Assembly (NCBI RefSeq): GCF_032842345.1
Contig: NZ_WBKO01000001.1
Location: forward strand, 248,001-312,000
DNA: 64,000 nucleotides
Reading direction: 5' to 3'
Source: Methanoculleus caldifontis
GTDB lineage: Archaea; Halobacteriota; Methanomicrobia; Methanomicrobiales; Methanoculleaceae
The translations under genes were made by a program, and so were the position numbers. Positions 1-64,000 of this stretch are shown piece by piece (within the stretch, counting starts at the first letter, position 1; each line of letters opens with the position of its first letter). The notes beneath the pieces are model-generated. The model made no database searches. It was given only the letters and a program-made list of their open reading frames with translations, and was not told the origin of the DNA.

Positions 1-377
1 TTATCCCGGTTCCTCTCGGCCTCCGCGATCTCCGGCGCATATCTCGCATACAGCCCGCCCCAGTCGACGCCGCGCCACTCCGTGAAGGCGTAACGCTCTT
101 CCATGTAGGCGCACGTCTCGCGGAAGGCGTCGCTCCAGGACATATTGCTGAAGTCGGGGACCTCTTCCGTCAGGTTGGCTATGATGGGCGCGTAAGACGC
201 CATCATCTCCTCGTCGTAGGCCGTCTCGTTGTTTCGCTCGAACGGGATGGAGGCGTCCGCCCATACCATCCCGCACGAGTCGGTGTAGAGGCCAGCGGAT
301 GCCGGCGCCACGAGAATGAGGAGCAGGAAGAGGACGGTCATCCCGGCCACCGTCCGGCTCAAAGGTTCGGTAAACAT
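1..377 (-). CDS. S41-family peptidase, N-terminal part (runs off the window)
   Basis: The ATG lies at 375-377 on the minus strand and the frame stays open to base 1, so only about 125 residues are visible. Residues about 12-29 form a signal peptide (hydrophobic run ending in PASAG), so the protein is exported. The following part, with the pattern YAFTEWRGVDWGGLYARY near residues 95-112, resembles the N-terminal region that precedes the catalytic domain in S41 (C-terminal-processing/tricorn-like) serine peptidases. The catalytic domain is outside the window, so the family call rests only on this lead region. It is the last gene of the minus-strand run that includes the CPBP protease upstream. 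Confidence 0.6.
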   Translation of the reverse strand, partial: MFTEPLSRTVAGMTVLFLLLILVAPASAGLYTDSCGMVWADASIPFERNNETAYDEEMMASYAPIIANLTEEVPDFSNMSWSDAFRETCAYMEERYAFTEWRGVDWGGLYARYAPEIAEAERNRD

Positions 378-462
378 GATATTTCTCAGTGATTCATCTT
401 CTCCGGCGGAATTTGGCCTTTGCGTTTCCTTCCGGGAGGTGCAGCCCGGCACCTCTTCCCCG

Positions 463-1353
463 TCAGGACTGCAACGGTTCCCTGCCGGCCGCGGAGGGCG
501 ATCCCGCCCCTATTGACTCGACAATTCCCCGGAAATGCCAGCAGACCAGAGCAAGGAGGATGTAGACCGCCGCGGCCGCCCACCCGAACTCCCCGGTGAT
601 CATCACCGACTCCGGGGTCTCCATCGTGAGGAGCGGGTAGAACTGCTGGATGAAGTAGTTCCAGAACCCGTGGAAGAGGACGGCCGGAAGAATGCTCCCC
701 GACCGGAGACGGAGCCAGGCAAGGATGATCCCTGCGCCCATGACCGACGGGACGAAGACCGCGAGCGAGTACCAGAGCGGGCCCGCCCCGTGGTAGGTGG
801 AGAAGACGATCAGGGGGAAGTGCCACACGGCCCAGATGGCGCTGGAGAGGAGAGCGAGTTTCGTAAACCCCATGAACTTCGCCATCTCCGGGACGAGGAG
901 CCCGCGCCACCCGATCTCCTCTCCTGCGGCAGCGAAGAGGCTGAAGACGATCGAGACGAGAAAGACCGGGATGAATCCCGTGCTGAAGACCATTGCAGCC
1001 CCCTCATGATTAAACGACCCGATCCCGGTCGCCCAGACCGGGCCGAATATCAGGAGGCCGACGAGGATGGGGAGGAAGGCTGCGACCGCCAGCCACCGGC
1101 CCTCTCCCACCCGGAACCCGAATCCCCCCGGGTTACGCTGGAAGTAGAGCCGCGTTACGACGGCGGCGATGCCCGGACACCACATCGTGAAGACGGTGGA
1201 GAGGAGAAGCGCCTCCACCGCCGTGCTCCGGGTCGTAAAGAGCCAGCCGATACTGCTCAGGGCAAACGCAAGCACCAGAAAGACGATGACTTCCCGTCGC
1301 GCCGTCGACGGAGAGCGGGGGTCGTAAGGGTGCCCAGGAGCGGGGGATCTCAT
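463..1353 (-). CDS. CPBP-family intramembrane metalloprotease
   Basis: A 296-residue polytopic membrane protein. It carries the three CPBP (Rce1/Abi) motifs in order: EEIGWRG at about residue 145, a histidine in WHFPL about 35 residues later, and HGFWN near residue 230. These Glu and His residues form the metal site inside the membrane in this family, which cleaves CaaX-type or other membrane substrates. About eight hydrophobic segments are visible, the first beginning near residue 22. The ATG at 1351-1353 is the only clear start before the first membrane segment. The substrate is unknown; bacterial relatives act in bacteriocin immunity or membrane-protein processing, which cannot be inferred here. 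Confidence 0.85.
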   Translation of the reverse strand: MRSPAPGHPYDPRSPSTARREVIVFLVLAFALSSIGWLFTTRSTAVEALLLSTVFTMWCPGIAAVVTRLYFQRNPGGFGFRVGEGRWLAVAAFLPILVGLLIFGPVWATGIGSFNHEGAAMVFSTGFIPVFLVSIVFSLFAAAGEEIGWRGLLVPEMAKFMGFTKLALLSSAIWAVWHFPLIVFSTYHGAGPLWYSLAVFVPSVMGAGIILAWLRLRSGSILPAVLFHGFWNYFIQQFYPLLTMETPESVMITGEFGWAAAAVYILLALVCWHFRGIVESIGAGSPSAAGREPLQS

Positions 1354-1474
1354 GAATCACCGTCTCACGTGCGGGGCAATATACCTGCAGGTTTTGTTCC
1401 CGTCCGGTGTGCGCGTTCGCGGGCAAAAGGCGGCTGCCGGACGGTAGGAGTGCCCAACAGCGGAATTGTGAGGG

Positions 1475-1942
1475 CTATCGGCCGCTCGGCGGCGGATACG
1501 CGACGAGCCCCTCCTTGACGCCCCGGACAAACCCGGCCTTCTCGTAGAGCCGGAAGACGTTCGGGTCTTGCCGGCCGGTCAGGAGCATCACCTTGTAGCA
1601 GCCCTGCTCCCACGCATGGTCCAGCACATGGGCGAGGAGCGCCGTGCCGAACCCCCGGTTCCGGTGCTCACGATGAGTCACGACGTTCTCGATGAGCCCG
1701 TAGGGCCGTGCGCCCCGCGTGAGGTTCGGAAGAATATGTAAGACGCAGGTGGAGACGGGCACGCCCCCGTATTCGAGGATGAAGAGACGGGTCCGGGGGT
1801 CGGCGAGGATCTCCTGCCAGGCCTTCCGGAGCGCATGGTCGCCGGCTTCCTCGTCGGCGTCGTGCATATGCGTATAGAGGGAGAGGACGGCGTCGAGGTC
1901 CTCGAAGACGGCCGGGCGAACGAGCGGGGTAGCGCTCTGCAT
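1475..1942 (-). CDS. GNAT-family N-acetyltransferase
   Basis: A 155-residue single-domain GCN5-related acetyltransferase. Visible signatures are the N-terminal LVRPAVFEDLDAV strand and helix, the acetyl-CoA pyrophosphate-binding motif HREHRNRGFGTALLAHVL (the R/Q-x-x-G-x-G/A loop as RNRGFG), and the C-terminal NVFRLYEKAGF motif. The same frame is open about 48 codons further upstream, but the family begins at MQSATPLVRP, so the ATG at 1940-1942 was chosen. The acceptor is unknown. It is a monocistronic minus-strand gene between the Feo cluster and the CPBP protease. Confidence 0.85.
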   Translation of the reverse strand: MQSATPLVRPAVFEDLDAVLSLYTHMHDADEEAGDHALRKAWQEILADPRTRLFILEYGGVPVSTCVLHILPNLTRGARPYGLIENVVTHREHRNRGFGTALLAHVLDHAWEQGCYKVMLLTGRQDPNVFRLYEKAGFVRGVKEGLVAYPPPSGR

Positions 1943-1980
1943 ATACCCCAATCGACCATTCCGGTAATCTTCTTTTGGTT

Positions 1981-2268
1981 TCACCGCCGGGGTTCCGCCC
2001 CCGCGAGCCGCCTCCCCTTCTCCGTCAGGGTATACCGCACGACCCCTGGAGAACCGGTCCCGCCGCACCCGGAGCACCCCGCACAACAGCAGGACGGCGC
2101 CGTTTCACCGGCCGGCTCCCCGCATTCCCCGCTCCGTTCGACGAAGCCGAGGCGTTCCATCATGAAGAGCCGCTCCGTGAGGGCATCCGGCGGCAGGTTC
2201 AGCTCGGCTGCAAGCAACGGGAGGATGAACCCCCCGTCCATGAGCCGCCGTGCTATCGTCAGGATCAT
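1981..2268 (-). CDS. FeoC-like winged-helix protein with a Cys-rich segment
   Basis: A 95-residue protein whose first half reads as a winged helix (MILTIARRLMDGG, then a helix pair ending MMERLGFVE), followed by a cysteine-dense loop (SCCCAGCSGCGG) and a final wing strand. FeoC proteins combine a winged helix with a Cys cluster that can hold an Fe-S centre and modulate FeoB. Its ATG overlaps the stop of the preceding membrane protein gene (ATGA at 2265-2268), so the two are translationally coupled. It is the last gene of the feoA-feoA-feoB operon. Assignment to FeoC is by architecture and position, not by clear sequence match. Confidence 0.6.
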   Translation of the reverse strand: MILTIARRLMDGGFILPLLAAELNLPPDALTERLFMMERLGFVERSGECGEPAGETAPSCCCAGCSGCGGTGSPGVVRYTLTEKGRRLAGAEPRR

Positions 2269-2699
2269 GCCGCCGAAAGCCCCCGGAAGAACGCCCTCTC
2301 CCACGCCAGGAATCCGGCGGCCCCGATGACCCCGAGGTAGAGGAGGTGGCTCACCAGATCCGCGGCCGACCACTCGGCCCACTCCCCGACGAGATAGGCG
2401 TCGATCCCCGCCGCACCGAGGGCGAGGAGGTCCACGAGCCCGAACGCGACCGAGAGGAGGATCCCGACGGAGACGAAGATCGCACCCTCCCCGGCGCCTG
2501 CAGAGAACTTCCGGACGCCGGCGACGAAGACGGCCCCGACCACGAGGAGGACGAACCCACCGAAGGGGTCGCCCGTGAGGGAGAGGAACTCGAGACCGGG
2601 GATGGGGCCGACGACGGCCCGGATTACCTGGAGAGAGCCGGCGGCAAGATAGAGTGCGCCGAGCGCCGCTCCGAAGATCAACTTCGCTGTATCGCTCAT
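2265..2699 (-). CDS. Hypothetical four-helix membrane protein of the feo operon
   Basis: 144 residues with four predicted membrane helices (about residues 5-28, 45-65, 73-95 and 113-133). It starts one base after the feoB stop (ATG at 2697-2699) and ends in an ATGA overlap with the FeoC-like gene, so it is firmly inside the iron operon. I recognise no family motif. Possible roles are an accessory subunit of the FeoB transporter or a membrane partner of the FeoC-like regulator; both are inferred from position only. Confidence 0.7.
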   Translation of the reverse strand: MSDTAKLIFGAALGALYLAAGSLQVIRAVVGPIPGLEFLSLTGDPFGGFVLLVVGAVFVAGVRKFSAGAGEGAIFVSVGILLSVAFGLVDLLALGAAGIDAYLVGEWAEWSAADLVSHLLYLGVIGAAGFLAWERAFFRGLSAA

Positions 2700-2700
2700 A

Positions 2701-4692
2701 TTACATGCCTCCCATGAAGAGCCCGGCAGCGTGCCCGACGATGAACGCCAGCAGCCAGGCGACGGCGAGACCGTAGGCTACCGAGAACCCGGTCCACCGC
2801 CACGACCCGGTCTCCTTCCTGATGACGCCGAGCGCCGCGACACACGGGGTATACAGCAGCACGAAGACCATCAGGGCGAGGGCCGTTGCCGCCGAGAGAG
2901 ACGGGTCGGCAAGGAGGGCCGTCGGAAGCGTCTCTTCCCCGGCCCCGTAGAGGGTGCCGAGCGACCCGACGACGATCTCTTTTGCGATGAACCCGAATAT
3001 CAGGGCGACCGCGACCTTCCAGTCGAATCCGAGCGGCGCCACCAGCGGCTCGATAACGTGGCCGATCATGCCCGCGAAACTCTCCGCGCTCCCGTACTCG
3101 ACGCCGAACGGGAACGAGGCGAGGATCCAGACAACCAGGACGCCGGCAAGGATGATCGTACCTGCCTTTCTGACGTACATCGACCCCCGGCTCCACATAT
3201 GGAGGAGAGCCGTCATCGGCGTGGGGATCCGGTAAGGCGGCATCTCCATGACGAACGGCGAAGCTTCTCCGGGGAGGATGGTGCTCCTGAAGAGCTTCGC
3301 GGAAGCGATCGCGACGGCGATCCCGAGGATGTAGAGGAAGAAGACCACGCTCCCCGCCTGCTCCGGGAAGAAGACCCCCGCGAAGAGGATGTACACCGGC
3401 AGCCTCGCGCTGCAGGACATGAACGGATTTACGAGGATCGTGAGCAGCCGGTCGTTCTCGCCCTCGATCGACCGTGTCGCCATGATCGCGGGGACGTTGC
3501 ACCCGAACCCGACGAGCATCGGGACGAACGCCTTTCCGGGCAGGCCGAGGGCGTAGAGGGGCCGGTCCATGATGAACGCGGCACGTGCCAGGTAGCCGGA
3601 ATCTTCGAGGATCGCGAGGATCAGGAAGAGGATGAAGATGTTCGGGAGGAAGATCAGGACGGAACCGACGCCGCCGATGATCCCGTCGCCGAGGAGCGAA
3701 GCGAGCCAGACGGGCTCGATCGAGCCGGCCACGAACTCAGCGAGCCACGCGACGCCGGCATCGATCGCGGTCATAAAGGGGGCGGCGACCGTGAAGGTGA
3801 GCTGGAACGCTCCCCACATCAGGGCCAGGAAGATGGGGATCCCGAGGTAGCGGTCGGTGACGACGCGGTCGACCATATCCGAGGGGCTCATGCTCCCCGG
3901 ATCGCCTTTCCGGACCTGCGGCAGGATGGCGGCGATCGTCTCGTAGCGCCTGTCCGCCATCATGGCCTCGTACTCGTCGGTATCGATCCCGGAGAGGAAC
4001 TCCTCCACGCGGGCGGAGGCTGCGCCTCTTCTGACCTTTTCGAGGACGTTCTCGTCCCCTTCGAGGAGCTTGACCGCGAGCCAGCGGAGAGGATACCTCC
4101 CGGCGAGATCCGTATCGGCCGCGAGGGCATCGGCGAGGGAGGCGATCGCCATCTCCACGTCCTCGCCGTAGCCGACGGTATGCTCGTGGTGCGGCGAGGT
4201 CTCCGCCTCCCGGATCGCCGCGTCAAGGAGGTCCTGCAGCCCTTCGCCCCGGGTCCCGACCGTCCGCACGACCGGGATCTCGAGGAACGCCGAGAGCCTC
4301 TCGTGGTCGATCGCGTCGCCCCGCGCCTCGGCCGCGTCGACCATGTTCAGGGCGATGACCATCGGGGCGCCGAGCTCGGCAAGCTGCGTCGTCAGGTAGA
4401 GGTTCCGCTCCAGGTTCGTCGCGTCCACGACCTGGACGACGACATCGGGTTTCTCGTCGAGGATATAATCCCGCGCGACGACCTCGTCCGCCGAGTAGGC
4501 GGTCAGGCTGTAGGTCCCCGGGAGGTCGACGACCTCGAACTCGTGACCGCTGCGGCTGGCCCGCCCGGTCTTCTTCTCCACGGTCACGCCGGGCCAGTTC
4601 CCGACATGCTGCCGCGAGCCGGTGAGGGCGTTAAAGAGCGTCGTCTTGCCGACGTTCGGGTTGCCGGTGAGCGCAACCCGGATCTCCCTCAT
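2701..4692 (-). CDS. feoB: Ferrous iron transport protein B
   Basis: A 663-residue FeoB, the Fe(II) permease with an N-terminal G-domain. The G-domain shows G1 GNPNVGKTT, G3 DLPGTYSL and G4 NMVD, followed by a helical linker and a membrane part with two gate repeats, including GFGCNVPAIMATR and the Cys-containing segment NPFMSCSARLPVY. The ORF can be extended 7 codons upstream, but the ATG at 4690-4692 overlaps the upstream feoA stop in an ATGA junction, which supports it. It sits between two feoA genes and a small membrane protein plus a FeoC-like gene. Confidence 0.95.
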   Translation of the reverse strand: MREIRVALTGNPNVGKTTLFNALTGSRQHVGNWPGVTVEKKTGRASRSGHEFEVVDLPGTYSLTAYSADEVVARDYILDEKPDVVVQVVDATNLERNLYLTTQLAELGAPMVIALNMVDAAEARGDAIDHERLSAFLEIPVVRTVGTRGEGLQDLLDAAIREAETSPHHEHTVGYGEDVEMAIASLADALAADTDLAGRYPLRWLAVKLLEGDENVLEKVRRGAASARVEEFLSGIDTDEYEAMMADRRYETIAAILPQVRKGDPGSMSPSDMVDRVVTDRYLGIPIFLALMWGAFQLTFTVAAPFMTAIDAGVAWLAEFVAGSIEPVWLASLLGDGIIGGVGSVLIFLPNIFILFLILAILEDSGYLARAAFIMDRPLYALGLPGKAFVPMLVGFGCNVPAIMATRSIEGENDRLLTILVNPFMSCSARLPVYILFAGVFFPEQAGSVVFFLYILGIAVAIASAKLFRSTILPGEASPFVMEMPPYRIPTPMTALLHMWSRGSMYVRKAGTIILAGVLVVWILASFPFGVEYGSAESFAGMIGHVIEPLVAPLGFDWKVAVALIFGFIAKEIVVGSLGTLYGAGEETLPTALLADPSLSAATALALMVFVLLYTPCVAALGVIRKETGSWRWTGFSVAYGLAVAWLLAFIVGHAAGLFMGGM

Positions 4693-4934
4693 GACGCGGC
4701 CTCCCCGTTGCACCGGACGAGGATCTTCATCGCCGCGCCCTTTGACAGGGCATACCGGGCATCACCGACCGAGACGATGATCGAGCCCCGGTCCGCAGAC
4801 CTGACCGTCACCCGGGCGTCGGGGCAGAACCCCATCCCGAAGAGACGTGCCTGCATTCCTCTGCCGGCCCGGACTTCGGCGACCGCCCCACCGGTGCCGG
4901 GGGCAAGGAGAGCGAGCGGACAGACGCCGGCCAC
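4689..4934 (-). CDS. feoA: FeoA-domain protein (second copy)
   Basis: An 81-residue SH3-like FeoA domain: PLALLAPGTGGAVAEVRAG, then the family pattern LFGMGFCPDARVTV and a closing strand AMKILV. FeoA proteins bind the FeoB G-domain region and tune Fe(II) uptake. The most likely start is GTG at 4932-4934, which overlaps the stop of the upstream feoA as TAGTG; no ATG is available near the domain edge. The stop overlaps the feoB start. It is only distantly similar to the neighbouring FeoA, so the pair is not a recent duplication. Confidence 0.85.
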   Translation of the reverse strand: MAGVCPLALLAPGTGGAVAEVRAGRGMQARLFGMGFCPDARVTVRSADRGSIIVSVGDARYALSKGAAMKILVRCNGEAAS

Positions 4935-5200
4935 TATCTTCCCTCCGAAACGACCTCGATGAGGCTCGCCTCGGCACGCCGTAGCGAGAGGTGGTATCCC
5001 TTCACCAGGTATTCCGTAGGGTCGCCGAAGGGGGCGGCCCGGACGACCTCCACCTCCGCCCCAGAGACCACTCCCATGGCAAGCAAGCGCCTCCTGAGAG
5101 CCCCGGAGGCGCGGACGGCGACGACACGGCACCGGCACGCCGGACCGATACGATCGAGCGTGGTAACCGGCGTGCGATCCGTTGCATCTGATCTTTCCAT
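4934..5200 (-). CDS. feoA: FeoA-domain protein (first copy)
   Basis: An 88-residue FeoA domain with the typical core RRRLLAMGVVSGAEVEVVRAAPFGDPTEY and a closing SLRRAEASLIEV strand. The ATG at 5198-5200 begins MERSDATDR. It is the first gene of the five-gene minus-strand operon, so the promoter must lie in 5201-5461, the interval shared with the divergent acyl-CoA synthetase gene. The PFGDP segment is typical of full-length FeoA. Confidence 0.88.
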   Translation of the reverse strand: MERSDATDRTPVTTLDRIGPACRCRVVAVRASGALRRRLLAMGVVSGAEVEVVRAAPFGDPTEYLVKGYHLSLRRAEASLIEVVSEGR

Positions 5201-5461
5201 GGAGCAATCTCTCTTATTCGGCCGGTATAATCCCGCTCCGAAGAAATTCCGGATCCGGCAGGGGGAACAAAAGATTCTTCGGATTTTGTGCGGCCATCCG
5301 AAGATCCGGGGGAGAGCCCGGCACTCGCAGCCTTTTTTCTGCCTTTCGCCCGGCGAAGGCCGGCGGCCGCGATCGATCCCGTACCTCCGGGAGAACCTAT
5401 TTACAGCACTATGCACAAGCATATACATCAAAGCGCAACCCTGCGAGATGGAGCCCCCCCC

Positions 5462-7003
5462 ATGCCGAACTGCACCACGTTCCTCGATGCCAACGCCTGT
5501 AACCCCAATAAGATCGCTCTCGTCGTCCCTTCACGGGGAGAGTCTTACACCCGTGCCGACCTCCGGGACCGGGTCGCCCGGGCGGCAGGCGGCCTTCGTG
5601 CCCTCGGCATCGAGCGCGGGGAACGGGTCTGCATCTACCTGGACAGTTCGCCGGAGTACCTCATCACCTACCTTGCCCTCTGGCGGATCGGGGCCGTCGC
5701 GGTCCCGACGAACCGGGTATACAAGGAGAGCGAGGTCCTCTACGCCGTCCGGAACGCAGGGGCCGTCGCCGTCGTCACCGACGTCGAGGGGGCCGCCCTC
5801 GTCGGGGGCATCCGGGACCAGACACCGGCGCTCCGGCACATAATCGCCGTCGGCGGGGAGGCCGCGGACGCCGTCCCCTGGGAGAGCCTCCTGCTTGCAG
5901 AGCCCTGCCGCCGTGCCGTCCACTGCCGGTTCGACGACCTCTGCCAGATCCAGTACACCTCCGGCACCACGGGGAAACCCAAAGGCGCGATGCTCACCCA
6001 CGGGAACTGGATCGCGGCGATGGACGCCGAGCGGGACGTTCTTCGGATCACCGACGCCGACGTCTACCTCGGCATCTACCCGATGGGGCACGTCGGGGTG
6101 AGCTGGGGGATCGCCACCCTCCGGGCCGGCGGGACCTACGTCGTCATGGAACGGTTCGATCTCTCCCGCTACCTCGACCTCGCCCGCGAATACCGGGCCA
6201 CGATCGTCGCCGGGATGCCGCCGGTGATCCACTCCCTCGTGCAGACCCCGCCGGGGACCGAGACGGCGCTCGCCACCGCCCGGGCGATAATCAGCGGCGG
6301 CGGCCCCCTGACCCCCGGCGTCTGGAAACCCTTCCACGAGCGGTTCGGTATCCCCATCGTCAACGCCTACGGCCTCTCCGAGACGGTCGTCGTCGGGACC
6401 GGGACCGCCATCCGCCCGGAGCACTACTCGACCGCCGACGAGTTCCGGAGCGTCGGCACCCCGGTCGGGTTCTCCGAGGTGAAGATCGTGGATGCGAACG
6501 ACCCCGGACGGGAACTCGGCGCCGGCGAGGACGGGGAGATCGCCCTCCGCGGACCGGGGGTGGCGCTCGGCTACTGGCAGATGCCGGAGGAGACCGCCGC
6601 CGCCTTCCTCCCCGACGGCTGGTTCCTGACCGGCGACGTCGGCCACCTGGATAAGGACGGGATGTTGTACATCACCGACCGGAAGAAGGACATGATCGTC
6701 ATGTCGGGCTGGAAGGTCTACCCGACCGAGGTCGAGGACGTCCTCGTCCAGCACCCCGGCGTCCGCGACGCGGCGGTCTTCGGGTGCGTCGACGAGCACC
6801 GGGGCGAGGTCCCGGTGGCGGTGGTGGTCCCCGCCGGGAAGGACGTCGCCGCCGACGATATTCTCGCCTTCGCCCGCGAGCGCCTCGCCGGCTACAAGGT
6901 CCCCCGCCGGGTCATCCTGGCGGCCGAGCTCCCCCGGGTCAACGGGTGGAAACTCCTCCGGAAGCGTCTCCGGGAGGAGTATTGCGGCGCCGCCGGCGCG
7001 TAA
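5462..7003 (+). CDS. AMP-forming acyl-CoA synthetase (long-chain fatty-acid-CoA ligase type)
   Basis: A 513-residue ANL-superfamily adenylating enzyme that activates a carboxylate with ATP and transfers it to CoA. Motifs in order: the P-loop YTSGTTGKPKGAMLTHGNW (about residue 162), YGLSETVV, the hinge region GWFLTGDVGHLDKDGMLYITDR and DMIVMSGWKVYPTEVE, and the C-terminal catalytic lysine in PRVNGWKLLRKRL. The ATG at 5462 is preceded by GGAG eight bases upstream; the upstream ATG at 5411 has no comparable site. The acyl substrate cannot be read from sequence. A TATA-like GCATATACAT at about 5419 fits a promoter. Confidence 0.9.
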   Translation: MPNCTTFLDANACNPNKIALVVPSRGESYTRADLRDRVARAAGGLRALGIERGERVCIYLDSSPEYLITYLALWRIGAVAVPTNRVYKESEVLYAVRNAGAVAVVTDVEGAALVGGIRDQTPALRHIIAVGGEAADAVPWESLLLAEPCRRAVHCRFDDLCQIQYTSGTTGKPKGAMLTHGNWIAAMDAERDVLRITDADVYLGIYPMGHVGVSWGIATLRAGGTYVVMERFDLSRYLDLAREYRATIVAGMPPVIHSLVQTPPGTETALATARAIISGGGPLTPGVWKPFHERFGIPIVNAYGLSETVVVGTGTAIRPEHYSTADEFRSVGTPVGFSEVKIVDANDPGRELGAGEDGEIALRGPGVALGYWQMPEETAAAFLPDGWFLTGDVGHLDKDGMLYITDRKKDMIVMSGWKVYPTEVEDVLVQHPGVRDAAVFGCVDEHRGEVPVAVVVPAGKDVAADDILAFARERLAGYKVPRRVILAAELPRVNGWKLLRKRLREEYCGAAGA

Positions 7004-7019
7004 GAGTAGTTATTAAGGA

Positions 7020-7042
7020 GAGAGGAGCGTATAGATCCTCTC
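7020..7042. promoter_or_regulatory. 7-9-7 inverted repeat upstream of the KaiC-like gene
   Basis: GAGAGGA and TCCTCTC form a perfect inverted repeat with a 9-base loop, 25 bases before the GTG start at 7068 and 16 bases after the stop of the synthetase gene. It could be a hairpin in the mRNA end of the first gene or an operator for the second. Confidence 0.3.
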
Positions 7043-7067
7043 TGAGGATACATTCCGAGGTACACAC

Positions 7068-7652
7068 GTGGCAGACACCACCAGACGTTCGACAGGAATC
7101 GCGGGACTGGACCTCGCGCTCGGCGGGGGGTTCCCGCCGGGCGCCCGCATCGTCGTCTCAGGGTCCCCTCTGAGCGGCCTTGACCTCATGGCGCAGCAGT
7201 TCTGGCAGACAGGGAACGCGACGGGCGCCTACCTGATGATCGACGCCGTGCCGGGAGAGAAGATGATCGACGCACGGGGCATGGACGCCGCAGCGCTCGC
7301 CGGTGCGGTGCAGGGCGAACGGGTCGTCGTCGACTCCCTCTCCTCGCTGATCGCCGCCTGGGGGATCGATGCGGCCGTGAAGTTCGTCGTCGAGGATACC
7401 CGCGAGGCCGTCGAGGGAGGGGCAACCATCGTCTACCTCCTCTACAGCGATCTCCACACCCCACGCGAGGAGGCGCGGGTGATGCGTGCCGCCGAGATCT
7501 TCATCTCCCTCAGGCACCAGGTCCACGGCAACGAGTTCGAGCGGACGCTCGCGATCGAGAAACTACGAGACGGGAACGTGCCGTCGAGGGTGATCCCCTA
7601 CAACATCCTGGCAAAGGGCATCGAGCTCTCGACGACGAGCCGGGTGGTCTAG
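7068..7652 (+). CDS. KaiC/RadA-like ATPase-domain protein with degenerate Walker A
   Basis: A 194-residue single RecA-like domain of the archaeal KaiC/GvpD/RAD55 type. The lead TGIAGLDLALGGGFPPGARIVV is characteristic. The P-loop, which should read GxxxxGKT, is GSPLSGLD: the lysine is Leu and the following Thr is Asp. The Walker B strand ERVVVDSLSSL is kept, and the C-terminal RTLAIEKLRDG strand is family-typical. It may therefore bind nucleotide poorly or not at all and act as a regulatory or partner subunit (inference). The start is GTG at 7068 following an AGG-containing lead. Confidence 0.8.
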   Translation: MADTTRRSTGIAGLDLALGGGFPPGARIVVSGSPLSGLDLMAQQFWQTGNATGAYLMIDAVPGEKMIDARGMDAAALAGAVQGERVVVDSLSSLIAAWGIDAAVKFVVEDTREAVEGGATIVYLLYSDLHTPREEARVMRAAEIFISLRHQVHGNEFERTLAIEKLRDGNVPSRVIPYNILAKGIELSTTSRVV

Positions 7653-7681
7653 GCCGGACGCCCGGCCCGTTGTTCAAATAA

Positions 7682-7890
7682 GGGCTCTGTTGAAATGGTC
7701 TACACCCTCTAGAGAACACTCAGTTACGTGGAGAGGGTACTGGTGTGACCTCACGCGAAGCCGCGAAGGCGCGAAGCCTGAAATGGGTGTTGACAGCCTC
7801 TTTCGCGTTCTTCGCGGCTTCGCGTGAGTCAAGATGTATGGATAATCCTGCAATGGACTCGATCTCCGGGAGAGGGTTTCAACAGAGCCC
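7682..7890. mobile_element. Possible small non-autonomous element bounded by terminal inverted repeats
   Basis: GGGCTCTGTTGAAA at 7682-7695 is the exact reverse complement of TTTCAACAGAGCCC at 7877-7890. Just inside these ends ACACCCTCTAGAGA and GGGAGAGGG are also roughly inverted. The 209-bp interval has no coding potential and holds one arm pair of the GCGAAG palindromic repeats. CTCTGTTGAAA ends recall terminal repeats of some insertion sequences, but no target-site duplication is evident. Confidence 0.35.
7751..7828. repeat. GCGAAG-family palindromic repeat, unit 1
   Basis: The forward arm TCACGCGAAGCCGCGAAGG (7751-7769, extending to GCGCGAAG at 7776) pairs with the reverse arm at 7801-7828 (TTCTTCGCGGCTTCGCGTGA). 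About 24 bases lie between the arms, so the unit can fold into a long hairpin. The same arms recur at two more positions here and near 15.4 and 24.6 kb. Confidence 0.8.
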
Positions 7891-7901
7891 AAATAAGGTC
7901 A

Positions 7902-7966
7902 ACTCACGCGAAGGCCAGTAGAGGGGTATGCAACTCCCCTTCGCGGCTTCGCGTCTTTCGCGTGAG
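7902..7966. repeat. GCGAAG-family palindromic repeat, unit 2 (left arm truncated)
   Basis: The left arm is reduced to AACTCACGCGAAGG (7902-7915), while the right arm is complete at 7937-7966 (CTTCGCGGCTTCGCGTC then TTTCGCGTGAG). Only the outer part of the stem can therefore pair. Confidence 0.7.
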
Positions 7967-7991
7967 GCTGTACCCTTATCCTAATCAATTA

Positions 7992-8072
7992 ACTCACGCG
8001 AAGCCGCGAAGGGCGCGAAGAATGGTAGGCAGGTGTTGAATCTCCTTCGTGGCTTCGCGCCTTCGCGTGAGA
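7992..8072. repeat. GCGAAG-family palindromic repeat, unit 3
   Basis: The forward arm 7992-8020 (CTCACGCGAAGCCGCGAAGG followed by GCGCGAAG) faces the reverse arm 8044-8072 (CCTTCGTGGCTTCGCGCC then TTCGCGTGAGA). The unit lies 23 bases past the stop of the minus-strand methionine synthase gene, where it could act as a 3' hairpin. Confidence 0.8.
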
Positions 8073-8094
8073 CACTACAACGGACTATAACAGC

Positions 8095-8997
8095 CTAATC
8101 CGTATACTCGGCCCGGACCAGCCCGGCCGCAACAACCATATTCTTCAGTTTTCCAAATGCCGCGTCCCGCGTCTGCATCCGCATCCCGCAGTCGGGGTCA
8201 AGAAGCATCGCCTCGGCCGAGAAGACCTCGACTCCGGCCTCGATCCGTTTTCTGATAGTTTCAACGCTCTCGACGCCGGGATCGGCCGAGTCCACGCAGC
8301 CGTAGCCGACCATCCTTCCGCGGAGGTCTTTGGCCGAGAGCACCTCGAGGTTTTGCGGGTTGTTTGCGAACTCGAAGTCGAAGACGGCGACGTTCGTCCT
8401 GAGGACGTCGTCGATGACCGCCGTGAGGTTCCCGCAGACGTGGAGGCAGACGGGCACCCGGAGCCGGCCTGCGATCGCGTTCACCGCCTCGCGGCCGACG
8501 GCGATGTTCGCCGCCCCCGTCGAGAAGATGGGCTCGTCGATCTGGATGAGCGCGACCCCGGCATCCTGGAGGTGGCTCGCCTCGACCGCGAGCGCCTGCG
8601 CGAGATCGAGGACCAGTTCGTCCTTGTTCCGGTAGAACGTCGTCTCGATCGAGAGGCCGTGCGCGAGCGTGCTCGGCCCGGTGAGGATCCCCTTCACCTT
8701 CGGGTGCCGGGAGAGGGCGTATTTCGTGTCCGCGAGCGTGATCGGCCGCTGGGCGGGCTGGACCTTCCCGACGACCGACGATCCCCGGATGCCAGGGAGG
8801 TGGGAGGTGAAGGCCCGGATCATGTCGCCCCGGACCTGACCGTCGGAGATGATATCGATCCCGGCGGCGACCTGGTCGGCGACAGCCGTCTCCACCGCGT
8901 GCTTGAGCGGGTCCATGCGGGCGAGGAGCCCCGAGCCTTTCACCACCGGGTAGCTCCCGACCACCGTGGTCGGGAGACGCTTGCTTATCAGGGTCAT
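8095..8997 (-). CDS. metE: Methionine synthase, archaeal core-MetE type
   Basis: A 300-residue enzyme corresponding to the C-terminal catalytic half of cobalamin-independent MetE. It methylates homocysteine; archaeal core-MetE enzymes take the methyl group from a corrinoid protein or methylcobalamin rather than polyglutamyl folate. The opening TTVVGSYPV, the zinc ligands in CLHVCG (about residue 205) and LDPDCGMRM near the C-terminus, and the QIDEPIF motif are all present. The ATG at 8995-8997 overlaps the aspS stop in an ATGA junction, so the two form an operon. The N-terminal half of full-length MetE is absent, as in methanogens. Confidence 0.88.
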   Translation of the reverse strand: MTLISKRLPTTVVGSYPVVKGSGLLARMDPLKHAVETAVADQVAAGIDIISDGQVRGDMIRAFTSHLPGIRGSSVVGKVQPAQRPITLADTKYALSRHPKVKGILTGPSTLAHGLSIETTFYRNKDELVLDLAQALAVEASHLQDAGVALIQIDEPIFSTGAANIAVGREAVNAIAGRLRVPVCLHVCGNLTAVIDDVLRTNVAVFDFEFANNPQNLEVLSAKDLRGRMVGYGCVDSADPGVESVETIRKRIEAGVEVFSAEAMLLDPDCGMRMQTRDAAFGKLKNMVVAAGLVRAEYTD

Positions 8998-10283
8998 GGC
9001 GTCAGTCTGTGCCGGTCACGCGGGAAGAGCACCGCTTCGCGGATGTTGGGCAGATCGAGCATCGTCATCACCAGGCGCTCGATCCCGACCCCCCATCCGG
9101 CGTGCGGCGGCATGCCGTAGCGGAACGTCCTCAGGTAGAACTCGAAGCTCTCCGGGGAGAGGCCCTTGGCGCGGATCCGCTCAACGAGGAGGTCGTAGTC
9201 GTGGATACGCTGGGCGCCGGAGGAGAGTTCCATCCGGGGGTGCATCATATCGAACGCCTTGCAGAACTCCGGCTTCTCCGGGTAGGGCATCGCGTAGTAG
9301 GGCCGGATATCGGTCGGCCAGTCGACGATGAAGTAGTGCTGCCCGATAGAGTCCCCGATAGCCCGCTCGGCCGAGGGAGAGAGGTCGGCGCCGAAGGTGA
9401 GCTTCTCCTCGATCGTCTTATTTGCGATCTCGATCGCTTCGGTATAGGGGATCCGGGGGAAGGGCTTTGCCGGGACTTTGAGGTCGACGCCGAGTTCCGC
9501 GAGTTCCCCGGCGCAGTTCTCCCGGACATACTCGTAGACGTGGACGATCAGGTCCTCGAGAAGTTGCATGACGTCGTTGTGGTCGGCAAACGAGACCTCG
9601 ACATCGAGCGAGGTCGCCTCGTTGAGGTGCCGGACGGTGTTGTGCTCCTCGGCGCGGAAGATGGGGCCGAGTTCGAAGACCGCCTCGAACCCGGCGGCCA
9701 TCATCATCTGCTTGTAGAGCTGCGGGCTCTGGTTCAGGAACGCTTCCTTCTCGAAGTAGGCGATCGGGAAGAGTTCCGTGCCGCCCTCGGTCGCCGCCGC
9801 GACGACTTTCGGGGTGGTGATGTTGACGCAGCCTCTCGAGGCGAGGAACGCGGTCGCGGCGCAGGTCACTGCCGAGCGGATGAAGAAGATCGCCCGGACA
9901 CGCGGCTTCCTCGCGTCGAGGAACCGGGAGTCGAGCCGGGTATCCGTCTCGGCGGGCACCTTCTCGGCGACGTCGAGGGGGAGCGGGCTCTCTGCGACGC
10001 TGACGATCTCGAGGTATTCGGGGACGAGCTCGCGGCCGCCGGGAGCCTTCTCGATCGCCTTCACCTGGCCCCGGACCCGGACCACGGACTCTCTCGATAC
10101 GTTCCGGACGGTCTCAAGGACCTCCGCGGAAACCTTCTTCTTCGGGACGGTCACCTGGATGATGCCGGTCCGGTCGCGGATCAGGAAGAACGCGAGCCCT
10201 CCGAGATCGCGGACCTCGTGCACCCAGCCCACGATCTCGGCAGATTCGGTCTCCGGGGTTACGGCCCGTATTGGTAGACGCAT
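8994..10283 (-). CDS. aspS: Aspartyl-tRNA synthetase, archaeal type
   Basis: A 429-residue class IIb synthetase without the bacterial GAD insert. The N-terminal OB fold (EIVGWVHEVRDLGGLAFFLI, about residues 17-36) binds the anticodon. The catalytic domain shows motif 2 with FRAEEHNTVRHLNEATSLD and motif 3 with GWGVGIERLVM. The ORF extends 25 codons upstream, but the ATG at 10281-10283 (MRLPIRAV) matches the usual length. Whether it also charges tRNA-Asn is not visible here. It is followed by the overlapping metE. Confidence 0.95.
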   Translation of the reverse strand: MRLPIRAVTPETESAEIVGWVHEVRDLGGLAFFLIRDRTGIIQVTVPKKKVSAEVLETVRNVSRESVVRVRGQVKAIEKAPGGRELVPEYLEIVSVAESPLPLDVAEKVPAETDTRLDSRFLDARKPRVRAIFFIRSAVTCAATAFLASRGCVNITTPKVVAAATEGGTELFPIAYFEKEAFLNQSPQLYKQMMMAAGFEAVFELGPIFRAEEHNTVRHLNEATSLDVEVSFADHNDVMQLLEDLIVHVYEYVRENCAGELAELGVDLKVPAKPFPRIPYTEAIEIANKTIEEKLTFGADLSPSAERAIGDSIGQHYFIVDWPTDIRPYYAMPYPEKPEFCKAFDMMHPRMELSSGAQRIHDYDLLVERIRAKGLSPESFEFYLRTFRYGMPPHAGWGVGIERLVMTMLDLPNIREAVLFPRDRHRLTP

Positions 10284-10419
10284 ATCAAAAACCTGGATAC
10301 AGTGTGGGCCCCGGGAGGTATTTTGTTTTGCGCTCCTCACCGGGAGAGCGCACCACATGGCGGCCGGGTGCGGCCGGGACCGGGCGGCCGCGGAAAAGGG
10401 GGCGCCCGGGTCTATGGCC

Positions 10420-10962
10420 TTAGACGAAGACCGCTGCCGAGAGGACCGTCGTCCAGCGGCCGCTCATATCCCCTTTCGCCGACTGGCAGGTATGGGTCGT
10501 ATTTATAATCCGGCCGCTCGCCTTGTAGATCTGCTCCCGCTCCTGCCACGCTTTGTCGGGGTCGAACTCGATCCCGAGCGTCGTCGCGAGCATCGTCGCC
10601 GCGAGGTCCTCCGCGTATTCACCCGATACCTCGGCGGTCTCCCCGAAGGCGTGGTGCTCGGAGAGGTAGCCGTAGGCATTGCTCTCCTTGGGCATCGCGT
10701 GGCCGATGGCGGCGGAGACAAGCCTGCTTGGTTCGTTGGTCTCGTTCCGGGCCATGACGACGTAGACGATGCTCCCCGGGGAGAGCTGTTCGAGACCCTC
10801 CTCCTTTGAGATCAGCTGGCAGTTCGGGGGGAAGATGCTCGATACGTAGACGAGGTTGTACTTCTCGATGCCCGCCTGCCGGAGAGCCAGTTCAAACGAT
10901 GCCAGTTTGTCTTTGTGGATGCCCACACCCTTCGTGAAGAAACACTTGGTCGGAACGAACAT
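10420..10962 (-). CDS. pdaD: Pyruvoyl-dependent arginine decarboxylase
   Basis: A 180-residue proenzyme of PvlArgDC, which makes agmatine from arginine; archaea use agmatine for polyamines and for agmatidine in tRNA-Ile2. The self-cleavage site is in [13 protein letters not shown]: cleavage between Ser41 and Ser42 would leave the pyruvoyl group on the larger chain, as in the characterised methanogen enzyme. The conserved [10 protein letters not shown] and the [14 protein letters not shown] segment are present. Length and start (ATG at 10960-10962) are family-typical. It has its own AT-rich promoter. Confidence 0.95.
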
Positions 10963-10985
10963 TAGGGATCTTCTTATCGCTTGAC

Positions 10986-11002
10986 TTTTTTAAAATTTTT
11001 GG
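10986..11002 (-). promoter_or_regulatory. TATA-like promoter element of pdaD
   Basis: On the minus strand CCAAAAATTTTAAAAAAG lies about 25-40 bases before the pdaD ATG. It is a strongly AT-rich block in GC-rich surroundings, as expected for an archaeal BRE/TATA core promoter with a short leader. Confidence 0.45.
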
Positions 11003-11246
11003 TGATAACAGCCACAAATTAAGAAAGGGGCCGAATTTCCGCCCATTCTGACATTAGGAGAGGAACATACTGGCAAATAGCAAAACGGTCAAAAATCGAG
11101 GGTTTTTTAGGCGCGCAACGGAGCCCTCAGGCAGGTGCGAGCCCGCCGTTCTCCTCCCGCAAAACGACCTGCAGCCGGATCATTCCCGGGCATGTCACGC
11201 GGGAGGATCTCTCCCTGCCCGGATGAGGGGAGGCGAAACGCGCCCG

Positions 11247-12434
11247 TCAGTCGAGACCTTCGTATGTCTTGATCGCCTCCAGCGCCTCGAACGCCCCCCG
11301 CCGGACGTCCCTGTCGGGGTCCTGGAGGAGGGCCTGCAACGCTCCCGATGCACCGGCGGAGCCTATCCCGCCGAGGATGAACGCGGACCGGCACCGGGTC
11401 CCGGCGTCCTCGGCGCCGGCGAGATCGATCAGGGCGGGGGTCGCCGCCTCGCCCACCCGCCAGAGCGCCTCCATCACCCGGTGCCGGGCGGCCTCGTCGT
11501 CGTTCCCGAGAGCCCGGACGAGCGGGCCGACGGCCGGCGCACCGATGCCCGCGAGCGCACCGGCGGCATACCGCCTGACCTCCCGGTCGGGGTCGCCGAG
11601 CGTCTCGATGAGGGGCTCGATCGCATCGTGGGAGCGGATCTCACCGAGCACCCACGCGGCCCACCTGCGCACGGCCTGCCGCTCGTCCCGGAGGGCGGCC
11701 GCCAGGGGGCCGGCCGCCCGGAGGCCGATACGGGTGAGAACCACAGCGCTTCGCCGCCTGACATCGTCATCGTCCCTCCCGAACGCCTCGATGCAGGGGG
11801 AGACCGCACCCTCCCCGAAGTTGGCGAGCGCATCGGCGGCGAGAGACCGGACCTGCTCGTCGGGGTCGCCGAGGAGCCCGACCAGGCTTCCCACGCCGCG
11901 GCCGTCGCGGGACCGCCTCACCCCGGCGATCGCACACCTCCGCACCTGCGGATCAACGTCACCGAGAGCCGCGAGGAAGAGATCCGCGGCATGGCCGCTC
12001 CCGGTCGCCTCGAGTGCCGCGAGAGCGGCGCAACGGATCCTCCCGTCGCCGTCGTGCGCCGCCTGCTCCAGGGCTTCCACCGCCGGGCTCCCGATCAGGC
12101 GGAGCGCACGGGAAGCGTCCTCCCGCACTGTGTCGTCTGCATGCGAGAGGAGCCCGATGAGGTGGGGGACGGCCGCCGGCCCGATCCTCCCGAGAGCCTC
12201 AGCCGCCGCCCACCTGACGCACCAGTCCTCGTCCTCGAGCGCTTTTGCGAGCGAAGGCACAGCCGCCTCCCCGAACTCGCCGAACGCCCGGACCGTTCTC
12301 CACCGGGTCATGATATCCCCGCTCTCAAACGACTCCGCGAGCTCCGCCACCCGGGCATCCTCTTCTCCACCCGCGGGTGGGGAGGCACTCTCCTCCTGCC
12401 TGCGCATCCCGAACCTGCTCAACAGTCCCATCAT
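11247..12434 (-). CDS. HEAT-repeat protein (PBS-lyase type repeats)
   Basis: A 395-residue protein made almost entirely of about eleven 30-residue HEAT/PBS-lyase repeats with the pattern VRxxAAxALGxIGxxAVxPLIxxLxD, beginning near residue 35. The N-terminal 30 residues are polar and lack a signal peptide, so it is cytoplasmic. The ATG at 12432-12434 (followed by a second ATG) is preceded by GGAGAG, which favours it over a start 35 codons upstream. Such proteins act as scaffolds or, for PBS-lyase homologues, in chromophore handling; methanogens lack phycobilins, so a protein-binding role is more likely. Confidence 0.85.
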   Translation of the reverse strand: MMGLLSRFGMRRQEESASPPAGGEEDARVAELAESFESGDIMTRWRTVRAFGEFGEAAVPSLAKALEDEDWCVRWAAAEALGRIGPAAVPHLIGLLSHADDTVREDASRALRLIGSPAVEALEQAAHDGDGRIRCAALAALEATGSGHAADLFLAALGDVDPQVRRCAIAGVRRSRDGRGVGSLVGLLGDPDEQVRSLAADALANFGEGAVSPCIEAFGRDDDDVRRRSAVVLTRIGLRAAGPLAAALRDERQAVRRWAAWVLGEIRSHDAIEPLIETLGDPDREVRRYAAGALAGIGAPAVGPLVRALGNDDEAARHRVMEALWRVGEAATPALIDLAGAEDAGTRCRSAFILGGIGSAGASGALQALLQDPDRDVRRGAFEALEAIKTYEGLD

Positions 12435-12661
12435 CACACTCTCCGAACGAACGGTCTTCTCCGATGATGGTATGTGGCAGAAGATGGGGTATAATTCTTC
12501 TGATATTCTCCTGAAGCCCGGAAAGCCACTGATTTCCACCAGATGCCGCAGGCGCTCCTCCGGAGGAACGCTTATTAGTGATGGTGCAGGAACCCGGTGC
12601 AGCCGGGAGCGGGCCGGCGCCCGGATTCCCGTGCGCGCCCCACAACGGAAGGTGGACGAAG

Positions 12662-12904
12662 ATGCAGCAGGAGATCGAACCTTCGGCGGTCGTAGACTGT
12701 CTCGGGCTCTACTGCCCGATGCCGATCGCGCTGACGAAAGAAGGCATGGAGAAGATCGCCGTCGGCGAGGTGCTCGTGGTCGAGGCGGACGACCCTGCCG
12801 CGGAAGAGGATATCAAGCGCTGGGCGAACCGGACGGGGCACGAGATCGTGAAGTTTGAGAAGGATGACGGAATCCTGCGATTCTTCATTCGGAAGGTGAA
12901 GTGA
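12662..12904 (+). CDS. TusA-family sulfur carrier (CPMP type)
   Basis: An 80-residue TusA/YeeD-fold protein. The active-site loop DCLGLYCPMPI (about residues 14-24) holds the sulfur-accepting cysteine of the classical CPxP motif, plus a second cysteine five residues earlier. It is the first gene of a six-gene operon with two further TusA-like genes, a DsrE-like gene, an IscS homologue and iscU. The ATG at 12662 follows GGAAGGTGGACGAAG; a longer reading from 12578 adds a non-conserved lead. It probably passes persulfide sulfur between partners of this operon (inference). Confidence 0.9.
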   Translation: MQQEIEPSAVVDCLGLYCPMPIALTKEGMEKIAVGEVLVVEADDPAAEEDIKRWANRTGHEIVKFEKDDGILRFFIRKVK

Positions 12905-12905
12905 G

Positions 12906-13169
12906 ATGAGAGATAACATGATGTATGCGGATAAGACCGTGAACTGCGTGGGCATCTGCCAGTCGCCGATGCTCTCGATCGAGACCGAGATGGATGTGCT
13001 CGACGAGGGACAGATCCTCCAGGTGACGACCGACAAACCGGACCTCGTCGGGACGGTCAGGTCCTGGGCCGCGGATAAGGGACATACGATCGAGGAGGAA
13101 CTCGTCGCCTCGGGCGTGACCACCCTCATCCTGCGCAAGGGAGCGGCGGTCACGGCAGAGGCGAGGTGA
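12906..13169 (+). CDS. TusA-like protein with variant active-site loop
   Basis: 87 residues with the TusA fold pattern, but the loop reads NCVGICQSPML: the cysteine is followed by QSP instead of PxP, and the spacing to the first cysteine is one residue shorter than in the preceding paralogue. The downstream part (QILQVTTDKPDLVGTVRSWAADKGH) aligns well with TusA. The start is one base after the previous stop. Retention of the Cys argues for a sulfur-handling role with a different partner. Confidence 0.8.
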   Translation: MRDNMMYADKTVNCVGICQSPMLSIETEMDVLDEGQILQVTTDKPDLVGTVRSWAADKGHTIEEELVASGVTTLILRKGAAVTAEAR

Positions 13170-13173
13170 TCGG

Positions 13174-13404
13174 ATGGACGCCGACGGCTACGTGGACGCC
13201 AGGGGGACCTACTGCCAGGCCCCGCTCATCCTGCTCAAGGAGGGGATGGACAACCTTCCCGAACGCGGCGTCCTGAAGGTCGACGTGGACAACGCACCGA
13301 CCGAGGAGGACGTCAGGGTCTGGGCAAGGCGGATGGGCCACGAGATCGTGGGCGAGGAGAAGGCCGGGGAGAAGACCACCTTCTCCATCCGGAAAGGAGG
13401 CTGA
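13174..13404 (+). CDS. TusA-like protein with CQAP loop
   Basis: 76 residues and a third TusA-like member. The loop DARGTYCQAPLILLKEGM has the reactive-position Cys, CQAP in place of CPMP, and lacks the first cysteine (Ala instead). The helix LLKEGMDNL and the RRMGHEIV segment match the first paralogue closely. It lies four bases after the second copy and three before the DsrE-like gene. The three proteins thus share a fold but differ at each active site. Confidence 0.82.
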   Translation: MDADGYVDARGTYCQAPLILLKEGMDNLPERGVLKVDVDNAPTEEDVRVWARRMGHEIVGEEKAGEKTTFSIRKGG

Positions 13405-13407
13405 AGT

Positions 13408-13767
13408 ATGGCACGGATACTGTATATTCAGACGAGCGGCACCGATACCCCCGAACGGCTGTACGCACCGTTCGTCCTCGCGATGACGGCGCGCACCATG
13501 GACATGGACGCCGACATCTACTTCATGATCAAGGGGGTGACGGTCGTCAAGAAAGGGGCGGCCGAGAAGATCCAGGTCGGGAACTTCCCGAAACTCTCGG
13601 AGATGCGGGACCAGGCGATCGCCGCGGGGGCGAAGATCTACATCTGCGAGCAGAGCACCCAGCTCCTGGGTATGGAGCGGGGGGACTTCATCGAGGAAGG
13701 AAAGGTCGTCGGCGCCATAACCTTGAACGATCTCGCGGTCGATGCCGAAGCGGTCATCACGTTCTAG
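13408..13767 (+). CDS. DsrE/DsrF-like family protein
   Basis: A 119-residue DsrE-fold protein (ILYIQTSGTDTPERLYAPFVLAMTA at the N-terminus, then an alternating strand/helix pattern). Its one cysteine, in the strand-turn AKIYICEQSTQLLGM (about residue 75), is at the position used as the persulfide carrier in DsrE/TusD proteins. Together with TusA-like neighbours it fits a sulfur-relay unit. A homomultimer is expected because no TusB/TusC-like genes are present. The start follows AGGCTGAAGT with a three-base gap to the previous gene. Confidence 0.88.
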   Translation: MARILYIQTSGTDTPERLYAPFVLAMTARTMDMDADIYFMIKGVTVVKKGAAEKIQVGNFPKLSEMRDQAIAAGAKIYICEQSTQLLGMERGDFIEEGKVVGAITLNDLAVDAEAVITF

Positions 13768-13779
13768 GGAGGGCAGGGT

Positions 13780-14934
13780 ATGGCAGAGCGGATCTACCTC
13801 GACCACGCGGCGGCGACACCGGTCCGCCCGGAGGTCCTCCGGTTCGGGATGCGATTCCTCGACGGTTTTGCCGGCAACCCCTCGACGATCTACCGCGAGG
13901 GCCTCGAGGCACAGGCGGCCGTCGCGCGAGCCCGCGAGCAGGTCGCGGCGCTCGTCGGGGCGAGCGATCCGGGCGCGATCGTCTTCACGAGCGGGGCGAC
14001 CGAGTCGAACAACATCGCGATCCGGGGGACGGCGCTCCGGAACAAGAGGTCCGGGAAGGGGGTCGTGGCGAGTGCCGTCGAGCACATATCGGTCCTGAAC
14101 CCGGCAAAAGACCTCCAGAAGAGCGGGTTTGCCTTCACGCAGATCCCGGTCGACCGCTACGGCACGATCGATCTCGACGCGCTCGGGACGGCGGTGACGC
14201 CGGAGACCGTCGTCACCTCGGTTCAGTACGCGAACGACGAGATCGGGACGGTTCAGCCGATCAGGGAAGTCGCGGAGATCGTCCACGACCGGGGAGGGGT
14301 CCTCCACGTCGACGCCACCGATGCCGCGGGGAGGATGCCGATCGACGTGGAGCGCGACGGCGTCGACCTTCTCACCCTCTCCGGAAACCCGCTCGGCGGG
14401 CCGCAGGGGACGGGGGCGCTCTATGTCCGCCCCGGCGTCCGGGTTCAGCCGGTCCTCGTGGGGGGCGGGCAGGAGCGCGGTCTCCGGCCGGGGACCGAGG
14501 ACGTCTTCGGGATAGCCTGCATGGGGGAGGCGGCACGGCTCGCGGCGGCGGAGATGCCGGGGGAGAACGAGCGCCTCCGCGCGATCCGCGATGCGCTCAT
14601 CGCCGGAATCTCGGAGGTCGAGGATGCGTTCCTGACCGGCCACCCGACGGAACGGCTGCCGCACCACGCGAGTTTCCGCTTCTCCCGGATCGAGGGGGAG
14701 AGCATCCAGCTCGCCATGAACGCCTTCGGGATCGCGATCGCCACCGGGTCGGCATGCACCTCGCGGACGCTCGAGGCCTCCCACGTCCTCCTCGCGATCG
14801 GGCTCGCCCACGCCGAGGCGCACGGGTCGATGGTCGCGACGCTCGGCCGGAGCAACAGCATGGAAGAGGTGCCCCGGATCGTCGAGGCCGCGAGAGAAAC
14901 AGTTAAACGTCTCCGGGCCATTACACCGCTGTAG
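13780..14934 (+). CDS. IscS/NifS-family protein lacking the PLP lysine
   Basis: 384 residues with the overall sequence of a class-I cysteine desulfurase: LDHAAATPVRPEV start, TSGATESNNIAIRG, EH102 and the HVDATD178-181 region. The mobile-loop cysteine is kept (GSACTSR, Cys326). However, where the family has SGHK..GPKG, this protein reads SGNPLGGPQG, so the Schiff-base lysine is Pro204 and the His before it is Asn203; the Gln that contacts PLP is Asp181. It therefore probably cannot desulfurate cysteine. Archaeoglobus IscS also lacks this lysine (Asp there). A role as sulfur-accepting or scaffold partner of the adjacent IscU is inferred. Confidence 0.88.
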   Translation: MAERIYLDHAAATPVRPEVLRFGMRFLDGFAGNPSTIYREGLEAQAAVARAREQVAALVGASDPGAIVFTSGATESNNIAIRGTALRNKRSGKGVVASAVEHISVLNPAKDLQKSGFAFTQIPVDRYGTIDLDALGTAVTPETVVTSVQYANDEIGTVQPIREVAEIVHDRGGVLHVDATDAAGRMPIDVERDGVDLLTLSGNPLGGPQGTGALYVRPGVRVQPVLVGGGQERGLRPGTEDVFGIACMGEAARLAAAEMPGENERLRAIRDALIAGISEVEDAFLTGHPTERLPHHASFRFSRIEGESIQLAMNAFGIAIATGSACTSRTLEASHVLLAIGLAHAEAHGSMVATLGRSNSMEEVPRIVEAARETVKRLRAITPL

Positions 14935-14943
14935 GTAGAGAAC

Positions 14944-15333
14944 ATGGCGGACCAGGTAGGCTACAGCCAGAAGGTGATGGAACACTTCATGAACCCGCAC
15001 AACGTCGGGGTGATCGAGAACCCTGACGGCTACGGCAAGGTCGGCAACCCCGTCTGCGGGGATATCATGGAGATCTTCATCACGGTCAAAAACGACGTCA
15101 TCGAGGACATCAGGTTCCGGACGTTCGGGTGCGGTTCGGCGATCGCGACGAGCAGCATGGTGACCGACATGGCGAAGGGGAAGACGCTTGAGGAGGCGCT
15201 GAAGATCACCCGCGACGACGTGGCGACCGAACTCGAGGGGCTCCCGCCAAAGAAGATGCACTGCTCGAACCTTGCGGCGGACGCACTCCACGCGGCGATC
15301 GAAGATTACCGGGGAAAGCAGAAGGGTAAGTAA
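14944..15333 (+). CDS. iscU: IscU-type Fe-S cluster scaffold protein
   Basis: A 129-residue IscU/NifU N-terminal-type scaffold. The three cluster-binding cysteines are in GNPVCGDIM (with the conserved Asp), TFGCGSAIA, and KKMHCSNLA. The N-terminal YSQKVMEHFMNPHNVGVI is characteristic. It starts nine bases after the IscS homologue, completing the operon. Fe-S clusters are built on this protein from iron and a sulfur source, which in methanogens is often sulfide. No separate IscA or ferredoxin gene follows. Confidence 0.95.
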   Translation: MADQVGYSQKVMEHFMNPHNVGVIENPDGYGKVGNPVCGDIMEIFITVKNDVIEDIRFRTFGCGSAIATSSMVTDMAKGKTLEEALKITRDDVATELEGLPPKKMHCSNLAADALHAAIEDYRGKQKGK

Positions 15334-15365
15334 GAGCCCATGGCTCTACCGGGTATTGGTGCGTC

Positions 15366-15490
15366 TCACGCGAAGCCGCGAAGTGCGACGTTCCGCAGGA
15401 ACGGAGCATGAGCACCGTCAGGTGCGAAGAACGCGAAGTCTGGCTTACGGTTGTTGACGACTTCCCTTCGCGGCTTCGCGCCTTCGCGTG
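15366..15490. repeat. GCGAAG-family palindromic repeat with an interrupted left arm
   Basis: The left arm TCACGCGAAGCCGCGAAG (15366-15383) is followed by about 40 bases of unrelated sequence and then GCGAAGAACGCGAAG (15424-15438). The right arm at 15464-15490 is intact (CCCTTCGCGGCTTCGCGCC then TTCGCGTG). It separates iscU from the convergent cofD, 21 bases before the cofD stop. Confidence 0.75.
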
Positions 15491-15511
15491 CGGGCAACGA
15501 GGTCTGGCCGC

Positions 15512-16414
15512 CTAGCACCGGTAGATCAGGGTCAGGATGGTCTTTGCGAGGTCCAGGCTTTTGCCCCGGTTGACCATGAGCGTGTCCAGGCGGAGGGCGT
15601 GCTCGATCCCGGCGGGGTCGCGGACGTCCTGGATGAAGACGTCGATGAAATCCTCGTAGAGGTCGCAGGTCCCGGCGGACGAGGGCTCTTTTCCGAAGGC
15701 CCGCATCAGGGCCGCCGCCGGGCCGCTGACCGGGGTATCGCCGATGAAGGGGCTGACGGCGATGACGCGTTTTTCCCGGAGCGCCTCCCGCACCCCGGCG
15801 CACTCGAGGATCGGCGAGATGCTCGTGACCGGGTTGCTCGGCCCGACGACAACGGCGTCGCTCGCCTCGATCGCGGCGAGGACCTCGTCGGTCGCGACCG
15901 GGAGCTCGTCGAACCGCCGGACCACGCCCTCGATCGCCACGTCGCCCCGGTGCTTCACCCAGTACTCCTGGAAGTGCATCTCGCCCCGGTCGGTCCGGAC
16001 GTAGGTCGTCACCTCCGAGTCGGTCATGGGGAGGACGGTCGCCCTGATATTGAGCCTCCGGCAGAGTGCCCCGGTCGCCTCCGTGAGGCTCATCCCGCCC
16101 CGGAGCATCTCGCCCCGGGCAACGTGGACCGCCCGGTCCTGGTCTCCGACGGCGATGAACTCGTCGATGCCGAGCCTCGCGAGGAGGTCATGGGTGATGT
16201 AGGTGTCGTCGCGGATCCCCCACCATTTGTTGGTGTCGAGGAGGTCCGCAAAGAGGTACATGACCGTGTCGACGTCGGGGGAGAGATGGTTGCCGGAGAG
16301 CCACATGTCCTCGGCCGTGTTGACGACGACCGCGATCTCCCGCTCGTCCAGCAGCTCCCGCATGCCGCGGAGGAGTTTCGGGGTCCCGGTGCCGCCCGAT
16401 AGGAAGGTTATCAT
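15512..16414 (-). CDS. cofD: 2-phospho-L-lactate transferase (coenzyme F420 biosynthesis)
   Basis: A 300-residue CofD, which joins the 2-phospholactate moiety from its guanylyl donor to Fo to give F420-0. The N-terminal nucleotide-binding [22 protein letters not shown] and [10 protein letters not shown] motifs are intact, as are [14 protein letters not shown] and [14 protein letters not shown] near the C-terminus. F420 is the central hydride carrier of methanogenesis. It is followed upstream on the same strand by a divergent paralogue after a 73-base gap that contains an AT-rich promoter-like stretch. Confidence 0.95.
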
Positions 16415-16487
16415 TGGATAATTAGCGTATCAGGCCCGGCTGTATATGTAATTTATCAATTATGCCGGGAAGTACACCGCCCCAGGT

Positions 16488-17393
16488 TTACGAAACGGCG
16501 TGTCGTATGACCGCCATGATGTCCCAGGCGAGCGATTCCGCCTGCCGCTCGTGGAGGAGGCGGGTCTCGAGGCGGAGCGAGCCTTTGACCTCGTCCGGGT
16601 CGTGGATGTCCTGAACGAAGACGTCGACGAAGTCCCGATAGAGCCGGAAGACCCCCGGAGAGGTCGGTTTCTCGCCGGCGGCGTACATCAGGGCGGCGTC
16701 CTTCGGGTCCGGCGCGGCGCTCCCCCGGAAGGGGGAGACCGCGACGACGAACGCATCGCGAAGGAGGTCCCGCATCCCCTCGCAGTCGAGGATGGAAAGG
16801 ACGCTTGCGGCCGGATGCGCCGGGCCGATCACCACGGCGTCGCTCGCCTCGATCGCCGCCCGGACCTCGTCCGTGACCGGGGGGCGAGCGGGTCCGGTGC
16901 GGACGAGTTCCCGGACCTCGGTGTCGCTGCCGGCCATCCGGTAGAAGAAGAGCGGGAGGCGTTCGGTCCCGGTGTCGACGAGGAGGGAGGCCTCGGCGTC
17001 GGTCGCCGGGAGGACCGTCGCCCCGATGTTGAGCGCCCGGCTCTGGACCCCGACCGCCTCGGTGAGGCTTTTCCCCCCGGAGAGGAGGGCCGCCCGGGCG
17101 ATCTGGACGGCCCGGGCGCGGTCGCCGACCGGGAAGGGCTCGCCGCCCCCCACCTTCGGGAGGTAGTTGTGGGTGGCGTAGGTGTCCCCCTTGATCCCCC
17201 ACCCCCGGCCGGTATCGAGGATGCCGGCGAAGAAGTAGACCGCGGTGTCGATCTCGGGCGCGAAGTGGCTCCCCGATACCGTGCAGTTCCCGGCGGTGGA
17301 CGCGACCACGGTGATCTCGGAATCGTAGAGGATCTGCCGGGCGCCCCGGATGAGGGCGGACGCTCCGGGCCCGGCCGAGAGGAAGGTGATCAT
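16488..17393 (-). CDS. CofD-family paralogue with altered active-site motifs
   Basis: 301 residues, clearly homologous to the adjacent CofD along its whole length (for example DTGRGWGIKGDTYATHNYL against [19 protein letters not shown]). The motif GGTGTPK is AGPGASA, NTAEDMW is STAGNCT, and [10 protein letters not shown] is GSAAPDPKDA, so residues that bind the Fo and nucleotide ligands differ. The ATG at 17391-17393 (MITFLSAG) matches the CofD start; the reading frame extends a further 16 codons without similarity. It may use another donor or acceptor, or be non-catalytic. It is probably an old duplication. Confidence 0.85.
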   Translation of the reverse strand: MITFLSAGPGASALIRGARQILYDSEITVVASTAGNCTVSGSHFAPEIDTAVYFFAGILDTGRGWGIKGDTYATHNYLPKVGGGEPFPVGDRARAVQIARAALLSGGKSLTEAVGVQSRALNIGATVLPATDAEASLLVDTGTERLPLFFYRMAGSDTEVRELVRTGPARPPVTDEVRAAIEASDAVVIGPAHPAASVLSILDCEGMRDLLRDAFVVAVSPFRGSAAPDPKDAALMYAAGEKPTSPGVFRLYRDFVDVFVQDIHDPDEVKGSLRLETRLLHERQAESLAWDIMAVIRHAVS

Positions 17394-17659
17394 GGTTGTG
17401 TGTCTTTGTACGTGGGGTGTCCGGGGGGTTAACAGTTTCATTCTGCCGGGGCGTGGGGGGATATTGCCGGGGGTTGAGTCTTGATGCTCTCGATCTCAGG
17501 GTCCCGGGCTCTCGCCCTGACATGGTTCCCGGCGATCCGCGTCGCAGTGCCGGCCGTGGGGGCGCCCATCTACGGGGTCCAGGTGCACCGGGAGCCGGAA
17601 TAGGTGAGTGGTTAAAATACGATTAAGATATAAGGCGAAAACAAGAACGGAAGAATACC

Positions 17660-18385
17660 ATGTATCCATTTACAGACCGGTTCATGTCCAGCGCTGAAAA
17701 TGTCGAGTTCCTGAAAGCCACAATGATGGGGCCAAACGCCATGCGGGTATCAGAGGAACTCTCGTCGCACCTGAAGATCAATGAGAATATGCGAATCCTT
17801 GACCTCGGCTGCGGGCAGGGTCTATCCACGCTGTTTCTGGTGAAAAAATATGGCGCGTCCGTCTTCGCCGCCGACCTCTGGATCTCGCCGACTGAAAACT
17901 ACGAGCGTTTTCAATCTCTCGGGATTGATGATAAGGCCGTTCCGATCTCCGTAGACGCGACCAAGGGGCTGCCTTTCGCAAACGGATATTTTGATCTGTT
18001 GTTCACCGTGGACGCTTACCATCATTTTGGCGATACGGAGGAGATGCTTCCGTCGCTCATTCCTTTTGTGAAAAAAGGCGGCTATATTGCCGTGGCGATT
18101 CCCGGCATAAAGTATGAATTCGGGGAGAATGTCCCCGACGAAATGAAGCCGTTCTGGAATGATGAGGTGGCAAGGACCATACACTCTCTTGACTGGTGGA
18201 AGGAACTGTGGAGCAGGGCAAAGGGCATTGAAATAATTGACATTCGCGAGATGCTCTGCTGTAACCAGACGTGGGATGAATGGCATACCGCGCATTGGGA
18301 AGGTATCGAGGAAGATATAAAGATGAGGAAAGCTGAAAACGGGAATTACTATAACCTCATTCAAATGATTGCTAAAGTAATCTAA
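17660..18385 (+). CDS. SAM-dependent class I methyltransferase
   Basis: 241 residues. Motif I is ILDLGCGQGLSTLFL (about residue 46), the acidic residue closing strand 2 is in FAADLW, and motif IV region is FDLLFTVDAYHHFG. The C-terminal part (WDEWHTAHWEGI) resembles small-molecule methyltransferases common in clostridia. Base composition is clearly lower in GC than its neighbours, and a TATA-like AAGATATAAGG precedes it, so recent acquisition is likely. Substrate unknown. Confidence 0.82.
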   Translation: MYPFTDRFMSSAENVEFLKATMMGPNAMRVSEELSSHLKINENMRILDLGCGQGLSTLFLVKKYGASVFAADLWISPTENYERFQSLGIDDKAVPISVDATKGLPFANGYFDLLFTVDAYHHFGDTEEMLPSLIPFVKKGGYIAVAIPGIKYEFGENVPDEMKPFWNDEVARTIHSLDWWKELWSRAKGIEIIDIREMLCCNQTWDEWHTAHWEGIEEDIKMRKAENGNYYNLIQMIAKVI

Positions 18386-18500
18386 CCTGTTCGCTGTACA
18401 AGAGCAGAACCGCAGAACCCTGTCGGCGTATTGGCAGGTGCGGGACGCGCCGTAGAGCCCGTGGACCTGCCTCAATAGAGGGGAGATGAAGCAGGAAGCA

Positions 18501-18521
18501 GCCCCGCCCTCAGGGCGGGGC
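18501..18521. terminator. Perfect GC-rich hairpin between convergent genes
   Basis: GCCCCGCCC-TCA-GGGCGGGGC is a 9-bp stem with a three-base loop, lying four bases from the stop of the minus-strand gene and 115 bases past the stop of the methyltransferase. There is no T-run on either side. It could end or protect both transcripts; similar hairpins also occur at the ends of IS200/IS605 elements, but no such element is visible. Confidence 0.4.
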
Positions 18522-18524
18522 AGT

Positions 18525-18821
18525 TCACTTCTGCTGCTTGAGCCACTCGTCGTATTGCTGCACATGCTCCATCATGGTGCAGGCGAGCGCTTTGAACGCC
18601 TCGGGCGACAGTCGTGCATCCAGTATCACCCGTTTTTGAACTTTATCCGTGTAAATATCGCCATTCTGATTGATTTTGAACTCAGGCTGATCGTAGGTCA
18701 ACGCCAACTGGCCGAAATTCGGGTTCAATGTCACGATAGCGCCGTCGATGTGAACCGTCCTGAACTCAGGATCCGTTACTATCTCAAATTTCAACCCTTG
18801 CTCCGGGTTTTTTGCGGCCAT
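18525..18821 (-). CDS. Hypothetical protein, DUF3467-like pattern
   Basis: 98 residues. The layout of short beta strands (TVHIDGAIVTLNPNFGQLALTY) followed by RVILDARLSPEAFKALACTMMEHVQQYDEW recalls DUF3467 proteins, in which a strand ending in R-x-x-LSPE leads into a final amphipathic helix; the match is weak. The ATG at 18819-18821 lies seven bases after the stop of the HTH regulator gene, so they are co-transcribed. Function unknown. Confidence 0.65.
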   Translation of the reverse strand: MAAKNPEQGLKFEIVTDPEFRTVHIDGAIVTLNPNFGQLALTYDQPEFKINQNGDIYTDKVQKRVILDARLSPEAFKALACTMMEHVQQYDEWLKQQK

Positions 18822-18828
18822 GTTGAAC

Positions 18829-19350
18829 TCACACCCTGGTCTCTGCCTGTTTTGCGCCGGTGATTGTCGGTTTCGTATTGAAGGCGTCCCTTCCGGCAGG
18901 TGTCCGGTCGAATCGCCAGTTCTCGGGATCGGTCTCACCGCTTCTCTTCACAGTTCCCGGATACATGGTGCAGGAGTTTCCGCTATCGCTCGAGGTGGGT
19001 TTATACTGCTTGACCAGGCTCTCGGGAGGAAGCACCACGTCGCACAGGGCGTTTAACATCTTTTTTCCATAGTCTGTCGATGTGTAATACACCTTCCTCC
19101 GGTCGCCGACATCCTCCAGCGTTCTCACCTTCTTCGCGATGAGGCCCCCATCGACCAGAGACTTCAGGATGCGGTCCATCTCGCTCGGGTTCGCCCCGAA
19201 GGTCTCCTTGAGTTCGTTGAAATGCATCTCCTTCCCGAGGGTAAGCGCTATGTATACGGCCCATCTGGCATCCGTCGAGAGTTCCATCACGGACTCACGA
19301 ACCTCAACAGGTACCCGGTTTAAGTGAGCCTCCACAGTTGTCCGGTCCAT
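18829..19350 (-). CDS. Winged-helix transcriptional regulator (ArsR/MarR-like fold)
   Basis: 173 residues. Residues about 25-95 form a winged helix: DARWAVYIALTLGKEMHFNELKETFGANPSEMDRILKSLVDGGLI, with a wing of GDRRKVYYTSTDYGKKML. The C-terminal 60 residues (rich in Ser, Thr and charged residues) show no domain. An N-terminal lead VEVRESVMELS is typical of archaeal regulators in this class. Two inverted repeats lie in its divergent upstream region, which suggests self-regulation and control of the gene at 19467. Confidence 0.8.
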   Translation of the reverse strand: MDRTTVEAHLNRVPVEVRESVMELSTDARWAVYIALTLGKEMHFNELKETFGANPSEMDRILKSLVDGGLIAKKVRTLEDVGDRRKVYYTSTDYGKKMLNALCDVVLPPESLVKQYKPTSSDSGNSCTMYPGTVKRSGETDPENWRFDRTPAGRDAFNTKPTITGAKQAETRV

Positions 19351-19363
19351 GCCAACACCCCTT

Positions 19364-19376
19364 TAGAATAGTTCTA
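19364..19376. promoter_or_regulatory. Short palindrome at the regulator start
   Basis: TAGAA-TAG-TTCTA is a 5-3-5 palindrome 14 bases upstream of the regulator ATG, in position to block its transcription or translation start. It is AT-rich and may overlap the core promoter. Confidence 0.35.
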
Positions 19377-19380
19377 TTAT

Positions 19381-19418
19381 TGTAACTTATATCAATCTTT
19401 CCTGACGAATAAGTTACA
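19381..19418. promoter_or_regulatory. 10-bp perfect inverted repeat in a divergent promoter
   Basis: TGTAACTTAT (19381-19390) and ATAAGTTACA (19409-19418) are exact reverse complements with an 18-base spacer, between the winged-helix regulator (minus) and the gene at 19467 (plus). The centre-to-centre distance of 28 bp places both halves on nearly the same DNA face. A binding site for the adjacent regulator is a reasonable inference. Confidence 0.5.
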
Positions 19419-19466
19419 TTACAGCAACCCCCATCGTTATGTATCCCGCAGACGAAAACCTGTCAA

Positions 19467-20027
19467 ATGAGCCATAGAGTGCTGAGACCCGACGAAAGCG
19501 CAGACAGGGTTCAGTTATACAGGCATTTCAAGGAACATACCAACATCGCGATCTATGGCTCATTCCAGCAGTCACGGAAGAGAGACCTGCTCGCATTGAG
19601 GGAGTACTTGCGGGCAAATGGCTACCTCAACGCCAGGATCTCTGAAGATTATTCTGAGAGGCTGGATCCCGGGACCGAAGACGGACCCATAAAGGATATC
19701 AAACTCAGCGACCTGCTGATGGATGAGGGTTCCATTCACATCTTTGTTTTCGTCAAAGAAAACCAGGATGAGCATTATCTTATTCAGTCGGTTTCGATGG
19801 AATTCCAGCGCTTAAGCACGTTAATGCAACATGGGATAAAGGAAGATCAGCCGGCTGCAATTTATATTGAAGAAGGACTGGAGAAGATTGCAGGGGGCGT
19901 CTTCAAGGGACGGATTGCACAGAACGAGCATGGGTGGGACATAGACTTCTTCAAAAACATCGAGCAGATCTACAAACCGGCAAGGCGCTTCTGCGAGCGC
20001 AGCCTTGCTGAACTCTATGGATTCTAG
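19467..20027 (+). CDS. Hypothetical archaeal protein
   Basis: 186 residues, soluble, no membrane segment or known motif that I recognise. The N-terminal IAIYGSFQQSRKRDLLALREYLRANGY resembles a Rossmann-like first strand and helix, as in nucleotide- or sugar-binding proteins that sense another molecule, and SIHIFVFVKENQDEHYLIQSVSMEF may be the second strand pair. The gene is divergent from the winged-helix regulator across a shared promoter with inverted repeats, so co-regulation is likely. Confidence 0.7.
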   Translation: MSHRVLRPDESADRVQLYRHFKEHTNIAIYGSFQQSRKRDLLALREYLRANGYLNARISEDYSERLDPGTEDGPIKDIKLSDLLMDEGSIHIFVFVKENQDEHYLIQSVSMEFQRLSTLMQHGIKEDQPAAIYIEEGLEKIAGGVFKGRIAQNEHGWDIDFFKNIEQIYKPARRFCERSLAELYGF

Positions 20028-20271
20028 TATAGATATTCGGCATTGTTGGAGAACCCACAGACGTTTCTAATCTCTTCCGGAGCTGTACGCGCAGCTTCAC
20101 CTATCAAAAAATCGATTTGCCCGGCCTTTCGCTGCCGGAACGCCCCGGACCGCCGCACGAGCGCCACAGCCCCCACAGGAGAACCAGGACCCACCCGGGC
20201 GCCACAATTTCACACCCCGCGCGCTCTCAAATACCTTTATCACTTCTCTCCAAAGATTCTTAATTGAACGG

Positions 20272-21480
20272 ATGAAGATCATCAAGGATCCGGTGCACGG
20301 CTACGTCGAGGCGGACGCGACGACGCTCAGACTGCTGGACTCGGAGGCCGTCCAGCGGCTCCGCCACGTCTCCCAGCTCGGCTTTGCGAACCTCGTCTAC
20401 CCCGGCGCAAACCACACCCGGTTCGAGCACTCGCTCGGGACGATGCACCTTGCCGGCCTGATGTGCCGGGAACTCGACCTCGACGACGATGAGACGAAAC
20501 TCGTCACCGCCGCCGCCCTCCTCCACGACATCGGCCACGGCCCCTTCTCCCACGTCACCGAGCCGGTGATGGAGGAGTTCACCGGGCGGAGCCACCACGA
20601 GATCGGCCACCTCGTCGGGGAGGGAGCGATCGCCGGCATCCTCGAGTCGGAGGGGATCGACCCCGCCGAGGTCTGCGCCGCCGTCTCGGGCGAGCACCCT
20701 CTCGCGAGCATCATCCACGGGAGCCTTGACGTCGACCGGATGGACTACCTTATGCGGGACGCCCACTACACCGGCGTCCCCTACGGGACGGTCGACGCCC
20801 ACCGGCTGATCCGGTGCACGATCCTCACCGGGTCGGGGATCGCGCTCCACGAAGGCGGGATCAACGCCGCCGAGTCGCTCCTCATCGCCCGGACCCTGAT
20901 GCGACCGGCGGTCTACTTCCACCATGTCAGCAGGATCGCGACGAGCATGTTCGTCCACGCCCTCCGCGAGGAGGTCCGGAACGTGCCGGGCACGGACGCA
21001 TGGGAACTGATGCGGATGGACGACGCGGCCTGCATGGAGCGGCTGAAGCACTCGTCCTGCCCGATCGCCCGCGATCTCGCCCGCCGGGTCTACTACCGCG
21101 ACCTCTACAAGCGGGCGCTCTATGTCGGCGAGGACCGGGTGAACGCCGCCGCCTTCCGGCAGGACCCCGGCCCCGCCCGCGAACGGGAGATCGCCATCGC
21201 CATCGCCGAGATCGCAGGTATCCCGGCGGAGGAGGTCCTGGTCGACATCCCCCCGCTCCCGGGGGCGCTCTCGATGGAGGTCCGGGTCAGGAACAGCCAC
21301 GCGATGCTGGATCTCGAGGAGGTCTCGCCCCTCATCAATACCATGAACGATACCCGGCGGCAGCAGTGGCGCCTCGGCGTCTACACGACGCAGGAGCACC
21401 GCGACGCCGTGGAGCAGGCCGCGACGGAGATCCTCCGGGTGAAGCGGGCGACAAAGCAGGATAAGCTTGTAGTTGCATAA
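20272..21480 (+). CDS. HD-domain phosphohydrolase (dNTPase/SAMHD1-like)
   Basis: 402 residues. The metal-binding HD motifs are NHTRFEHSLGTMHLAGLM (first His), LLHDIGHGPFSH (HD pair) and SLDVDRMDYLMRDAHYTG (last Asp), matching the COG1078 family related to dGTPases and SAMHD1. It probably hydrolyses nucleotides, but substrate is unproven. The opening IKDPVHGYVEA is typical. It is preceded by a TATA-like AAATACCTTTATC about 30 bases upstream and followed 14 bases later by ubiX, with which it is probably co-transcribed. Confidence 0.9.
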   Translation: MKIIKDPVHGYVEADATTLRLLDSEAVQRLRHVSQLGFANLVYPGANHTRFEHSLGTMHLAGLMCRELDLDDDETKLVTAAALLHDIGHGPFSHVTEPVMEEFTGRSHHEIGHLVGEGAIAGILESEGIDPAEVCAAVSGEHPLASIIHGSLDVDRMDYLMRDAHYTGVPYGTVDAHRLIRCTILTGSGIALHEGGINAAESLLIARTLMRPAVYFHHVSRIATSMFVHALREEVRNVPGTDAWELMRMDDAACMERLKHSSCPIARDLARRVYYRDLYKRALYVGEDRVNAAAFRQDPGPAREREIAIAIAEIAGIPAEEVLVDIPPLPGALSMEVRVRNSHAMLDLEEVSPLINTMNDTRRQQWRLGVYTTQEHRDAVEQAATEILRVKRATKQDKLVVA

Positions 21481-21494
21481 CAGTTGAGGAGCAC

Positions 21495-22040
21495 ATGACA
21501 AAGGAATTCGTCGTCGGGGTCACCGGGGCAAGCGGGGTCGTCTACGCCCGCAGGCTGCTCGAGGTGCTCTGCGATCAGGCAACGGTGCATATCGTCATAT
21601 CCGAGACCGCCCGGCAGATCGCCGGGATCGAGGGTGTGAACCTTACGGGGTTCGACGCCATATACGCCGAGAACAGCAACCTCGCGGCCGATATCGCGAG
21701 CGGCTCGTTCCGCTACGACGGGATGGCGATCGTCCCCTGCAGCATGAAGACGCTTGCGGCGGTCAGCAACGGCCTCGCGGACAACCTGATCGGCCGGGCG
21801 GCGGACGTCTGCCTCAAGGAGCGGCGCCCCCTCCTCCTCCTCCTCCGGGAGATGCCCCTCTCCCGGATTCACTTAAAGAACATGCTTGCCGCCGACGAGG
21901 CCGGCGCGACCGTGATGGTCGCAAGCCCCCCCTTCTACCAGCACCCACAGACCATCGACGACCTCGTCGATATGGTGGTGGCCCGCGTGCTCGACCACAT
22001 GAAGGTGGAACACAGCCTCGGCACCCGATGGAGCGGATGA
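21495..22040 (+). CDS. ubiX: Flavin prenyltransferase UbiX
   Basis: 181 residues. It makes the prenylated FMN cofactor required by UbiD-type decarboxylases. The start VVGVTGASGVVYARRLLEVL, the VPCSMKTLAAVSNGLADNLIGRAADVCLKERRPLLLL core and the late PPFYQHPQTIDDLVD segment are all family hallmarks. The adjacent downstream gene is ubiD (three-base gap), so cofactor maker and user are in one operon. Confidence 0.95.
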   Translation: MTKEFVVGVTGASGVVYARRLLEVLCDQATVHIVISETARQIAGIEGVNLTGFDAIYAENSNLAADIASGSFRYDGMAIVPCSMKTLAAVSNGLADNLIGRAADVCLKERRPLLLLLREMPLSRIHLKNMLAADEAGATVMVASPPFYQHPQTIDDLVDMVVARVLDHMKVEHSLGTRWSG

Positions 22041-22043
22041 GAA

Positions 22044-23285
22044 TTGCGCGAATTCATTGAACTGATGCGAAAAGAGGGCAGGGTCGAGGAGATCGAGACC
22101 CCTTGCTCGACCGTGTACGAGGCTCCCCGCATGGCGAGCCGGACCGATAAGATCCTCTTCTTCCACGACCTCGATGGCCACCGGGCGGTGATGAACCTCC
22201 TCGGCGACAGGCAATCGCTTGCAGCGGCGCTCGGCGTCGGCGAGCGTGACCTGGTGCCGCATCTGGCCGCCATGAACTACGGCGGCCGCATCGTGGACGC
22301 GGGACGGCTGCAGGGCGGCATCGCCGCCGACCTCTCCCGCCTCCCGATCTTGAAGCACTTCCCGGGAGACGCCGGACGCTACCTCACGTCGGGGATCGTC
22401 TTCTCCCGCTACGGCAACGTCGAGAACGCCTCCGTCCACCGGATGATGGTCCTCGACGACCATCGTGTCGTCGCCCGCCTGGTGGAGGGAAGGCACACCC
22501 ACACGCTGCTGAAAGCAGCCCTCGCACGCGGGGAGAAGCTCCCGGTCGCGGTCACGATCGGGACCCACCCCCTCGTGACGTTCGCGGCCTGCACCCGCGT
22601 CCCGGAGGGGAAAGAGCTCGCCTACGCGGCGGAGCTGATGGGCGGGGAACTCTCCGTCCGCGAGTGCGGGAACGGCGTCCGGGTCCCCGACGCCGAGATC
22701 GTGCTCGAGGGCTATATCAGCGCCGAGAAAGCGGCGGAGGGGCCGTTCGTCGACATCACCGGCACCTACGACCCCATACGGCAGCAGCACGTCATCGAGT
22801 TCACCCGGATGTACTGTAAGGAGGACCCGATCTACCACGGTATCCTCCCTGCCGGCGACGAGCACAAACTCCTGATGGGAGCGCCCTACGAGCCGAAGAT
22901 CTACCGCGCCGTCGGCGAGGTGACGACGGTGCGTGACGTCCTCCTCACGAAGGGCGGCGCCGGCTACCTCCACGCGGTCGTCCAGATCCGGAAGAACACC
23001 CAGGGAGACGCGAAGAACGCCATCATGGCGGCGTTCGCCGCCCATACGTCGTTGAAACACATCGTCGTGGTGGACGAGGACATCGATATCCGCGACCCCC
23101 ACGACGTCGAGTACGCGATCGCAACGAGGGTCCGGGGCGATACCGACATCATGGTCGTCACCGGCGTCCGGGGCTCGTCGCTCGACCCGACCCGCCTCGG
23201 GGACGGGACGAACGTGAAGGTCGGCGTCGACGCCACGATGGTGATGGGGAAAGAGGACGAATTCAGGAGAGCGGAGTGGCCGTAG
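22044..23285 (+). CDS. UbiD-family decarboxylase, probable anhydromevalonate phosphate decarboxylase
   Basis: 413 residues using a TTG start at 22044, three bases after ubiX; no ATG gives the conserved N-terminus REFIELMRKEGRVEEI. The UbiD fold is marked by DLSRLPILKHFPGDAGRYLTSG, KELAYAAELMGGELSVRECG and the GTNVKVGVDAT end. In archaea the UbiD beside aconitase X decarboxylates trans-anhydromevalonate 5-phosphate to isopentenyl phosphate with prenylated FMN. That substrate is inferred from the neighbours; a 3-octaprenyl-4-hydroxybenzoate role is unlikely without ubiquinone. Confidence 0.88.
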   Translation: MREFIELMRKEGRVEEIETPCSTVYEAPRMASRTDKILFFHDLDGHRAVMNLLGDRQSLAAALGVGERDLVPHLAAMNYGGRIVDAGRLQGGIAADLSRLPILKHFPGDAGRYLTSGIVFSRYGNVENASVHRMMVLDDHRVVARLVEGRHTHTLLKAALARGEKLPVAVTIGTHPLVTFAACTRVPEGKELAYAAELMGGELSVRECGNGVRVPDAEIVLEGYISAEKAAEGPFVDITGTYDPIRQQHVIEFTRMYCKEDPIYHGILPAGDEHKLLMGAPYEPKIYRAVGEVTTVRDVLLTKGGAGYLHAVVQIRKNTQGDAKNAIMAAFAAHTSLKHIVVVDEDIDIRDPHDVEYAIATRVRGDTDIMVVTGVRGSSLDPTRLGDGTNVKVGVDATMVMGKEDEFRRAEWP

Positions 23286-24446
23286 ATGTACCTGGAGAAG
23301 GATGACGAGAGGGTGCTCGCCGGCGAGTTCGGCGAGACCCGCCAGAAGATGATGGAGATCCTGGTCGCGCTGGGAGAGGTCTACGGGGCCGAAAAACTCG
23401 TCCCGATCGCGAGCGCCCAGGTGAGCGGTGCGTCCTACAAGACGATCGGCAGGTGGGGGCTTGCCTGGCTCAGAAGCCTCGACGCCCGGGCGGCGGTCCC
23501 GGCGGTCTTGAACCCCATCGGGATGCCGCGGGAGGGATGGCAGGAGTTCGGGATCGCCGAGGAGTTCGCCGCCCGCCAGGCGGAGGTCGTCGAGGCCTAC
23601 CGGCGGCTCGGGATCAAACTCGAGTGCACCTGCACCCCCTACTACCTCCGCATGACGGAGTATGGAGAGCACCTGGCCTGGTCGGAGTCCTCGGCGGTCG
23701 CCTACGCGAACTCGGTCCTCGGCGCCCGGACGAACCGGGAAGGCGGGCCGAGCGCGCTTGCGGCGGCGATCATCGGAAAGACCCCGTATTACGGCCTCCA
23801 CATCGTCGAGAACCGGCGGCCGCAGGTCGTCGTCGAGGTCGAGAGCGGCGCGGGTCTCCACGCCGACCACTGGGGCGCGATCGGGTATCTCGCCGGGAAG
23901 AAGGTGGGGAACCGGATCCCGATCTTTGAGGGTATCCGGCCGGGCCGCGACAACCTCAAAGCCCTCGGCGCCGCGATGGCGGCGAGCGGGGCGGTCGCGC
24001 TCTTCCACGTCGAGAAGATCACCCCCGAAGCGAGGGTCTTTGAGTTTTCGACCGGCGACCTCGACCGGGTGACGGTGAGCGGGGACGAGATCGAGGCGCT
24101 CTTCGCCGAGAAGGAGGTCGAGGCGGTCGCGGTCGGCTGCCCGCACTGCTCGGCGGACGAACTGAGGGAGATTGCGGAACTTCTCAGAGGAAAGACGACG
24201 ACGAAACCCTTCTACATCTTCGTCGCCCGGGGGGTCGCAGCGGAGAACGCCGATCTCGTCGCCGCGATCGAGAAGAGCGGCGCCCGGGTGATCCCGGACA
24301 CCTGCATGGTCGTCTCGCCCCGGATGGACGAATTTTCATCGATTATGGTCGACTCGGGCAAGGCCTTCGCCTACGTGCCCGGGATGTGCGGCGCGCTCGC
24401 CCGGATCGGGACGAGAAGAGAGTGCGTCGAGGTCGCGACGTCTTGA
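23286..24446 (+). CDS. Aconitase X catalytic subunit, probable phosphomevalonate dehydratase large subunit
   Basis: 386 residues of the DUF521/aconitase X catalytic family. Conserved features include SAQVSGASYKTIG, the cysteines in ECTCTPYYLR, GCPHCSADEL and DTCMVV as possible Fe-S ligands, and the final PGMCG. Archaeal members dehydrate mevalonate 5-phosphate to trans-anhydromevalonate phosphate. The gene follows ubiD directly (TAG then ATG), which supports that pathway. The small subunit (DUF126) is not in this window and must lie elsewhere. Alternatives are cis-3-hydroxyproline dehydratases, not expected beside ubiX and ubiD. Confidence 0.88.
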   Translation: MYLEKDDERVLAGEFGETRQKMMEILVALGEVYGAEKLVPIASAQVSGASYKTIGRWGLAWLRSLDARAAVPAVLNPIGMPREGWQEFGIAEEFAARQAEVVEAYRRLGIKLECTCTPYYLRMTEYGEHLAWSESSAVAYANSVLGARTNREGGPSALAAAIIGKTPYYGLHIVENRRPQVVVEVESGAGLHADHWGAIGYLAGKKVGNRIPIFEGIRPGRDNLKALGAAMAASGAVALFHVEKITPEARVFEFSTGDLDRVTVSGDEIEALFAEKEVEAVAVGCPHCSADELREIAELLRGKTTTKPFYIFVARGVAAENADLVAAIEKSGARVIPDTCMVVSPRMDEFSSIMVDSGKAFAYVPGMCGALARIGTRRECVEVATS

Positions 24447-24550
24447 GGGCGGTTCTCACTGCCCCACTACAGTTTTTAAAGAGGTCCCCTGGAGGTCAAA
24501 CCACTGACTTCCCTCGAAGGACGTGAAGTTCAGCATGGTTACCTGTAACT

Positions 24551-24717
24551 CCCTTCGCGGCTTCGCGCCTTCGCGTGAGGCCGTATCACTGCTCATGAAC
24601 CGTCAAGCTCACGCGACGCCGCGAAGGATGCGAAGTTCGGTATACGGGTGCCCGCAACTTCCTTCACGCCTTCGCCCGAAATCTACCGTTATCCGAACGC
24701 GTTAACTCACGCGAAGT
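24551..24717. repeat. GCGAAG-family palindromic repeats, third cluster
   Basis: A complete reverse arm (24551-24579, CCCTTCGCGGCTTCGCGCC then TTCGCGTGAG) is followed by a forward arm with two changes (24608-24635, CTCACGCGACGCCGCGAAGG), a degraded reverse arm at 24661-24680 and a half-arm AACTCACGCGAAG at 24705-24717. A worn forward arm may precede it at about 24512. The order of arms is thus shifted by half a unit compared with the 7.7-8.1 kb cluster. It fills the gap between two convergent genes. Confidence 0.7.
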
Positions 24718-24736
24718 GGAGGTGAGAGTTAGAAAC

Positions 24737-26248
24737 TCACGCCCCCACCGTTTTGACGTCGAGGACCTGCATCAGGCTCTCGTCGAGCATGTAGCCTCTG
24801 AGCCGGTCGCGGTTGCCCCGCAGGCTCTCGATGCTGTTGATCCCGGCAGCGCCGAGGAGTTCGGAGAGTTCGAGCGTCCAGGCGTGGATCAGGTTCGCGA
24901 CCTGCGTCGAGGCCTCGTCGGGGTTCAAGCGCGCGACGAGGTCCGGGCGCTGGGTGGCGATCCCCCAGGGGCAGAGGCCCCGGTAGCAGTTCCCGCAGAC
25001 CCGGCAGCCCATCGCCGCGAGCGCCGCGGTCCCGATGTAGACCGCGTCAGCACCGAGAGCGATCGCCTTCGCGATGTCGGCGCTCCCCCGGATGCCGCCG
25101 CTCGCGATGACCGAGATCTCGTTTCTGATCCCCTGGCTGCGGAGTTTCGCATCGACGCTCGCGACCGCGGCCTCGATCGGGATCCCGACGTGGTCGCGGA
25201 AGACCTTCGGCGCCGCGCCCGTCCCGCCCCGGAACCCGTCGATGACGACGGCGTCGGCCGGCGAGCGGGCGATCCCGGCGGCGATGGCCGCCGCGTTATG
25301 GACGGCGGCGATCTTCACGAAGACCGGCTTCTTCCACTCCGTCGCTTCCTTGAGCCCCCGGACGAGCTGGGAGAGATCCTCGATGCTGTAGATATCGTGG
25401 TGCGGAGCGGGGCTGATCGCGTCGCTCCCTATCGGGATCATCCGGGTCTTCGAGACCTCCTCGTTGACCTTCTCGCCCGGCAGGTGCCCGCCGATACCGG
25501 GCTTCGCGCCCTGGCCGATCTTGATCTCGATCGCGGCGCCGCGCTCCAGGTAGTCGATGTTCACGCCGAACCGCCCGGAGGCGACCTGGACGATCATCCG
25601 GTCTTGGTAGGGGTAGATCGCCGGGTGCAGGCCGCCCTCCCCGGTGCCCATGAACGTCCCGGCCTCCTTTGCCGCCCGGGCCATCGCCACCTGGGCGTTG
25701 AGGCTGATCGCGCCGTAACTCATGTGCCCGATCATGATCGGGGTCTCGACGCGGAGGTTCGGGGTGAGCGCCGTCCGGAGTTCGACGTCGCCGCCCTCCC
25801 GCCGCCGGAGATCGAGCTTCGCCGGCTTCTTCCCGATATGGGTCCGGAGCTCTATCGGCTCGCGGAGCGGGTCGAGGCTGGGGTTCGTGACCTGGCAGGC
25901 GTCCAGGACAAGACGGTCGAAGATGACCGGGTAGTCGAGCGCGTTGCCCATCCCGGCGAGGATGATCTTCCCCGTCCGGGCCTGGTTGTAGATCGCCTCC
26001 CGGGTCTCGCGGGTCCAGAGCGGGTGGCTCCGGTAGTCGCAGGGTTGCTCCTGGAGCAGGATGGCGTCGCGGGGGCAGCAGGCGATACAGCGGTGGCAGG
26101 CGGTGCAGTTCCGGGAGTTGATCAGGATCTTATCGCCGTCCCACCGGTAGACGCCGTAGGGGCAGTTCTCGACGCACCGCCCGCACTCCATGCACTGCAC
26201 CCTATCGATGCTGATCCGGTAACGCGGAGGAACGCTCCCGATCATCAT
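24737..26248 (-). CDS. Glutamate synthase, FMN/synthase subunit with N-terminal ferredoxin domain (archaeal)
   Basis: 503 residues. Residues about 17-70 hold two [4Fe-4S] ferredoxin motifs (CMECGRCVENCP and CTACHRCIACCP). The rest is the glutamate synthase FMN/2-oxoglutarate barrel, with GAISLNAQVAMARAAKEAG, GQGAKPGIGGHLPGEKV, SPAPHHDIYSIEDL and VIDGFRGGTGAAPKVFRDHVG, plus the late Cys cluster CRVCGNCYRGLCPWG. It turns 2-oxoglutarate and ammonia from glutamine into glutamate. Its ATG at 26246-26248 overlaps the amidotransferase stop. The GXGXG third domain of bacterial GltB is missing from both genes. Confidence 0.93.
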   Translation of the reverse strand: MMIGSVPPRYRISIDRVQCMECGRCVENCPYGVYRWDGDKILINSRNCTACHRCIACCPRDAILLQEQPCDYRSHPLWTRETREAIYNQARTGKIILAGMGNALDYPVIFDRLVLDACQVTNPSLDPLREPIELRTHIGKKPAKLDLRRREGGDVELRTALTPNLRVETPIMIGHMSYGAISLNAQVAMARAAKEAGTFMGTGEGGLHPAIYPYQDRMIVQVASGRFGVNIDYLERGAAIEIKIGQGAKPGIGGHLPGEKVNEEVSKTRMIPIGSDAISPAPHHDIYSIEDLSQLVRGLKEATEWKKPVFVKIAAVHNAAAIAAGIARSPADAVVIDGFRGGTGAAPKVFRDHVGIPIEAAVASVDAKLRSQGIRNEISVIASGGIRGSADIAKAIALGADAVYIGTAALAAMGCRVCGNCYRGLCPWGIATQRPDLVARLNPDEASTQVANLIHAWTLELSELLGAAGINSIESLRGNRDRLRGYMLDESLMQVLDVKTVGA

Positions 26249-27300
26249 GCGACAACCCTCCCGATCACCGGCTCGCCTGCGGCCGGCGTCGTGATCGACT
26301 CGACTTTGGGCTCCATCGCCCGGATAGCCGCTTCCTCGCTTGAGATGTAGAGGCGATCCCCGCACTCGCCGACGACCATCGGCCGGAGCTTGCTCCGGTC
26401 GGTGAACCCGACCATCATCTCGCGGTTCGCGGCCACGATCGCGAACGGCCCGTTCATCATCGCGGAGGCGTAGGCGAGCCGGATGGCGCAGTTCCACTCC
26501 CGCGTGGTCTCGGGCATCCGGTCGATCTCCTCCCAGAAGGGAGGGGCGAGCGCCCTGACCGCGAGATCGACGTCGAGGCCGTGCCGCCGGACCAGGAGGT
26601 CGATCAGGTAAGCGACGACCTCGGTGTCCGTAAACATCGTGCAGGTGTAGCCGAAGCTCTCGATGTAGCGCCGGTTGGTCCCGTAGGAGGTGATCTCGCC
26701 GTTGTGCACGACGCTCCAGTCGAGGAGGTTGAACGGGTGGGCGCCGCCCCACCAGCCGGGGGTGTTCGTCGGGTAGCGGTTGTGCGCGAGCCAGAGGTAG
26801 CCTTCGTAATCCTGGATCCGGTAGAAGTCCGCGACATCTTCGGGCCAGCCCCCGGCCTTGAAGACGCCGAGGTCTTTGCCGGAGGAGAAGATGAGAGCCC
26901 CCTGGCGGGCGGCGTTGATCCGCATCGTGAGAGCGCTGACGATATCGTCCTCCGGGGTGGCGCTGCCGGGGACCGCGAGGGACGCATCGGGCTTGAAGAA
27001 GTAGCGCCAGGGGGTGTGGACCGCCCGGAGGTTCGGGAGGTCGTGGGTGGGGATCGGCTCGTCGTACTCGACCGTCCCCCACTGCGCGAGCGCCGCATCG
27101 AGAGCGGGCTTGTTCTCGCGAAGGTTGTCGAAGAAGACATGGAGGGCGTAGTAGTCCCGGTAATCGGGGTAGATGCCGTAGGCTACGTACCCCGCCCCCT
27201 CGCCGCTGCCGCGCTCGTTCATCATGGAGAGGGCCTTTCGGATGCCGGAACCGTCCATCGTCCGGCGTGTTCTGTCCATTACGCCAATTATGCCGCACAT
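26245..27300 (-). CDS. Glutamate synthase, class II glutamine amidotransferase subunit
   Basis: 351 residues corresponding to the glutaminase domain of GltB. Initiation at 27298-27300 gives MCGIIGVMD, which puts the nucleophilic cysteine at position 2 after Met removal; a start three codons upstream would block that processing. The NRYPTNTPGWWGGAHPFNLLDWSVVHNGEI block and the TDTEVVAYLIDLL segment are typical. It delivers ammonia to the next gene. The promoter must lie in the interval shared with the divergent glnA, so coordinated nitrogen control is likely. Confidence 0.92.
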   Translation of the reverse strand: MCGIIGVMDRTRRTMDGSGIRKALSMMNERGSGEGAGYVAYGIYPDYRDYYALHVFFDNLRENKPALDAALAQWGTVEYDEPIPTHDLPNLRAVHTPWRYFFKPDASLAVPGSATPEDDIVSALTMRINAARQGALIFSSGKDLGVFKAGGWPEDVADFYRIQDYEGYLWLAHNRYPTNTPGWWGGAHPFNLLDWSVVHNGEITSYGTNRRYIESFGYTCTMFTDTEVVAYLIDLLVRRHGLDVDLAVRALAPPFWEEIDRMPETTREWNCAIRLAYASAMMNGPFAIVAANREMMVGFTDRSKLRPMVVGECGDRLYISSEEAAIRAMEPKVESITTPAAGEPVIGRVVA

Positions 27301-27359
27301 TGCCATCACGGTCGATCCGCTCCCCGCCCCGCACCTCCCGGGGGGTAGGGGAACGCTCT

Positions 27360-27373
27360 GATCAGTATTGATC
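27360..27373. promoter_or_regulatory. Palindrome between glutamate synthase and glnA
   Basis: GATCA-GTAT-TGATC (5-4-5) sits between the two divergent nitrogen genes, 60 bases from the amidotransferase start and just upstream of the glnA TATA box. Role unknown; it is in position to serve either gene. Confidence 0.3.
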
Positions 27374-27375
27374 CG

Positions 27376-27410
27376 CCAAATATAAATATAATTGGAAGGA
27401 AGTTTCCTTC
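27376..27410 (+). promoter_or_regulatory. glnA promoter with NrpR-type operator
   Basis: A TATA block CCAAATATAAATATAATTGG (27376-27395) is followed at once by GGAAGGAAGTTTCC (27394-27407), an exact GGAA-N6-TTCC, the operator bound by the nitrogen repressor NrpR in Methanococcus. A second register, GAAGGAA-GT-TTCCTTC (27395-27410), is a perfect inverted repeat. The ATG at 27414 implies a very short leader, so bound repressor would cover the transcription start. Confidence 0.75.
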
Positions 27411-27413
27411 TAC

Positions 27414-28742
27414 ATGTCTCTCGACATCACCTCAGCGCTGCTCGAGCGTATCGAACAGGACAATGTCCGGTTCCTCCGGCTGCAGTTCACCGATCTCCTC
27501 GGCATGCCAAAGAACGTCGCTATCCCGGCGAAGCAGGCCGAGAAGGCCCTGACCGACGGCATCGGACTCGATGGGTCGTCGATCGAGGGATTCGCCCGGA
27601 TCGAAGAGTCCGACATGGTGCTCAAGCCCGACACCTCAACCTACGCCATCCTGCCCTGGCGCCCCCACGAGAACGCAGTCGCCCGGTTCGTCTGCGACGT
27701 CTGCAAACCGAACGGGAAGCCGTTCGAGGGCGACCCGCGCTACGTGCTCCGGAAGGTGATGGAGGATGCGGCAAAAGACGGCTACGTCTTCAACACCGGA
27801 CCGGAACTGGAGTTCTTCCTCTTCCGGATGGTCGACGGCCGGCCGACCACCCAGTTCCAGGACGGCGGCGGTTACTTCGACCTTGCCCCGACCGATCTCG
27901 CCGAGGATGTCCGGCGGGAGATCGTCCTCGCGCTCACCGAGATGGGATTCGAGATCGAGGCGTCCCACCACGAGGTCGCCGAGAGCCAGCACGAGATCGA
28001 CTTCAAGTACAGCGATGCCCTGACGACCGCCGACCGTGTCGTGACGTTCAAGTTCGCCACCAAGACGATGGCGCTGATGCGCGGCCTGCACGCCTCGTTC
28101 ATGGCAAAGCCGATCTACGGCATCAACGGGAGCGGGATGCACGTGAACTGCTCGCTCGCGAAGGATGGGAAGAACGCCTTCTACGATGCTGACGCCCCTC
28201 TCCAGCTCTCGGAGACCTGCATGCACTTCATCGGCGGGCTGCTCAAGCACGCGCCGGCGATCACCCGGGTCGCGAACCCGACGGTCAACTCCTACAAGAG
28301 GCTCGTCCCCGGCTACGAGGCGCCCTGCTACATCTGCTGGAGCGCGAGCAACCGGTCGGCACAGGTCCGGGTCCCGGCGCCACGCGGCAACAGCACCCGC
28401 GTCGAGTTCCGCAGCCCCGACCCGACCTGCAACCCCTACCTCACCTTCGCCGCGATGCTCACCGCCGGCATGGACGGGGTCCGGAACAGAATCGAACCCC
28501 CGACCGACGTTCACAAGAACATCTTCCACATGACGGCCGCCGAGCGGAACCAGGACGGGATCCCGACCCTGCCGGGGAGCCTCTACGACGCCCACCAGGC
28601 CCTCCTCGCCGACGATCTCATCTGCAAGGCGCTCGGTCCCCACGTCGTCGACGCGCTCACGACTGTCGCGAACGCCGAGTGGGACGCCTTCCGGACGGCG
28701 GTCCACCCCTGGGAGCTCGACCGCTACCTCGCGATGTACTAA
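27414..28742 (+). CDS. glnA: Glutamine synthetase, type I
   Basis: 442 residues, the usual length of the GSI-alpha type without the adenylylation insert. It makes glutamine from glutamate, ammonia and ATP. Landmarks: LDGSSIEGFARIEESDM, the metal and substrate sites in NTGPELEFFLF, GINGSGMHVNCSLAKDG, and VPAPRGNSTRVEFRSPDPTCNPYL. Together with the divergent glutamate synthase genes it forms the GS-GOGAT ammonia assimilation route, controlled by the GGAA-N6-TTCC operator at its promoter. Confidence 0.97.
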   Translation: MSLDITSALLERIEQDNVRFLRLQFTDLLGMPKNVAIPAKQAEKALTDGIGLDGSSIEGFARIEESDMVLKPDTSTYAILPWRPHENAVARFVCDVCKPNGKPFEGDPRYVLRKVMEDAAKDGYVFNTGPELEFFLFRMVDGRPTTQFQDGGGYFDLAPTDLAEDVRREIVLALTEMGFEIEASHHEVAESQHEIDFKYSDALTTADRVVTFKFATKTMALMRGLHASFMAKPIYGINGSGMHVNCSLAKDGKNAFYDADAPLQLSETCMHFIGGLLKHAPAITRVANPTVNSYKRLVPGYEAPCYICWSASNRSAQVRVPAPRGNSTRVEFRSPDPTCNPYLTFAAMLTAGMDGVRNRIEPPTDVHKNIFHMTAAERNQDGIPTLPGSLYDAHQALLADDLICKALGPHVVDALTTVANAEWDAFRTAVHPWELDRYLAMY

Positions 28743-28969
28743 CCCCCTTTTTGCAGCAACTGCCGGGAGCCCGGGGAGGACACCCCCGGACCCCCCCTTC
28801 GAGAGAAAAGACCCGCCGGAACGGATCGGGCGGCCTGATCAACCGCCCCGCTCTTATCGAGAGACAGGTTCATCGGCTCTGCCATACACCGAACGATCTG
28901 CCCGATCCCACAATGTTCTTAACGCCATAGCCGCATAGATGCCCCGTACCGGCCCGGCCGGGGAGGATT

Positions 28970-29242
28970 ATGACGCAGAGGAAGGATATCGACGCCATGC
29001 GGCGGAAGCGGGAGATCGACGGCCTGGTTGGGGCGTTATCGGACCCGGACACGATCGTGCGGCTGACGGCGGCCGAAGCCCTCGGCACCGTCGGCGACGA
29101 ACGGGCGCTTCAGCCGCTCGAGCGGTTGAAGTTCTCGGACCCGGACGCGGGCGTCCGGCGGGCCGCGTCGTTTGCCCACGCCCAGACGGCGGGGAGAGTC
29201 GCGGGCAGGAAGGCGGCGGAGAGACGGCCCGGCGGGACGTAG
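28970..29242 (+). CDS. Small HEAT-repeat protein
   Basis: 90 residues containing one and a half HEAT/PBS-lyase repeats (DGLVGALSDPDTIVRLTAAEALGTVGDERALQPLERL), then a basic tail. Its N-terminus KDIDAMRRKREIDGLVGAL is closely similar to that of the protein encoded 79 bases downstream (DDIDMMRNARDVDGLIQAL), so the two are tandem duplicates. Probably a protein-protein adaptor. An AT-poor leader precedes it with no clear ribosome site. Confidence 0.7.
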   Translation: MTQRKDIDAMRRKREIDGLVGALSDPDTIVRLTAAEALGTVGDERALQPLERLKFSDPDAGVRRAASFAHAQTAGRVAGRKAAERRPGGT

Positions 29243-29320
29243 CCGAAAGGGATCCCGGGGACGCGGAAAGGCATATATGCGCCGGGGGCGTGCACTGCAA
29301 AAGACGACCAGGAGACTGTT

Positions 29321-29608
29321 ATGGCGACACTGGACGATATCGATATGATGCGTAATGCCCGGGACGTCGACGGGCTGATCCAGGCGCTCGGCGACGCCGA
29401 CGAGTTTGTCCGGGCCGAGGCGGCCCTCTCGCTCGGGACGATCGCCGACCCGGTGGCAAAGGAGCCGCTCGAGAAGATGCGGAGCGACGACCCGAGCGTC
29501 TCGGCCCGGGAAGCGGCCGCGACCGCCTACAAATGGGTGGTCGGCCGGATCGAGGAGGTCGAGGCGACCCGGGGGAGCCTGGAGTCCAGGCTCCCGAAGA
29601 CCTGGTGA
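29321..29608 (+). CDS. Small HEAT-repeat protein, tandem paralogue
   Basis: 95 residues with two HEAT-like repeats (DGLIQALGDADEFVRAEAALSLGTIADPVAKEPLEKM) and a helical end WVVGRIEEVEATRGSLES. It is homologous to the preceding 90-residue protein over the first 60 residues. The ATG at 29321 follows GAGACTGTT. It converges on the ion-transporter gene with a seven-base gap. Confidence 0.75.
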   Translation: MATLDDIDMMRNARDVDGLIQALGDADEFVRAEAALSLGTIADPVAKEPLEKMRSDDPSVSAREAAATAYKWVVGRIEEVEATRGSLESRLPKTW

Positions 29609-29615
29609 GACCGGC

Positions 29616-30899
29616 TCACAGGACGACGAAGTTGAGCCAGAGGATCGCGGTGCCGATCGCGACCGTGACGAAGAGGACGAGCATCCCGACCTTCAGGAAC
29701 TCCACGAACGATATGGAGATCTCGTTCCTCGCCGCGATCCCGAGGACGACGACGTTTGCCGACGCCCCGATAGCCGTGCCGTTCCCACCGAGACATGCGC
29801 CGAGCGAGAGCGCCCACCAGAGCGGATAGGTGTCCATCGAGACGCCCATATCCTGGATCAGGGGGATCAGGGTGGCGGTGAGGGGGATGTTGTCGACGAT
29901 CGCCGAGGCGATGGCGGCGAACCAGGCGATGATCAGCATGGCCTCGCCCTCCGAGTGGACGTTGTTCACGACGAGACCGGCGACGGCCGCGATCGTCCCG
30001 GTCTCGACCAGGGCGCCGACGACGATGAAGAGCCCGCCGAAGAAGAAGAGGGCCGGCCACTCGATCTTCTCAAATATCTCCTCCGGCGGCTGCCGGCTCC
30101 AGAAGAGGAAGATCGAGGCGCCGATCAGGGCGACAAGGGCGGGTTCCAGGCCGAGATGGTCGTGGACGAAGAACATCCCGACGACGAGGGCGATGACGGC
30201 GACCGATTTGTTGAAGAGCGACCGGTCGCGGATCGCCTCCTGTTCGTTCAAGTCGGCAAGCGTCTTTGCGATCCCCTCCTGCTCCGCGGCCGAGACGCGG
30301 AGCTCCTTTCTATAGATCAGGAAGAGCATCCCCATGACGACGATGAGGTCGACGACCATGATCGGCCCCATGTTGACGATGAACTCGTTGAACGTCAGGC
30401 CCGCCGCCGAACCGATCATGATGTTCGGCGGATCGCCGATGAGCGTCGCCGCCCCGCCGATGTTCGAGGCGAAGATCTCGGCGATCAGGAAGGGCAGGGG
30501 ATTGATCCGCATCACGTTCGCGATGTAGAGGAGCATCGGCGTGAGGAGGAGGACCGTGGTGACGTTGTCGAGGAACGCGCTCGTGACCGCCGTCACGACC
30601 GAGAAGAGGAGCAACACCCGTATCGGACTCCCTTTTGCGAGTTTTGCCGTCTTTATCGCGATGTACTCGAAGAGACCGCTGCCGCGAGCGGTGTTGACGA
30701 TGATCATCATCCCCATCAGGAGGAAGATGGTGCCGAGGTCGATGTACTCCGGGATCTTCTCCCAGGGGACGATATGGAGAAAGACGATGATCGAGGCGCC
30801 GAGCATCGCCGCCACCGCCCGGTGGATCCGCTCGTCGATGATGAGCGCGTAGGTGAAGAGGAAGACCGCGACGGCGATCAGTTCCGGGCCGACGATCAT
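29616..30899 (-). CDS. SLC13/ArsB-NhaD superfamily ion transporter
   Basis: 427 residues, about eleven membrane helices, of the ion transporter superfamily that contains ArsB, NhaD and CitM. Paired re-entrant motifs are visible: SAFLDNVTTVLLLTPM and, in the second half, SAIVDNIPLTATLIPL, with ASNIGGAATLIGDPPNIMIG and GGNGTAIGASANVV as the two NPN-like loops. The ATG at 30897-30899 is preceded by GGTGGCGGAG and overlaps the stop of an 18-codon upstream ORF; a GTG at 30926 is the alternative. Substrate (Na+/H+, arsenite or a dicarboxylate) cannot be told from sequence. Confidence 0.88.
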   Translation of the reverse strand: MIVGPELIAVAVFLFTYALIIDERIHRAVAAMLGASIIVFLHIVPWEKIPEYIDLGTIFLLMGMMIIVNTARGSGLFEYIAIKTAKLAKGSPIRVLLLFSVVTAVTSAFLDNVTTVLLLTPMLLYIANVMRINPLPFLIAEIFASNIGGAATLIGDPPNIMIGSAAGLTFNEFIVNMGPIMVVDLIVVMGMLFLIYRKELRVSAAEQEGIAKTLADLNEQEAIRDRSLFNKSVAVIALVVGMFFVHDHLGLEPALVALIGASIFLFWSRQPPEEIFEKIEWPALFFFGGLFIVVGALVETGTIAAVAGLVVNNVHSEGEAMLIIAWFAAIASAIVDNIPLTATLIPLIQDMGVSMDTYPLWWALSLGACLGGNGTAIGASANVVVLGIAARNEISISFVEFLKVGMLVLFVTVAIGTAILWLNFVVL

Positions 30900-30952
30900 G
30901 CTCCGCCACCCCGACAGTTGAGGCACGTCAAGAGAGACTGGGATATGGACAT
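30896..30952 (-). CDS. 18-residue upstream ORF coupled to the transporter
   Basis: ATG at 30950-30952, preceded at six bases by a good GGGGAG site, encodes MSISQSLLTCLNCRGGGA and ends with a TGA that overlaps the transporter ATG (ATGA at 30896-30899). It contains a CxxC pair. The site, the length and the overlap suggest a leader peptide used for translational coupling or metal/ion sensing. It may simply be chance; conservation in relatives has not been tested. Confidence 0.4.
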   Translation of the reverse strand: MSISQSLLTCLNCRGGGA

Positions 30953-31093
30953 AGAACTCCCCGAAAAGAATGAATTGTTGAATTCAGATACGCGTGACCC
31001 CTGCATAATCATGCCGGTCGACTCAACGCAGGGAGAATGAAACCGGGGCACCCGGCACGTAAAACCCGGGGTTGCCGGGCGAACCGGCCCGGT

Positions 31094-33790
<2,697 letters not shown>

Positions 33791-33945
33791 CCTGCTCCGG
33801 CGAGGGTCGAGGCGGCACGTGCATATCCCCCGGTTCCGGCGATCGCCTACATAAAGGTAGAGGCCTCGACGGTCTCCGACAGGATTATATCTCCCGACCC
33901 GCCTGATGGAGGCCGGGCCGCGTGTCGGCCCGGGGAGGAACAGCA

Positions 33946-34503
33946 ATGAGCAGAATAGCGGTCCTGATCACGGATATGTTTGAGGATGTCGAGTACACAG
34001 AGCCCGCAAAAGCCTTCCAGGAGGCCGGCCACGACCTCGTCCATGTCGGCCTCTCCGCGGGAGAGACCGTTCACGGGAAGAAGGACCGGACACCGGTCGC
34101 GATCGACCGGGCCGCCTCCGACGTCTCGGCGGACGACTTCGACGCGCTCTTCATACCGGGCGGCTACTCGCCCGACAAACTCCGGGCCCACGATGCGCCC
34201 GTGGAGTTCGTGCGTGCCTTCATGGAGAGCGGCAAACCGGTCCTCGCCATCTGCCACGCGCCCCAGCTCATGATCACCGCGCAGGTGCTCGAAGGGCGGA
34301 AGGTGACGGGCTGGAAGTCGGTCGCCCAGGATATCAGGAACGCCGGCGCGGAGTACATCGACCGGGAGGTGGTGATCGACGGCAACCTGGTCTCGAGCCG
34401 CCAGCCCGACGATATCCCGGCGTTCATCGAGGCGTCGCTGGCTAAACTCAAGGAAGCCGGCGGCGGGAAGACGGCGAGGCCCGCGGCCGCAGAGCAGCGG
34501 TGA
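33946..34503 (+). CDS. DJ-1/PfpI-family protein
   Basis: 185 residues, class I glutamine-amidotransferase-like fold. The nucleophile elbow AICHAPQLM (Cys about residue 106) and the acidic residue in FEDVEY match PfpI-type deglycases/proteases; the GGYSPDKLR strand and WKSVAQDIRNAGAEYID region are typical. The C-terminus has a polar, Ala-rich tail. ATG at 33946 follows GGGGAGGAACAGC. It is divergent from the P-type ATPase. Activity on peptides versus glycated substrates is not resolved for this family. Confidence 0.9.
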   Translation: MSRIAVLITDMFEDVEYTEPAKAFQEAGHDLVHVGLSAGETVHGKKDRTPVAIDRAASDVSADDFDALFIPGGYSPDKLRAHDAPVEFVRAFMESGKPVLAICHAPQLMITAQVLEGRKVTGWKSVAQDIRNAGAEYIDREVVIDGNLVSSRQPDDIPAFIEASLAKLKEAGGGKTARPAAAEQR

Positions 34504-34561
34504 GGCGGAAAAACCCGCCGCACAAACTCTTTATGGATGCGGCCCGCACCTCCTCTTCAGG

Positions 34562-35769
34562 ATGAGTCCTGCAGGTCTGTCGGAGGACGCACGGGCATGG
34601 GGCAGGCCTGCAGGTATCGTTCTTTCGACGGCGCTCTTACTTCTTGCCGACCTCGCCTTCGGCGCCGGAACCGTCTACCCGCACCTCTTCTACGCGGTGA
34701 TCGCCCTTTCCGCGTTCTGGTACGGGCGGCAGGCGGCCGCCGTCGGATTCCTGCTCGCGGCGATCCATATCGCCGTCGAATATCTCCTCTCCGGGACCGT
34801 CGGTCCCGATGCGCTCGCGCGTGCCGGGAGTTTCATCGCCGCCGCATACCTGCTCGGCTACCTCTTCGAGCTCGCGGGCCGGCGTGCCGACCGCCTGCAC
34901 TTCCGTATCGGCGAGCAGGAACCCGGCGCTCCCGCGTGCGACCGGAACATCCGGAGGCTCATCTCCCGGCTCGCGAGCCGGGACCCCGATACGCGCTACC
35001 AGGCGGCCGGGTGCCTGGGCGATGCCGGCGATCCCGCCGCCGTCGGACCGCTCGCAGCCCTCCTCGAGGATGAGGAGAGCGGCGTCCGCTGGAAGGCGGT
35101 GGAGGCGCTCGGTAGACTGGGTTCCCCGGCCGTCGGGCCGCTCGCGGAGAGCCTGCAGAGCGACGACCCCGACGTCCGGTGGATGGCCGCGGTCGCTCTC
35201 GGCGATATCGGCGACCCCGCGGCGATCCCGGCGCTGATGGAGGCGCTCGAGGATGAGGATACGTATGTCCGGAGCCGGGCGGCCCTCGCGCTCGGCGCCA
35301 TCGGCGAGCCCGCACGGGAGGGCCTCATCGCGGCCCTCCACGGGGGGACGGGCGGGTCAGGTGGGGGGCGGCCCTCGCCCTCGGCGGCATCGGGGGAGAG
35401 AGCGCTGTTACGGCGCTCGTCGGTGCGTTCCGAGATCCCGACCCGGAGATCAGGCGGCGTGCCGCGAGCGCGCTCGGCGATATCGGCGAAGCGGCCGTCC
35501 CCTCCCTCATCGGGGCGCTCGCAAGCGACGAGGCGGACCTGCGGCGGGAGGCGGTCGCCGCCTTCGGGCTGATGGGAAGACTGGCGGTCGGACCGCTCAT
35601 GGCAACGCTCGGTTCCGGGGACCGGCGGGCCCGTGCGGGAGCGGCGGCAGCCCTCGGCGAGATCGGCGACCCCCGGTCGGTCGACGCCCTGATAGCGGCG
35701 CTCCAGGACGACCAGAAAGAGGTGCGCGAGGCCGCGCGGCAGGCACTCGGCAGCATCAGGAAGACATAA
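34562..35769 (+). pseudogene. Membrane-anchored HEAT-repeat protein, frameshifted at a G-run
   Basis: Residues 1-110 hold three or four membrane helices (IVLSTALLLLADLAFGAG onward), followed by HEAT/PBS-lyase repeats. The reading frame breaks at the G6 run at 35342-35347: up to there repeats are in one frame (VGPLAALLEDEESGVRWKAV), and after it they continue in another frame (VRWGAALALGGIGGESAV) to the stop at 35769. One extra G would join them. It may be a sequencing error, a phase-variable tract or a true lesion. Without the shift, a 402-residue protein results. The next HEAT gene starts 27 bases later. Confidence 0.75.
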
Positions 35770-35796
35770 CACCTCTAAAGGAGCAACCTGAAGGCT

Positions 35797-36324
35797 ATGA
35801 CTGACGAGACCCGGATCGATGAACTGGTCGCCGGCCTCCGGCAGGGCCCTCTCGAGGTGCGCAGGAGAGCAACCGCCGAGCTCGGAGCGAGCGGAGAGGC
35901 GGCGGTCAGGCCCCTGATCGCCGCGATGCTCGATAGCGACAACGACGTCCGGTGGTACGCCGCCCGTGCGCTGGTGCAGATCGGCGAGCCCGCGGTCGGT
36001 CCCCTCCTCGAGGCGATGCGCGACGAGGAGGACCGGGACTTCCGGCGGTACGCCACGGCGGCCCTGACCGGGATCGGCGACGCTGCCGTCGAACCCCTCG
36101 TCGGCGTCATCGAGCGCGCCGACCCGACCCTCCAGCCCTTCGCCGCGATGGCCCTCACCCGGATCGGCAAGCCGGCGGTCGAGCCGCTCCTCCGCCTGAT
36201 GAAGAGCCCGGACCCCAGGACCCAGGAGCGGGCCGGACTCCTCCTCTGGAAGATGGGGGAGACGGGGGCCACGCCGCTCACGGAGGCGCTCGTGGCAGGC
36301 AGCCGATCCGCGAACAATAAATGA
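35797..36324 (+). CDS. HEAT-repeat protein
   Basis: 175 residues with five HEAT/PBS-lyase repeats (for example VRRRATAELGASGEAAVRPLIAAM and VRWYAARALVQIGEPAVGPLLEAM). Soluble, no signal. It directly follows the frameshifted membrane HEAT gene and precedes the histidine kinase by 31 bases, so it may be an adaptor of that signalling set (inference from position). Confidence 0.82.
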   Translation: MTDETRIDELVAGLRQGPLEVRRRATAELGASGEAAVRPLIAAMLDSDNDVRWYAARALVQIGEPAVGPLLEAMRDEEDRDFRRYATAALTGIGDAAVEPLVGVIERADPTLQPFAAMALTRIGKPAVEPLLRLMKSPDPRTQERAGLLLWKMGETGATPLTEALVAGSRSANNK

Positions 36325-36355
36325 TCCGGCGGCCATCAGATCAGTAAGGGTCTGG

Positions 36356-38224
36356 ATGGCGCCAAATACCGCAGAGACTCCCCGCCGGCTCCTGCGGGAC
36401 GGGGATATCGGGGAACCGATGAGAGTTCTGGTCGCAGGGACGTCGGCTACCGGCGTCTTTGCCGCCTTCCTCCTGGAGGCTCCCGCCACCAACGCGGTTC
36501 TCTGGTCCCTCCTTTTCATTCCTGCAACACTCGCCGGCTACCATTACCGCGAGAAGGGGATCGCCGTTGCCGCCGTGCTCGGCCTCGCCTCGATCGGGAT
36601 CGTGGCCCTGCGGCCCGACCCCAACCCCGCCATAATCCTCCCGTTCGCCGCCATGATCGCCCTCGCGTCGCTCGCATCGACCCTCGGCTACTCGGTCGAG
36701 CGGGAACGGGTCCGCCGCCGGGAAGCCCTTGAACTGGCTCCGGGCGGGGCGTTTCTCCTCAGCCGCAGGGACGCCGCGATCGAGGACGCGAACGGGGAGT
36801 TCGCGGAACACCTCGGCTACACGGGAGAGGAGATGCAGGACCTCCCGGTCTCGAAGATCTGGCCCTACGCCGACGACCGCGCGCGCTTTCTCGGGCTCGC
36901 GGAGCCGGGCGGGAAGACCGCGGTCGTCGAGACGCGGTTCGTCGGCCGGGACGGCGTCTTGCACAGGTTCATCCTCTCGGGGCGCTCTCTCGACGATGAG
37001 ACAATACTCTGCCGTGCCGGAGATATCACCCGCTACCGGGAGGTGGAGGCGGCCTTAAAGGCCGAACATCGCCGCCTCCTCTCGGTCCTCGATACGCTCC
37101 CCGCATACGTCATCCTCCTCGGAGAGGACCATACCTTCCGGTACGCCAACAGGGCGTTCCGCGAGACCTTCGGCGACCCGGAGGGCAGGCCCTGCTACGA
37201 GGTGCAGCGCGGCTCCCGCCGGCCCTGCAACCCCTGCCGCGGGACGCTGGTCTTCACCCTCAGGAGCCCGCAGCGGTGGGAGTGGGACCACACTGCGAAC
37301 GGGAAGACCTACGAGGTCCACGCCTACCCGTTCACCGACACGGACGGGACGGACCTGATGCTCCAGCTCGGCGTCGACATCACCCAGCGGGTTCAGGCGG
37401 AAGAGGCGCTCAAAGGGATCGCCGGGAACCTCCAGGCAAAGAACCGGGAACTCGAGGTGCTGCGGAGCCAGCTCTGCGTCGTCAACCAGGACCTCGACGA
37501 GATGGTCAGGGAGCGGACCGCCGACGTGGAGAAACTCCTCGCCCAGAAGGACGAGTTCATATCGCAGCTCGGCCACGACCTCAAGACGCCCTTGACCCCG
37601 CTCGTCGCGCTCATGCCGAGGATCATCGAGCGGGAGCAGGACCCCTCGCTCCGGCGCCTTCTCGAGATCGCCGGCCACAACGTCACCTACATGAAGGACC
37701 TGGTCCAGAAGACCCTGCAGCTCGCCCGGATGAACTCCCTCTACATCGAACTCGACCTCGAGCCCCTCGACCTCCGGGCCGAACTCGAGAGCGCCATCCG
37801 AAACTATACGGCCCCGTCCAGGGCGAAGGCCATCACCCTCGCGAACAACGTCCCGCCGGGGCTCGTCGTCAGGGCCGACCGGGTCCTCCTCGGCGAGGTC
37901 TTCAACAACCTGCTCGCGAACGCCGTCAAGTACATGCAGAACGAGACGGGGACGATCACCGTCGACGCCGCCCGCGACGGGAAGACCGTGCTCGTCTCCG
38001 TCAGGGACACCGGGATCGGCATGACCCGCGAGCAGCTCGAGAAGGCGTTCATCGAGTTCTACAAGGCCGACACCTCCCGGCACGACCTCGAGTCGCCGGG
38101 ACTCGGTCTCACGATCTGCCGGCGGATCGTGGAGCGGCACGGCGGGCGCATCTGGGCCGAGAGTGACGGCGAAGGGAGGGGCTCGACCATCATATTCACC
38201 CTCGAGGCGATCGACGGGCCGTGA
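36356..38224 (+). CDS. PAS-domain sensor histidine kinase, membrane bound
   Basis: 622 residues. Four membrane helices at about 22-105, a PAS domain at about 130-225, a second PAS at about 240-345 with a CYEVQ..PCNPC cysteine motif that could hold a metal or respond to redox state, a coiled coil at 350-400, the HisKA box with His407 (QLGHDLKTPLTPL), and a HATPase domain (NNLLANAVKYMQNE, DTGIGMTREQLEKAF, GLGLTICRRIVERHGG). It lies just upstream of a single receiver and a CheB catalytic protein, which are likely partners. Confidence 0.93.
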   Translation: MAPNTAETPRRLLRDGDIGEPMRVLVAGTSATGVFAAFLLEAPATNAVLWSLLFIPATLAGYHYREKGIAVAAVLGLASIGIVALRPDPNPAIILPFAAMIALASLASTLGYSVERERVRRREALELAPGGAFLLSRRDAAIEDANGEFAEHLGYTGEEMQDLPVSKIWPYADDRARFLGLAEPGGKTAVVETRFVGRDGVLHRFILSGRSLDDETILCRAGDITRYREVEAALKAEHRRLLSVLDTLPAYVILLGEDHTFRYANRAFRETFGDPEGRPCYEVQRGSRRPCNPCRGTLVFTLRSPQRWEWDHTANGKTYEVHAYPFTDTDGTDLMLQLGVDITQRVQAEEALKGIAGNLQAKNRELEVLRSQLCVVNQDLDEMVRERTADVEKLLAQKDEFISQLGHDLKTPLTPLVALMPRIIEREQDPSLRRLLEIAGHNVTYMKDLVQKTLQLARMNSLYIELDLEPLDLRAELESAIRNYTAPSRAKAITLANNVPPGLVVRADRVLLGEVFNNLLANAVKYMQNETGTITVDAARDGKTVLVSVRDTGIGMTREQLEKAFIEFYKADTSRHDLESPGLGLTICRRIVERHGGRIWAESDGEGRGSTIIFTLEAIDGP

Positions 38225-38302
38225 CGGGGATCCATAACCTTATATGTACCACAGTTCGAGAGAGAACTACCAGGGACCCGGGAGGTCCGGGGAAGGGGCA
38301 AG

Positions 38303-38689
38303 ATGGCGGAAGCACCGTGCCGGCGGATTATGGTCGTCGATGACGACGTCTTCATCCTCGAAGTGATGAAAGAACTCTTCGAACCGGAGGGGATCGGGGT
38401 CGTCGCCGCGGAGAGCGGCGATGCCTGTATCGGGGAGCTGGAGAGAGGGTTTAAGGGCGTCGTCCTGATGGACGTCATGATGCCCGGAAAGGATGGCTGG
38501 GAGACGATCGCGGAGATGATCGACCGCGACCTCATGGAGGGGAACGTCGTCGCGATGCTCACGGCAAAGGACATCCCCGACGGAGAGCTGGACTACTTAA
38601 AGGAGCACGTCATCGACTACATCACGAAACCGTTCGAGGCGGATGAGATCGTGACCGTCGTGAAGGGCTACCTCGACTACCTCGGGTGA
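38303..38689 (+). CDS. Single-domain response regulator (CheY-like receiver)
   Basis: 128 residues, one receiver domain without an output domain. The acidic pair is in MVVDDDVFI, the phospho-acceptor Asp in VVLMDVMMPGKDGW, the Thr in AMLTAKD and the Lys in DYITKPF. It follows the histidine kinase and precedes a CheB catalytic-domain gene by only 12 bases. Together the last two add up to a CheB split into receiver and effector. Confidence 0.93.
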   Translation: MAEAPCRRIMVVDDDVFILEVMKELFEPEGIGVVAAESGDACIGELERGFKGVVLMDVMMPGKDGWETIAEMIDRDLMEGNVVAMLTAKDIPDGELDYLKEHVIDYITKPFEADEIVTVVKGYLDYLG

Positions 38690-38701
38690 GGGGGGACGCG
38701 C

Positions 38702-39295
38702 ATGGAGAACGCCGCACCGACTCCCCGGGACCGCCGGACGATCGTGGTCATCGGCGCCTCGACCGGGGGCCCGCGGACGCTGGAGATGATCTTCTCCCGG
38801 TTCCCGCTCGTGGATGCCGCCGTCGTCGTCGTCCAGCACATGCCCCGTTACATCAACAGCGGGCTCTGCCGGCACCTTGCGGAGACCTCCCGGATGGAGG
38901 TCAGGGTCGTGGAGGACGGCGACGCGGTGGAGCACGGCACGATCTACGTGGCCCCAAGCGACGTCCATCTGAAGTTCGTCGGCAACCGGCGGCTCGCTCT
39001 CTTCGACGACGAGAAGGTCCGGTACGCCAGGCCCTCGATCGACATCGCGATGACGTCGCTTGAGCCAAACGGCGCCGACCGGTTCGTCGGGGTGATCCTC
39101 TCGGGAATGGGCGACGACGGTGCCGGGGGGATCCGTCATATCAAGGCCATCGGGGGGGCCACCTTCGCGCAGGCCCTTCCTACCTGCGCCATCCACGCCA
39201 TGCCCCGCGCCGCGTTCGAGACCGGGCGGGTCGACCGGATGCTCCCGCCCGAGGAGATCCGGGAGGAGATCATCCGGATCGCGGGCACCCTCTGA
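38702..39295 (+). CDS. CheB methylesterase catalytic-domain protein (no receiver)
   Basis: 197 residues matching the C-terminal domain of CheB, which removes methyl groups from chemoreceptor glutamates. The catalytic triad is visible as Ser20 in IGASTGGPRTL, His in VVQHMPRYIN and Asp in LSGMGDDGAGGI. The receiver that normally inhibits it is not fused but encoded by the gene just upstream. No cheA, cheR or receptor gene is in the window, so a role outside chemotaxis is possible. Confidence 0.9.
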   Translation: MENAAPTPRDRRTIVVIGASTGGPRTLEMIFSRFPLVDAAVVVVQHMPRYINSGLCRHLAETSRMEVRVVEDGDAVEHGTIYVAPSDVHLKFVGNRRLALFDDEKVRYARPSIDIAMTSLEPNGADRFVGVILSGMGDDGAGGIRHIKAIGGATFAQALPTCAIHAMPRAAFETGRVDRMLPPEEIREEIIRIAGTL

Positions 39296-39352
39296 GGGGG
39301 CCGGCCCCCGCCCCCGACGTTTCTAAATGGGTGAACGACCCATACTCCCTGC

Positions 39353-42300
39353 ATGGAGGTCTCACCTTTCCTCGCCCGGTACCTCGACGGCCTGACCGAG
39401 GAGCTTGAGGCCGCGATGAAGGTTGCCGCCGCCGCGCGGACGCGCGGGCTCGATCCGACGATGGAGATCGAGATCCCGATCGCGAGCGATCTTGCCGACC
39501 GCGTGGAGGCGCTCCTCGGCTACAAAGGGATCGCGGCCCGGATCCGGGAGCTCGAGGAGGAGATGTCCCGTGAGGAGGCGGCGCTCCGGATCGGCGACGA
39601 TTTCGTGGCCAGGAAGTTTGGCGAGACCACGCCGGAGGAGATCCTCGACCACGCCATCCGGGGGGCGATGGCGCTCCTGACCGAAGGTGTGGTGGCCGCC
39701 CCGACGGAGGGGATCGGGAAGGTCAGCCTCGGCAAGAACGACGACGGGACCGAATACTTAAAGATCTACTACGCTGGCCCCATCCGGAGCGCCGGCGGGA
39801 CGGCGCAGGCGCTCTCGGTCCTGGTGGGCGACTACGTCCGCCAGGCGCTCGGCATCAACCGCTACATCCCCCGCCCCGAGGAGGTTGAGCGCTACATCGA
39901 GGAGATCCGGCAGTACAACAACATCATGAGCCTCCAGTATCTCCCGAGCGAAAAAGAGCTCCGGATGATCATCGAGAACTGCCCGGTCTGCATCGACGGG
40001 GAACCGACCGAGCAGCAGGAGGTGAGCGGCTACCGGAACCTGGAGCGGGTGGAGACGAACACCGTCCGGGGCGGCATGGCGCTCGTCGTCGCGGAAGGGC
40101 TCGCGCTGAAAGCCCCGAAAGTCTTGAAGAACGTCCGCAAGATGAAGATGCAGGGCTGGGACTGGCTCGAGGTGATGATCGGCGGCGGCCCCAAGACCGG
40201 CGACGATGATGCGGGCGCCGTGATCAAGCCGAAGGACAAGTACATCCGGGACCTGATCGGCGGGCGGCCGGTCTTTTCGTACCCGATGCGGAAGGGCGGG
40301 TTCCGGCTGCGACTCGGCCGGGCTCGGAACACCGGGTTTGCGGCGGCGGGTCTGAACCCGGCGACGATGCACATCCTCGGGGACTTCCTCGCGGTCGGGA
40401 CCCAGATGAAGGTCGAACGGCCCGGAAAGGCGGCCGGAATCGTGCCGGTGGACTCGATCCAGGGGCCGACGGTCAAGCTCCGGAGCGGCGAGGTGCGGCG
40501 GGTCGACGACAAAGCGGAGGCAAAACGGATTGCGGGGCAGGTCGAGGAGATCCTCGACGTCGGCGAGATCCTGATCAGCTTCGGGGAGTTCATGGAGAAC
40601 AACCACCCGCTGATGCCGCCGAGTTACTGCGAGGAGTGGTGGCGGCTCGAGGGCGGCCCCCGGCACCCGGAGAGCGAACTCGAAGCGATCGAGTTCGCGC
40701 TCGACGGGGCACCCCTCCATCCCGATTACACCTACATGTGGGACGACGTCGCCCCAGCCGATATCGCTCTCCTCGCGGACCGCGTCAGCACCGGCGGCAG
40801 GGTCGAGGACGGGGTGCTGATGCTGCCGCACACCCCGGAGGTGAAGGCGGTCCTCGAGGAGCTCCTGGTTCCCCACCACCTTGCCGGCGACCATATCGCG
40901 CTCCCCGAGCACCTGGTCTTCCTCGCCTGCCTCGGCCTGACGCTCCACCTCGAGAAGAAGCCTGCGTGGCAGGACGCCCCGATGGAGAACTCGCTCGGCC
41001 TCGTGATGCACCTCTCGGGTTTCCTCGTCCGGTCGCGGGCGGGCACCCGGATCGGCGGGCGGATGGGCCGGCCGGGGAAGTCGAAGCCGCGGGAGATGAA
41101 GCCGCCGCCCCACTCTCTCTTCCCGATAGGGGACGAAGGCGGGGCTCGCCGGTCGTTTCAGGCAGCAAGGGCCGGAAAGCCCCGGTCGAACATGGACGGC
41201 GGGGTGGTCGAGGTCGAGGTCGGGGAGCGGCGCTGCCCGACCTGCGGGACCTTCACCTACAAGAACCTCTGCACCTGCGGGGCGCACACGCGGCCGGTCC
41301 TCCGGTGCCCGAAGTGCAGCAAGGAGGTCGGCAAAGACGTCTGCCCCCGGTGCAACGTGCCGACGGTCTGCCTCCAGAAGATCTCGATCAACATCAAGAC
41401 CGAGTACGCGGCGGCGCTGGAACGTCTCGGGATCCGCGACTCGGCGATCCCGCTCCTCAAAGGCGTCAAAGGCCTGATCTCCCGCGAGCGGCCGGTGGAG
41501 TCGATCGAGAAAGGGGTTCTCCGGGCGTTGCAGAACCTTTATGTCTTCAAGGACGGGACCGTCCGCTACGATATGATCGACCTTCCCCTGACCCATTTCC
41601 GGCCGGACGAGGTCGGCGTTCCGATCGAGCGGCTCCGGGAACTCGGCTACGCTCAGGACATCTACGGCAACGACCTCGTCTCCACCGACCAGGTGCTGGA
41701 ACTCCGCCACCAGGACATCCTGGTCTCACAGGACTGCGGCGAGTGGCTGGTCCGGGTGGCGAAGTTCGTCGACGACCTCCTGGTGCGGGTCTACGGGCTC
41801 GAACCCTTCTACCGGGCGGAGAAGCCGCTCGACCTCGTGGGCCACCTCCTGATGGCGCTTGCTCCGCACACGAGCGCCGGGGTCCTCTGCCGGCTGATCG
41901 GCTACTCGAAGGCCGCGGTCGGCTACGGCCACCCGTTCTTCCACGCGGCGAAACGGCGGAACTGTTTTGCGGGCGAGACAGAGATAACGGTCTCCGATGG
42001 TCGCCGGTGGACGACGGTGCCGATCCGGCAGTTCGTAACGGAAAATTTCGATCTCTCGAAACCGGGGATCGACCATGTCGGGACGTTCTACTCCGACCCC
42101 CGGCAGCCGTTCTACGTCCGGAGCATCGATCCGCAGGGGATGGTCAGCATCAAGAAGGTCACGTCGGTCTCGGTCCACCGGGCCCCGGCGCACCTTGTCC
42201 GGTTCGCGACCCGGCGGGGGAAGGTCCTCACGGTCACCCCCGACCACGCGATGCTGGTCTGGGATACCGATTACCTGAAGAAGATCCGGGCGCTCGAGGT

Positions 42301-43210
42301 GAAGATCGGCGATAAGGTCCCGGCGGAGGAGGGGGGGCTCGTCGTGGCCGACGAGGTCGTCAGCCGCGAGACCGTGCAAGCGCTCGACGACCGGGTCTAC
42401 TGCCTCACGGTCGCGGAGAACCATACCCTGGTCGCGAACGGGATCTTCTGCGGACAGTGCGACGGGGACGAGGACTGCGTGATGCTCCTCCTCGACGGCC
42501 TGATCAACTTCTCCCGCGCCTTCCTCCCGGAGACGCGAGGCGGGACGATGGACGCCCCGCTCGTCCTGACGACCCGGATCGACCCGGCGGAGGTCGACAA
42601 GGAGAGCCTGAACGTCGACGTCTGCGACCACTACCCGATCGAGGTCTACAACGGCTGCCTCACCTACACCCACCCAAAAGACCTCGACAAATACGTCGAT
42701 AGGGTGGAGCGGCGACTCGGCACCCCGGCCCAGGTCGAGGGGTTCTTCTACACCCACCCGACCTCGGACATCTCGGCGGGGCCGCTCGAGTCGACCTACA
42801 CGCTGCTCGGCTCGATGCTCGACAAACTCGAGGCGGAGCTCGACCTCGCAGAGAAGATCCGTGCCGTGGACGCCGACGACGTCGCGGAGAGAGTCTTAAA
42901 CACCCATTTCATCCGCGACCTCCAGGGCAACCTCAACGCGTTCTCAAAGCAAAAGGTCCGGTGCATGAAGTGCAACGCGAAGTACCGGCGGATGCCGCTT
43001 GCGGGCAAGTGCACCCGCTGCGGGGGCAACGTCATCCCCACCGTCCACGAGGGGTCGGTGAAGAAGTACCTGGAGATGTCGCGCAACATCTGCGAAACCT
43101 ACGCGATATCGGAGTATACGAAGCAGCGGGTCGAGGTGCTCTTCATGCAGATCGAGTCGACCTTCGGCGAGCCCCCGGAGCGGCAACTGGGGCTCGCGGA
43201 CTTCATGTGA
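39353..43210 (+). CDS. polC: DNA polymerase D large subunit (DP2), intein-containing precursor
   Basis: 1285 residues; 1120 after removal of the intein at residues 871-1035. DP2 is the polymerase subunit of PolD, the replicase of euryarchaea. Landmarks: [25 protein letters not shown] near residue 140, the zinc-finger cluster CPTCG..CTCG..CPKC..CPRC at about 626-668, the active-site sequence [17 protein letters not shown] split by the intein, and a C-terminal zinc cluster CMKCN..CTRCGGN near 1205. The partner DP1 is not in the window. The start ATG follows CTCCCTGC; the gene stands alone with a TATA-like TTTCTAAATGG upstream. Confidence 0.96.
41963..42457 (+). other. Mini-intein in PolD large subunit, C-terminal Gln
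   Basis: 165 residues inserted in RRN/CDGDED, beside the catalytic aspartates. Block A begins CFAGETEI; block B is [12 protein letters not shown] with the TxxH residues; block F is [22 protein letters not shown], and the +1 extein residue is Cys. There is no LAGLIDADG endonuclease between blocks B and F. The last residue is Gln instead of Asn and the one before it is Gly instead of His, as known for some PolII inteins that still splice. Confidence 0.92.
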
Positions 43211-43216
43211 GGCGTG

Positions 43217-44044
43217 ATGGAGGCCGCAGAGGTTCTCTCGGCGATCAGGGCCGGTCTCCCCGTCAGGGGCGACCGGCGGCGGCCCGAGGTCGAGCCGGTG
43301 GCCGGGCTCCCGGCCTATCGGCTGACGACGGCCGCGTCGCGGGCGGACCGGACGGTCCTCTTCTTCCACGGCGGCAGGTTTACCTCCGGCTCGACGGCTG
43401 AATCGCTTGATATCTGCGCCCGGATTGCGGATGCTGCATGTGCAGAGGTCATCTCGGTCGACTACCGGCTCGCGCCGGCGCACCCCTTCCCGGCGGCGGT
43501 GGTAGACTGCCTTGCCGCCTACCGGCACCTGCTCATGGATGGTTACGCCCCTGAGCGGGTGGTGCCGGTCGGGCTCTCGGCCGGGGGGACGCTCGCCCTC
43601 TCGATGCTTCTATCCGCCGGGAGCCAGGGGCTCCCGATGCCGGCGGCCGGAGTCCTGCTCTCCCCGCCGGTCGAGATGCTCTTCCTCGGCGATTCGGTCC
43701 TCCTGAACCGGCGGACGGACTGGCTGGCGCCGCAGGACCTCGCCGAGATGCGGGAGGACTACCTCCTCGGCGCCGATCCGGCGGACCCGCTGGCGTCGCC
43801 GCTCTACGCGGACCTCTCCGGGCTGCCGCCGCTGATGGTCCAGGCCGGGGGCGGGGAGGTGCTGATCGACGGGATCTGTGCGTTCGTCAGCACCGCCCGG
43901 CTCCAGGGGGTGCCGGTCACGTTCGACGTCGCGGAGGGGATGTTTCACTGCTGGCAGGCGTTCGCGGCGGTCCTTCCCGAGGGCGCGGCGGCGATCGAGC
44001 GGGTCGGGGCGTTCGTCCGCCGGCACGTGCCGAACGAGGGGTGA
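43217..44044 (+). CDS. Alpha/beta hydrolase, hormone-sensitive-lipase-type esterase
   Basis: 275 residues. The oxyanion motif HGG (LFFHGGRFTSGS), nucleophile GLSAGG (Ser about residue 118), catalytic Asp in GGEVLIDG and His in EGMFHCWQAF place it in the HSL (family IV) esterases. It also has DYRLAPAHPFPAAVVD. It begins with ATG at 43217 after TGAGGCG; a GTG one codon upstream is possible. It follows DP2 closely but is functionally unrelated. Confidence 0.92.
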   Translation: MEAAEVLSAIRAGLPVRGDRRRPEVEPVAGLPAYRLTTAASRADRTVLFFHGGRFTSGSTAESLDICARIADAACAEVISVDYRLAPAHPFPAAVVDCLAAYRHLLMDGYAPERVVPVGLSAGGTLALSMLLSAGSQGLPMPAAGVLLSPPVEMLFLGDSVLLNRRTDWLAPQDLAEMREDYLLGADPADPLASPLYADLSGLPPLMVQAGGGEVLIDGICAFVSTARLQGVPVTFDVAEGMFHCWQAFAAVLPEGAAAIERVGAFVRRHVPNEG

Positions 44045-44097
44045 GGGGGGCGGCCGGGCATCAAGCTCATTAGGCCGGAGGTTCTATTGGTACAGGC

Positions 44098-44180
44098 GCG
44101 AGTGTTACCGAGCGGCCAAAGGTGATCGACTCAAGATCGATTCTCGAAGGGGTTCGCAGGTTCGAATCCTGCCACTCGCA
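44098..44180 (+). tRNA. tRNA-Leu (anticodon CAA)
   Basis: The acceptor stem GCGAGTG pairs with CACTCGC and is followed by discriminator A. The D arm is ACC..GAGCGGCCAAA..GGT, the anticodon arm ATCGA-CTCAAGA-TCGAT gives CAA, a long variable arm (CTCGAAGGGGTTC) marks a class II tRNA, and the T arm is GCAGG-TTCGAAT-CCTGC. 83 bases, no intron, CCA not encoded. Accessory sequences begin directly downstream, consistent with tRNA genes as integration sites. Confidence 0.95.
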
Positions 44181-44927
44181 TTCTGTTTTTCCGGGTTGTG
44201 GATTTCGCTTGAAAATTCAGCGCCGGTCAACTAGGATCGGTGTTGGTGCTAGAGACCCAGGCCCGGGCATGCGGGTCAGTACCACTCGACCATACCCACT
44301 GATGGTGAAGTTTAGCCTAACTGACGGCGATCCCGCATCTCCGGACATTCACTTTCTGCCGTTAATATAGTGTGGGCCACTTTCGCACACCTATCGTTCA
44401 TTACGTTGAAAACAAGTCTAAGAAGAATTACAATGTGCATCTTATATAGTTCACCCAATCGAGTACGCAAAATTATATATAAGATAAGCCCTACATCCCA
44501 TCCCTGTCTACAGAACGGACGGATGAATCAAGGGAGGATCGAGTTTGAATTTAACGAAAATTCCGTCATTATCAGCAATCATTAGTCTAAACAGGCGTTT
44601 CCAGTACTCTTTCTCTACTTCATCACGATACTGCATCACCCCCCCGTGACTCCCGGGCGGTGAACCGCAGCCGTACCGCTGCTGCCCCGCTTTGGACTCC
44701 TCTCGTTCGAAAAGACACGAAGTACAGCTGAACATGGCCGCCTGTAGAGCCAGCTGGCGAGGTGCGGGACCGTTCTCCAGGAGATGGACCTGGGACCGGC
44801 ATGATCCCTGAAGCAAATCTGGGAGATGCCTGCCTCTCGCGTCCACTTTCCCGTGAAAGACGATGCAAACGCGAAAAGCATCAACGCTATAGACTCCATC
44901 AGGCGGCTCTATGAAATCGAATGAGAC
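44181..44927. other. AT-richer intergenic region downstream of tRNA-Leu
   Basis: No convincing gene. A strong TATA-like AAATTATATATAAG (about 44470-44484) precedes a 20-codon ORF at 44523-44585. A 32-codon ORF at 44826-44924 ends four bases before the next gene and might be a remnant or a small protein; neither has a convincing ribosome site. No second copy of the tRNA 3' end was found here. Confidence 0.4.
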
Positions 44928-46583
44928 ATGAACATGAAAGTGCATGTAAATGGGATCGCAGGAGTACTAACTCTGCTCCTGCTGATAGGGATCGCCATGG
45001 TACCGGCGTCGGCCGGCACATGGCAAATCGAGACCGTCGATTCCGCGGGAGATGTCGGGGAGCACACCTCGCTGGCCCTGGATCCGACCACCGGCAACCC
45101 CCGGATCAGTTACTACGATTTCACGAACGGTCATCTGAAGTATGCTGCCCGTGACGGGTCGACCTGGCAGATCGAGACCGTCGATCCCGCGGAAGATGTT
45201 GGGGAGTTCACCTCCCTGGCCCTGGACCCGGCCACCGGCCACCCACGGATCAGTTACTATGACTCTACGAACAGCGACCTGAAGTATGCCGCCTGGGACG
45301 GGTCAGCCTGGCAGATCGAGACCGTCAATCCCGCGGGAGATGTCGGGGAGTTCACCTCCCTGGCCCTGGACCCGGCCACCGGCCACCCACGGATCAGTTA
45401 CTATGACACAACCGGTGATCTGAAGTATGCTGCCCATGACGGGTCGGCCTGGCAGATCGAGACCGTCGATTCCGAGGGAGATGTCGGGCTTGATCTCTCC
45501 CTGGCCCTGGACCCGACCACCGGTTACCCCAAGATCAGTTACTATGACTATACGAACTATGACCTGAAGTATGCTGCCTGGAACGGATCGGCTTGGCAGA
45601 TCGAGACCATCGATTCCGTGGAGCCCTGGGTGTGCATCTCCCTGGCCCTGGACCCGACCACCGGCTACCCGCGGATCGCCTACTCCGATGATAGCCTGTT
45701 GGGAGGAGGCCTGAAGTATGCTGCCTGGGACGGGTCGACCTGGCAAATAAAGAAGTTTGCACCCGAAGGGCTTTGGGGAAGTAGGATCTCCCTGGCCCTG
45801 GACCCGACCACCGGCTACCCCAGGATCAGCCACGATGAATCCCACCGGTTGGAGTATGTTACCTGGAACGGGTCAGTCTGGCGGTCCGAGGTCGTCGATT
45901 CCTCGAGAGAAGTGGGGTCCCCCTCTCTGGCCCTGGACCCGACCACCGGCTACCCCAGGATCAGTTACTATGAAGACATAACTCGTTCCGGGGAGATAAC
46001 CCAGGACCTGAAGTATGCAGCCCTGCAGCCCGATAATGTCCCCCCTTCGATCACCGCAATCACGGTCCCCGCGGACCCCCTTCCCGTGAACACCACGGTC
46101 AGCGTCAGCGCAACCTTCACGGATCCGGATGCGGGCAACACCCACACCGCGGTGTGGGACTGGGGTGACGGTACCACCAGCGCCGGGACCGTGACCGGAC
46201 CCAACAGTGCGGGCACCGTCAACGGTTCGCACACCTACACCGCGCCCGGGACCTACACCATCACCCTGACCGTGACAGACAACGACGGATCTTCGGACTC
46301 CGATACCGCAATCATCACTGTGAGGGCGCAAACTCCTGCAGAAGCGACATCGAACCTGATCACCCGGGTGGAGAGCCTCGGTTTACCGCACGGCATCGAG
46401 AATGCGCTCACAGCCATACTGGAGAACGCCATCGCGGCGCTGAACAACGGTGATGAGAATGCAGCCGGCAACGCCCTCAATGCCTTCATGAACCAGGTGG
46501 AGGCGCAGAAAGGAAAGAAATTGACTGTCGGAGAAGCCGACGCTCTGATCGCCATGGCGCAGACGATTGTCGATAGCATCTAG
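44928..46583 (+). CDS. Secreted repeat protein with PKD domain
   Basis: 551 residues. A signal peptide (residues 1-29, ending ASAG) is followed by seven about 47-residue repeats of the form WQIETVDSxGDVG..SLALDPTTGxPRISYYD..LKYAAxDGS, probably a beta-propeller-like array with each repeat one blade. Then comes one PKD domain (WDWGDGTTSAGT..GSHTYTAPGTYTITLTVTDNDG) and a helical C-terminal domain (TRVESLGLPHGIENALTAIL). There is no membrane anchor. It is likely attached to the cell surface or released. Repeats 5-7 are more divergent than 1-4. Confidence 0.88.
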   Translation: MNMKVHVNGIAGVLTLLLLIGIAMVPASAGTWQIETVDSAGDVGEHTSLALDPTTGNPRISYYDFTNGHLKYAARDGSTWQIETVDPAEDVGEFTSLALDPATGHPRISYYDSTNSDLKYAAWDGSAWQIETVNPAGDVGEFTSLALDPATGHPRISYYDTTGDLKYAAHDGSAWQIETVDSEGDVGLDLSLALDPTTGYPKISYYDYTNYDLKYAAWNGSAWQIETIDSVEPWVCISLALDPTTGYPRIAYSDDSLLGGGLKYAAWDGSTWQIKKFAPEGLWGSRISLALDPTTGYPRISHDESHRLEYVTWNGSVWRSEVVDSSREVGSPSLALDPTTGYPRISYYEDITRSGEITQDLKYAALQPDNVPPSITAITVPADPLPVNTTVSVSATFTDPDAGNTHTAVWDWGDGTTSAGTVTGPNSAGTVNGSHTYTAPGTYTITLTVTDNDGSSDSDTAIITVRAQTPAEATSNLITRVESLGLPHGIENALTAILENAIAALNNGDENAAGNALNAFMNQVEAQKGKKLTVGEADALIAMAQTIVDSI

Positions 46584-46617
46584 GCTGCGGAATCGCCAGT
46601 TAGAGCTTCTATCTCCC

Positions 46618-46624
46618 TTTTTTT
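46618..46624 (+). terminator. Oligo-T terminator of the PKD protein gene
   Basis: TTTTTTT follows the stop by about 35 bases in CTATCTCCCTTTTTTT. T-runs alone are sufficient for archaeal termination. Confidence 0.5.
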
Positions 46625-47055
46625 CACGCACACCGAGACACCCTTTGCGTATGTATCTGGTGGAGCGGCTAAACGGATTAGCAAACCTGCCTTTGGTTAG
46701 AGAAAGTGGACCCCACTGCCCAAGCACTGTCGGGAAGGCAACTGAGAATTCGGCAATCCCTTTAATTCGTTAACGAAAGGCTATCGGCTGCATTTTGAAG
46801 ACGGTTAAAACCTAAATGGATCACACGCACTCTCCGCCCTATGAACCGATCAAAACAGCATGATTTCCCCTTGCTTGACCCAGAGAGCACGACAGTCACT
46901 ATCACAGGAGGTTGAAAATCATAAGACCCTTCAGATAAAAGTTGGGGTCATGGCCTTCCGGGAAATTGACGATGATCTCTGGGAAGTTGCCCGGAAATAT
47001 CTCCCGCCAACAAAGTCACACATCCGCCGACCCCAGTGTGACCTCCGCAGCCCAC

Positions 47056-47074
47056 GGAAAATCTTCGATTTTCC
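47056..47074. repeat. Small palindromic insertion 1 in the transposase remnant
   Basis: GGAAAATC-TTC-GATTTTCC, an 8-bp perfect stem, lies where the transposase similarity is broken between its first and second fragments. The same 8-bp stem recurs in the second insertion. Confidence 0.6.
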
Positions 47075-47262
47075 TAACAAAAGAACGTCCATGTGTTCAA
47101 CGGCATCCTGTGTGTCCTGACCACCGGCTGCACCTGGTACGATGTTCCGGAGAAATACAATATCAAGTCGACGGTTTACCGGTACCACCTCGAACTCTAC
47201 GAGAAGGAAGTGTACCAGGCGATCTTCCTCGACCTGCTCCGATCCGGCTACGAGATCCAAAA

Positions 47263-47317
47263 GACACGGAAAATCAGAGATTTTCCTGACAGGAAACTGC
47301 AGGGCAGTTTCCGTGTC
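47263..47317. repeat. Small palindromic insertion 2 in the transposase remnant
   Basis: A nested palindrome: outer arms GACACGG (47263-47269) and CCGTGTC (47311-47317) enclose two hairpins, GGAAAATC-AGA-GATTTTCC (47268-47286) and GGAAACTGC-AGG-GCAGTTTCC (47292-47312). It adds about 17 in-frame codons between EIQK and VDLSHC of the transposase. Confidence 0.65.
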
Positions 47318-47964
47318 GATCTCTCGCACTGTGCGACAGATACCAAGAATATCCCCCGCAAAAAGGGGGATCGACCGGCTATGACGGCTATAAAAAGGTA
47401 AAGGGAAAAAATTGAGTGTTCTGGTCGATCGGAAGGTCTCCCCCTTGCCTGCGCGGTTGCACCCGCCAATATCCATGATTCCCGGCTCTATGAACCAACC
47501 ATCCAAGCATTTGAGATTCCAGAGGCTCAGATTCGTCCCATGATCATCGCAGCAGATGCAGTATACGGTGCCACGAAAATTCGTTGGTACAATCGGAAAC
47601 GAGGAATCCGGAGCAATATCCCGGTCGACAGGAGAGCCCGGAGACATCCGAAACGAGGGAGGCCATTCTGGTTTGGTCCTGAGGTGTACAAGAAACACAA
47701 TGCAGTTGAGCGGTTCTTCAGCGGGATTGAGGCGTTCAAAACGATAGTTCCCCGATACGGGCGATATGAACACTCATTCCGGGGATTGATCCACCTGGCA
47801 TGCAGTGTCAGCATCCGGAGAGTATTGGGATGAACTCAGGATTATTTCTGAATAAACAGCTCTTGAACATAGTTCTCAGTTTTCATCATATAAAGTATAA
47901 AGGATCCACATTTTCGGGAGGAATAAAGCACCAAGTAAGGCACCAAGTACAAAATGAGAGGCGC

Positions 47965-48648
47965 TTATTGGGTATATTTCATTTTTCCTTCAGGATCGAC
48001 AGAGTCTATCGAACGAGCATCGCAAGCCCCATATTTTTTGAAATTTGCTCGGCCTTCACCGAGCGTCATGTGATTAGGGCCGCTAAGATCCTCATCGTGA
48101 TCTACACCGTCATCCTCCCAGAAGCAGACATCGCAGATAAAATACATACCTCGTTGATCGAACGTCCTGTAACCGCAGCAAGGACATTTTAAAAGTTCCT
48201 CTTCGGATCCCATAATCGAGGTGATAGCAGGGTTATGCTTTCGGAGTTTTTGTAAAATATAATCGTTCCTTACGCCGTAATAATTTGGAGTATGTAAGTA
48301 AATCAGATAGTCGTATTTCGGATTGGACGGATTGTTTGGCATATTCTCATGCATGATCTCATGTATCATATTCTCTGAGAGACGTCCACAAAGTTCCTCT
48401 CTAATGTGTTTTTCGGAGATAAACGGGTAGTAGTCCCAAATACTGGCTAACACCTTTTTCCTATCATCAACCGACAATTCGAGGACATCCAACTTCAAAG
48501 TAACCAGTCTTGCAAGTGATCGGGGAATTTCACCGGAAAGACTGCAGACATCCAGCAGACTACTGAATTCGTCGTACGACAGGATTTTAAAATCCTCACC
48601 TGATTCCATAGTCAAATCTGGATAAATGGAGGCAATAAAGAGATCCAT
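47965..48648 (-). CDS. CPCC-domain cysteine-rich protein
   Basis: 227 residues. The C-terminal third is a CPCC domain: KCPCCGYRTFDQRGMYFICDVCFWEDDGVD followed by GPNHMTLGEGRANFKKYGA. Such domains bind zinc through the two Cys pairs and often occur in bacterial toxin-immunity and accessory loci. The N-terminal 130 residues (MDLFIASIYPDLTMESG..) have no recognised domain. The gene is much lower in GC than the window average, so it was probably acquired. Confidence 0.85.
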   Translation of the reverse strand: MDLFIASIYPDLTMESGEDFKILSYDEFSSLLDVCSLSGEIPRSLARLVTLKLDVLELSVDDRKKVLASIWDYYPFISEKHIREELCGRLSENMIHEIMHENMPNNPSNPKYDYLIYLHTPNYYGVRNDYILQKLRKHNPAITSIMGSEEELLKCPCCGYRTFDQRGMYFICDVCFWEDDGVDHDEDLSGPNHMTLGEGRANFKKYGACDARSIDSVDPEGKMKYTQ

Positions 48649-48697
48649 TTTGGGAAGTCATAGGGGATCATCCACTCTCACTTCAAGATGTTGAATT

Positions 48698-49015
48698 TCA
48701 ATTTACATCATCGCAATTATACTCGCTTCTCAATATCGCCTCCATCCTGGGGATCAACAGAGCATGCATCGTAGAAAGCGACCATCCCAGTTTTTCCATT
48801 TTAGAAAAGCAGATGAGATTTATTTTCGATGCTATCTTCCTCACTTTAGGATCAATTGAGAATGAAATAGGTACTTTCCCAAACACATCCCAAAGAATCT
48901 GAACATTGGGAGGAATATGGGTGATTCCCCAAATCGACCCTAATGAGATAGAAAGCAGAGGGTTTGGATTACTGATCCCGATAATAGTATTTCGCTGAGC
49001 GGCGATTACCGGCAT
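48698..49015 (-). CDS. Hypothetical ORF, weak
   Basis: 105 codons, low GC, no recognised motif. It overlaps the end of an apparent winged-helix remnant in another frame, and no ribosome site precedes the ATG at 49013-49015. Neither conservation nor coding bias could be judged, so it may be spurious. Confidence 0.22.
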   Translation of the reverse strand: MPVIAAQRNTIIGISNPNPLLSISLGSIWGITHIPPNVQILWDVFGKVPISFSIDPKVRKIASKINLICFSKMEKLGWSLSTMHALLIPRMEAILRSEYNCDDVN

Positions 49016-49110
49016 AGGTGATCTGGAGATACTGATCTTTAAGCTCTCTCATGAGACGTTTCACCTGGTCCCCGTTGAGGCAGGTGATCTTCTGAATATC
49101 AGTGTTTGGG
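48969..49110 (-). pseudogene. C-terminal winged-helix fragment of an ATP-binding/HTH protein
   Basis: The frame reads PPNTDIQKITCLNGDQVKRL, MRELKDQYLQITYAGNRRSA, KYYYRDQ and a stop at 48969-48971. This matches the last winged helix found at the end of AlbA_2-type ATP-binding regulators and similar proteins. Nothing upstream continues the protein, because the MntA remnant begins at about 49106 on the other strand. Confidence 0.4.
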
Positions 49111-49291
49111 GGATAATCTCTGGCAAATGCCTCTGCTGGTGGAGCTGGAGCCGGGCAGGAGCCTCCTCGACCACATCGCGCTCATCCAGGACCTGGAGGA
49201 AGACCTTGATTGCCGGGTGGACGTGGTGACGGAGACGGCACTCAAGGAACGCTACAAAAAGCGGATACTCAAAGAGGCAGTGCCGTTATGA
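49106..49291 (+). pseudogene. MntA-like nucleotidyltransferase, N-terminally truncated
   Basis: The C-terminal half of a minimal nucleotidyltransferase is clear: LLVELEPGRSLLDHIALIQD, then LEEDLDCRVDVVTETALKER and ILKEAVPL. The N-terminal GSxxRxD active-site segment that should precede it is missing. Its stop overlaps the next ATG in an ATGA junction, as usual in MntA-HepT pairs. Confidence 0.7.
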
Positions 49292-49558
49292 GGGCCGGGA
49301 ACGAACGGCTCCTCGATATCCTGGAAGCGATCGGCGAGATTGAGCGGTATGCGGTTCGGGGGCGCGAGACATTCCTGCAGGATGAACTGGTGCAGGTCTG
49401 GATGATTCACCACCTCCAGATCATCGGGGAAGCAGCCGCATGCCTTCGCATACTTCCGCGTGGATCCTGAAGAGGTCTGGGCGGTCGTGAATCGTGATGT
49501 CCCCACTCTCAGGAAGACGATCGTGGCGTTGCTCTCAGATGCGGAAGGCACCGAATAG
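49288..49558 (+). pseudogene. HepT-like (DUF86) protein, internally deleted
   Basis: The N-terminal part MRAGNERLLDILEAIGEIER to HHLQIIGEAAACLR is in one frame and stops at 49470. The C-terminal part AYFRVDPEEVWAVVNRDVPT continues in another frame to the stop at 49558. The intervening segment, which carries the RX4HXY RNase motif in HepT toxins, is gone. With the truncated MntA this is a dead toxin-antitoxin locus. Confidence 0.7.
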
Positions 49559-49984
49559 CACTTCAACCGCCTGCAATGTTCCGCTTCAGGTTACGGCCGA
49601 GCACTTAAGGGGCAACAGACCGATCGTTTGCGGCGGCTGAAGAGATCGACCGCAGCATGAAGCGCTGACCGGAACCGCCTATCCGGGACAGCAACCTCAT
49701 CCCGGCGATCCGTGAAATACTAATTTAGTAGAGATTAGTAGTTTGTTAGTAGTTCGCGGCAGCGATGACCGGGGGACACTTGCTAATACATGGATTCGTT
49801 CCGGGTCGATTCACCCCCCCCATTCACTCCCGGCTGCAACTTTCCTGCCCGATCGACAACCGCGAGCATCTGCCTTAGAAGATCACGAATCCGGCCCTCC
49901 CTTTTAGAAAGGCGATCAGGTCGTGCAGGACTCCCCTGGAAAAACCCATCCTCAGGAAGAGATCTGCCTTCCCCAAAACCTTTA
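49559..49984. other. Intergenic region upstream of the MarR cassette
   Basis: No gene. It contains the first copy of the cassette-bounding repeat (49718-49773) and AT-rich promoter sequence close to the MarR gene. From about 49600 to 49690 faint in-frame remnants cannot be assigned. Confidence 0.5.
49718..49773. repeat. Cassette-bounding repeat, left copy
   Basis: Begins TACTAATTTAGTA (a 13-bp odd palindrome) and runs through TTAGTAGTTTGTTAGTAGTT to GCGGCAGCGATGACCGGGG. It matches the copy at 52835-52878 apart from a 10-base indel and four substitutions. Confidence 0.7.
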
Positions 49985-50003
49985 TTGTTAAACAACTTAA
50001 CAA
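49985..50003. promoter_or_regulatory. Probable MarR operator 1
   Basis: TTGTTAA-ACAAC-TTAACAA, a perfect 7-5-7 inverted repeat, 37 bases before the marR ATG. An almost identical site lies at 50527-50545 before the next gene, so it is probably the site of the encoded MarR protein. Confidence 0.65.
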
Positions 50004-50039
50004 AGATATAGCACACCCCACCGGGTACGCGGAGGAAGG

Positions 50040-50507
50040 ATGCCGGAAAGAACGGATCTGCTGAGACTGTCGGAGGCGTGGATACGCGTCCTCAACAAGA
50101 TGAATGCCCACGAGAAGTCCCCCCGGGATTTCGGGTCGGGGGACCTCCTCTACTGCTCCGAGATCCACACCATCATGGCGATCGGGAAGAACCCGGACAT
50201 CAACCTCACGAACCTCTCCCGGCTGCTCGGCATCTCCCGGAGTGCCATCACCCAGATGATCAGGAGGCTTGCAGCAAAGGATCTTGTCGTGAAACAAAAG
50301 GATCCCGCCAACGCCAAAGAGGTCCTCGTCCGGCTCACTCCCCACGGTACGGTAGCGTATCTCGGTCACGAACAGCACCATGCAAAGATCTATGCACAGG
50401 TGCACAGGAGACTCGGGGATCCCTCCGATGCAGAGATTGACCTGATCCTCCGGTTCCTCACCGCGATCGAAGATGCCGTCGACGAACACGACGGGGAAGA
50501 GGAGTAA
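50040..50507 (+). CDS. MarR-family transcriptional regulator
   Basis: 155 residues with the MarR winged helix: SEIHTIMAIGKNPDINLTNLSRLLGISRSAITQMIRRLAAKDLV, a wing KQKDPANAKEVLVRLTPHG, and flanking dimer helices. It is the first gene of a three-gene cassette. Two nearly identical palindromes at its own promoter and at the next gene's start indicate that it regulates both. Ligand unknown. The T8 run after its stop may partly end transcription before the next gene. Confidence 0.92.
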   Translation: MPERTDLLRLSEAWIRVLNKMNAHEKSPRDFGSGDLLYCSEIHTIMAIGKNPDINLTNLSRLLGISRSAITQMIRRLAAKDLVVKQKDPANAKEVLVRLTPHGTVAYLGHEQHHAKIYAQVHRRLGDPSDAEIDLILRFLTAIEDAVDEHDGEEE

Positions 50508-50515
50508 TTTTTTTT
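50508..50515 (+). terminator. T8 run after the MarR gene
   Basis: TTTTTTTT follows the TAA directly, as typical for archaeal intrinsic termination, and separates marR from the promoter of the methyltransferase gene. Confidence 0.55.
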
Positions 50516-50526
50516 CGTGGAGTAAA

Positions 50527-50545
50527 TTGTTAACTAACTTAACAT
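50527..50545. promoter_or_regulatory. Probable MarR operator 2
   Basis: TTGTTAA-CTAAC-TTAACAT matches operator 1 at 16 of 19 positions, with one mismatch in the palindrome. It ends one base before the ATG at 50547, so the bound protein would cover the start of a leaderless or very short-leader transcript. Confidence 0.6.
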
Positions 50546-50546
50546 A

Positions 50547-51143
50547 ATGGTGAACAACATGGGAACAACCGGCACATCTCGCAATCAGGCGGACCCTGTC
50601 TGCACATACTCGTTCTGGCACATGATCATGCTCGACAACCCGTTCCGGCTCTGGCTCCAGAGCCCGAAAAAGATCCTGCAGGGCCACATCCGGCCCGGTA
50701 TGACCGTGATCGACATCGGGTGCGGGCCCGGGAACTTTACGCGGGCCATGGCCGAGATGGCGGGAGAGCGCGGGAGCGTGATCGGAGTCGATCTGCAGGC
50801 GGAGATGCTCCGTCATGCGCAGGAGAAATGCGCACGCGATGGTCCCGGTGCACGGATTACCTGGCACCAGTGCCTGCCGGAGAGCCTCGGGATCACGGCA
50901 GATGCCGACTTTGCCCTCTCCTTCTACATGGTGCACGAGGTCCCGGACCAGAACCGGCTCTTTTCGGAAGTGTTCGCCCTCCTCAGACCGGGTAGCAGAT
51001 ACCTTGTCGTCGAGCCGGTATTCCACGTGACCGACGAGGCGTTCGATGAAACGGTCCGGGCCGCCGCCCGCGCCGGGTTTGTGGTCGTGGAGCGGCCGGC
51101 ACTCCCCCTGAGCAGGACAATGCTGCTCGAAAGACCGGCGTAG
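50547..51143 (+). CDS. SAM-dependent methyltransferase, class I
   Basis: 198 residues. Motif I is VIDIGCGPGNFTRAMAEM, the Asp closing strand 2 is in VIGVDLQAEML, and ALSFYMVHEVPDQ is motif IV. The N-terminal CTYSFWHMIMLDNPFRLWLQSPKKIL is typical of small archaeal methyltransferases found beside redox proteins. Its start overlaps a MarR operator, and the flavodoxin-ferredoxin gene follows after eight bases. Substrate unknown. Confidence 0.88.
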   Translation: MVNNMGTTGTSRNQADPVCTYSFWHMIMLDNPFRLWLQSPKKILQGHIRPGMTVIDIGCGPGNFTRAMAEMAGERGSVIGVDLQAEMLRHAQEKCARDGPGARITWHQCLPESLGITADADFALSFYMVHEVPDQNRLFSEVFALLRPGSRYLVVEPVFHVTDEAFDETVRAAARAGFVVVERPALPLSRTMLLERPA

Positions 51144-51151
51144 GTGAGAGC

Positions 51152-51973
51152 ATGAAGATCCTCATCCTCTATTTCTCCGCTACCGGGAACACGGCCGGAA
51201 TCGCGCACGAACTCAGGACCAGATTCACCGAACTAGGGGTGACGGCGGATGAGGTCGACATCACCCCGCCCGCCGTACGGAGAGACGGGGTTGCAATTGA
51301 GCCGTACGATGCCGTCGTCTTTGGCTTTCCGGTCCACTCCTGGCGTGCACCCGCGGTTGTCCGGGACTGGCTCCGTACGCTTGACGGCAGACAGAAGCGA
51401 TGCTCGACCTTCTTCACGTACGGCGGCTTCGGTATCCACCCGGCACACGAATCGACACGGAAGATCCTCACCGGGCAGGGTTTCGTCGTCGTCTCATCCG
51501 CCGAATTCCTGGCTCCCCATACCTTCAACCTCGGCGGCTGGAAGGCAATGGAAGGGCGGCCCGACACGTCGGACCTTGAGGTTGCACGCGAGTATGCCGC
51601 ACGGACGCTCCAGCGCTTCGCCGGAACCGATCAGGCGGTTCTCGGCAGCCTTGAGGCAACGCGTTACAGCGACGACGAGCTCGATGCCATCGAGAGATTC
51701 CGTTTCCGGGTCGTGACAGAACTCCCTTCCCGTACGGGGAGAGAGTGCAGCATGTGCCGTGCCTGCGAGGAGATCTGCCCCGCAGAGGCAATGGATGCCG
51801 CAAGAGGGGAAGCAGATCCAGATCGGTGTATCGTCTGCCTTGGGTGCGTTGCCGCCTGCCCGGAGCAGGCCCTTTCCGTCAACGATCTCTCGGCAAGCTG
51901 GGATATGAAACTGAAGATGGAGAAGATCACCGTCGCGGAGATGGAATCAAAAAAGAGCAGGATATACCTCTGA
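51152..51973 (+). CDS. EFR1-like flavodoxin-ferredoxin fusion protein
   Basis: 273 residues. Residues 1-165 form a flavodoxin domain with the phosphate-binding loop YFSATGNTAGIA and FGFPVHSWRAPA. The C-terminal part carries two [4Fe-4S] motifs, CSMCRACEEICP (about 195) and CIVCLGCVAACP (about 225). Such EFR1 proteins shuttle electrons between ferredoxin and flavin-dependent partners. Placed with a MarR regulator and a methyltransferase, it may reactivate or support a methyltransferase (inference). Confidence 0.9.
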   Translation: MKILILYFSATGNTAGIAHELRTRFTELGVTADEVDITPPAVRRDGVAIEPYDAVVFGFPVHSWRAPAVVRDWLRTLDGRQKRCSTFFTYGGFGIHPAHESTRKILTGQGFVVVSSAEFLAPHTFNLGGWKAMEGRPDTSDLEVAREYAARTLQRFAGTDQAVLGSLEATRYSDDELDAIERFRFRVVTELPSRTGRECSMCRACEEICPAEAMDAARGEADPDRCIVCLGCVAACPEQALSVNDLSASWDMKLKMEKITVAEMESKKSRIYL

Positions 51974-52075
51974 TATCGCGCCGGTCGGCCGGAGGCGGAG
52001 GGTGTAGTCTTTCGTCCGGATGAGATCGCCCTTTTCCATGCTGCCGGTCTCGATGACCTTCACCTGTTCGGACAT
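51947..52075 (-). CDS. Possible 42-residue protein, weak
   Basis: ATG at 52073-52075 gives MSEQVKVIETGSMEKGDLIR, continuing TKDYTLRLRPTGAISEV with a stop overlapping the end of the EFR1-like gene on the opposite strand. Amino-acid composition looks protein-like, but no ribosome site is seen. It would be convergent with the flavodoxin gene. Confidence 0.25.
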   Translation of the reverse strand: MSEQVKVIETGSMEKGDLIRTKDYTLRLRPTGAISEVYPALF

Positions 52076-52402
52076 CTGAAGGTCGGGGATGCCCGGGGAG
52101 GGACAGGCTTCCGGGCCGCCTTGCTTCGATCATTGTTGCCACCATCTATCAGTCTGATACATTCTGATAGATATCGTAAACGAGGTGATAGAGGAATTGT
52201 CCCGGAACACCTTTGCCAGGAGAGGTACACCCGCTCGCGGCTCATTTTGGGATGGTCCCGGCATGAACACTCACCCCTGGCCAGACCCACCCGGCGTGCG
52301 CCATCATGATCTGGAGAATTATGAGATGGCGACCCGCATGGGTATATTCGCCGGATCAGCCCTTAACTAAAAAGATAAAAACAGTCTGAAACCCCAGGCG
52401 GC
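51974..52402. other. Intergenic region after the EFR1-like gene
   Basis: Apart from the weak minus-strand ORF to 52075, nothing coding is evident. An imperfect inverted repeat CTATCAGTCTGATACATTC and TGATAG lies near 52145-52170. A TATA-like stretch is absent. Confidence 0.4.
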
Positions 52403-52540
52403 TTACTTGATCTTCTTCTCGAGCTTCTTGAGTTTCTTCTTGGCGGCCTCGCTGCCCGCAGCCGCCTGCTGCGCGAGATCTTCTGCCTTGGCCTTCTTTG
52501 CTTTGTTTAACTTTTCCATTTGTTTCTTGCTTGTCGGCAT
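52403..52540 (-). CDS. Small basic Lys/Ala-rich protein (45 residues)
   Basis: The ATG at 52538-52540 follows GAGGTAACTGG, a good ribosome site. The product is 45 residues with about 17 lysines in a single predicted amphipathic helix (KKQMEKLNKAKKAKAEDLAQ and KKKLKKLEKKIK). No Cys, Trp or Tyr. A TATA-like ATATGTATATG lies about 50-60 bases upstream on the same strand. A nucleic-acid- or ribosome-associated role is conceivable; family not recognised. Confidence 0.65.
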   Translation of the reverse strand: MPTSKKQMEKLNKAKKAKAEDLAQQAAAGSEAAKKKLKKLEKKIK

Positions 52541-53024
52541 CCAGTTACCTCGATACGTCTTTGACTGGTTCTATTCACCGTTTTTCTTCATATACATATC
52601 CCTGATCGTTTTACCTGCCGAGAAAACTTCAAATAAATGAAAAATTGGCCCGTTCAACGGTTATGTGGGGGCCGCCAGGGGCCGGGGGGCAGCGTCGGGA
52701 TCGCCGTCCGCCGGGACCGTGACCGCACACCCGTCGCCCTCATCTATGGCGTCACAGAGGCCGAACACGGGGTGCTACTCCCGGGGTCAGGGGCAGTCTT
52801 CCGGGGAACCGGCTCACGGGCCCGATCTCCCAACTACTAATTTAGTAGAAATTGGTAGTTCACGGCAGCGATGCCCGGGCAAGGCGCAGCGAGATCCTCC
52901 ACCGCACAAAACGGGCCGCCCGGCAGACAGACAATTATATACTTTTCGTGACGTTACCCCCCTGGAGAACCCTGCACGAGGATCTCCCTGCCGATGGTGA
53001 TCCTGCCGGGCGGGGCTGTGCCGT
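52541..53024. other. Intergenic region upstream of the large sensor kinase
   Basis: No convincing gene; ORFs here overlap each other and lack ribosome sites. It holds the right copy of the cassette repeat (52835-52878) and a TATA-like AATTATATAC (52933-52942) about 80 bases before the kinase start. Confidence 0.45.
52835..52878. repeat. Cassette-bounding repeat, right copy
   Basis: TACTAATTTAGTAGAAATTG, then GTAGTTCACGGCAGCGATGC and CCGG, in the same orientation as the left copy at 49718. The CTACTAA-T-TTAGTAG core is a 15-bp palindrome here. The two copies enclose about 3.1 kb. Confidence 0.7.
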
Positions 53025-56000
53025 ATGCAGACCGCTGACCCGGAAACGGAGGTACGACCCGAGGTACTACAGTTACTGGATGCCATGGAGGATGCCGTCA
53101 TCCTCGCCGATGCCGGCATGAACGTCCGCGCCGTCACCCCTTCCATGGAGCGCCTCGCCGGGATCTCCGCCGATGACGCCCTCGGTGCGGACGCGGTCCG
53201 CATCGTCGCCGACCGGATCCTGCCGGAAGCGGACCAGGACGCGAGGGAGCGGATCCTCTCGCTGCTCCAGAGCCGCACCGGTTCCGGAGGAATCACGGTC
53301 AGGGTATCCCCGGCCGCCGGGGAGCGGTGGTACGCCTTCTCCTCCCGGCGGTTGATGGAGACCGGCGACTGGCTCATACGGTTCCGCGACGTCACCCGCC
53401 GGGAGGCCGCCGAAGGAGAGGCGCGGCGGAGATCGGACGACCTGGCCTTCCTCTCGCGGGCGGCGACGGAGCTTGCCGCAGTGCCGCCCGAAGCCGACCT
53501 CTTCCCCGCCATCGGTGCCTTCCTCCACGAACTCGCGCCCGGCTCCGTCGTCATCGTGAGCACCGCCGATATCCGGGCGGGCACCCTGACACCCCGGGCG
53601 TTCTTCGGCATCGAGCCGTTCCTGCCGGATATCGTCGAGGTCTTCGGGGAGGACCTCACCGGGATCTCGCTCGACATCCCCCCGCATATCCGGTCAATCA
53701 TGCTCCGCGGCGAGATCGAGGAGGTGAAAGGAGGACTGGAAGAGATCGCCCTCGGCCAGATCTCGCAGGAGATCTGCCGTAAATTCGAGGATCTTGCCGG
53801 CTTCGGGGCAATGTACTGCATCCCGTTCGCCTGGAAAGGCGAAATCTTCGGGTCGGCGGTGATCCTCACCCGACGGGAGGGCGGAGAGGTCAACCTCCGG
53901 GCCGTCGAGGTCTTCCGGAACCTTGCTTCGATTGCCCTCCAGCGGCACCGGGCAGAGGCCGACCTGCGGGAGAGCGAAAAGACGTTCCGCGCCCTCATCG
54001 AGAAGGGCTCAGAATTCATCCTCATTGTCGACGATCAGTTCAAGATCCGGTTTGCGAGCCCGCCTATCGAGCGGCTGGACGGCTTTCCGCCCGAGACGCT
54101 GGTCGGGAAGCGTGCGTTCGATATGATCCAGCCTGAGGATCTGCCGCGGGTGAAGGAAGTGGTATCGGCCCTGGCAGAGAGGCCGGGAGGGAGCGTGCAG
54201 TTCGAGGTCCGCTTCAGGGGCCCGCGCGGCACGCACGTGATCGAGGCGATCGTGACCAACCTCTTAGACGACCCCAGTATCAGGGGTTTTGTCGTAAACG
54301 CATGGGACATCACGGAGCGGAAACGGACAGAAGAAGCCCTGCGGCGGGCAGAACAGGAGAAAGGCCTTATCCTGGACTCGACCGCCGAGATGTTCGCCTA
54401 CTACGACACGGATCTTAAGGTGCTCTGGGTCAACCGCGCCGCCGCCGCATTCATCGGCAGGGAGCCGGAGGATCTGGTCGGGCACCGGTGTTATGAGATA
54501 TGGCACAACCGTACAGGTGTCTGCGACGTATGCCCGGTAGTCCTTGCCCGCGAGACCGGAGAGCCGCGGGAAGCCGAGATCACCACTCCCGACGGGAGGG
54601 TCTTCTTCCTCAGGGGGTATCCCGTCACCGACGAGAGCGGGGAACTGACGGGCCTCATCGAGTTCGCGCAGGAGATCACCGAACGCAAACAGGCCGAGCA
54701 GGAACTCCGGATCAAAGATATGGCGATAGCGTCGTCGCTCGACGCCATCTCCCTCGCCACTCTCGACGGGAAGATCACCTACGTCAACCATGCCTTCCTC
54801 GTCATGCACGGGTGGGAGCGGGAGGACGAGGTTCTCGGAGAGCCGGCATCGGCGCTCTGGGCCGACCCGGAGGAGGCGCAACGGGTCGGCGACGAGTTCC
54901 TCCTGGCCGGCACCTGGTCAGGGGAGACGGAGGGGCGACGGCGGGACGGGTCGACCTTCCCCATGCAGCTCGCCCTCTCGGTCGTCACCGACGAGGAAGG
55001 GAGACCACTCTGCGTGATGGGGTCGGGGATCGATATCACCGAGCGGAAACGTGCAGAGGAGGGGCTCAGAGCAGCAAACGCCTACAACAGGAGCCTCGTT
55101 GAAGCCAACCTCGACCCGCTCGTCACCATCGGTCCCGACGGGAGGATCACCGACGTCAATACCGCCACCGAACAGGCAACAGGCTATGCACGTGACGAAC
55201 TGATAGGAACGGACTTCTCCGATTACTTCACCGACCCCGAAGGAGCGAGGGCGGGATACCGGAAGGCCTTCGCGGAGGGGCAGGTGCGGGACTACCCGCT
55301 GGAGATCCGGCACCGCGACGGAACTACGATCCCGGTGCTCTACAACGCCTCCGTCTACCGCGACGAAGAAGGGGGGGTCAGAGGGGTCTTTGCGGCGGCC
55401 CGCGACATAACGGAGCGGAAACGGGCGGAGAAGGCACTGAGCGAGAGCGAGGAGCGCTACCGCACCCTCGTCGAACTGATGCCGGAGGGCGTCGTCGTGC
55501 ACCGGAACGACGGCACCATCGTCTACGTGAACCCTGCCGGCGTCCGGATTGCTGGCGGGAAGGGGCCCGAAGACTTCGTGGGCAGGTCGCTTGACCGGTT
55601 CGTCCACCCCGATTACCAGGGTCCCGTTACCCAGAAGATCCGGCGGCTGCTGCAGGAGGGCACGAGTATCCCGGTATTCGAGCAGATGCTCCTGACCGTC
55701 GAAGGCCGGACCATCTGGGTCGAGGTCACGGCGGCCCCCATACTCTACGACGGCCGGCCGTCGATCATGGTCGTCTTCCATGACATCTCCGAACGCAAGC
55801 AGGCGCAGGAGGCGTTGCAGCGCCGGAGTACGGAACTCTCCATGCTGAACCGGCTGATCGGCGTCTCGGCGTCGGCCCTCACGCTCGACGAACTCGTCGA
55901 GTCGGCGCTCAACACCTCCCTTGCCCTCCTGAACCTCGATGCCGGCGCGATCTACCTGCTGGACCGGGAGGCGAACCTGGCGGTACTGATGAGCCGGCGG

Positions 56001-56972
56001 GGGATGAAGCGACCGGACGGGCTGCAGGCGATCGATATCTTCCAGCGCCCGCTCGACGAGATCTTCATCGCGGGCAGGCAGGTCCGGATCTCTGCCGGGA
56101 CGCAGGCGAACGAGGTGGAGAGGGCCATGCTGGACGCTTTCGGCGTCTCCGCCCTCATCTGGATTCCGCTCATGGCCGAGTCGAGAATCGTGGGAGCACT
56201 GGCGGCGGGGCGCTTCACGGAGGAGGGGGTGCCGCAGAACACCGGATGGCTCATAGAGGCGATCAGCAAGGAGGTCGGGGCCGGCATCCTGCGCGGGACG
56301 CTGTATAAGCAGCTGGAGGCGGCCAACCGGGAGGCAAACCTGTATCTCGACATCCTCACGCACGACATCAGGAACGCCAACGGCGTCGCCATCCTGTATA
56401 CCGACCTGCTGATGGATATCCTCGAAGGTGAGCCAAAGAATTACGTCCGGAAGATGAAGGGGAGCATCGATAAAAGCACGGAGATTCTGGCGAATGTTGC
56501 GATGATCCGCAAAATCCATCAGGAACATGCGCCGTTGAAGCCGATCGACCTTCACGGCGTGATCGTCAGCGAACAGAAGACCTTCCCCGAAGCCGGGATC
56601 AGATACGGGAGGGTCTCATACAGGGTCTGGGCGGACGACCTCCTTGCCGAGGTCTTCCACAACCTCATCGGGAACGCCGTCAAGTTCGGCGGCCCCGGCG
56701 TCGTCGTCACCATCTCGGCCGGGAGGCTCGACGGCAACGTCGTCGTCACCGTGGCCGACACCGGCCCCGGCGTTCCCGACGAACTGAAGGAGTCGATCTT
56801 CCATCGGTTCCAGCGAGGGCGGACCCGGGCGCGGGGGGAGGGGCTCGGCCTCTATATCTGCCGCACGCTCCTGGAACGATACGGCGGGCGCATCTGCGTC
56901 GAGGACCGGGTGCCGGGTTATCCCGAACGCGGGGCGGCATTCCGGTTCACGCTCAAGGAGGTCGCGGAGTGA
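53025..56972 (+). CDS. Multi-PAS/GAF sensor histidine kinase
   Basis: 1315 residues, no membrane helix, cytoplasmic. Domains in order: PAS (about 15-125), GAF (about 140-305), five PAS domains between about 315 and 930 separated by DITERKRAEE-type linkers, a second GAF (about 945-1085), an atypical phospho-acceptor helix with His1113 in LDILTHDIRNANG, and HATPase (HNLIGNAVKFGGPGV, DTGPGVPDELKESIFHRF, GLGLYICRTLLERYGG). The third PAS has a CYEIWHNRTGVCDVCP cysteine motif. No response regulator lies nearby, so the partner is elsewhere. Confidence 0.93.
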   Translation: MQTADPETEVRPEVLQLLDAMEDAVILADAGMNVRAVTPSMERLAGISADDALGADAVRIVADRILPEADQDARERILSLLQSRTGSGGITVRVSPAAGERWYAFSSRRLMETGDWLIRFRDVTRREAAEGEARRRSDDLAFLSRAATELAAVPPEADLFPAIGAFLHELAPGSVVIVSTADIRAGTLTPRAFFGIEPFLPDIVEVFGEDLTGISLDIPPHIRSIMLRGEIEEVKGGLEEIALGQISQEICRKFEDLAGFGAMYCIPFAWKGEIFGSAVILTRREGGEVNLRAVEVFRNLASIALQRHRAEADLRESEKTFRALIEKGSEFILIVDDQFKIRFASPPIERLDGFPPETLVGKRAFDMIQPEDLPRVKEVVSALAERPGGSVQFEVRFRGPRGTHVIEAIVTNLLDDPSIRGFVVNAWDITERKRTEEALRRAEQEKGLILDSTAEMFAYYDTDLKVLWVNRAAAAFIGREPEDLVGHRCYEIWHNRTGVCDVCPVVLARETGEPREAEITTPDGRVFFLRGYPVTDESGELTGLIEFAQEITERKQAEQELRIKDMAIASSLDAISLATLDGKITYVNHAFLVMHGWEREDEVLGEPASALWADPEEAQRVGDEFLLAGTWSGETEGRRRDGSTFPMQLALSVVTDEEGRPLCVMGSGIDITERKRAEEGLRAANAYNRSLVEANLDPLVTIGPDGRITDVNTATEQATGYARDELIGTDFSDYFTDPEGARAGYRKAFAEGQVRDYPLEIRHRDGTTIPVLYNASVYRDEEGGVRGVFAAARDITERKRAEKALSESEERYRTLVELMPEGVVVHRNDGTIVYVNPAGVRIAGGKGPEDFVGRSLDRFVHPDYQGPVTQKIRRLLQEGTSIPVFEQMLLTVEGRTIWVEVTAAPILYDGRPSIMVVFHDISERKQAQEALQRRSTELSMLNRLIGVSASALTLDELVESALNTSLALLNLDAGAIYLLDREANLAVLMSRRGMKRPDGLQAIDIFQRPLDEIFIAGRQVRISAGTQANEVERAMLDAFGVSALIWIPLMAESRIVGALAAGRFTEEGVPQNTGWLIEAISKEVGAGILRGTLYKQLEAANREANLYLDILTHDIRNANGVAILYTDLLMDILEGEPKNYVRKMKGSIDKSTEILANVAMIRKIHQEHAPLKPIDLHGVIVSEQKTFPEAGIRYGRVSYRVWADDLLAEVFHNLIGNAVKFGGPGVVVTISAGRLDGNVVVTVADTGPGVPDELKESIFHRFQRGRTRARGEGLGLYICRTLLERYGGRICVEDRVPGYPERGAAFRFTLKEVAE

Positions 56973-57076
56973 TCGGGGAGGGAGTTCCCGGCAGGTATTA
57001 TACGATTGCGGTGAAGAATATCGGATGATGGGCATATCGATACGCCGACCGCCCGGTTCCCGGGGAGGGAGGCGCC

Positions 57077-57550
57077 ATTCCCGGTAAGTGCTGTCAGTGC
57101 GGCACCTGCTGCACCCACATGCGGGACGTCCACAGGGTTATCGAGGAGCGCGGCGACTACACGTTCGTCGTGCACAACCACTACACTGGGGATGCGGAAG
57201 AGGCGCGGGTCGATCCGGATAAGATAGTTCTCTTTGAGGACAGGAGCAGCATCGAGGGGCTGCCGAACGCCTGCTCCTTTTTAAGGTTCGATAGGGGAAA
57301 GGCGTGGTGCACGGTCCACCTGACTCGCCCCGGCCTCTGCCGCGAATACTGCTGCCGCCTGCTCGTCCTGGACCCGCAGGGGAAGTTAGCCGGACGCGTG
57401 ACGTATCGGACTGCGCTGATCCCGGAGACCGACGAGTTCGGCCGGCTCTGGGAGCAGGTGCAACCGACGCTCGACGGACTCTCCGGCACGGAATGGGACG
57501 ACGCCCTCATCCGTATTCTCACAGCGGCCGGATACAGCGTCCGCCGGTAG
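57077..57550 (+). CDS. YkgJ-family cysteine-cluster protein, apparent ATT start
   Basis: About 157 residues. The N-terminal IPGKCCQCGTCCTHM carries the zinc/iron-cluster Cys motif of YkgJ proteins; further cysteines are in NACSFLRF, AWCTVHLTRPGLCREYCC. The first ATG in frame (57119) comes after this motif, and a stop at 57026 excludes ATG, GTG or TTG before it. GGGGAGGGAGG stands four bases before ATT at 57077, which is therefore the likely start. A frameshift near 57080 is the alternative. Confidence 0.72.
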   Translation: MPGKCCQCGTCCTHMRDVHRVIEERGDYTFVVHNHYTGDAEEARVDPDKIVLFEDRSSIEGLPNACSFLRFDRGKAWCTVHLTRPGLCREYCCRLLVLDPQGKLAGRVTYRTALIPETDEFGRLWEQVQPTLDGLSGTEWDDALIRILTAAGYSVRR

Positions 57551-57622
57551 ACCTCAAAGTGGAGGGGGCCGGCCCGGCCAACGTATATCGCCGGGCAACC
57601 CCCATTGTACAAACCGTTTACC

Positions 57623-58282
57623 ATGACAGCCGGAGCGAGACTGAGACGATACGCCCTCCTGATCGCCGGACTCTTCTTCATGGGCCTCGGCATAAGCCTC
57701 GTCACGAAGTCGTATCTCGGGACATCCCCGATCTCGAGCGTCCCGTACGTCCTCTGCCTGGCGTTTCCCGTCTCGTTTGGGACATTCACCTTCCTCCTCG
57801 GCGCCTTCTTCCTGCTCCTCGAGATCCTGATACTCCGGAGGGATTTCCAGAAGATACAGGTCCTCCAGATCTTCGTGGGCCTGATCCTCGGCGTCTCTGT
57901 CGATATCGGCATGCACCTGCTCTTCTTCGTCGAGCCTGCCGCGTATGCCGAACGGATCGCCACGCTGCTTGCCGGCTGCGCCGTCCTGGCCGTCGGGGTC
58001 TACCTTGAGGTCTCATCGAACACCTTCGTCCACCCCGCCGACGCCGTCGTGAAGATCATCGCGGATAAAGCCGGCAGGAATTTCGGGTACACAAAGATTG
58101 CCTTCGACACGACGCTCTGCTGCACTGCGGGAGCGATCTCGCTCGCCGCCTTCGGCACGCTGAAGGGCCTTGGAGAGGGAACGATAATCTCCGCGCTGCT
58201 GGTGGGCTACATCATCGCGGCGATCAGCGCCATCCTCGTCCGTTTCAATATCGGCAGGGGCCCGGAATCTGCGAGGAACTAG
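57623..58282 (+). CDS. YczE/YitT-like membrane protein (DUF6198 type)
   Basis: 219 residues with five or six membrane helices. The opening GLFFMGLGISLVTKSYLGTSPISSVPYVL and the later NTFVHPADAVVKIIADKAGRNFGYTKIAFD are typical of the YczE/YyaS family, whose function is unknown. ATG at 57623 chosen; a TTG at 57605 would add six residues. It overlaps the end of the convergent membrane protein gene by four bases. Confidence 0.8.
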   Translation: MTAGARLRRYALLIAGLFFMGLGISLVTKSYLGTSPISSVPYVLCLAFPVSFGTFTFLLGAFFLLLEILILRRDFQKIQVLQIFVGLILGVSVDIGMHLLFFVEPAAYAERIATLLAGCAVLAVGVYLEVSSNTFVHPADAVVKIIADKAGRNFGYTKIAFDTTLCCTAGAISLAAFGTLKGLGEGTIISALLVGYIIAAISAILVRFNIGRGPESARN

Positions 58283-59547
58283 ACGGACCCCGGCGCCGCC
58301 TCGCCGGACCGACTCCTTCCGCGGCCATCATCCGCCGTCCCGGCAACACGCATTATGGCACCGACGTCCGGCGTCACCATACAGACGGGGAAGTAGCCGA
58401 AGAGCGACGCGTAATCGATCTTGAGCGCCCGGTACCGGGCCAGGTCAAGGGTCACCCTCTCGAGGTCTTCCGCCATCCGGGGGGTCACGGCGTCGCGGGG
58501 CGACGCCGAAGCGAGGTCTCTGACGGCCGGCAGCACCTCCTCGCGGATCGTCCCGGTCCTGGACGAGAGGAGGGAGTAAACGAGCGTGCGGCTGTAACCA
58601 CCCTGGAGGTGCCGGACGACGATCATCTGCGTCAGAAAGATGAGAGCGAACATGCCGGCCCCGAGCTCGATATCGGCCTCGACGGAGATGAAACTGTTGT
58701 AGGTCACCCCCGGGAGGACGATCGCCCCAATGGAGATGATGCCGGCGACGGTTGTCACGACGGCGGCGGTGAGCGCGTACTTCAGCCCCTGGCTCCAGGC
58801 CTCGTCATACCGTTCTCTGATGCGGGACTGCATGCCGAGTATCCCCGCGAAGAAACCACGCGAATACGGCTGCACATACACGATCGCGACATAGAAGACG
58901 ATGATTGCGGCGGACTGGACGACGACGATCACGGCGGAGTAGGCCTCGAACTCGCCGTTCGCGAGCCAGCCCGCAAGTGCAAACACCGAGGAGAGAGCGA
59001 AGAGGACGAGAAAGCCCGGCGCGAGAGGCTGGCAGTTGATGAAGAACAGGTTCCAGCCGAGTTCGTAGAGGGAGTTCCTCTGCTGCGTGAGCCGCCTGAG
59101 CGCCTCGACGGCATCGGCGGGGACGGCGGCGCTCTTCTCGAGGCTCTCCCAGGAGATGATCTCTTCAAGGCCCTTCCTCTCGCGACTCCTGAGGTCGTTG
59201 AAATACCGGACATAGGACCTCAGATCGCCGGTATCGGTCGGGAGCAGGAGGAGGAAGGGGTTGATCATCAGGAATATGAAGGACGCCATGATCCAGTAGA
59301 GGTAATACTCACCGGGATATGCGAGCAGAAGCCCCAGGTTGATCAGGATCGCCGCTCCGAGGATGGGCGACGTATACTCAAGGCTCCATCTCATCCCGGC
59401 AAGGGTGGCAAGGTCGTTCTCTGCCGCATTGAGGATCTTCTCCGCCTCGGCCCGGGTGGACTCAAGGTTCCGTGAGAACTCGTCCGGCGAGATCACCGGG
59501 ATCTCCGCCTCCCTATTCCTGGACCAACTCCCGTACGGCAGTTTCAT
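58279..59547 (-). CDS. Hypothetical membrane protein
   Basis: 422 residues with six or seven predicted membrane helices (pairs near 65-100, 180-235 and 265-310). The N-terminus contains a helical segment (DEFSRNLESTRAEAEKILNAAENDLATLA) that may form a coiled coil. The C-terminal 110 residues are soluble, with RTGTIREEVLPAVRDLASAS and a short region around CMVTPDVGAI. No family recognised. It is a monocistronic minus-strand gene. Confidence 0.72.
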   Translation of the reverse strand: MKLPYGSWSRNREAEIPVISPDEFSRNLESTRAEAEKILNAAENDLATLAGMRWSLEYTSPILGAAILINLGLLLAYPGEYYLYWIMASFIFLMINPFLLLLPTDTGDLRSYVRYFNDLRSRERKGLEEIISWESLEKSAAVPADAVEALRRLTQQRNSLYELGWNLFFINCQPLAPGFLVLFALSSVFALAGWLANGEFEAYSAVIVVVQSAAIIVFYVAIVYVQPYSRGFFAGILGMQSRIRERYDEAWSQGLKYALTAAVVTTVAGIISIGAIVLPGVTYNSFISVEADIELGAGMFALIFLTQMIVVRHLQGGYSRTLVYSLLSSRTGTIREEVLPAVRDLASASPRDAVTPRMAEDLERVTLDLARYRALKIDYASLFGYFPVCMVTPDVGAIMRVAGTADDGRGRSRSGEAAPGSV

Positions 59548-59989
59548 CGATCATCATTTCGCCGGGGTTATTTATAAAAAAGAGGTGCAACGGAAGTATT
59601 CAGGATCGAGGACCTGAAATGTCCCTAAGCGATAAGAAATTCAAAATGGCCAGCGAAATGAATTTTTATAGGGTACAAGTCCATTAAAATAAGATTTACG
59701 AATAACTACAAAAGATTTTGTCCAAGACTGATAATTATAGGTCCTATGGACTGCCTCAAACTGGATTAACCCCCATTCATAGCCAAAGAGGGGATTACCC
59801 TTCTGAATTCGCCAGGGATCAGGATTAACCCCACTCCACCGGGTACGTCACCCTTTTTCTCTCCGAAATGTACCCGTTCTCTGATAATAATCTAGACATA
59901 TACAAAGCGATCCTCTCGTGCTTCACGCAAAAACAACCAATAACCAAAAAGGAAACTCTTATCCGGACGTCAGGCGACTAACGACCATA
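59548..59989. other. AT-rich intergenic region
   Basis: No convincing gene. GGATTAACCCC occurs twice as a direct repeat (about 59764 and 59832). A TATA-like TAGACATATACAAAG at 59892-59906 may serve the rhomboid-like gene. A 22-codon ORF at 59618-59686 is probably chance. Confidence 0.45.
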
Positions 59990-60790
59990 ATGGTCGCCGT
60001 CAGCGAGAAGTTTGCCTTTGTCCTTGGGTACGCTAAAACCGTCCCGGGATCGGTGTATATCCACTTTCTCACTTTAGTTGTAGGGATAACGGCGTTGCTC
60101 ATCATTTTCCAGCATTCGATACTCCACCTCATCCCCATGGACTTCACCCTCGATCATATCTTCCTTAACATGACCACACCAAATCCTTCCAGCATGTTCC
60201 TGAGCAACTACATGCACAATCCGTTCGACCCGACGCACATAACCAACAATCTTTCTACTACAGCCTTCCTGCTCTTCGCTGTCTTCATCGCCGGCACGGT
60301 CGTCTTGCCCGCTATCGGCTACCGGATGCCCCCAAGATTCTTCTTATTAACCTACCTCATCTTCTTCCTTCTGCTCCCGTTCGCAATCTCCGGGATTTCG
60401 ATCTGGTCCGCCAGAATCACGGGAAAATCATGGTCTTCGGGATTTTCCGGAATAAGTTTCGCGCTGTTCGGCCTGCTCGTCTTTCTGATGCTCAGCTGGG
60501 CCTACACGACAACACTGCAGAGTCCGAACCGCGACACGTGTCGATCGGTATTTGTCCTCCTCTCGATGACGCTCATCTGCCTTATCTCGGTAATAGCCGT
60601 CATCCTCCTCGACCTGCGCACCCAGAATGTCAATGTATACGCACACCTGGGAGGGTTCGCGCTCGGACTGCTCGTACCGGCGTTGGTCGGGATGGGACTG
60701 ACGGCTGAAACGAGAGGGCAGAAGGCAGCGGTGGCGGCGATGCTCGGTCTCGTGATACTGCTCCCAAGCGTGGGATGGCTCGTGGTGTGA
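59990..60790 (+). CDS. Rhomboid-like intramembrane protease
   Basis: 266 residues with six or seven membrane helices. A GxSG motif, in SSGFSGISFALFGLL, and a late helix HLGGFALGLL with the catalytic-type His match the Ser-His dyad of rhomboid proteases. The HNPFDPTHITNNL loop corresponds to the conserved L1/HxxxN region. Between them are strongly hydrophobic helices. The ATG at 59990 was chosen; a GTG at 59918 would add 24 polar residues. The family match is divergent, so activity is inferred. Confidence 0.7.
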   Translation: MVAVSEKFAFVLGYAKTVPGSVYIHFLTLVVGITALLIIFQHSILHLIPMDFTLDHIFLNMTTPNPSSMFLSNYMHNPFDPTHITNNLSTTAFLLFAVFIAGTVVLPAIGYRMPPRFFLLTYLIFFLLLPFAISGISIWSARITGKSWSSGFSGISFALFGLLVFLMLSWAYTTTLQSPNRDTCRSVFVLLSMTLICLISVIAVILLDLRTQNVNVYAHLGGFALGLLVPALVGMGLTAETRGQKAAVAAMLGLVILLPSVGWLVV

Positions 60791-60812
60791 ACCCCAAATC
60801 GAAGAATACACC

Positions 60813-62423
60813 TCACTCCTCGTCGCGGCCCGCCGTCGAAGCCCGGACCACGGGATACCCCTTCTCCGTCACCGCCCCGCCGGTCGCCGTCTCGAGATCC
60901 GGCCACTTCAGGACGGCCCCGTCCGTGTCCTTCAGCGGCACGGGCGGGTGCGTCTTCTGCGTCAACATCGAGACGACATACATCGCAATACCGGCGACGA
61001 CCGTCGGGCCGAAGGTGAAGAAGACCGTCCACTCGTTGTCCGGCGGGACGAGGGTCGGGGCCCCCTGCTGGATCGAGAGAACGACGACGCCCGCGATCGT
61101 CGTCAGAAGCCCGCCGAGCATCGAGGCGATGGCGCCGGGTGCGTTCGCCCGCTTCCAGAAGAGGCCGCAGACAAGCGCCCAGAAGAGGCAGGCGAAGAGC
61201 AGGGTGAACCCGAAGATCATCAGGTCGTAGAGGCCGGGGGCAACGAAACTGATCCCGATGCTGAAGAGGCCGATCGCGACGACGAGGAGGCGGGTGAACC
61301 GGAGGACCGCCTTATCGTCCTTGATGTGGTCGGAGACCGCCCCGTGCACGATGGTGGTCGAGATCACCGCGGCCGACGCGAAGATCGCGGAGCTCGCCGT
61401 GGACATGATCGCCGCCATCAGGGAGCCGACGAAGAGGGCCATCATCCAGGGGGAGAGCAGGACCTTTGCGAGGTAGGGAACGATCAGTTCGGGGTCCTCG
61501 GCGAGGATGGCGCCGTCGATCATGCCGGTGCTGACCATCACGATCCCGAGCAGGCCGAGGAAGATGGGGCCGAGGCCGGCGACCCAGTAGAGCCCGGCGC
61601 CGAGGCAGAGCCCCTGCTTCGCTGCCCGGTCGTCACGGGCGCAGAAGACCCGCTGCGAGATGTCGAGCGACGCAAGGCTGCCGAGGCCCATACCGCACCA
61701 TGCGGCGAACCAGGCCATGATGCCGGTGATGGTCCACCCGATCCCGCTCGGCGAGGCGTCGCTTGGGAGGATCGACCAGAAGTCCGTCGGGGTGTTGGCC
61801 GCAATGACGTCGAAGCCGCCGACGAACGCGATCCCCGTCGGTATGAGGAACGCAAGGCCGAGGAGGATGAGGACCATCTGGATGTTGTCGGTGATGATGA
61901 CGGCGAGCATCCCGCCGAGGTAGGTGTAGGTGATCACGATCAGCCCTGCGAGGATGGCGCTCTCGGTGCCAGGAAGGCCGACCAGGACGTTGAGGATCTT
62001 GCCGATGGCGAGGATCTGCACCGAGGTCCAGAAGAGGAGCGTGGGGAGGGAGAGGAAGGAGGCGATGAGCGCACCCCGCGTCCCGTAGCGGAGGTAATAC
62101 ATCTCGCCGAGGGACGCGATCTTCATCTTCCGCAGGATGGTCACGAAGAAGACCGCCATCAGGAGGAGCGTGATGCCCGATGCCCACGGGTCCGCGATGG
62201 TGGCGAGCATGTGGCCCCCGTAGGCCGCGCCGGCGCCCCCGAGCAGGGTGCCGCCGCCCCAGAACGTGGCAAAGAGCGTCCCGCCGATGAGCAGCGGACC
62301 GACGTTTCTGTTGGCGACCAGGTACCCCTTCGAGGTCTCGACGCCTCCCCGGCGCTGGACGATGAAACCGATGGCAAGCATCGATGCGAGGTACAGCAGG
62401 ATAATCAGAAGTTCAAGGGTCAT
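60813..62423 (-). CDS. Sodium/solute symporter (SSS family)
   Basis: 536 residues, about thirteen membrane helices. Characteristic segments are GTLFATFWGGGTLLGGAGAAY in helix 2, FWTSVQILAIGKIL, YTYLGGMLAVIITDNIQMVLI, and STASSAIFASAAVISTTIV, matching the LeuT-fold SSS transporters for amino acids, acids or pantothenate. A TATA-like CCTATATTAG precedes the ATG by about ten bases on the minus strand. Substrate not assignable. The convergent neighbour is the rhomboid-like gene. Confidence 0.92.
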   Translation of the reverse strand: MTLELLIILLYLASMLAIGFIVQRRGGVETSKGYLVANRNVGPLLIGGTLFATFWGGGTLLGGAGAAYGGHMLATIADPWASGITLLLMAVFFVTILRKMKIASLGEMYYLRYGTRGALIASFLSLPTLLFWTSVQILAIGKILNVLVGLPGTESAILAGLIVITYTYLGGMLAVIITDNIQMVLILLGLAFLIPTGIAFVGGFDVIAANTPTDFWSILPSDASPSGIGWTITGIMAWFAAWCGMGLGSLASLDISQRVFCARDDRAAKQGLCLGAGLYWVAGLGPIFLGLLGIVMVSTGMIDGAILAEDPELIVPYLAKVLLSPWMMALFVGSLMAAIMSTASSAIFASAAVISTTIVHGAVSDHIKDDKAVLRFTRLLVVAIGLFSIGISFVAPGLYDLMIFGFTLLFACLFWALVCGLFWKRANAPGAIASMLGGLLTTIAGVVVLSIQQGAPTLVPPDNEWTVFFTFGPTVVAGIAMYVVSMLTQKTHPPVPLKDTDGAVLKWPDLETATGGAVTEKGYPVVRASTAGRDEE

Positions 62424-62724
62424 CCAGCAACTAATATAGGTTTTCCTCAGGTGTTTTGAGGATTTCGGAATGTATCGCCGCGGGTTAACGGAAATGTCCG
62501 GGAAATTTCGGCCGAATAGGACATTACGGGGATTCAGAGGCGGGATCGGGTATTATGCCCGATACCGCAGAGGAGAGGGGAGAAGGCCGACTGCGCATAC
62601 AGGGAGCCCCGGTGCACTCCTCCCGAAGAAACGGAAGGGGGTACCCGCCGTCTCGACCCGGACGGTATGTTCTCAGGACGTCTTCAAAGACCCCGCTCGC
62701 GGGGGATCGGGAAAAAAGAGGATA
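62424..62724. other. Intergenic region
   Basis: No gene seen. CTCGCGGGGGATCGGGAAAA with an A-run at 62711-62716 follows the stop side of the lipoprotein gene; on its strand this is a T6 run and may be its terminator. The symporter promoter lies at the left edge. Confidence 0.4.
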
Positions 62725-63642
62725 TTATTCGCTATTGTCCCGGTGCAGGGTCAGGGCCCCTGCCATCGTTGCCGTAGCACCGCCCGGGTTCGTCCAGGCG
62801 ATGAAGAGGGTGTCCGGATCGGCCAGGGATCCCGTCGCCCATCCTCCCGGCCCGTCGATGAACGATAGGGTCTCTTTGTCCGGGTTGAATATGCCGACAA
62901 ACGTCTGGTTCTCCATCGTTCCGTCCGGCAGGGAGAACGTCTTGAACCCGCTGATGACCCGATCGCTCTGCGCGGTGACCACCCACGTGTTCTCTCCGGC
63001 GGGGACCCTATCGATCGTATCGTTCAGGAAGTACACGGCTCCGTCATCTGCTCTCCAGACGCCGATCATCGCGGGGTAATCGGCCCGGACCGCCGGGTTT
63101 GCCGCCGCGGGCAGATCGGCGGGCCCCGTGTAGATCCCGGACCCCAGCCACCAGTCCTCGTCCACCTGCACCCCGTACACCAGTTTCGACTCAAGCGTCC
63201 GATCATGCGTGGGGTTGATGTATGCAATCCGGGCGAACCCGTCCCCGTTCCTGACAGCATCGCCTGTCTCGCGGAGGAACGCCCCCACACCCCCCTCGGT
63301 CTCGTTTAAGCGGTTGACGCCGACCATCTCCGGGTTGACCGGGTGGGCGAGGGTGGTGCCGTTGAAGTCATACGCGTAGATATAGAGTTCGCCCCGGACG
63401 AACGATCCGTTCGGGTCGTTAAACTCGGCAAGGGCGGCCTCCTTGCCGTTCTCTTTCACATAGGCAACCGCGCTCTCGACGAAGGCGACGAGTGTCTCGT
63501 TCGAGGTGTACTGTGCCTGTGGTACGGTGGTGGTCTCTGGTGTCAGGAGAGCGGCACCGGACTCGCTCTGCATGCAGCCGGCCGAGATCAAAGACAGGCC
63601 AAGAAGAAGCAGGACAGTGAATGAAATCGCAAGAGATCTCAT
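62725..63642 (-). CDS. Cache-domain lipoprotein
   Basis: 305 residues. A lipoprotein signal peptide ends in LISAGC, so Cys near residue 22 would be lipidated. Residues about 45-165 match a single Cache (sCache_2-type) sensory domain: VAFVESAVAYVKENGKEAAL..YIYAYDFNGTTLAHPVNPEMVGVN. The C-terminal 120 residues (GVWRADDGAVYFLNDTIDRV..) look like a lipocalin-like beta domain. The ATG at 63640-63642 fits the signal peptide; the frame extends 27 codons upstream. Probably an extracellular ligand-binding protein. Confidence 0.85.
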   Translation of the reverse strand: MRSLAISFTVLLLLGLSLISAGCMQSESGAALLTPETTTVPQAQYTSNETLVAFVESAVAYVKENGKEAALAEFNDPNGSFVRGELYIYAYDFNGTTLAHPVNPEMVGVNRLNETEGGVGAFLRETGDAVRNGDGFARIAYINPTHDRTLESKLVYGVQVDEDWWLGSGIYTGPADLPAAANPAVRADYPAMIGVWRADDGAVYFLNDTIDRVPAGENTWVVTAQSDRVISGFKTFSLPDGTMENQTFVGIFNPDKETLSFIDGPGGWATGSLADPDTLFIAWTNPGGATATMAGALTLHRDNSE

Positions 63643-63751
63643 CCTATCAGGTTGATTTTGCCTGCATATATGATTTGCCCGCAATTGGAGCCCCGATAGC
63701 CGAAGGGGCCGCATCCCAGCCACCGACCGCCAACCAGGGGCGCCGGCGGCT

Positions 63752-64000
63752 CTACCTCCCCCCTGCCCCGCTCGCCGCCCGCTCCGTCAGCCACACGTAG
63801 AACTTCCGGTGCCAGAACGGCACGTCCATTGGCCGGGAGAGCGACTGCCAGGCCGCCCAGATCAACCGTTCGGAGACGCTCTGCCACTCGCCCGCCCGTC
63901 TGGCCATGTCGTCCGCGGGTTGCCCGACCGCGTGCAGGATCTCGTGCCAGATACGGAGGATGACCGCGTCGTCGTCCGTGTCCCGCGGCGTGACCCGGAC
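63752..64000 (-). CDS. HEXXH-containing protein, C-terminal part (runs off the window)
   Basis: The last 82 residues of a minus-strand gene, with its start beyond base 64000. It contains WHEILHAVGQP, an HEXXH zinc-protease-like motif, followed by a basic C-terminus (PFWHRKFYVWLTERAA). No family is recognised. The stop is TAG at 63752-63754, about 110 bases upstream of the lipoprotein start. Confidence 0.6.
   Translation of the reverse strand, partial: VRVTPRDTDDDAVILRIWHEILHAVGQPADDMARRAGEWQSVSERLIWAAWQSLSRPMDVPFWHRKFYVWLTERAASGAGGR

Follow-up and report, generated by a model that had tools for sequence, protein, structure and literature searches.

The window, a stretch of 64,000 nucleotides from Methanoculleus caldifontis (contig NZ_WBKO01000001.1, positions 248,001 to 312,000), contains the gene order tusA-tusA-tusA-dsrE-iscS*-iscU, all on the plus strand. 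Here, IscS* is a protein with the NifS/IscS fold that lacks the PLP lysine; three TusA-family genes and a DsrE gene lie directly upstream of it, and an IscU gene lies downstream. TusA1 (12662 to 12904) contains Cys13 and Cys18 (CLGLYCPMP) and matches the Pfam TusA family at 2.8e-25 over 12665-12901. TusA2 (12906 to 13169; CVGICQSP) matches the same family at 1e-07. TusA3 (13174 to 13404; GTYCQAP), which has fewer than 80 amino acids and was read from the sequence, matches it at 8.9e-17. In these two proteins (12906-13404), CQSP and CQAP replace the CPxP of TusA1. Among the loci compared, tandem triplets occurred in no group outside the genus and family of the window; elsewhere, there is mostly one TusA. 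The DsrE-family sulfurtransferase (13408 to 13767; Pfam DsrE, 2.5e-18) contains Cys80 (YICEQS), and the IscU scaffold (14944 to 15333; NCBIfam TIGR03419, 209.7 bits, cut-off 187.9) contains Cys38, Asp40, Cys63, and Cys107. Next comes a tandem pair of CofD-like genes, encoded on the minus strand (15512-17441); the pair also follows the cassette in close relatives.

The sulfur-handling residues of these partners are conserved across the cassettes that we collected. The acceptor Cys18 of TusA is invariant (140/140), and DsrE's Cys80 is present in 104 of 105 proteins, with a gap in the remaining one. The IscU ligands are kept in all ungapped rows of the family, except for one change from Asp to Gln. 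An extra cysteine, five residues ahead of the acceptor (C13-x4-C18; 12698-12715 in the window), is found in 126 of the 140 cassette TusA proteins; Cys13 and Cys18 could form a disulfide.

The gene for IscS* (13780 to 14934) has an intact frame of 384 amino acids. An alignment to solved IscS and NifS chains confirms the replacements that the earlier note had proposed: relative to E. coli IscS, Asn203 and Pro204 (codons at 14386 to 14391) replace the phosphate-side His205 and the Schiff-base Lys206, and Asp181 (14320 to 14322) replaces the PLP-contacting Gln183. The persulfide cysteine (Cys328 in E. coli) is kept as Cys326 (14755 to 14757). A further loss, overlooked by the earlier note (as were the operon and how large the family is), is that Arg356, which binds the substrate's carboxylate, is replaced by Val352 (14833 to 14835; MVATLGR versus LRxxLGR). 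This arginine is present in none of 121 Lys-less relatives versus 30 of 30 Lys-bearing proteins. The same genome encodes three IscS paralogues (L002-L004) that are 49-51% identical to IscS* and retain the lysine, the histidine, the glutamine, and the arginine.

IscS* belongs to the class-V aminotransferase fold and sequence family (Aminotran_5, PF00266, 6.8e-67), and it scores below the curated cut-offs of the NifS/IscS equivalogs (412 bits for TIGR03402, cut-off 530.75; 335.5 bits for TIGR02006, cut-off 643.2). Among solved structures, its top match by sequence is IscS from Archaeoglobus fulgidus (1.7e-116). An AlphaFold2 model built from 38 rows has a pLDDT of 90.2 and a pTM of 0.91; the nearest structures in the PDB are 4hvk, 4eb7, 4eb5, and 4r5f, which are A. 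fulgidus IscS alone and with IscU, and the TM scores are 0.91-0.93 against the A. fulgidus structures when normalized by query length, and 0.92-0.95 against 4hvk. This bears out the expectation that the IscS fold was kept along with the persulfide cysteine, which is present in all 121 relatives. Confidence is low in the Cys loop (325-330), as might be expected if this loop is mobile.

No other lysine seems to be near the PLP: IscS* contains just five lysines, none of them within 7 residues in the sequence of any PLP contact, and going by sequence position, none would plausibly reach the cofactor. Could IscS* nevertheless be a PLP enzyme, either by holding PLP without a Schiff base or by using another residue as the base? 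Most of the PLP pocket is still present (His102, Thr74, Ser201, Asn152, and Asp178), and PLP is drawn in the A. fulgidus IscS-IscU complex 4EB5 (PMC9769115). However, the Schiff-base lysine and the substrate-carboxylate arginine are gone from 121 of 121 relatives, none of the five lysines is a likely substitute, and desulfurase activity was reported to be absent from A. fulgidus IscS (PMC7585200). We consider a remaining PLP-dependent activity to be very unlikely. The earlier suggestion that the protein gave up PLP chemistry thus holds for desulfurase chemistry, given that both the lysine and the arginine are missing, but not for loss of the cofactor itself, given the retained pocket and the PLP in 4EB5.

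To define the family, we scanned 84,980 species genomes with peptide patterns chosen to leave out the lysine site. This identified 115 relatives, and the lysine was absent from all 80 of those that we examined. Adding searches of the order, class, and phylum gave 121 distinct Lys-less sequences; L213-L215, which are other class-V aminotransferases, were left out. The lysine, the glutamine, and the arginine are absent from every one of the 121, while the persulfide cysteine, the stacking histidine, and the phosphate-cup threonine are present in every one. The phosphate-side histidine is replaced by asparagine in 120. At the lysine site, 101 have aspartate and 16 have glutamine; the window's protein has proline. 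The aspartate that contacts the ring nitrogen is kept in 103, and the other 18 have asparagine; this column (Asp178) is asparagine in other families of the order (L022-L039; HVNATAAAG). Judging from these columns, the losses are concentrated on chemistry and substrate binding and much of the pocket stays, because the lysine, glutamine, and arginine are absent and the cysteine, stacking histidine, and threonine are kept across the 121. Nor are the losses due to chance: the paralogues retain all four residues, and 121 relatives lack three of them.

With the active-site columns removed, the Lys-less proteins form a single clade (support 94/73, and 96% of bootstrap trees, for a clade of 55 rows); in a 21-row version with more Lys-bearing rows, the support for the same clade is 100/99. 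The archaeal holders are Methanomicrobiales, Methanothrix, Methanocellales, Syntrophoarchaea, Archaeoglobi, and Thermoplasmata. The family is also found in some Deltaproteobacteria, Zixibacteria, WOR-3, and Aminicenantes. Mis-binning does not explain the members from Deltaproteobacteria, as two of them lie inside chromosome-level MAGs of 2.5 and 5.1 Mb. Two single contigs may well be mis-binned: L117, from a Syntrophomonas MAG, groups within Methanothrix, and L057, from an Undinarchaeales MAG, groups near the window's family. These might also reflect transfer.

The closest known relative is A. fulgidus IscS (4hvk, 4eb5, and 4eb7, and the D199K mutant 4r5f), which shares the fold and the clade with IscS*. 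The earlier note had cited Archaeoglobus IscS as a case with just the lysine changed to aspartate and had proposed that the window's protein went further, with three cofactor residues changed instead of one. Neither claim holds. The motifs of A. fulgidus IscS (HIDATASVG, SSNDIYGPKG, and TLLLTLGR) have asparagine at the histidine site, aspartate at the lysine site, alanine at the glutamine site, and leucine at the arginine site, and the cysteine is kept. Because the same four residues were lost in both proteins, IscS* is a member of the A. fulgidus-type family and not a further step; the alignment rules out the idea that it has lost more. The replacements do differ (aspartate versus proline at the lysine site, and alanine versus aspartate at the glutamine site). 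A. fulgidus also has the IscU gene directly downstream of iscS and DsrE upstream, although TusA adjoins just one of its two copies, versus three TusA genes in the window. Another difference is that the window's genome has three Lys-bearing paralogues and A. fulgidus has none. When we searched the genomes of A. fulgidus (G268, a 100% match) and five more Archaeoglobi with PF00266, all of the NifS-type proteins were Lys-less, and there were no Lys-bearing desulfurases of this type (IscS or SufS) in the six genomes. Their other class-V proteins are distant aminotransferase types.

Across genomes, the Lys-less iscS is linked to the same partners. Of 120 loci, several of which lack a partner because they are cut by contig ends, 110 have TusA as a same-strand neighbor, 104 have DsrE, and 114 have IscU. 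For Lys-bearing class-V paralogues, the corresponding numbers are 0/26, 0/26, and 9/26. Fisher's exact test gives P values of about 6e-21 for TusA and 4e-18 for DsrE, which are only indicative because the loci share ancestry and kinship was not corrected for. We also searched in reverse, starting from DsrE, and found 30 close homologs in 197 genomes of the phylum. Twenty-five of these directly adjoin an iscS of the Lys-less type (the motif was read in 24, and the copy in G230 was assigned by 63% identity). The other five comprise one within 4 kb of iscS*, two with iscS* elsewhere in the genome, and two in genomes where iscS* was deleted. None of the 30 is beside a Lys-bearing iscS. Dead IscS proteins were known already; in a literature search whose reach excluded most subscription journals, we found neither a published tusA-dsrE-iscS-iscU cassette nor a description of how constant it is and how widely it occurs in archaea and bacteria.

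A second Lys-less type of IscS, from Methanosarcinaceae, has the motif SAHTIHGPRG: the lysine is replaced by threonine and the glutamine by histidine, while the histidine and the arginine are kept. The gene order is again tusA-dsrE-iscS-iscU (L263 4827-7584; L265 3397-5873). The Cys motif (STGSACFS) and the long IscU match IscSU1 of Methanosarcina acetivorans, whose IscS1 (MA0808) has been recorded as Lys-less (PMC7585200). Like IscS*, IscS1 has IscU downstream; unlike in the window, IscU of the related Methanosarcinaceae has a C-terminal FeS_assembly_P domain. The neighbors of iscSU1 were described as genes of unknown function (PMC7585200); given that TusA and DsrE lie upstream in related genomes, these neighbors are likely to be tusA and dsrE. 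The two Lys-less types lie apart in the best tree, which suggests separate origins, although the AU test does not reject a single clade (P value of 0.18).

Within the window's genus, the cassette varies. Cassette DsrE is absent from 18 of 35 genomes, and the operon is kept in 15 of the 17 that have it. In the other two (G022 and G028), iscS* was deleted with different breakpoints (L267 5690-5838; L268 5832-5983), leaving a C-terminal remnant, while dsrE and iscU remain intact and at least one tusA was kept. Because these two sister species dropped iscS* and kept its partners, any pathway of the cassette can do without IscS* as an intermediate there, and the other parts do not depend on it. An enzyme that generates the sulfur would fit these natural deletions less well than an accessory platform would. 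TusA1 is broken in G028 as well, so its cassette may be decaying. G028 also has an IscS paralogue (C1:174857-176008), 48% identical to IscS*, with an in-frame TGA.

These deletions raise the question of whether iscS* is a decaying remnant without a function in the genus. In addition, the lysine site drifts within the genus (P or Q), and conservation is lower for IscS* (80-83%) than for DsrE (85-94%) or IscU (90-96%). But the frame is full length, the cysteine is invariant, pairwise dN/dS is about 0.18-0.35, which indicates purifying selection, the operon persists in most genomes with cassette DsrE, and the family is old and wide. Loss of function across the genus therefore seems very unlikely, and with dN/dS well below 1, we do not favor reading iscS* as a pseudogene.

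Instead, we give roughly even odds to the reading that IscS* is an IscS without catalytic activity, which docks IscU and takes up or passes on persulfide sulfur from TusA and DsrE. Having lost the Schiff-base lysine and the arginine that binds the substrate, IscS* would no longer desulfurate cysteine; Cys326 and the IscS fold are retained. Sulfur bound as persulfide to cysteines in TusA and DsrE would be delivered to IscS*, or past it to IscU. IscS* would serve as a docking platform, a persulfide carrier, and probably a transient ligand of the cluster, which IscU would build. From the operon, we infer a single pathway and the order of transfer (TusA, DsrE, IscS*, and IscU); the first sulfur would come from sulfide or polysulfide or from another sulfurtransferase in the cell. 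This fits the pattern of losses, which hit the lysine, histidine, glutamine, and arginine while Cys326, the stacking His102, Thr74, and Ser201 stay. The linkage counts, the DsrE-based search, the kept cysteines of the relay proteins, the lack of Lys-bearing NifS-type proteins in the six Archaeoglobi genomes, and the matching gene order in Methanosarcinaceae speak for it too. TusA and IscU are both binding partners of IscS in E. coli (PMC2854127, PMC11302665), Cys321 of A. fulgidus IscS is a ligand of the IscU cluster (PMC9769115), and transfer from DsrE to TusA is known in Metallosphaera (PMC4175335). On the other hand, deletions in the genus left dsrE, iscU, and tusA without iscS*, and about half of the genus lacks cassette DsrE. 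Most Lys-less holders outside of the Archaeoglobi also encode a Lys-bearing IscS, from which the sulfur could come. And in E. coli, sulfur moves in the opposite direction, from IscS to TusA (PMC2854127, PMC11302665).

The E. coli direction is a reason to consider that sulfur might flow in reverse, from a canonical IscS via IscS* to TusA and DsrE, for the thiolation of tRNA or a cofactor. The three Lys-bearing IscS proteins of the window's genome could fit this. However, a Lys-bearing IscS or SufS that could act as the donor is missing from the Archaeoglobi that we checked, and the constant downstream gene is IscU, so we view reverse flow as improbable.

Another possibility is that IscS* is a structural partner only: it would stabilize IscU and lend Cys326 as a transient ligand of the cluster, as in the published model for A. 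fulgidus, the sulfur would be free sulfide, and TusA and DsrE would belong to another thiolation path encoded in the same operon. A. fulgidus IscS is again informative, as it lacks desulfurase activity and its Cys321 is a ligand of the IscU cluster (PMC7585200, PMC9769115). Sulfide can serve methanogens as the sulfur for their clusters (PMC10500019), and the loss of iscS* from cassettes that kept dsrE, iscU, and tusA fits separable roles. But the linkage of TusA and DsrE is nearly constant with IscS* and never seen with Lys-bearing IscS, which suggests one pathway. We think that a purely structural role is possible but rather unlikely. The fuller form of the relay, in which the cassette is a variant ISC system without a desulfurase, with inorganic sulfur fed to IscU via TusA and DsrE and dead IscS docking and relaying, seems plausible to us, at somewhat less than even odds.

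E. coli IscS (3lvm), with IscU and TusA, resembles this system in its fold, its Cys loop, and its partners, but it is an active PLP desulfurase. The E. coli tusA lies outside of the isc operon. In Metallosphaera cuprina, as might be the case for the cassette proteins, DsrE3A transfers sulfur groups to TusA via conserved cysteines, but thiosulfate is the group that is moved, and IscS and IscU are absent from the account (PMC4175335). The minimal FeS machineries of archaea, SMS and MIS, are also comparable: SMS needs no desulfurase to operate and is able to draw on sulfide (PMC12192291). However, SMS resembles SufBC, descriptions of MIS include a desulfurase, and TusA and DsrE are absent from the papers on both that we read.

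These results bear on how methanogens and related anaerobes make FeS clusters from sulfide. M. acetivorans without SufBC shows no visible loss, and without IscSU2 it shows only a cysteine-specific defect (PMC10500019, PMC7585200). The cassette probably includes the neglected IscSU1 and offers a concrete candidate for the sulfide route. It also suggests a reason for the long retention of a dead IscS, namely its link to TusA and DsrE, which are sulfur carriers without cysteine chemistry. If the cassette is indeed a variant ISC system without a desulfurase, Archaeoglobi would have no other IscU-type route, and in Methanosarcina the cassette would be a candidate for the unassigned sulfide-dependent route.
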